This document shows, in pieces, positions 1-13,548 of a stretch of 13,548 nt of DNA. The position numbers and the translations under genes are program-made. Numbering within the stretch: position 1 is the first letter of the stretch; each line of letters begins with the position of its first letter. The notes below the pieces were generated by a model. It saw only the letters and a program-made list of their open reading frames with translations. It ran no database searches and was not told where the DNA came from. This stretch comes from Deltaproteobacteria bacterium (GTDB lineage: Bacteria > Myxococcota > UBA796 > SXON01), in NCBI GenBank assembly GCA_947483545.1, contig CANKNP010000113.1, positions 1 to 13,548 on the forward strand. The letters are read 5' to 3'.

Positions 1-159
1 CTTCTTCTCCTTGCGGCCACGGAACGCAAACCGCTTCGCGCGATCCGCGTGCTCCATCGCCTGACGGAGGCGCTGGCGCCCGAGGAAAAAGCCCTTGACG
101 CGGGCATAGAGACGGTTCTTGCGAACCCGGGAAAGGGCAGCGCGTTTGACACGAGCCAT
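1..159 (-). CDS. rplT: 50S ribosomal protein L20, N-terminal part (cut by window edge)
   Basis: The 53 visible codons begin MARVKRAALSRVRKNRL and continue with the basic stretch FFLGRQRLRQAMEHADRAKR, which matches the Arg/Lys-rich N-terminal helix of bacterial L20. L20 binds 23S rRNA early in assembly of the large subunit, and in some bacteria represses its own operon. The ATG at 159 has a GAGG Shine-Dalgarno seven to eight bases upstream (about 166-170). It follows rpmI by about 107 bases, the usual infC-rpmI-rplT order. The family is normally about 115-120 residues, so roughly half the gene lies beyond position 1. Identification rests on sequence pattern and synteny together. Confidence 0.93.
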   Translation of the reverse strand, partial: MARVKRAALSRVRKNRLYARVKGFFLGRQRLRQAMEHADRAKRFAFRGRKEKK

Positions 160-175
160 GGGTGGACCTCTTGTT

Positions 176-191
176 CAGTCCCGGAGGACTG
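176..191 (-). other. Small hairpin in the rpmI-rplT spacer
   Basis: A perfect 6-bp inverted repeat (CAGTCC and GGACTG) closes a 4-base loop, ending 16 bases before the rplT start. No T-run follows on the minus strand, so it is not an intrinsic terminator. It could be a processing or L20 autoregulation structure, but nothing else supports that; it may be chance in GC-rich DNA. Confidence 0.3.
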
Positions 192-266
192 GTTTGCCGG
201 GTCCCGAAGCGCCGAGGAATTCAGCGGTTGGTAGCGGCGAGTGGGCCGGGCGTACCCGGAGAAAGG

Positions 267-464
267 CTACTTGTAAGGGATCATCAGCTTGATGCGGGCG
301 CACTCCACCTTGTCGAGGTAGCCGCCCTTCTGCAGGTTGCGCTTGGTGTCCTTGGACACATGCTCAAGGCAGTGGCGGAGGCCGCGCTTCTTGTACTTCA
401 CCTTGCCGTTGGCGGTGACCTTGAAGCGCTTGGCGGCCGAACGGTTGGTCTTCATCTTGGGCAT
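267..464 (-). CDS. rpmI: 50S ribosomal protein L35
   Basis: This 65-residue basic protein begins MPKMKTNRSAAKRFKVTANGK and carries the family's KYKKRGLRH and KDTKRNL elements. Length and sequence match bacterial L35 throughout, so it is complete. L35 is a small 23S rRNA-binding protein of the large subunit. The ATG at 464 has a GGAG Shine-Dalgarno six bases upstream. It sits 57 bases after infC and about 107 before rplT, most likely on one transcript. Nothing is unusual. Confidence 0.97.
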   Translation of the reverse strand: MPKMKTNRSAAKRFKVTANGKVKYKKRGLRHCLEHVSKDTKRNLQKGGYLDKVECARIKLMIPYK

Positions 465-521
465 GTCAGTCTCCGAATGCCACGCCTCTCGGCGGGCGGT
501 TGAACGGTGCGGGCCGGGGGT

Positions 522-1079
522 CTACCCCTTCTTCTTCGTCGGGGCGAGGAGCATCGAGAGTTGGCGGCCGTCCATCCGAGGCATCTGCTCGACGGTGCTC
601 ACGTCGTGCAACATGTCCGCGAACTTCTTGCATTGATCCTCGCCGATGTCCTTGTGTGCGATCTCCCGGCCACGGAAGCGCACGGTGACCTTGACCTTGT
701 CGCCCTCTTCGAGGAACCCGCGGGCGGCACGCTCTTTCACGGCGAAGTCATGGTCGTCGGTCTTCGGGCGGAGCTTGATCTCCTTGATCTCGACGATCGC
801 CTGGTTCTTCCGGGCAACGGCGTCCCGCTTCTTTTTCTCGTACTTCAGCTTGCCGAAGTCCGTGATGCGGCAGACGGGCGGGCGGGCCATGGGAGCGACC
901 TCGACAAGGTCCAGGCCCTTCTCCCGCGCGAGCGCCATGGCGTCTTCCGTTAGGAACTCGCCGAGCTTTTCCCCGCTGTCGTCGATGACGAGGACGCGAG
1001 GCACACGAATGCGCTCATTGACCCGAGGCTCATTGCGCTCAGGGGCAGAAGGGGGCTGGCCACGTGGGGGACTCCGCAA
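522..1079 (-). CDS. infC: Translation initiation factor IF-3
   Basis: IF-3 binds the 30S subunit, prevents premature 50S joining and checks start-codon/initiator-tRNA pairing. The N-terminal domain is seen at RVNERIRVPRVLVIDDSGEKLG, the lysine-rich linker at FGKLKYEKKKRDAVARKNQ, and the C-terminal domain at EIKLRPKTDDHDF, VTVRFRGREIAH and MLLAPTKKK. At 185 residues it is of normal size. The start appears to be TTG at 1079, because GGAG lies five bases upstream and no in-frame ATG or GTG precedes the conserved domain. E. coli infC famously uses AUU and is autoregulated through it; the AUU here (1080-1078) overlaps the TTG but is out of frame. The usual upstream neighbour thrS is replaced by a tRNA gene. 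The first 18 residues are not conserved, so the exact start is less certain than the identity. Confidence 0.96.
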   Translation of the reverse strand: MRSPPRGQPPSAPERNEPRVNERIRVPRVLVIDDSGEKLGEFLTEDAMALAREKGLDLVEVAPMARPPVCRITDFGKLKYEKKKRDAVARKNQAIVEIKEIKLRPKTDDHDFAVKERAARGFLEEGDKVKVTVRFRGREIAHKDIGEDQCKKFADMLHDVSTVEQMPRMDGRQLSMLLAPTKKKG

Positions 1080-1084
1080 TGCGA

Positions 1085-1088
1085 CTCC
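1085..1088 (-). promoter_or_regulatory. Shine-Dalgarno of infC
   Basis: GGAG on the minus strand, five bases before the TTG at 1079. This is the main reason for accepting the rare start codon. Confidence 0.55.
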
Positions 1089-1106
1089 GGGGTGTGCGAT
1101 GGAAGG

Positions 1107-1120
1107 GGCGGCTCGCCGCC
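1107..1120 (-). other. Short hairpin in the infC leader
   Basis: GGCGG and CCGCC flank a CGAG loop between the tRNA terminator and infC. Only about 50 bases separate the terminator T-run from the infC start, so any infC promoter must lie in or next to this segment, or the operon depends on read-through. I see no convincing -35/-10 pair. Confidence 0.3.
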
Positions 1121-1130
1121 AGGAAACAGG

Positions 1131-1167
1131 AAAAGGCCCGGGAGCGTCCGAAGATCACTCCCGGGCC
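1131..1167 (-). terminator. Intrinsic terminator after tRNA-Val
   Basis: A perfect 10-bp inverted repeat, GGCCCGGGAG (1158-1167, read on the minus strand) with CTCCCGGGCC (1135-1144), encloses a 13-base loop. TTTT then CC follows at 1131-1134. It starts only a few bases after the CCA end of the tRNA, so it should end the tRNA (and any lipB read-through) transcript and separate it from infC. Confidence 0.85.
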
Positions 1168-1171
1168 ATAC

Positions 1172-1246
1172 TGGTTGGCACGGCCGGGATTGAACCGGCG
1201 ACCACCGCCGTGTCAAGGCGGTGCTCTTCCACTGAGCTACGTGCCA
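1172..1246 (-). tRNA. tRNA-Val (anticodon GAC), CCA encoded
   Basis: All four arms fold. The acceptor stem TGGCACG/CGTGCCA has 7 bp; the D arm is GCTC...GAGC; the anticodon stem CCGCC/GGCGG closes the 7-base loop TTGACAC; the T arm is GCCGG-TTCAATC-CCGGC. The anticodon GAC (1212-1214) reads valine GUC, a favoured codon in high-GC genomes. Discriminator A at 1175 is followed by an encoded CCA (1172-1174). The 5' end is preceded by the palindrome GGAGCGCTCC (1247-1256). It lies 37 bases after the lipB stop and may be cotranscribed with it. Confidence 0.96.
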
Positions 1247-1283
1247 GGAGCGCTCCGGGGTTTAGCGAAGGGCTTGGGCGGCG

Positions 1284-1988
1284 TCAAGGGGAATTCGGCG
1301 GACAGAGCGCGAGCCGGAGCGCGGGCCCGAGGCTCTCCCAGGCAACTTGGGGGGTTGGAGCGGCACGACACAGTCGGCGCACCGATGTGGGCGTCACGCC
1401 GGGCATGCCGCAGGGGTCGATCAGATCGAAGCCTCGAAGGCCGTTGCAGAGGTTCAACGCGAAGCCGTGGGTGCTGAACCCCCCGCGGATCCGGAGGCCG
1501 ACAGAGGCGAGCTTCTGGTCGCCGACCCAGATTCCGGGGAGCCCGGCGCGACGGGCGGCGGCTAGCCCAAGGGTGTCGAGCCAGTCGATCAGGCAGCCTT
1601 CAAGGCGATGCACCAGCGCGCGGACGCCGAAGGCGCGGGCGTCCACCACGACGTAGCCGACGAGCTGTCCGGGCTCATGGCACGTGGCGAGTCCGCCCCG
1701 CCGCGTGGACCAGACGGCGTAGCCTGCAGCGGCGGCGGCGGCGCTCCGTACGGCACCGCCTCGCTTTCCGAGGGTCAAGACGGGGCGGTGCTCCAGGCCG
1801 AACAGGGTGGGGGGCCCCCCGGCGACCGCCTGCACCCACGCCGCCTCTTGCAAGGCCAGCCCCTCCGCATAGTCGAGCGTGCCGAGCCAGCGCGTGTTCA
1901 CCGCACCCACGGCCCTGCGGGCGGCCACCTTCTCATCTTCCCCGTAGCCACCGGGAGGCCACGGAGGGCCGTCCCTACGCCCCTGCAA
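1284..1988 (-). CDS. lipB: Octanoyl-[acyl-carrier-protein]:protein N-octanoyltransferase LipB
   Basis: LipB transfers octanoyl from acyl-ACP to the lipoyl-domain lysine of 2-oxo-acid dehydrogenases and GcvH, the first step of lipoate synthesis in the cytoplasm. Visible motifs are HRPVLTLGKRG (67-77), RGG...HEPGQLVGY (97-112), the catalytic Lys159 in GDQKLASVG, THGFALNL (173-180) and the catalytic Cys193 in FDLIDPCGM. Both residues of the Cys/Lys dyad are present. Length (234 from the longest start) is near the family norm. The start is uncertain. TTG at 1988 has GGAG eight bases upstream and overlaps the permease by 14 bases, but the first 29 residues look unconserved. GTG at 1928 or at 1901 (which would give an MNTRWLG start) are good alternatives. 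The motif reads RGGLATCHEPGQ rather than the usual RGGD/KxTxHGPGQ. No lipA is visible. Confidence 0.93.
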   Translation of the reverse strand: MQGRRDGPPWPPGGYGEDEKVAARRAVGAVNTRWLGTLDYAEGLALQEAAWVQAVAGGPPTLFGLEHRPVLTLGKRGGAVRSAAAAAAGYAVWSTRRGGLATCHEPGQLVGYVVVDARAFGVRALVHRLEGCLIDWLDTLGLAAARRAGLPGIWVGDQKLASVGLRIRGGFSTHGFALNLCNGLRGFDLIDPCGMPGVTPTSVRRLCRAAPTPQVAWESLGPALRLALCPPNSP

Positions 1989-3144
1989 AAAACCGGCTCC
2001 GCTTATAGGCTTTCACCAGATTGGCCGCCAGCACCGACAGGGCGGCCGTGATCGGCACCGCGAGCAGGATGCCCCAAATGCCCAGGAGGTTCCCTCCCGC
2101 CACCACAGCGACCATGACCACGAGCGGATGCAGTCCGACCCGCTCCCCCACGATCCGCGGCGTGAGCAGGCTCCCCTCAAGCAGCTGCACGACGACGAAC
2201 GTCGCGATGCAGCCAATCACATGCCAGTCGAAGCCGAACTTGAGGAGCGCGAGGACCGAGGAGACGACCACGCCGACGACGGTGCCGAGGTACGGCACGA
2301 CGAAGAGCGCCCCGGAGAGCATCCCGATGGTAAAGGCAAGGTCGATCCCACTGATCCAAAGCCCGAGGCTGTAGAGCACGCCGAGGATCGCACACAGCGT
2401 GACCTGGCCCTCGATGAACCCCCCGATGCGCCGGTGGATCTCGCTCGCGACCTCGTTCACCAGCGGGCGGTGGCGGCGGGGCACCATGTCCTCCACCCCC
2501 GCGAGGATCCTCGGCCAGTCCGAAGCGAGGTAGAACGCGAACAGCGGGAGCAACGCGAGCTGGACCAGCGATCCGACCAGGGCGAGACCACTCCCGAACA
2601 CGCCTCCCAGCCAACTCTGCGCAGCTTTTCGAGCGTCGGGCGCGTCGATGAACTGCTGGACGTACCCGGGTGCGGCGTCCATGAGCGCCTCGACGTCCAT
2701 CGGCACCTTGATCCCGGCTTGCGCTTCGATCCGCGCGGCCCAAGGCGCGGCCTGATCACGCAGGTTGAGGAGCGCAGGCTTGAGGCGCACCGCGAGCTCG
2801 CCGATCTGGTGCGCGATGGTGGGCGCGACCACGGTGACCAGCAGCACCATCGCCGCCGTACACAGCGCGATGAGCAAGGTGAAGGCTCCGTCGCGGGTGA
2901 GCCCGTGCGCGGCGAGCCACCGGATGGGCCGGTCCATCAGGTAGGCGACCACCGCGCTGGCGAACAGGATGGGGAGGACGCCGCGGGTCGCAAAAAGCAG
3001 GCCCCCGACCACGATCACCCCCACGGCGCCCCATTTGAGCCAGGGGATCCAGGGGTTGCTGCGGACCGCCGGCCGCCGCGGGGGCCGGACCGGCGCTCCG
3101 AGCGAGCTCCGCAACCTGGGAATCCCGGCGGTGCTCTTCCGCAT
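1975..3144 (-). CDS. AI-2E/PerM-family membrane transporter (UPF0118)
   Basis: This 389-residue multipass inner-membrane protein has hydrophobic segments at about 37-53, 55-71, 88-108, 185-207, 247-264, 267-300, 306-325 and 339-375. A soluble stretch (about 115-180) separates the third and fourth, as is usual in this family. The diagnostic C-terminal signature is GERVGLHPLVVMVAVVAGG followed by GILLAVPITA (333-367). Family members have been linked to autoinducer-2 export or Na+/H+ antiport, but the substrate cannot be read from sequence. The basic N-terminus (residues 1-30) is a cytoplasmic tail. The ATG at 3144 directly follows the TAG of the upstream gene (TAGATG), which implies translational coupling; GGA lies about seven bases upstream. 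The 3' end overlaps the longest lipB start. Confidence 0.9.
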   Translation of the reverse strand: MRKSTAGIPRLRSSLGAPVRPPRRPAVRSNPWIPWLKWGAVGVIVVGGLLFATRGVLPILFASAVVAYLMDRPIRWLAAHGLTRDGAFTLLIALCTAAMVLLVTVVAPTIAHQIGELAVRLKPALLNLRDQAAPWAARIEAQAGIKVPMDVEALMDAAPGYVQQFIDAPDARKAAQSWLGGVFGSGLALVGSLVQLALLPLFAFYLASDWPRILAGVEDMVPRRHRPLVNEVASEIHRRIGGFIEGQVTLCAILGVLYSLGLWISGIDLAFTIGMLSGALFVVPYLGTVVGVVVSSVLALLKFGFDWHVIGCIATFVVVQLLEGSLLTPRIVGERVGLHPLVVMVAVVAGGNLLGIWGILLAVPITAALSVLAANLVKAYKRSRFFAGA

Positions 3145-3933
3145 CTACGGATCCATCACGATGACGACGGTACCCTGGGCGAGGAAACCCGCCCCCGCAA
3201 CCGCCGCCGCGAGGGCGACCTGCCCCGGCCCATCCAAGAGCACGTTCACCTCGTCCACGACCGAGGCGGCCCGAACGATGAGCGGCTGTTCGCCCGCGCG
3301 ACGGACCGCGAGCGGATCCGCCGGGTCACTCACGTAGATCACGAAGGGCCTCTGCGATGCGGCGAAGGAGGTCATCGACGCCCCGCCGTACAGAATCCCG
3401 CTGGCGCCGTGCAACTCAGGGGAGACCGCTGGCTCCAGGCGGAGCCCTCGGGCGTCCACGATGAGCCCGGTGATGGGGACGCCCGCAGGCGAGGATCGGT
3501 CGACGCCGACCGCAACGCGCGAGAGCGCGGGGCGGAGCCAGGGGTGGATCGCGAGGCAGACATCGACCTCGACGCGGCCGGATGTGTAGTAGCGGGCCTC
3601 GTTGACCTCCCACAACGACACGTTGGCGTCGAGCTTGTCGGCCACTGCGAGCTCCGAAGCCATCAGGTCCCCCGTCGTCTGACTGGCGCCAAAGCGGACC
3701 TCCCGCGCGAGGTCGAGCATCCGGGGCCCGAGCGTGGATCGCGCGCGCCCCTCCAAGGCCTCGTAGCCGGCCATCGAGCCGCTGCTGTTGGCTTCGGCAG
3801 CCTGGGTACAAAGGTCGAGCGTCGTCCAGTTGACCGTACCCTTGGACAGCGCGCGCACGATCGGGTCGAACGCATGTGCGGGCCGGGCCGCAGCGAGGAG
3901 GAGAAAACCGAGCAGGATCCGGGACGCTGACAT
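3145..3933 (-). CDS. Secreted LPP20/FlgP-like protein of unknown function
   Basis: This 262-residue protein has a clear signal peptide (MSASRILLGFLLLAAARPAHA, predicted cleavage before FDP) and no lipobox. From memory of the family, several elements match LPP20/FlgP-like proteins of Deltaproteobacteria: GTVNWTT near the N-terminus (32-38), a central helical region, ARYYTSGRVEVDV (113-125), GLIVDARGLRLEPAVSPEL (156-174), a GILYGGAS element (179-186), EQPLIVRAA (215-223) and a closing FLAQGTVVIVMD. Some relatives take part in outer-membrane or flagellar basal-disc assembly, but no flagellar gene is nearby and I assign no function. Cys42 and Cys126 could form a disulfide. It is coupled to the permease that follows (TAGATG). 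The ATG at 3933 has a weak Shine-Dalgarno; the hydrophobic signal peptide fixes the start. A structured repeat element lies 28 bases upstream. Confidence 0.62.
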   Translation of the reverse strand: MSASRILLGFLLLAAARPAHAFDPIVRALSKGTVNWTTLDLCTQAAEANSSGSMAGYEALEGRARSTLGPRMLDLAREVRFGASQTTGDLMASELAVADKLDANVSLWEVNEARYYTSGRVEVDVCLAIHPWLRPALSRVAVGVDRSSPAGVPITGLIVDARGLRLEPAVSPELHGASGILYGGASMTSFAASQRPFVIYVSDPADPLAVRRAGEQPLIVRAASVVDEVNVLLDGPGQVALAAAVAGAGFLAQGTVVIVMDP

Positions 3934-3961
3934 GCGGGACGATGTAGCGCGGAGCGGGACG

Positions 3962-4025
3962 AGTGTCCCTGCCGCGAAGTCTCTGGCCAGTGCTGGCTTC
4001 CGAAACCGGCCCTCGGCTCGGGGGC
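3962..4025 (-). repeat. Structured repeat element, copy A (upstream of the LPP20-like gene)
   Basis: On the minus strand this 64-base element has a 5' hairpin (GGGGGC/GCCCTC, 4009-4025, loop of five), then CGGTTTCGGAAGCCAGC, then a less conserved tail with CCAGA, CGGC and a terminal GACACT. It is collinear with copy B at 13373-13437: 20 of 22 positions match over the core (one indel, one substitution) and 18 of 30 over the ungapped tail. It ends 28 bases before the ATG at 3933. It could be a REP-like repeat, a cis-acting RNA or a promoter region; sequence alone does not decide. Confidence 0.55.
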
Positions 4026-4031
4026 GTTTCG
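4001..4031 (-). other. Extended hairpin after the kinase operon
   Basis: CGAAAC (4001-4006) pairs with GTTTCG (4026-4031), and inside it GCCCTC pairs with GGGGGC, leaving a small bulge. It begins 17 bases after the stop of the upstream histidine kinase gene. No T-run follows on the minus strand, so it is at most a weak or Rho-assisted terminator or an mRNA-stabilising stem. It partly overlaps repeat copy A. Confidence 0.45.
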
Positions 4032-4047
4032 TAGCCGGCTGGGGCAG

Positions 4048-4794
4048 CTACCCCGGGATGCCAATCTCCCAGGTGGTCCCGGTCCCCGCGGGGGTTTCGA
4101 CCAGCGCCAGGGTCCCGCCGAAGCTGGCAGCCAGATCGCGGCTGAGCATCAGCCCGAGGCCCGTGCCCTCGGCCTTGGTCGTGCGGAACGGCTCGAACAG
4201 GCGCGCCCGGATCGCGGGCTCCAGGCCCGGCCCGTTGTCTTGAACGCGCACGCGCACGGGGCCGGCCAGCACCGAGATCTGAAGCCGCGCGTCCGGCCGG
4301 CGCAAGAGGGCGTCGATGGCGTTCTGACCCAGGTTGACGATCACCTGCTGGACCGCGAGCACGGGTGCGCGCACCATGACCGCCTTCTCCCCCACCAACT
4401 CCAGCGAGACCCCCCCCGCCCGCGCCCGGTGCTCCAAGATGACCAGCGCGGCTCGGATCGCCGTCCAGACATCAAAGGGCACCGCCTCGCCCGCCGGGCG
4501 CCGAGAGAGCTCGGAATAGCCGCGGAGCAGGGCGTCCAACGTCTGGAGCTGGGCCAACACCCCATCCAGATGCCCGGCGACCTGTTCCGGCCGTGCGGCG
4601 GCCTGGGCGAGCTGCGCCATCGCACGGGCCGCGAAGAGCGGCTGCCGGAGCTCGTGCACCAACGAGGCCGAGAGAACGCCGACCTCCGCGAGCCGGCGCG
4701 TCTCCTGGGTGGAGAGCCGCCGGACCCGGAGGCGGGGCGCCCCGGGGGCTATGGCGTCCGCCCGCGCTGGGAGACCACCACCGTCTTCGCGCAT
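4048..4794 (-). CDS. Soluble sensor-less histidine kinase (HisKA + HATPase_c)
   Basis: This 248-residue kinase has no membrane segment and no recognisable sensor domain, only about 30 residues before the dimerisation helix. The HisKA phospho-acceptor is His47 in LVHELRQPL. The ATP-binding domain is complete: N-box VNLGQNAIDAL (153-163), G1 box DNGPGLE (186-192), F-box LFEPFRTTK (199-207) and G2 box GTGLGL (210-215), ending GTGTTWEIGIP. It should autophosphorylate and hand the phosphate to a response regulator, but none is encoded here. The ATG at 4794 has a strong Shine-Dalgarno (GAGGGGGA, spacing three). It lies inside the end of the upstream lipoprotein gene (46-base overlap), so translation is probably coupled. 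It is the last gene of the five-gene operon and may act with the membrane kinase encoded first. Confidence 0.92.
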   Translation of the reverse strand: MREDGGGLPARADAIAPGAPRLRVRRLSTQETRRLAEVGVLSASLVHELRQPLFAARAMAQLAQAAARPEQVAGHLDGVLAQLQTLDALLRGYSELSRRPAGEAVPFDVWTAIRAALVILEHRARAGGVSLELVGEKAVMVRAPVLAVQQVIVNLGQNAIDALLRRPDARLQISVLAGPVRVRVQDNGPGLEPAIRARLFEPFRTTKAEGTGLGLMLSRDLAASFGGTLALVETPAGTGTTWEIGIPG

Positions 4795-7700
4795 GCTTCC
4801 CCCTCATTTCCGCTGACGTCAACCGCTGAGACCACGACCTCATAGCTGTCTTCGGCGACGATCCGACCGTCCTCGCCCCGCGCATCCCAAGACCAGTCCG
4901 TGCGAGCCCCAGCCACGCGGGTGGTCAACAGCCGATCTCCCTCAGGGGAGGTGACCGCCAACGACCACCACGACGGCGCCGTGGTCGCGGACAGCGTCAT
5001 ATCGACCACGTCGGCCTCAGCGCCGTCTCCATCGTCGCCGTCTGGGCGGATGGCGCTCGCCCCAAAGCTGCAGGCCGCGCCGAGATCTCCGACAGTCGAG
5101 GGGACATCGCCGAAAGTGGACGTCCAAGACGCCGAGTTGCCCGACCAGTCGCCGGAGAGGCGATTCCCGGCAACGTCGCGTACGTTGGTGCTCAAGGTCA
5201 GCGTGTAGGTCCCCGCAGCAGGGTCCAGCGTGTCGGTCGGGGTGACGGTCAACGTCCGGCCGTCGCTGGACACCGCGAGCGCGGTCGTGATCGCACCGTC
5301 TGGCCCGGTGAGGGAGACCGCGAGCGCCGTAAAGTTCGCCGCGAACATGGGCTCCGAGAACGCCACCGTGACCTCGGACACCGCGTCCGTCCAGGTGCCG
5401 ACGGGGGTGACGGAGACCACGACGGGTCGGACGCTATCCCCGGTCACCACCACGTCGGCTGCGCCGAACGCCTCCCCGCTTGCCCCCGCCACCGCCACCG
5501 AAGCCGTGGTCGCATAGCCTGAGTCGAACGTCACATCGAAGGTGCCCGCCCCCGCGCCATCCAACGTGAGCGAGAGCCCCGAACCCGTGCTCAGCGGGCC
5601 CGCCACCACGCCCAGATCGCTCCACACGAACACCGTCCCAGCGCTCGCAACGTCGCCCGCGCAATCGGTCGCCGCGACGGTCACCGCCGTCGTCGCGCCG
5701 CTGGCAACCGTCGTAGCGGCCGGGGTCACGACCAACGGACCCACTGGGCTACCGTCGTTGGCGCCGACCCAGCCCACCGCGCTGTCCGACGAGGCACAGC
5801 CCTCGATGTCCGCGACCACGACGGTGACGCGCTCGCCGGCCGACTCCGTGAAGGTGACCTCAGTCGGCGCGGAGAGCGAGCGTACGTCCTCGGCCGGCCC
5901 CTCCAGGTGCCAGATCGCGATCGGCGCATCTCCCGGGACCGTGCCAGACGTGTCGACGACGAAGGTCAATTCCTCCGCCACCAAGCACCCCACGACCTCG
6001 TCGGCGCCGTCGAGCAGGAGATCGGCGACCGGGCCGGCCGGACAGGCGAAGTCCAGCACGTCGAGCGGCTCGCTGAGCCCCGACATCGCATCGTCCTCGG
6101 CGAGCACCTGAAGCTCAAAGCCCACATCCTCACAGACAAGGTCCACAAGCGCGACGCCGAGCGAGAAGTCGCTGGTCGCCTGCGAGGCGCACCCGGACAG
6201 AGACACCGTCACTGGCCCGAGGTAGACCCCGTTCGCGTTTTCGAAGGCGTCCACCGCAGTGACCTCGACCGGGACGCCGTCTGCGATGTCCGCCCAGGCC
6301 GGAGCCAGCACCCGCAGATCAACGACTTCGCCGGCCAGCACCTCGATCCCGGCGGAGGCGCCCAGCGCGATCCCGCCTGCGCTCGCGAGGATCGCGTCCG
6401 TCCCGGCGACCGTCAACTGCACAGTGGCGCCTGCGGAGCCGGACCCGTCGAGGGTCAACGACATCGCGCCCATCCCTCCGAGCAGGTCCGAAAGCGTCAC
6501 GGTCGAACCGCTGACGGGGGTGGTGTAGGCGTTCCCATAGGCGTCGAAGCCGAAGACGGTCACGCCGAACGCATCGCCGGCGGTCACGGAGCTGACGGAC
6601 GCCGTCACATCGGCTGCGGCGAGGTCGGAGTTCGTGACCAGGAAAGGCGCCGAGACCCCGCTCAACCCCTGGATCTCCACGCTCAGGACATCCGCGGGGT
6701 GCGCGGCGGTGATGACGCAGAGGAAGTTCCCCTCCGCGCTGGGCTCGCAGAGCAGCGTGCCTGTGTCATCGACCAACACGGCTTCTTCCGGCAAAAACGT
6801 GATCGCGTTGTCCCACTCGTCGAGCAATTGGACGACGACGGAGAACGGCACACCCGCCTCTCCAACAGCGACGCCTGGCGTGACCGTGACCGCCACCGCG
6901 ACGTTCGGGAGCACCTCGATCGCGTTGGACACGCCCGTGCGCCCCATCTCGTCGGTCGCGGTGATGGTGATGCCGCTCCCGGCCCGAACGGTCGTCGCCG
7001 TGCAGACCGCCTGGCCGGTGAAAAAGCTGCCGCACGCCTGTTCGCCGACCCCAGTGTCGCTGTCGAGCCCGCCCACGCTGTCCTTGAGCGTGATCGTCGC
7101 GACGTGGTCCTCCACAAGGTTGTCGAAGCCGTCCACGGCCCCGACCACGACCGCCAGCACGCCGGTCCCGGCGACGACCGACGAAGGCACCGCGGTCAAG
7201 TCGTAGCCTTGCATCTCGGCAGCGCGCACCTCAAAAGCTTCGCTGTCCGCGGCCGAGACCCCGACGCCGATCGCGTGGAGGTGGTTTGCCGGGCACGCTG
7301 TCGTAAGCGTGATCGGGTAGGGGCCTGCCGAGAGCAGGTCGATGAGCTGGTGGAGGTCGCCACAGTCGTCATCTTCATAGACGTAGACCTGCAGCCCCGT
7401 CGCGTCGATGACGTTGCCTGAATCGTCCACGACCTCGATGCCGAGCGCGATCTCCTCGCCAGCGACGCTGCTGAACGCCTCCGAGGGGAGCGAGAGGACG
7501 ACGTGGTCGGGCAAGCCGGGGGAGAAGCTCAAAAGCGTCGTCGCCGGCGTGATGAACGAATCGGAGACGGCCGACAACGTGAGCGTGAGATCCTGCGCGA
7601 TCGTGGACCGGAGCAGGAGCGGGGCCGTGCCGTCCTGGTGCAGCTTGCCCTGCACGCCCACCCCGTCGGTCAGCGGCGACTGCTCGTCCAAGAGGCCATC

Positions 7701-8258
7701 CCCGAACTCCAGCCCGGCCGCACCCTCGGCAGACGTGGCCCGCACCTCGACGAGGAGCGGCTCCGCGACGCTGCCCCCTTCGGGATCTTCGAGCCGCATG
7801 CCGAGGCTCGCGATCTCGCTCACGTCGTAGCCGACACGCTCCACGTCGAAGACCAAGTGGTCCGCGCGGGTCTCCGTCACCCGGAAGCCCTGGGAGAGCG
7901 TGGTCTCGATCCCGGCGGGATCGACCAGCCGCACATCGTACGTGCCCGGCTCCACCCCAGCGGGCACTTCGGCGACCAGCGTGGATGTGTTCACGAACTC
8001 GACGCCGTCCAACGCCGTCGGCGTGTCGGTCTCCAAATAGACCTGGAACGCGCTGTTGAACTGCGCCTCTTCGCGCTGATCGCCGACGACGAGGCTCGGA
8101 AAGAGCCGCTCTCCGATCACGGTGACGTCGGTCACCTCCCCCGTCCAGCCCCAGCCCGGCGAGATGGTGCGCAGCTCAGGCGCAGGAGCGACGGGGGCAC
8201 AGCCCACCGCACACCCGAGGCCGAGCCAGACCACCCACGAAAACCGAACCTCGTTCAT
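4749..8258 (-). CDS. Large multi-domain Ig-like lipoprotein
   Basis: This 1169-residue exported protein has a hydrophobic N-terminus and lipobox AVGC, with lipidated Cys20. An IPT/TIG-like domain (about 27-126; TISPGWGWTG, YDVRLVDPAG) comes first. Several Ig-like domains follow to about 735, most with a Big_1/filamin-like D-x-x-x-N signature (DDSGNVID, DGFDNLVE, DEWDNAIT, DAYGNAYT, DAFENANG). A PKD-like region (about 750-835), another beta domain (845-925), an SbsA-type Big_5 domain (942-1050; FSEPMFAANF, DVAGNRLSGDW) and a FlgD-like Ig module (about 1085-1165; WSWDARGEDG) complete it. After the lipid Cys there are 14 cysteines, mostly in close pairs, suggesting disulfides outside the cytoplasm. 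The ATG at 8258 lies two bases after the upstream stop (TGACCATG) with a weak Shine-Dalgarno, so coupling is likely. Adhesin, scaffold or barrel-partner roles are all possible. Confidence 0.8.
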   Translation of the reverse strand: MNEVRFSWVVWLGLGCAVGCAPVAPAPELRTISPGWGWTGEVTDVTVIGERLFPSLVVGDQREEAQFNSAFQVYLETDTPTALDGVEFVNTSTLVAEVPAGVEPGTYDVRLVDPAGIETTLSQGFRVTETRADHLVFDVERVGYDVSEIASLGMRLEDPEGGSVAEPLLVEVRATSAEGAAGLEFGDGLLDEQSPLTDGVGVQGKLHQDGTAPLLLRSTIAQDLTLTLSAVSDSFITPATTLLSFSPGLPDHVVLSLPSEAFSSVAGEEIALGIEVVDDSGNVIDATGLQVYVYEDDDCGDLHQLIDLLSAGPYPITLTTACPANHLHAIGVGVSAADSEAFEVRAAEMQGYDLTAVPSSVVAGTGVLAVVVGAVDGFDNLVEDHVATITLKDSVGGLDSDTGVGEQACGSFFTGQAVCTATTVRAGSGITITATDEMGRTGVSNAIEVLPNVAVAVTVTPGVAVGEAGVPFSVVVQLLDEWDNAITFLPEEAVLVDDTGTLLCEPSAEGNFLCVITAAHPADVLSVEIQGLSGVSAPFLVTNSDLAAADVTASVSSVTAGDAFGVTVFGFDAYGNAYTTPVSGSTVTLSDLLGGMGAMSLTLDGSGSAGATVQLTVAGTDAILASAGGIALGASAGIEVLAGEVVDLRVLAPAWADIADGVPVEVTAVDAFENANGVYLGPVTVSLSGCASQATSDFSLGVALVDLVCEDVGFELQVLAEDDAMSGLSEPLDVLDFACPAGPVADLLLDGADEVVGCLVAEELTFVVDTSGTVPGDAPIAIWHLEGPAEDVRSLSAPTEVTFTESAGERVTVVVADIEGCASSDSAVGWVGANDGSPVGPLVVTPAATTVASGATTAVTVAATDCAGDVASAGTVFVWSDLGVVAGPLSTGSGLSLTLDGAGAGTFDVTFDSGYATTASVAVAGASGEAFGAADVVVTGDSVRPVVVSVTPVGTWTDAVSEVTVAFSEPMFAANFTALAVSLTGPDGAITTALAVSSDGRTLTVTPTDTLDPAAGTYTLTLSTNVRDVAGNRLSGDWSGNSASWTSTFGDVPSTVGDLGAACSFGASAIRPDGDDGDGAEADVVDMTLSATTAPSWWSLAVTSPEGDRLLTTRVAGARTDWSWDARGEDGRIVAEDSYEVVVSAVDVSGNEGEACAKTVVVSQRGRTP

Positions 8259-8260
8259 GG

Positions 8261-10741
8261 TCAGTACAGTACCCGATAACCGGCGGACAGGGAGGCCCCG
8301 CCAACGCCGCCCTCAAAGCTGACGGTCCCGTTTGGCGCGTTGAGGAACAGGTAGCGGCCCTCCACGTAGAGCTCCGAGATGCCTGCCCGCCAGCCTCCCC
8401 CCGCATGGAGCTGCAGCCCGGGCGGCGCCAAGCCGGAACCCACCAGCCCCCGCACGCCGTCAAAGTCGGCGGTGAGGCCATAGGGCGCGATGACCCCCGA
8501 CACGCCCACCTCCAGGGCGCGATTGCCAGAGCGACTCTCTGCGACGACGCCCAGCGTGACCGGGATGAAGCGCGCCGCCACCTCGACAGAGAGCCCCGAG
8601 ACGGGGTCAACCAGCTCCGATCGTAAGCTGTGGGTGGTGACGCTCGCCCGCAAACGGAGCAAGTCCGAGACGGTGTCCGGCAAGAGCGGCACGCGGTTTT
8701 CCAGCGTGACGGAGAACGCGGGCGAGGAGATGGCCCCGAAGTTGGTCAGCCAGCCCGCGTCCAGCCCAAGGCTGCCCGCGACGCGGCGAGGGACGAGCTC
8801 CAGGTCGGTGTCCACCGTGCTTGAGGCCGTCGCCGCCGTGATGCGCACCGTTCGCGTCTGCGTGCCCGCTGGGGGCGTGTAAATCGCCTCCACGCTGCCA
8901 TCCTCGCGAACGGCGCCCTGCACGATGGTGCCGAGCGTCGCCGTGATCGTGACGGGCTCGTCCCGCACCGGGGCGCCGACACCGTCCAACATCCGGACGG
9001 TGACGAGCGCACGGTCGCCCGTGCCGGTGATCAGGGGCCGCGGGCTCACATCAAGCTGCACGCGGCGGACGCGGCCAGACTGAATCGGGAGCACCAGCGA
9101 AGCGGAGAGGTCCGGCGCTTGCAAGCTCGGGAGTCGGGCAGGCCCCGCTGCGAAGATCGCAGTGGCCCGCACGACCCCGTTGGCGGCCGCCCGGCCCAGC
9201 CAGAGCGCCCCGGGGGGGCGAGGGACGACCGCAGCGCCCCAGCCGTTGACCCCGGTGAGGGCCGACCACGCCGCGCCTTCCACGTCCCCCCGGATCGAGA
9301 CCCCGGAGAGGGGGCGCCCCAGCGCATCGAGCGCGCGGGCCCGCACCTCGATCCCGCCCGACACCGGCGCCGCGACGAAGTCCACGTCCCAGACCGCGCC
9401 GCTCCCGGGGGGCGCTCTCCACTCCGCGGTCAACGTGTCCTTCCCGAACGCCACAGCCGCGCCGCCACGGTAATCCGCACGCAGCGCGCCGCCCTCCATG
9501 GTCGTTTCGAGGTGCCCCGCGAGCGCGCTGAGCGTGAGGCCCTCGGGCGAGAGCCGGTCGCCGTGCGCGTCCAACAGCAGGGCTTGAACCTGGGCATCTG
9601 GGAAGTCCGTGGAGACGGCGTCCGGGTACGCCCGAATCTCCACGCGCTCCGGCTGCACCTCGGCGAGCGGGATGCGAAAGCGCGCTGCGGCGTCGCCGAC
9701 GGCGCAATCCACCCGCAGATCGAAGGCACTGGAGAGGGTCTCGGGGGGGAGCGTCGCGTCCACAAGCCAGGTTCCGGCGCCGGCTTGCCGGGCCTCGAGC
9801 GCCTCGCCAACCGGTCCCCTGCAGGTCGGGGCGTCCCCGACCCACGGGGCCCCCGAGGCCGCCCAGACGCCGAGCGTCAGTCGCGCCCCCGCGAGTCGGC
9901 CCGCAGCCAGATCCACCCCCACCAGGACCGGCGACAAGTTGGCGGGGAGCGGGCTCTGCACACGCTGCGTGTTGCCTAGGTCGTCCGATGCGCTGATATC
10001 GAAGCGTGTCTCCCCCGGAAGGACGTCGAAGGTCACGTGCGCGACGCCCTGGACATCGGCCTCAAACGGGCCGTACGACCGCCGACCCACCTTGATCAGG
10101 ACCGTACTGCCGACGCCGACGTTGAGCGCTGCCGACTGTCTCGCCCGCAGGCGGACCACCCCGAAGACCGTCGCCCCGCCCGGCGCCCCGCGGTCCGCGA
10201 TCCCCACAGCGATGATGCGCGCTCCGCGGTCCGGCCCCGGGGTAACGGTCACCCGTGCCTCCCGGGCATCCACCTCCAGATCGAGGATGGCGCCCTCCGA
10301 AGCCCGCACGACCAGCTCTGCCGCCGTGACAGCGGCCAGCAGCGGGAAGTGGAGCACCACGGAATCTCCAACGGCCTCCTCGACCGTCGGCGCGGCCCCC
10401 AGCCGGCCCCTGGGCATCGCAGCAGGGACCACGCTGATCGGCATCCAGGCACCCCCGTCCACGCGGACGCGCAGCGTGTCTCGTTCGCCCGAGGGCGTGT
10501 ACGGCCAGCGCCAGCACCCCATCCCCGAGGGCGCTCCGAGGCCCACCTTGCCGGTCTCAGCGGCCAGCTCGACCTGGGCGTACTCCCGGGGCCGCCCGTC
10601 GGTCGCGACCGCGACCTCGACTTCCGTCGGCGCCCCCGCGATCGGCTCTCCGTCTGGGAAGTAGAGCTTGACCTGCGGCTCAGACGCGCGCGCTCCGGGC
10701 GTCACGAGCGCAAAATACAGGGCGAGCAGGCAACCGAGCAC
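8261..10741 (-). CDS. Secreted Ig-like protein with probable C-terminal outer-membrane beta-barrel
   Basis: The signal peptide is LGCLLALYFALVTPGARA, with mature SEPQVKLYF. Beta-rich domains of Ig-like character cover about residues 20-560. A Big_1/invasin-like domain follows (about 560-652; VQLDVSPRPLITGTGDRALVTV, GAPVRDEPVTITA, VREDGSVEAIYTPPAGT). The last 170 residues (656-826) alternate polar and hydrophobic residues with short turns and end AGYRVLY. A C-terminal aromatic after alternating residues is the usual BAM recognition signal of outer-membrane barrels; length suggests about eight strands. I chose GTG at 10741 (826 residues) because it lies 15 bases after the FecR stop with AAAGGG upstream and gives a compact, though uncharged, signal peptide. 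GTG at 10813 (850 residues) would overlap FecR by 55 bases and give a basic N-region. It precedes the lipoprotein by two bases. Confidence 0.78.
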   Translation of the reverse strand: MLGCLLALYFALVTPGARASEPQVKLYFPDGEPIAGAPTEVEVAVATDGRPREYAQVELAAETGKVGLGAPSGMGCWRWPYTPSGERDTLRVRVDGGAWMPISVVPAAMPRGRLGAAPTVEEAVGDSVVLHFPLLAAVTAAELVVRASEGAILDLEVDAREARVTVTPGPDRGARIIAVGIADRGAPGGATVFGVVRLRARQSAALNVGVGSTVLIKVGRRSYGPFEADVQGVAHVTFDVLPGETRFDISASDDLGNTQRVQSPLPANLSPVLVGVDLAAGRLAGARLTLGVWAASGAPWVGDAPTCRGPVGEALEARQAGAGTWLVDATLPPETLSSAFDLRVDCAVGDAAARFRIPLAEVQPERVEIRAYPDAVSTDFPDAQVQALLLDAHGDRLSPEGLTLSALAGHLETTMEGGALRADYRGGAAVAFGKDTLTAEWRAPPGSGAVWDVDFVAAPVSGGIEVRARALDALGRPLSGVSIRGDVEGAAWSALTGVNGWGAAVVPRPPGALWLGRAAANGVVRATAIFAAGPARLPSLQAPDLSASLVLPIQSGRVRRVQLDVSPRPLITGTGDRALVTVRMLDGVGAPVRDEPVTITATLGTIVQGAVREDGSVEAIYTPPAGTQTRTVRITAATASSTVDTDLELVPRRVAGSLGLDAGWLTNFGAISSPAFSVTLENRVPLLPDTVSDLLRLRASVTTHSLRSELVDPVSGLSVEVAARFIPVTLGVVAESRSGNRALEVGVSGVIAPYGLTADFDGVRGLVGSGLAPPGLQLHAGGGWRAGISELYVEGRYLFLNAPNGTVSFEGGVGGASLSAGYRVLY

Positions 10742-10758
10742 GCGGCCCTTTACCGCGG

Positions 10759-11598
10759 CTACTCGATCCGCACCCCAATCGCCGGCGGCGTCGAGTCGCG
10801 GGCGACCCGCCACTCCGCCTTCGCCACCTGGCCGAACAGGTTGACAGCCCGCACCACGACAGCGTTCTCTCCCTCGCCTAACGCCACCTCGATCACGAAG
10901 GCGCCCGCGCGATCGGCGCGGGTGGTCGCCGTGCCGGCGGAGGTGCTGGCGGTCACCTTCGCGCTCGGCTCGGTCGTCCCGGTCAGGCGAACCTTCGGCG
11001 TGGACGTGCGGTCCTGGGCGGGCCAGGCCATTTGCAAAAGCAGGGCGTCGGACACCGGCATTTGCATCGGGCTGCCGTCGCTCGGGATCACGGTCCGATC
11101 CCCGGCGGCGACCGCCGCCCCATCGACATCGACCGCGCCCCGGCTGCTCTGCACGGCTACCCCGTCCGGGCTCCGGACGATCTCGAAGTCGGCGTCGTCC
11201 GCCCGGATCGCTCGCCCGGCCGCGTCGATGCCAAGCCTGGGGCCTCCGGGCCGTACGGTCGCCTGAACGCGGCCGTCTTCCAGGGAGAGCCGAACACCGG
11301 TCGGGTCCACGCTCGTGACCTGCACGCTCGTATTGGCCTGCACGGTCACGCGGCTCTGAGTCCCGAAGGCGAGCACCGCGCTCCCGTCGGCGCCGGAGAC
11401 GAGCCGATCAGAGGCGTGGATGGGCGCGCCAGCCGTGGCGGCCCCCCTCTGTCCTCCAGATTCCACCTGTACATCTCCGCGAACCTCGGAGAGGACCACC
11501 GCCGCCGCCGCTGAGTCAGAGAACAAGAGCTGATACCCGACCCACCCAAGCACGGCGATCACCGCGAGGGCGAGCAACGCCCGCAGTTCGGCCGTCAC
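10759..11598 (-). CDS. Single-pass membrane FecR-domain protein with Ig-like C-terminus
   Basis: This 279-residue protein has one N-terminal membrane helix (about 5-26, LRALLALAVIAVLGWVGYQLLF). A FecR domain follows at about 34-160, with SEVRGDVQV, LVSGADGSAVLAFGTQSRVTV, LSLEDGRVQATV and VQSSRGAVDVDG. A glucodextranase-B/Big-like module (about 202-265; RLTGTTEPSAKVTAS, GAFVIEVALGEGENAVVVRA) ends it. Classical FecR relays outer-membrane signals to an ECF sigma factor through a cytoplasmic tail. Here only about five residues are cytoplasmic and no sigma factor is present, so a structural or ligand-binding role in the periplasm is likelier. The GTG start at 11598 overlaps the kinase stop (GTGA) and has GAGGTG five bases upstream. 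A longer in-frame extension to 11727 lies inside the kinase gene, lacks conserved features, and is rejected. Confidence 0.86.
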   Translation of the reverse strand: MTAELRALLALAVIAVLGWVGYQLLFSDSAAAAVVLSEVRGDVQVESGGQRGAATAGAPIHASDRLVSGADGSAVLAFGTQSRVTVQANTSVQVTSVDPTGVRLSLEDGRVQATVRPGGPRLGIDAAGRAIRADDADFEIVRSPDGVAVQSSRGAVDVDGAAVAAGDRTVIPSDGSPMQMPVSDALLLQMAWPAQDRTSTPKVRLTGTTEPSAKVTASTSAGTATTRADRAGAFVIEVALGEGENAVVVRAVNLFGQVAKAEWRVARDSTPPAIGVRIE

Positions 11599-13370
11599 GC
11601 CTTCACCTCGGGAAATCGCACCACCCAGCGAGCCACAGCGACGCCGCGCTCGGGCTCCTCGACGATGGCGCCATGCTCCTCGAAGACCTTTCGGGCCGCC
11701 CAGAAGCCGAGCGCCGCCGCCCGCCAATCGTCCTGGGAGGCCTGGACGGGCGTGACGCTGACCAGCAGCTCCCTGCCGACGCTCCGGATGCCGATCGTCG
11801 CGCCCTCGGCGGCGAGCATCCGCACCGAAGCGACCAGCTGCCCGAGGGCGCGGCCAAGCGCGACCTGTTCGCCACGCACGTGCAAGTTCCCGACGACGTG
11901 ATCGACAGTGAGCTGACGCTCTCGCATGGCCCCCGCTATGAGCACCAGCACGTCACCAAGCAGCAGGTGCACGTCCACGACCTCCCGCTCCCCGCCGCGG
12001 TCGGTGGACGCCGCCTGCGTGAACCGCGAGAGACGCCCCACGATCTCCGTGCAGCGCAGCGCCTCTCGCTCCGCCGCTTCGAGCAGCGGGTCACTCCCCG
12101 AACGCGCTTTGACGACCTGGAGGAGGCCGACGACGCCCGCGAGCGGGTTGTTCAGCTCGTGCGTAAGACCTGCGGACAGCTCCGCGACCGCCGCGAGCTG
12201 CCGCGACTGAACCAAGCTCGCCTGGGCGGCCCGCAGCTCGGCGGTGCGGCGCTCCACACGGGCCTGAAGCTCCCGGTTGAAGGCGCCAATCTCCGCGTTT
12301 TTCTTGGCCAGGTCGTCCTGGTTCTGTTGGAGCGACCCAGCCATGCGGTTGAACGCGCTGGCCAACTCCCCCAGCTCATCCGTCCGTCGCAGGTCCACGC
12401 GGGAGGCCAGATCGCCAGAGCCCATGCGGGCCGATGCATCCCGCAGCGCCCCGACCGGCTCGGTGATCGACCGGGAGAGCAGCGCCCCGAACACCATGGC
12501 GGCGAGGAGCGTGATGCCAGCGATGTAGCCTGTGCGCAAGCGGATCTCCTGCGCGGCGGCGTCGAGCGACTGCACGGGGGTCGCGAGCGCGATGACCAGC
12601 TCCTGGCCGGGGACCCTCGCGAGCGCGCCCAACATCTGCCGGCCGTTCGGGGCGACGTACCGCAAGTCCGACGAGACCGTCCCGAGCAACGGCCGAAACG
12701 AGTCCGCATCGACGATCCCGGCGGGCCCAGCGGAGATGAGCTCCTCGCCCTTCATGGAAAAGAGCACGATCTCCCGGTCCTGAGCGGCCGCAGCGCGCAT
12801 CCGGGAGGCAATTGCGGTGAGGGAGATCTCGACCCCCAGCCGGGCGCCATCCCCCCAGGGCGAGAAGAAAACCCCGGTGATCGTGGCCTCGTGGCCGTCC
12901 GACGCCGGCGAGGGCGCACCCCAGGCCGTGCCGTCGGGGGCTTCTGTCGGGATCGCGCGACGGATCGCGTCGAGCCGGCTCGGATCCACGTTCGCGTGCC
13001 CGGCGAGGCGCACCTCGTCCGTGGGGGACTGAAACACCGGAGGCACAAGGTCCTCCCCGCTGGCATTGAGCAGAAAGGTAGCGTCAATCTCAGGAAACAG
13101 CCGGTACGTGGAGATCAGGAACGCTTGTTGGACCTGCGGCGATGCCTCCCCCAGCTCGAAATTCGCGACCTGCATCCGAAGCACACGCTCGGTGTCCGTG
13201 AGCTGGCGGGCAATGACCGAGGCCAGCATCTCCGCCGTTTGAACCTGGAACTCCACGCTTGAGCTCACCAGCCAGTCTCGGGCAGCGCCGCTGGCGGCGA
13301 GCGCCAACCCCGCGAGGGGCACGACGCCGACCACTGCGAGGATGAGCCCGAGCCGGAGGCCGAGCCTCAT
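11595..13370 (-). CDS. Membrane sensor histidine kinase with degenerate ATP-binding domain
   Basis: This 591-residue sensor has TM1 at about 6-28, a periplasmic Cache-like region (about 35-275; STYRLFPEIDATFLLNASGED, FFSPWGDGARLGVEISL), TM2 at about 280-298, and HAMP at 299-350 (ITEPVGALRDASARMGSGDLASRVDLRRTDELGELASAFNRMA). A coiled coil (350-392) and a HisKA domain with His404 in GLTHELNNPLAGV follow. The C-terminal region (about 465-588) keeps the size and final strands of an HATPase_c domain (GFWAARKVFEEHGAIVEEPERGVAVARWVVRFP). However, the N-box asparagines, the DxGxG G1 box and the GxGxG G2 box are all missing. Autophosphorylation by this chain alone is therefore doubtful. The ATG at 13370 begins the hydrophobic segment; Shine-Dalgarno is weak. 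It heads the operon and its stop overlaps the FecR GTG. There is no response regulator in the window. Confidence 0.88.
   Translation of the reverse strand: MRLGLRLGLILAVVGVVPLAGLALAASGAARDWLVSSSVEFQVQTAEMLASVIARQLTDTERVLRMQVANFELGEASPQVQQAFLISTYRLFPEIDATFLLNASGEDLVPPVFQSPTDEVRLAGHANVDPSRLDAIRRAIPTEAPDGTAWGAPSPASDGHEATITGVFFSPWGDGARLGVEISLTAIASRMRAAAAQDREIVLFSMKGEELISAGPAGIVDADSFRPLLGTVSSDLRYVAPNGRQMLGALARVPGQELVIALATPVQSLDAAAQEIRLRTGYIAGITLLAAMVFGALLSRSITEPVGALRDASARMGSGDLASRVDLRRTDELGELASAFNRMAGSLQQNQDDLAKKNAEIGAFNRELQARVERRTAELRAAQASLVQSRQLAAVAELSAGLTHELNNPLAGVVGLLQVVKARSGSDPLLEAAEREALRCTEIVGRLSRFTQAASTDRGGEREVVDVHLLLGDVLVLIAGAMRERQLTVDHVVGNLHVRGEQVALGRALGQLVASVRMLAAEGATIGIRSVGRELLVSVTPVQASQDDWRAAALGFWAARKVFEEHGAIVEEPERGVAVARWVVRFPEVKA
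11604..11609 (-). promoter_or_regulatory. Shine-Dalgarno that sets the FecR-gene start
   Basis: GAGGTG on the minus strand, five bases before the GTG at 11598 and inside the last codons of the kinase gene. Together with the GTGA stop/start overlap it fixes the FecR-protein start and predicts translational coupling. Confidence 0.75.
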
Positions 13371-13372
13371 CT

Positions 13373-13437
13373 AGTGTCTTCGCCGGGGGTTTTCTGGGGA
13401 TGGCTGGCTTCCGAATCCGCCCTGCTTTGTGCGGGGC
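13373..13437 (-). repeat. Structured repeat element, copy B (upstream of the kinase operon)
   Basis: This 65-base counterpart of the element at 3962-4025 has a hairpin GCGGGGC/GCCCTGC with a 5-base loop (13419-13437). It is followed on the minus strand by CGGATTCGGAAGCCAGC and a tail with CCAGA, CGGC and GACACT. It ends two bases before the ATG at 13370, closer to the start codon than copy A. Both copies precede the first gene of a minus-strand gene group. A GGGG/CCCC stem-loop (13433-13444) can compete with the hairpin. Confidence 0.55.
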
Positions 13438-13467
13438 AAGCCCCCCACGCCCCCCGCTCGCCGGGGT

Positions 13468-13515
13468 GCGCTCGGGTACGAGCGCATACCCGTCCTCGGC
13501 GGGAGTACCCGCCGA
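13468..13515. other. Cluster of hairpins upstream of the kinase operon
   Basis: Three inverted repeats are visible. GCGCTC/GAGCGC (13468-13485, loop GGGTAC) and CGGGTA/TACCCG (13473-13492, loop of eight) share bases and cannot form together. TCGGCGGG/CCCGCCGA (13496-13515) is a perfect 8-bp stem with loop AGTA. They may be operator-like palindromes, a leader structure or a REP-like intergenic repeat. No promoter could be assigned between here and the window end. Confidence 0.45.
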
Positions 13516-13548
13516 CGCCGGGACCCGGCTCGGGTGCGGTTGGGCACC

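What the first reader, a model, noticed from the sequence alone, without database searches (positions are those of the whole stretch)
4048..13370. Five-gene operon: two histidine kinases flanking a FecR protein, an Ig/beta-barrel protein and an Ig-like lipoprotein
Seen directly: five minus-strand genes joined by a 4-base GTGA overlap, a 15-base gap (longer if the upstream start is used, as an overlap), a 2-base gap and a 46-base overlap. This means they are probably transcribed and translated as one unit. Together they cover the inner membrane (kinase, FecR protein), periplasm and outer membrane (barrel, lipoprotein) and the cytoplasm (second kinase). I do not recognise this combination as a named system. 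Inference: the envelope proteins are the sensed or assembled structure and the kinases report on it.
Basis: partly seen in the sequence, partly recalled or inferred. Interest (0 to 1): 0.72.

Follow-up and report, generated by a model that had tools for sequence, protein, structure and literature searches.

The report
Trans-envelope operon with dead kinase
A conserved bacterial operon appears to link a long arm anchored in the outer membrane to a sensor that has lost its own ATP-using domain but keeps its phosphate-accepting histidine, and it is nearly always paired with a second kinase, which suggests an undescribed system for monitoring the cell envelope.

Summary
The five minus-strand genes are real and tightly packed, and they form a conserved unit. 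Among 377 genomes of one phylum (probably Myxococcota), 68 hold the HAMP kinase (HK1), 61 the barrel protein and 58 both. Of these 58, 44 have them adjacent, 1 lies 9.8 kb apart, 11 look split and 2 are unresolved.

(1) HK1 is a conserved histidine pseudokinase: the phospho-acceptor His is kept in 59 of 59 sequences, but the N-box Asn in 0 of 59, and the F-box position is deleted in 56 of 59. Thirteen relatives, seven of them with their own FecR-barrel locus, have an intact ATPase domain. (2) Relatives carry another kinase, HK0 (receiver-HisKA-ATPase), next to HK1 in 56 of 61 loci. HK0 is found in 60 of 61 genomes with degenerate HK1, 0 of 7 with intact HK1 and 1 of 309 others.

Models give HK1 a dCACHE sensor, and the barrel protein an OmpA-type barrel behind an Ig array. 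Best reading: a trans-envelope signalling unit that works like Rcs without being homologous to it. Function and partners are inferred. The window stops before HK0 could be seen.

The parts
11595..13370 (-). HK1: membrane-anchored histidine pseudokinase (dCACHE-like periplasmic sensor, HAMP, HisKA, degenerate CA-fold domain)
   Evidence: Pfam HAMP and HisKA, no HATPase_c; 83 of 83 nearest homologues (P0033-P0115) carry no precomputed PF02518; model and fold matches; motif counts
12159..12161 (-). codon of HK1 His404, the conserved phospho-acceptor
   Evidence: H in 59 of 59 degenerate HK1 sequences
11598..11993 (-). HK1 residues 460-591: CA-like fold without N-box Asn, F-box or ATP lid
10759..11598 (-). 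FecR-domain protein with N-terminal transmembrane helix and a C-terminal Ig-like stretch
   Evidence: PF04773 E 6.5e-07; GTG start 11598; N-terminal hydrophobic segment in 56 of 61 homologues
8261..10741 (-). barrel protein: signal sequence, Ig-like array, C-terminal OmpA-type 8-stranded barrel (start may be 10813)
   Evidence: AlphaFold model pLDDT 87.8; fold matches; last residue aromatic in 48 of 52 homologues
8264..8788 (-). C-terminal beta-barrel domain (residues 676-850 counted from 10813)
4749..8258 (-). Ig-like lipoprotein (1169 aa; weak TIG, Big_5; FlgD_ig in relatives)
   Evidence: for the window protein, for relatives; lipobox-like motif at the N-terminus by eye (AVGC); strict lipobox pattern in 34 of 46 homologues
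4048..4794 (-). HK2: soluble HisKA-HATPase kinase with intact catalytic motifs
   Evidence: H47 45 of 45, N158 45 of 45, G210/G212/G214 45 of 45
13371..13548 (-). place where relatives have HK0; here 178 bases up to the window end without similarity to HK0
   Evidence: blastn and tblastn comparison

Best explanation
A trans-envelope signalling unit. Shown by sequence and models: an outer-membrane protein with an 8-stranded C-terminal barrel and a long N-terminal Ig array, an Ig-domain lipoprotein, a membrane-anchored FecR-domain protein, a transmembrane sensor (HK1) that keeps its phospho-acceptor His but has lost ATP-binding motifs, a soluble intact kinase (HK2) and, in relatives, a receiver-kinase (HK0) fused to the front of the operon. 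Inferred: because an OmpA-type barrel has both ends in the periplasm, the Ig array hangs into the periplasm and, with the lipoprotein, reports outer-membrane or periplasmic state to the FecR protein and the HK1 dCACHE sensor. Inferred: HK1 cannot phosphorylate itself, so HK0 (and perhaps HK2) supplies the ATPase in trans, and HK1 gates phosphate flow to or from the HK0 receiver. It works like the Rcs relay (outer-membrane lipoprotein and OmpA, inner-membrane relay protein, kinase pair) without being homologous to it.
For: Conserved order HK0-HK1-FecR-barrel-Ig lipoprotein-HK2. Adjacent HK1 and barrel in 44 of 58 genomes with both; FecR directly after HK1 in 57 of 57 testable degenerate loci. 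Catalytic split: HK1 His 59 of 59, N-box Asn 0 of 59, G1 Asp 1 of 59, F-box position deleted in 56 of 59, against N-box Asn 13 of 13 in intact relatives. HK0 His 55 of 55 and receiver D60 55 of 55; HK2 His 45 of 45 with intact ATPase boxes. HK0 present in 60 of 61 degenerate-HK1 genomes, 0 of 7 intact-HK1 genomes, 1 of 309 others. dCACHE and CA folds of HK1 and OmpA barrel plus invasin-like Ig folds of the barrel protein. After the operon was split in one clade (11 rows, SH-aLRT 99), the barrel half was found in 10 of 11 genomes. Precedents: a ChrS mutant that lost its CA domain acts through a heterodimer with HrrS (abstract of PMC9491836); Rcs signalling depends on periplasm size (abstract of PMC5736177).
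Against: No contact, phosphotransfer or transcription was measured. HK0 cannot be seen in this window; the 178 bases before HK1 do not match it. The HK0-HK1 association and the HK1 degeneration amount to about one evolutionary change on the tree, so the counts are not independent trials. Other REC-type or hybrid kinases also lie next to intact HK1 in L138, L139 and L140. HK2 is not next to the lipoprotein gene in 3 of 31 testable loci and reaches my soft orthologue cut in only 48 of 61 genomes. No output regulator was identified. DivL shows that a pseudokinase may work with neither kinase nor phosphatase activity (section 12 of PMC4211667).
Confidence: 0.5

Rival explanations
1. DivL-like allosteric switch: HK1 passes no phosphate. 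Its degenerate CA domain and DHp bind the HK0 receiver or HK0/HK2 dimers and switch their activity according to the periplasmic signal.
Against: DivL has Tyr in place of the His, whereas HK1 keeps His in 59 of 59 and the H+4 Asn in 59 of 59, which suggests that the His chemistry is still used.
Confidence: 0.25
2. HK1 is mainly a phosphatase or brake on the HK0 receiver, opened or closed by the envelope complex.
For: H-E-L-N-N keeps E at H+1 (56 of 59, D in 3) and N at H+4 (59 of 59), the ExxN pattern that I recall as the HisKA phosphatase motif; HK0 has HEISSP and HK2 HELRQP instead.
Against: HELNNP is also the ordinary form in active kinases of this type, including the 13 intact relatives, so it does not single out phosphatase function. 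My literature search for the motif was rejected by the tool.
Confidence: 0.12
3. A surface adhesin or envelope-assembly operon whose kinases only control its expression; the barrel and Ig proteins are the product, not part of the sensor.
For: Ig folds resembling invasin, FdeC, InvD and InvE; Big_1 and Big_5 domains.
Against: The barrel is C-terminal and OmpA-sized, not an inverse-autotransporter barrel, so the Ig array should be periplasmic; the FecR gene sits between HK1 and barrel, and HK1-FecR stays together even when the barrel half has moved away.
Confidence: 0.12

Closest known systems
Rcs phosphorelay (RcsF, OmpA, IgaA, RcsD, RcsC)
   Same: Outer-membrane lipoprotein and an OmpA-type barrel, an inner-membrane protein, and a pair of kinase-like proteins in one pathway across the envelope (abstracts of PMC7553776, PMC5736177, PMC13317618).
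   Different: No Rcs family was matched in the Pfam scans; here the parts sit in one operon, the lipoprotein has 1169 aa, and the barrel carries its own Ig array.
DivL pseudokinase of Caulobacter
   Different: DivL lost the His (Tyr550); HK1 keeps the His and lost the ATP-binding residues. DivL is not linked to an outer-membrane barrel (recalled).
ChrS pseudokinase of Corynebacterium glutamicum (laboratory evolved)
   Same: CA domain lost, effect depends on another kinase and heterodimers (abstract of PMC9491836).
   Different: A single laboratory mutation, whereas HK1 is a degenerate form kept through a whole clade.
RetS-GacS multikinase pair
   Different: No receiver-first kinase or outer-membrane components in that pair as I recall it; listing only of papers.
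FecA-FecR-FecI cell-surface signalling
   Same: FecR-domain protein anchored in the inner membrane next to an outer-membrane barrel gene.
   Different: No TonB-dependent receptor, plug or STN domain in the barrel protein and no anti-sigma domain in the FecR protein; kinases in place of a sigma factor.
Invasin/intimin inverse autotransporters
   Different: Barrel is C-terminal, OmpA-type with about 175 residues, not the N-terminal 12-stranded barrel (the latter recalled).

Membership tests
Rcs phosphorelay | Homologues of RcsF, IgaA, RcsC, RcsD domains | tested here: not met
   None among Pfam matches of the window proteins at E up to 0.1 or of relatives at E up to 0.05
Rcs phosphorelay | Outer-membrane lipoprotein and OmpA act on an inner-membrane relay | not testable with these tools
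   Parts of the right kind are present; contacts were not modelled or measured
Canonical HisKA sensor kinase (HK1) | Phospho-acceptor His in HisKA | tested here: met
   H404 in 59 of 59; HisKA E 4.3e-09
Canonical HisKA sensor kinase (HK1) | N, G1, F and G2 boxes for ATP binding | tested here: not met
   N-box Asn 0 of 59, G1 Asp 1 of 59, F position gap in 56 of 59; no HATPase_c match
DivL-type pseudokinase | Acceptor His replaced | tested here: not met
   His kept in 59 of 59
FecIRA cell-surface signalling | TonB-dependent receptor with STN/plug domain as barrel partner | tested here: not met
   No such match for the barrel protein; barrel is OmpA-sized
FecIRA cell-surface signalling | Adjacent ECF sigma factor | not tested
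   Flanking genes were not all annotated
OmpA family | 8-stranded outer-membrane barrel fold | tested here: met
OmpA family | OmpA Pfam domains by sequence | tested here: not met
   No OmpA match; the fold is shared, membership is not claimed
Inverse autotransporter (invasin/intimin) | N-terminal translocator barrel followed by Ig domains | tested here: not met
   Order is reversed: Ig array at about 44-675, barrel at 676-850

The most novel reading that the evidence does not exclude
A one-operon periplasm gauge: the barrel protein's Ig array is a rod of fixed length hanging from the outer membrane, and its reach to FecR and the HK1 dCACHE domain reports envelope spacing or integrity. HK1 has given up ATP use and keeps only its histidine, so HK0 and HK2 phosphorylate it in trans and the HK0 receiver reads the result: the kinase reaction is divided among three proteins under control of an outer-membrane ruler.
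Probability: 0.2. Interest if true: 0.85.

Novelty: new variant of a known kind. Interest (0 to 1): 0.63.

Why it matters
If right, this is a naturally conserved case in which a membrane sensor kept its phospho-acceptor histidine through a whole clade after losing ATP binding, with its likely ATPase partner fused to the same operon. That makes trans-phosphorylation between kinases directly testable. It would also be a self-contained outer-membrane-to-cytoplasm signalling unit outside Enterobacteria, and so a second system in which to ask how a cell senses the state or width of its periplasm.

Tried and rejected
Own genome: none is held for the window, so copies elsewhere in this genome and the missing HK0 could not be checked. 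The alignment of 25 barrel proteins had no stretch conserved enough for a collection scan; an 11-row subset worked (15 loci). I tested whether HK0 lies in the 178 bases before HK1: blastn and tblastn found no similarity there; the HK0 query matched HK2 instead. The contig of the identical protein is 13682 bases, so this may be a contig-end artefact or a real rearrangement. HK2 as a phylum-wide marker was weak: 369 of 377 genomes have a hit at E 1e-35, so I used a strict cut by score and call it soft. The CA profile gave weak hits (13 to 20 bits) in 4 of the degenerate HK1 loci (L105, L107, L113, L114) and in P0111 and P0113, against 66 to 95 bits in 6 of the 7 intact loci; the seventh, L139, was cut short in that run, and its full frame shows the motifs. 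Looking for output regulators near the operon gave no gene shared by the relatives beyond those listed; flanks were only partly annotated. Fold matches of the Ig array to eukaryotic Ig proteins and complement were set aside as general Ig resemblance.

Rows dropped before counts: 22 of 83 genomes with weaker barrel hits than E 1e-58 (mostly a longer paralogue or fragments), 4 of 72 genomes with hits at about 1e-51 to 1e-53 that cover only the kinase half, L144 (HK1 fragment) and L001 (its HK1 is read from L141). Tree: quick method, midpoint root; the one-change result for intact versus degenerate has support 53 only, while the 58-row degenerate clade has 99 and L114 falls outside it without support. 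Literature: no paper on this gene combination was found (0 papers; 0; 1 unrelated listing; listing only, none on this combination); one search gave the pseudokinase papers, another the Rcs papers, another the RetS and ChrS papers. Seen: PMC4211667 abstract and section 12; PMC5736177, PMC7553776, PMC9491836 abstracts; PMC13317618 abstract and one term search without hits; the rest as listings.

Full report
Observation. The five genes are present as described on the minus strand: HK1 13370-11595, FecR-domain protein 11598-10759, barrel protein 10741-8261 (possible longer start 10813), Ig lipoprotein 8258-4749, HK2 4794-4048. Downstream on the same strand follow a 262-aa protein, an AI-2E family transporter and LipB, then tRNA-Val and IF3 (IF3 named by me from its sequence and from relatives' synteny).

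Conservation. A scan of genome contigs with an 11-row barrel alignment gave 15 loci. In these the order HK1-FecR-barrel-Ig lipoprotein-HK2 recurs down to about 30% identity. Phylum-wide (377 genomes drawn from the phylum of one of them; the phylum is not named by the tool, record titles point to Myxococcota) the barrel orthologue is in 61 genomes at my cut of E below 1e-58, HK1 in 68 at E below 1e-80, and both in 58. By coordinates 42 of the 58 have HK1 and barrel 854 to 2326 bases apart, 1 has them 9.8 kb apart on one strand and 15 on different contigs. Reading the contigs adds 2 linked cases (G138, G082), shows 7 genomes with at least 4.2 kb of other sequence on both sides (G177, G123, G077, G119, G321, G224, G311), 4 more with only one informative side or shorter flanks (G009, G200, G196, G108), and leaves 2 unresolved (G181, G264). 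FecR follows HK1 directly in 57 of 57 degenerate-HK1 loci with at least 600 bases downstream.

A further kinase upstream. In relatives a 390-530-aa frame lies directly before HK1. Pfam reads it as response regulator receiver, HisKA, HATPase_c (two examples). It is called HK0 here. It lies within 500 bases of HK1 on the same strand in 56 of 61 degenerate-HK1 loci; 3 loci end too early and 2 (L095, L134) have none there, although those two genomes hold HK0 on other contigs (G196, G264). Phylum-wide, 61 genomes hold HK0 at E up to 1e-90, one copy each. It is found in 60 of 61 genomes with degenerate HK1 (the exception, G010, has its HK1 at a contig end), 0 of 7 with intact HK1, and 1 of 309 others (G241, which has barrel and FecR on a 3.7-kb contig). 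These genomes are related, so the Fisher value is not a probability. In this window the 178 bases before HK1 show no similarity to HK0, and the contig ends close by (13682 bases).

The other kinases are intact. HK0: His 55 of 55, receiver D60 55 of 55, N289, GTGLGL. HK2: His 45 of 45 with N, G1 and G2 boxes at 43 to 45 of 45. By hydropathy HK1 has a membrane segment in 65 of 65, HK0 in 2 of 59 and HK2 in 1 of 47. HK2 follows the lipoprotein gene in 28 of 31 testable HK1-linked loci.

Split operon as natural test. One clade (11 rows, SH-aLRT 99) has HK0-HK1-FecR in one place and barrel-lipoprotein-HK2(-TPR) in another. The barrel is found in 10 of these 11 genomes (G237 lacks it but has an HK2-level hit). 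Keeping both halves after separation fits a shared function, but does not prove it.

Mechanism. Shown: the parts, their order, the loss of ATP motifs in HK1 with its His kept, the constant company of HK0. Inferred: signal from outer membrane or periplasm reaches HK1 through the Ig array, lipoprotein and FecR; HK1 is phosphorylated in trans or gates HK0 and HK2; the HK0 receiver is the first phospho-acceptor downstream. No output regulator was found. Rivals are a DivL-like switch without phosphate transfer, a phosphatase role, and an adhesin operon with its own regulators.

Comparison. Closest in working is the Rcs relay, in which the lipoprotein RcsF, OmpA and an inner-membrane protein act on a kinase pair and periplasm size matters (abstracts). 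No Rcs family is matched. Among pseudokinases, DivL lost the His rather than ATP binding and has neither kinase nor phosphatase activity (section 12 of PMC4211667); an evolved ChrS lost its CA domain and acts through a heterodimer (abstract). No paper on this combination was found, in an open-licence library only.

Noticed in passing
L140:4001-5800: An HK1 relative with intact ATPase boxes has Gln in place of the acceptor His, with a receiver-PAS-like kinase (own reading of the sequence) directly upstream: the opposite loss to that in the main clade. One sequence only.
   Followed up: partly
window 13371-13548: Sequence directly before HK1, where relatives have HK0, has no similarity to HK0 or to relatives' DNA; real rearrangement or contig-end artefact.
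   Followed up: partly
L002:5449-6183 and L007:5247-5864: Divergent gene next to HK0 encodes a small lipoprotein-like protein with repeated DxDxDG (EF-hand-like) motifs; found in 54 of the loci scanned.
   Followed up: partly
L141 and L001: In G001 about 9.8 kb with several other genes separates HK1-FecR from barrel-lipoprotein-HK2, an independent disruption from that of the split clade.
   Followed up: partly
G handles: Many of these genomes hold a second, longer protein (about 1000-1100 aa open frame) that matches two parts of the barrel model (about 166-297 and 550-640): a paralogous family.
   Followed up: no
window 522-3933: 262-aa protein, AI-2E transporter, LipB, tRNA-Val and IF3 follow the operon; the protein-coding part of this order is kept in L001-L004, whereas other clades have a TPR gene there.
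   Followed up: partly
L005 and L009: Record titles name Bifidobacterium breve and Klebsiella pneumoniae although the operon groups with the other metagenome bins; the titles look wrong.
   Followed up: no
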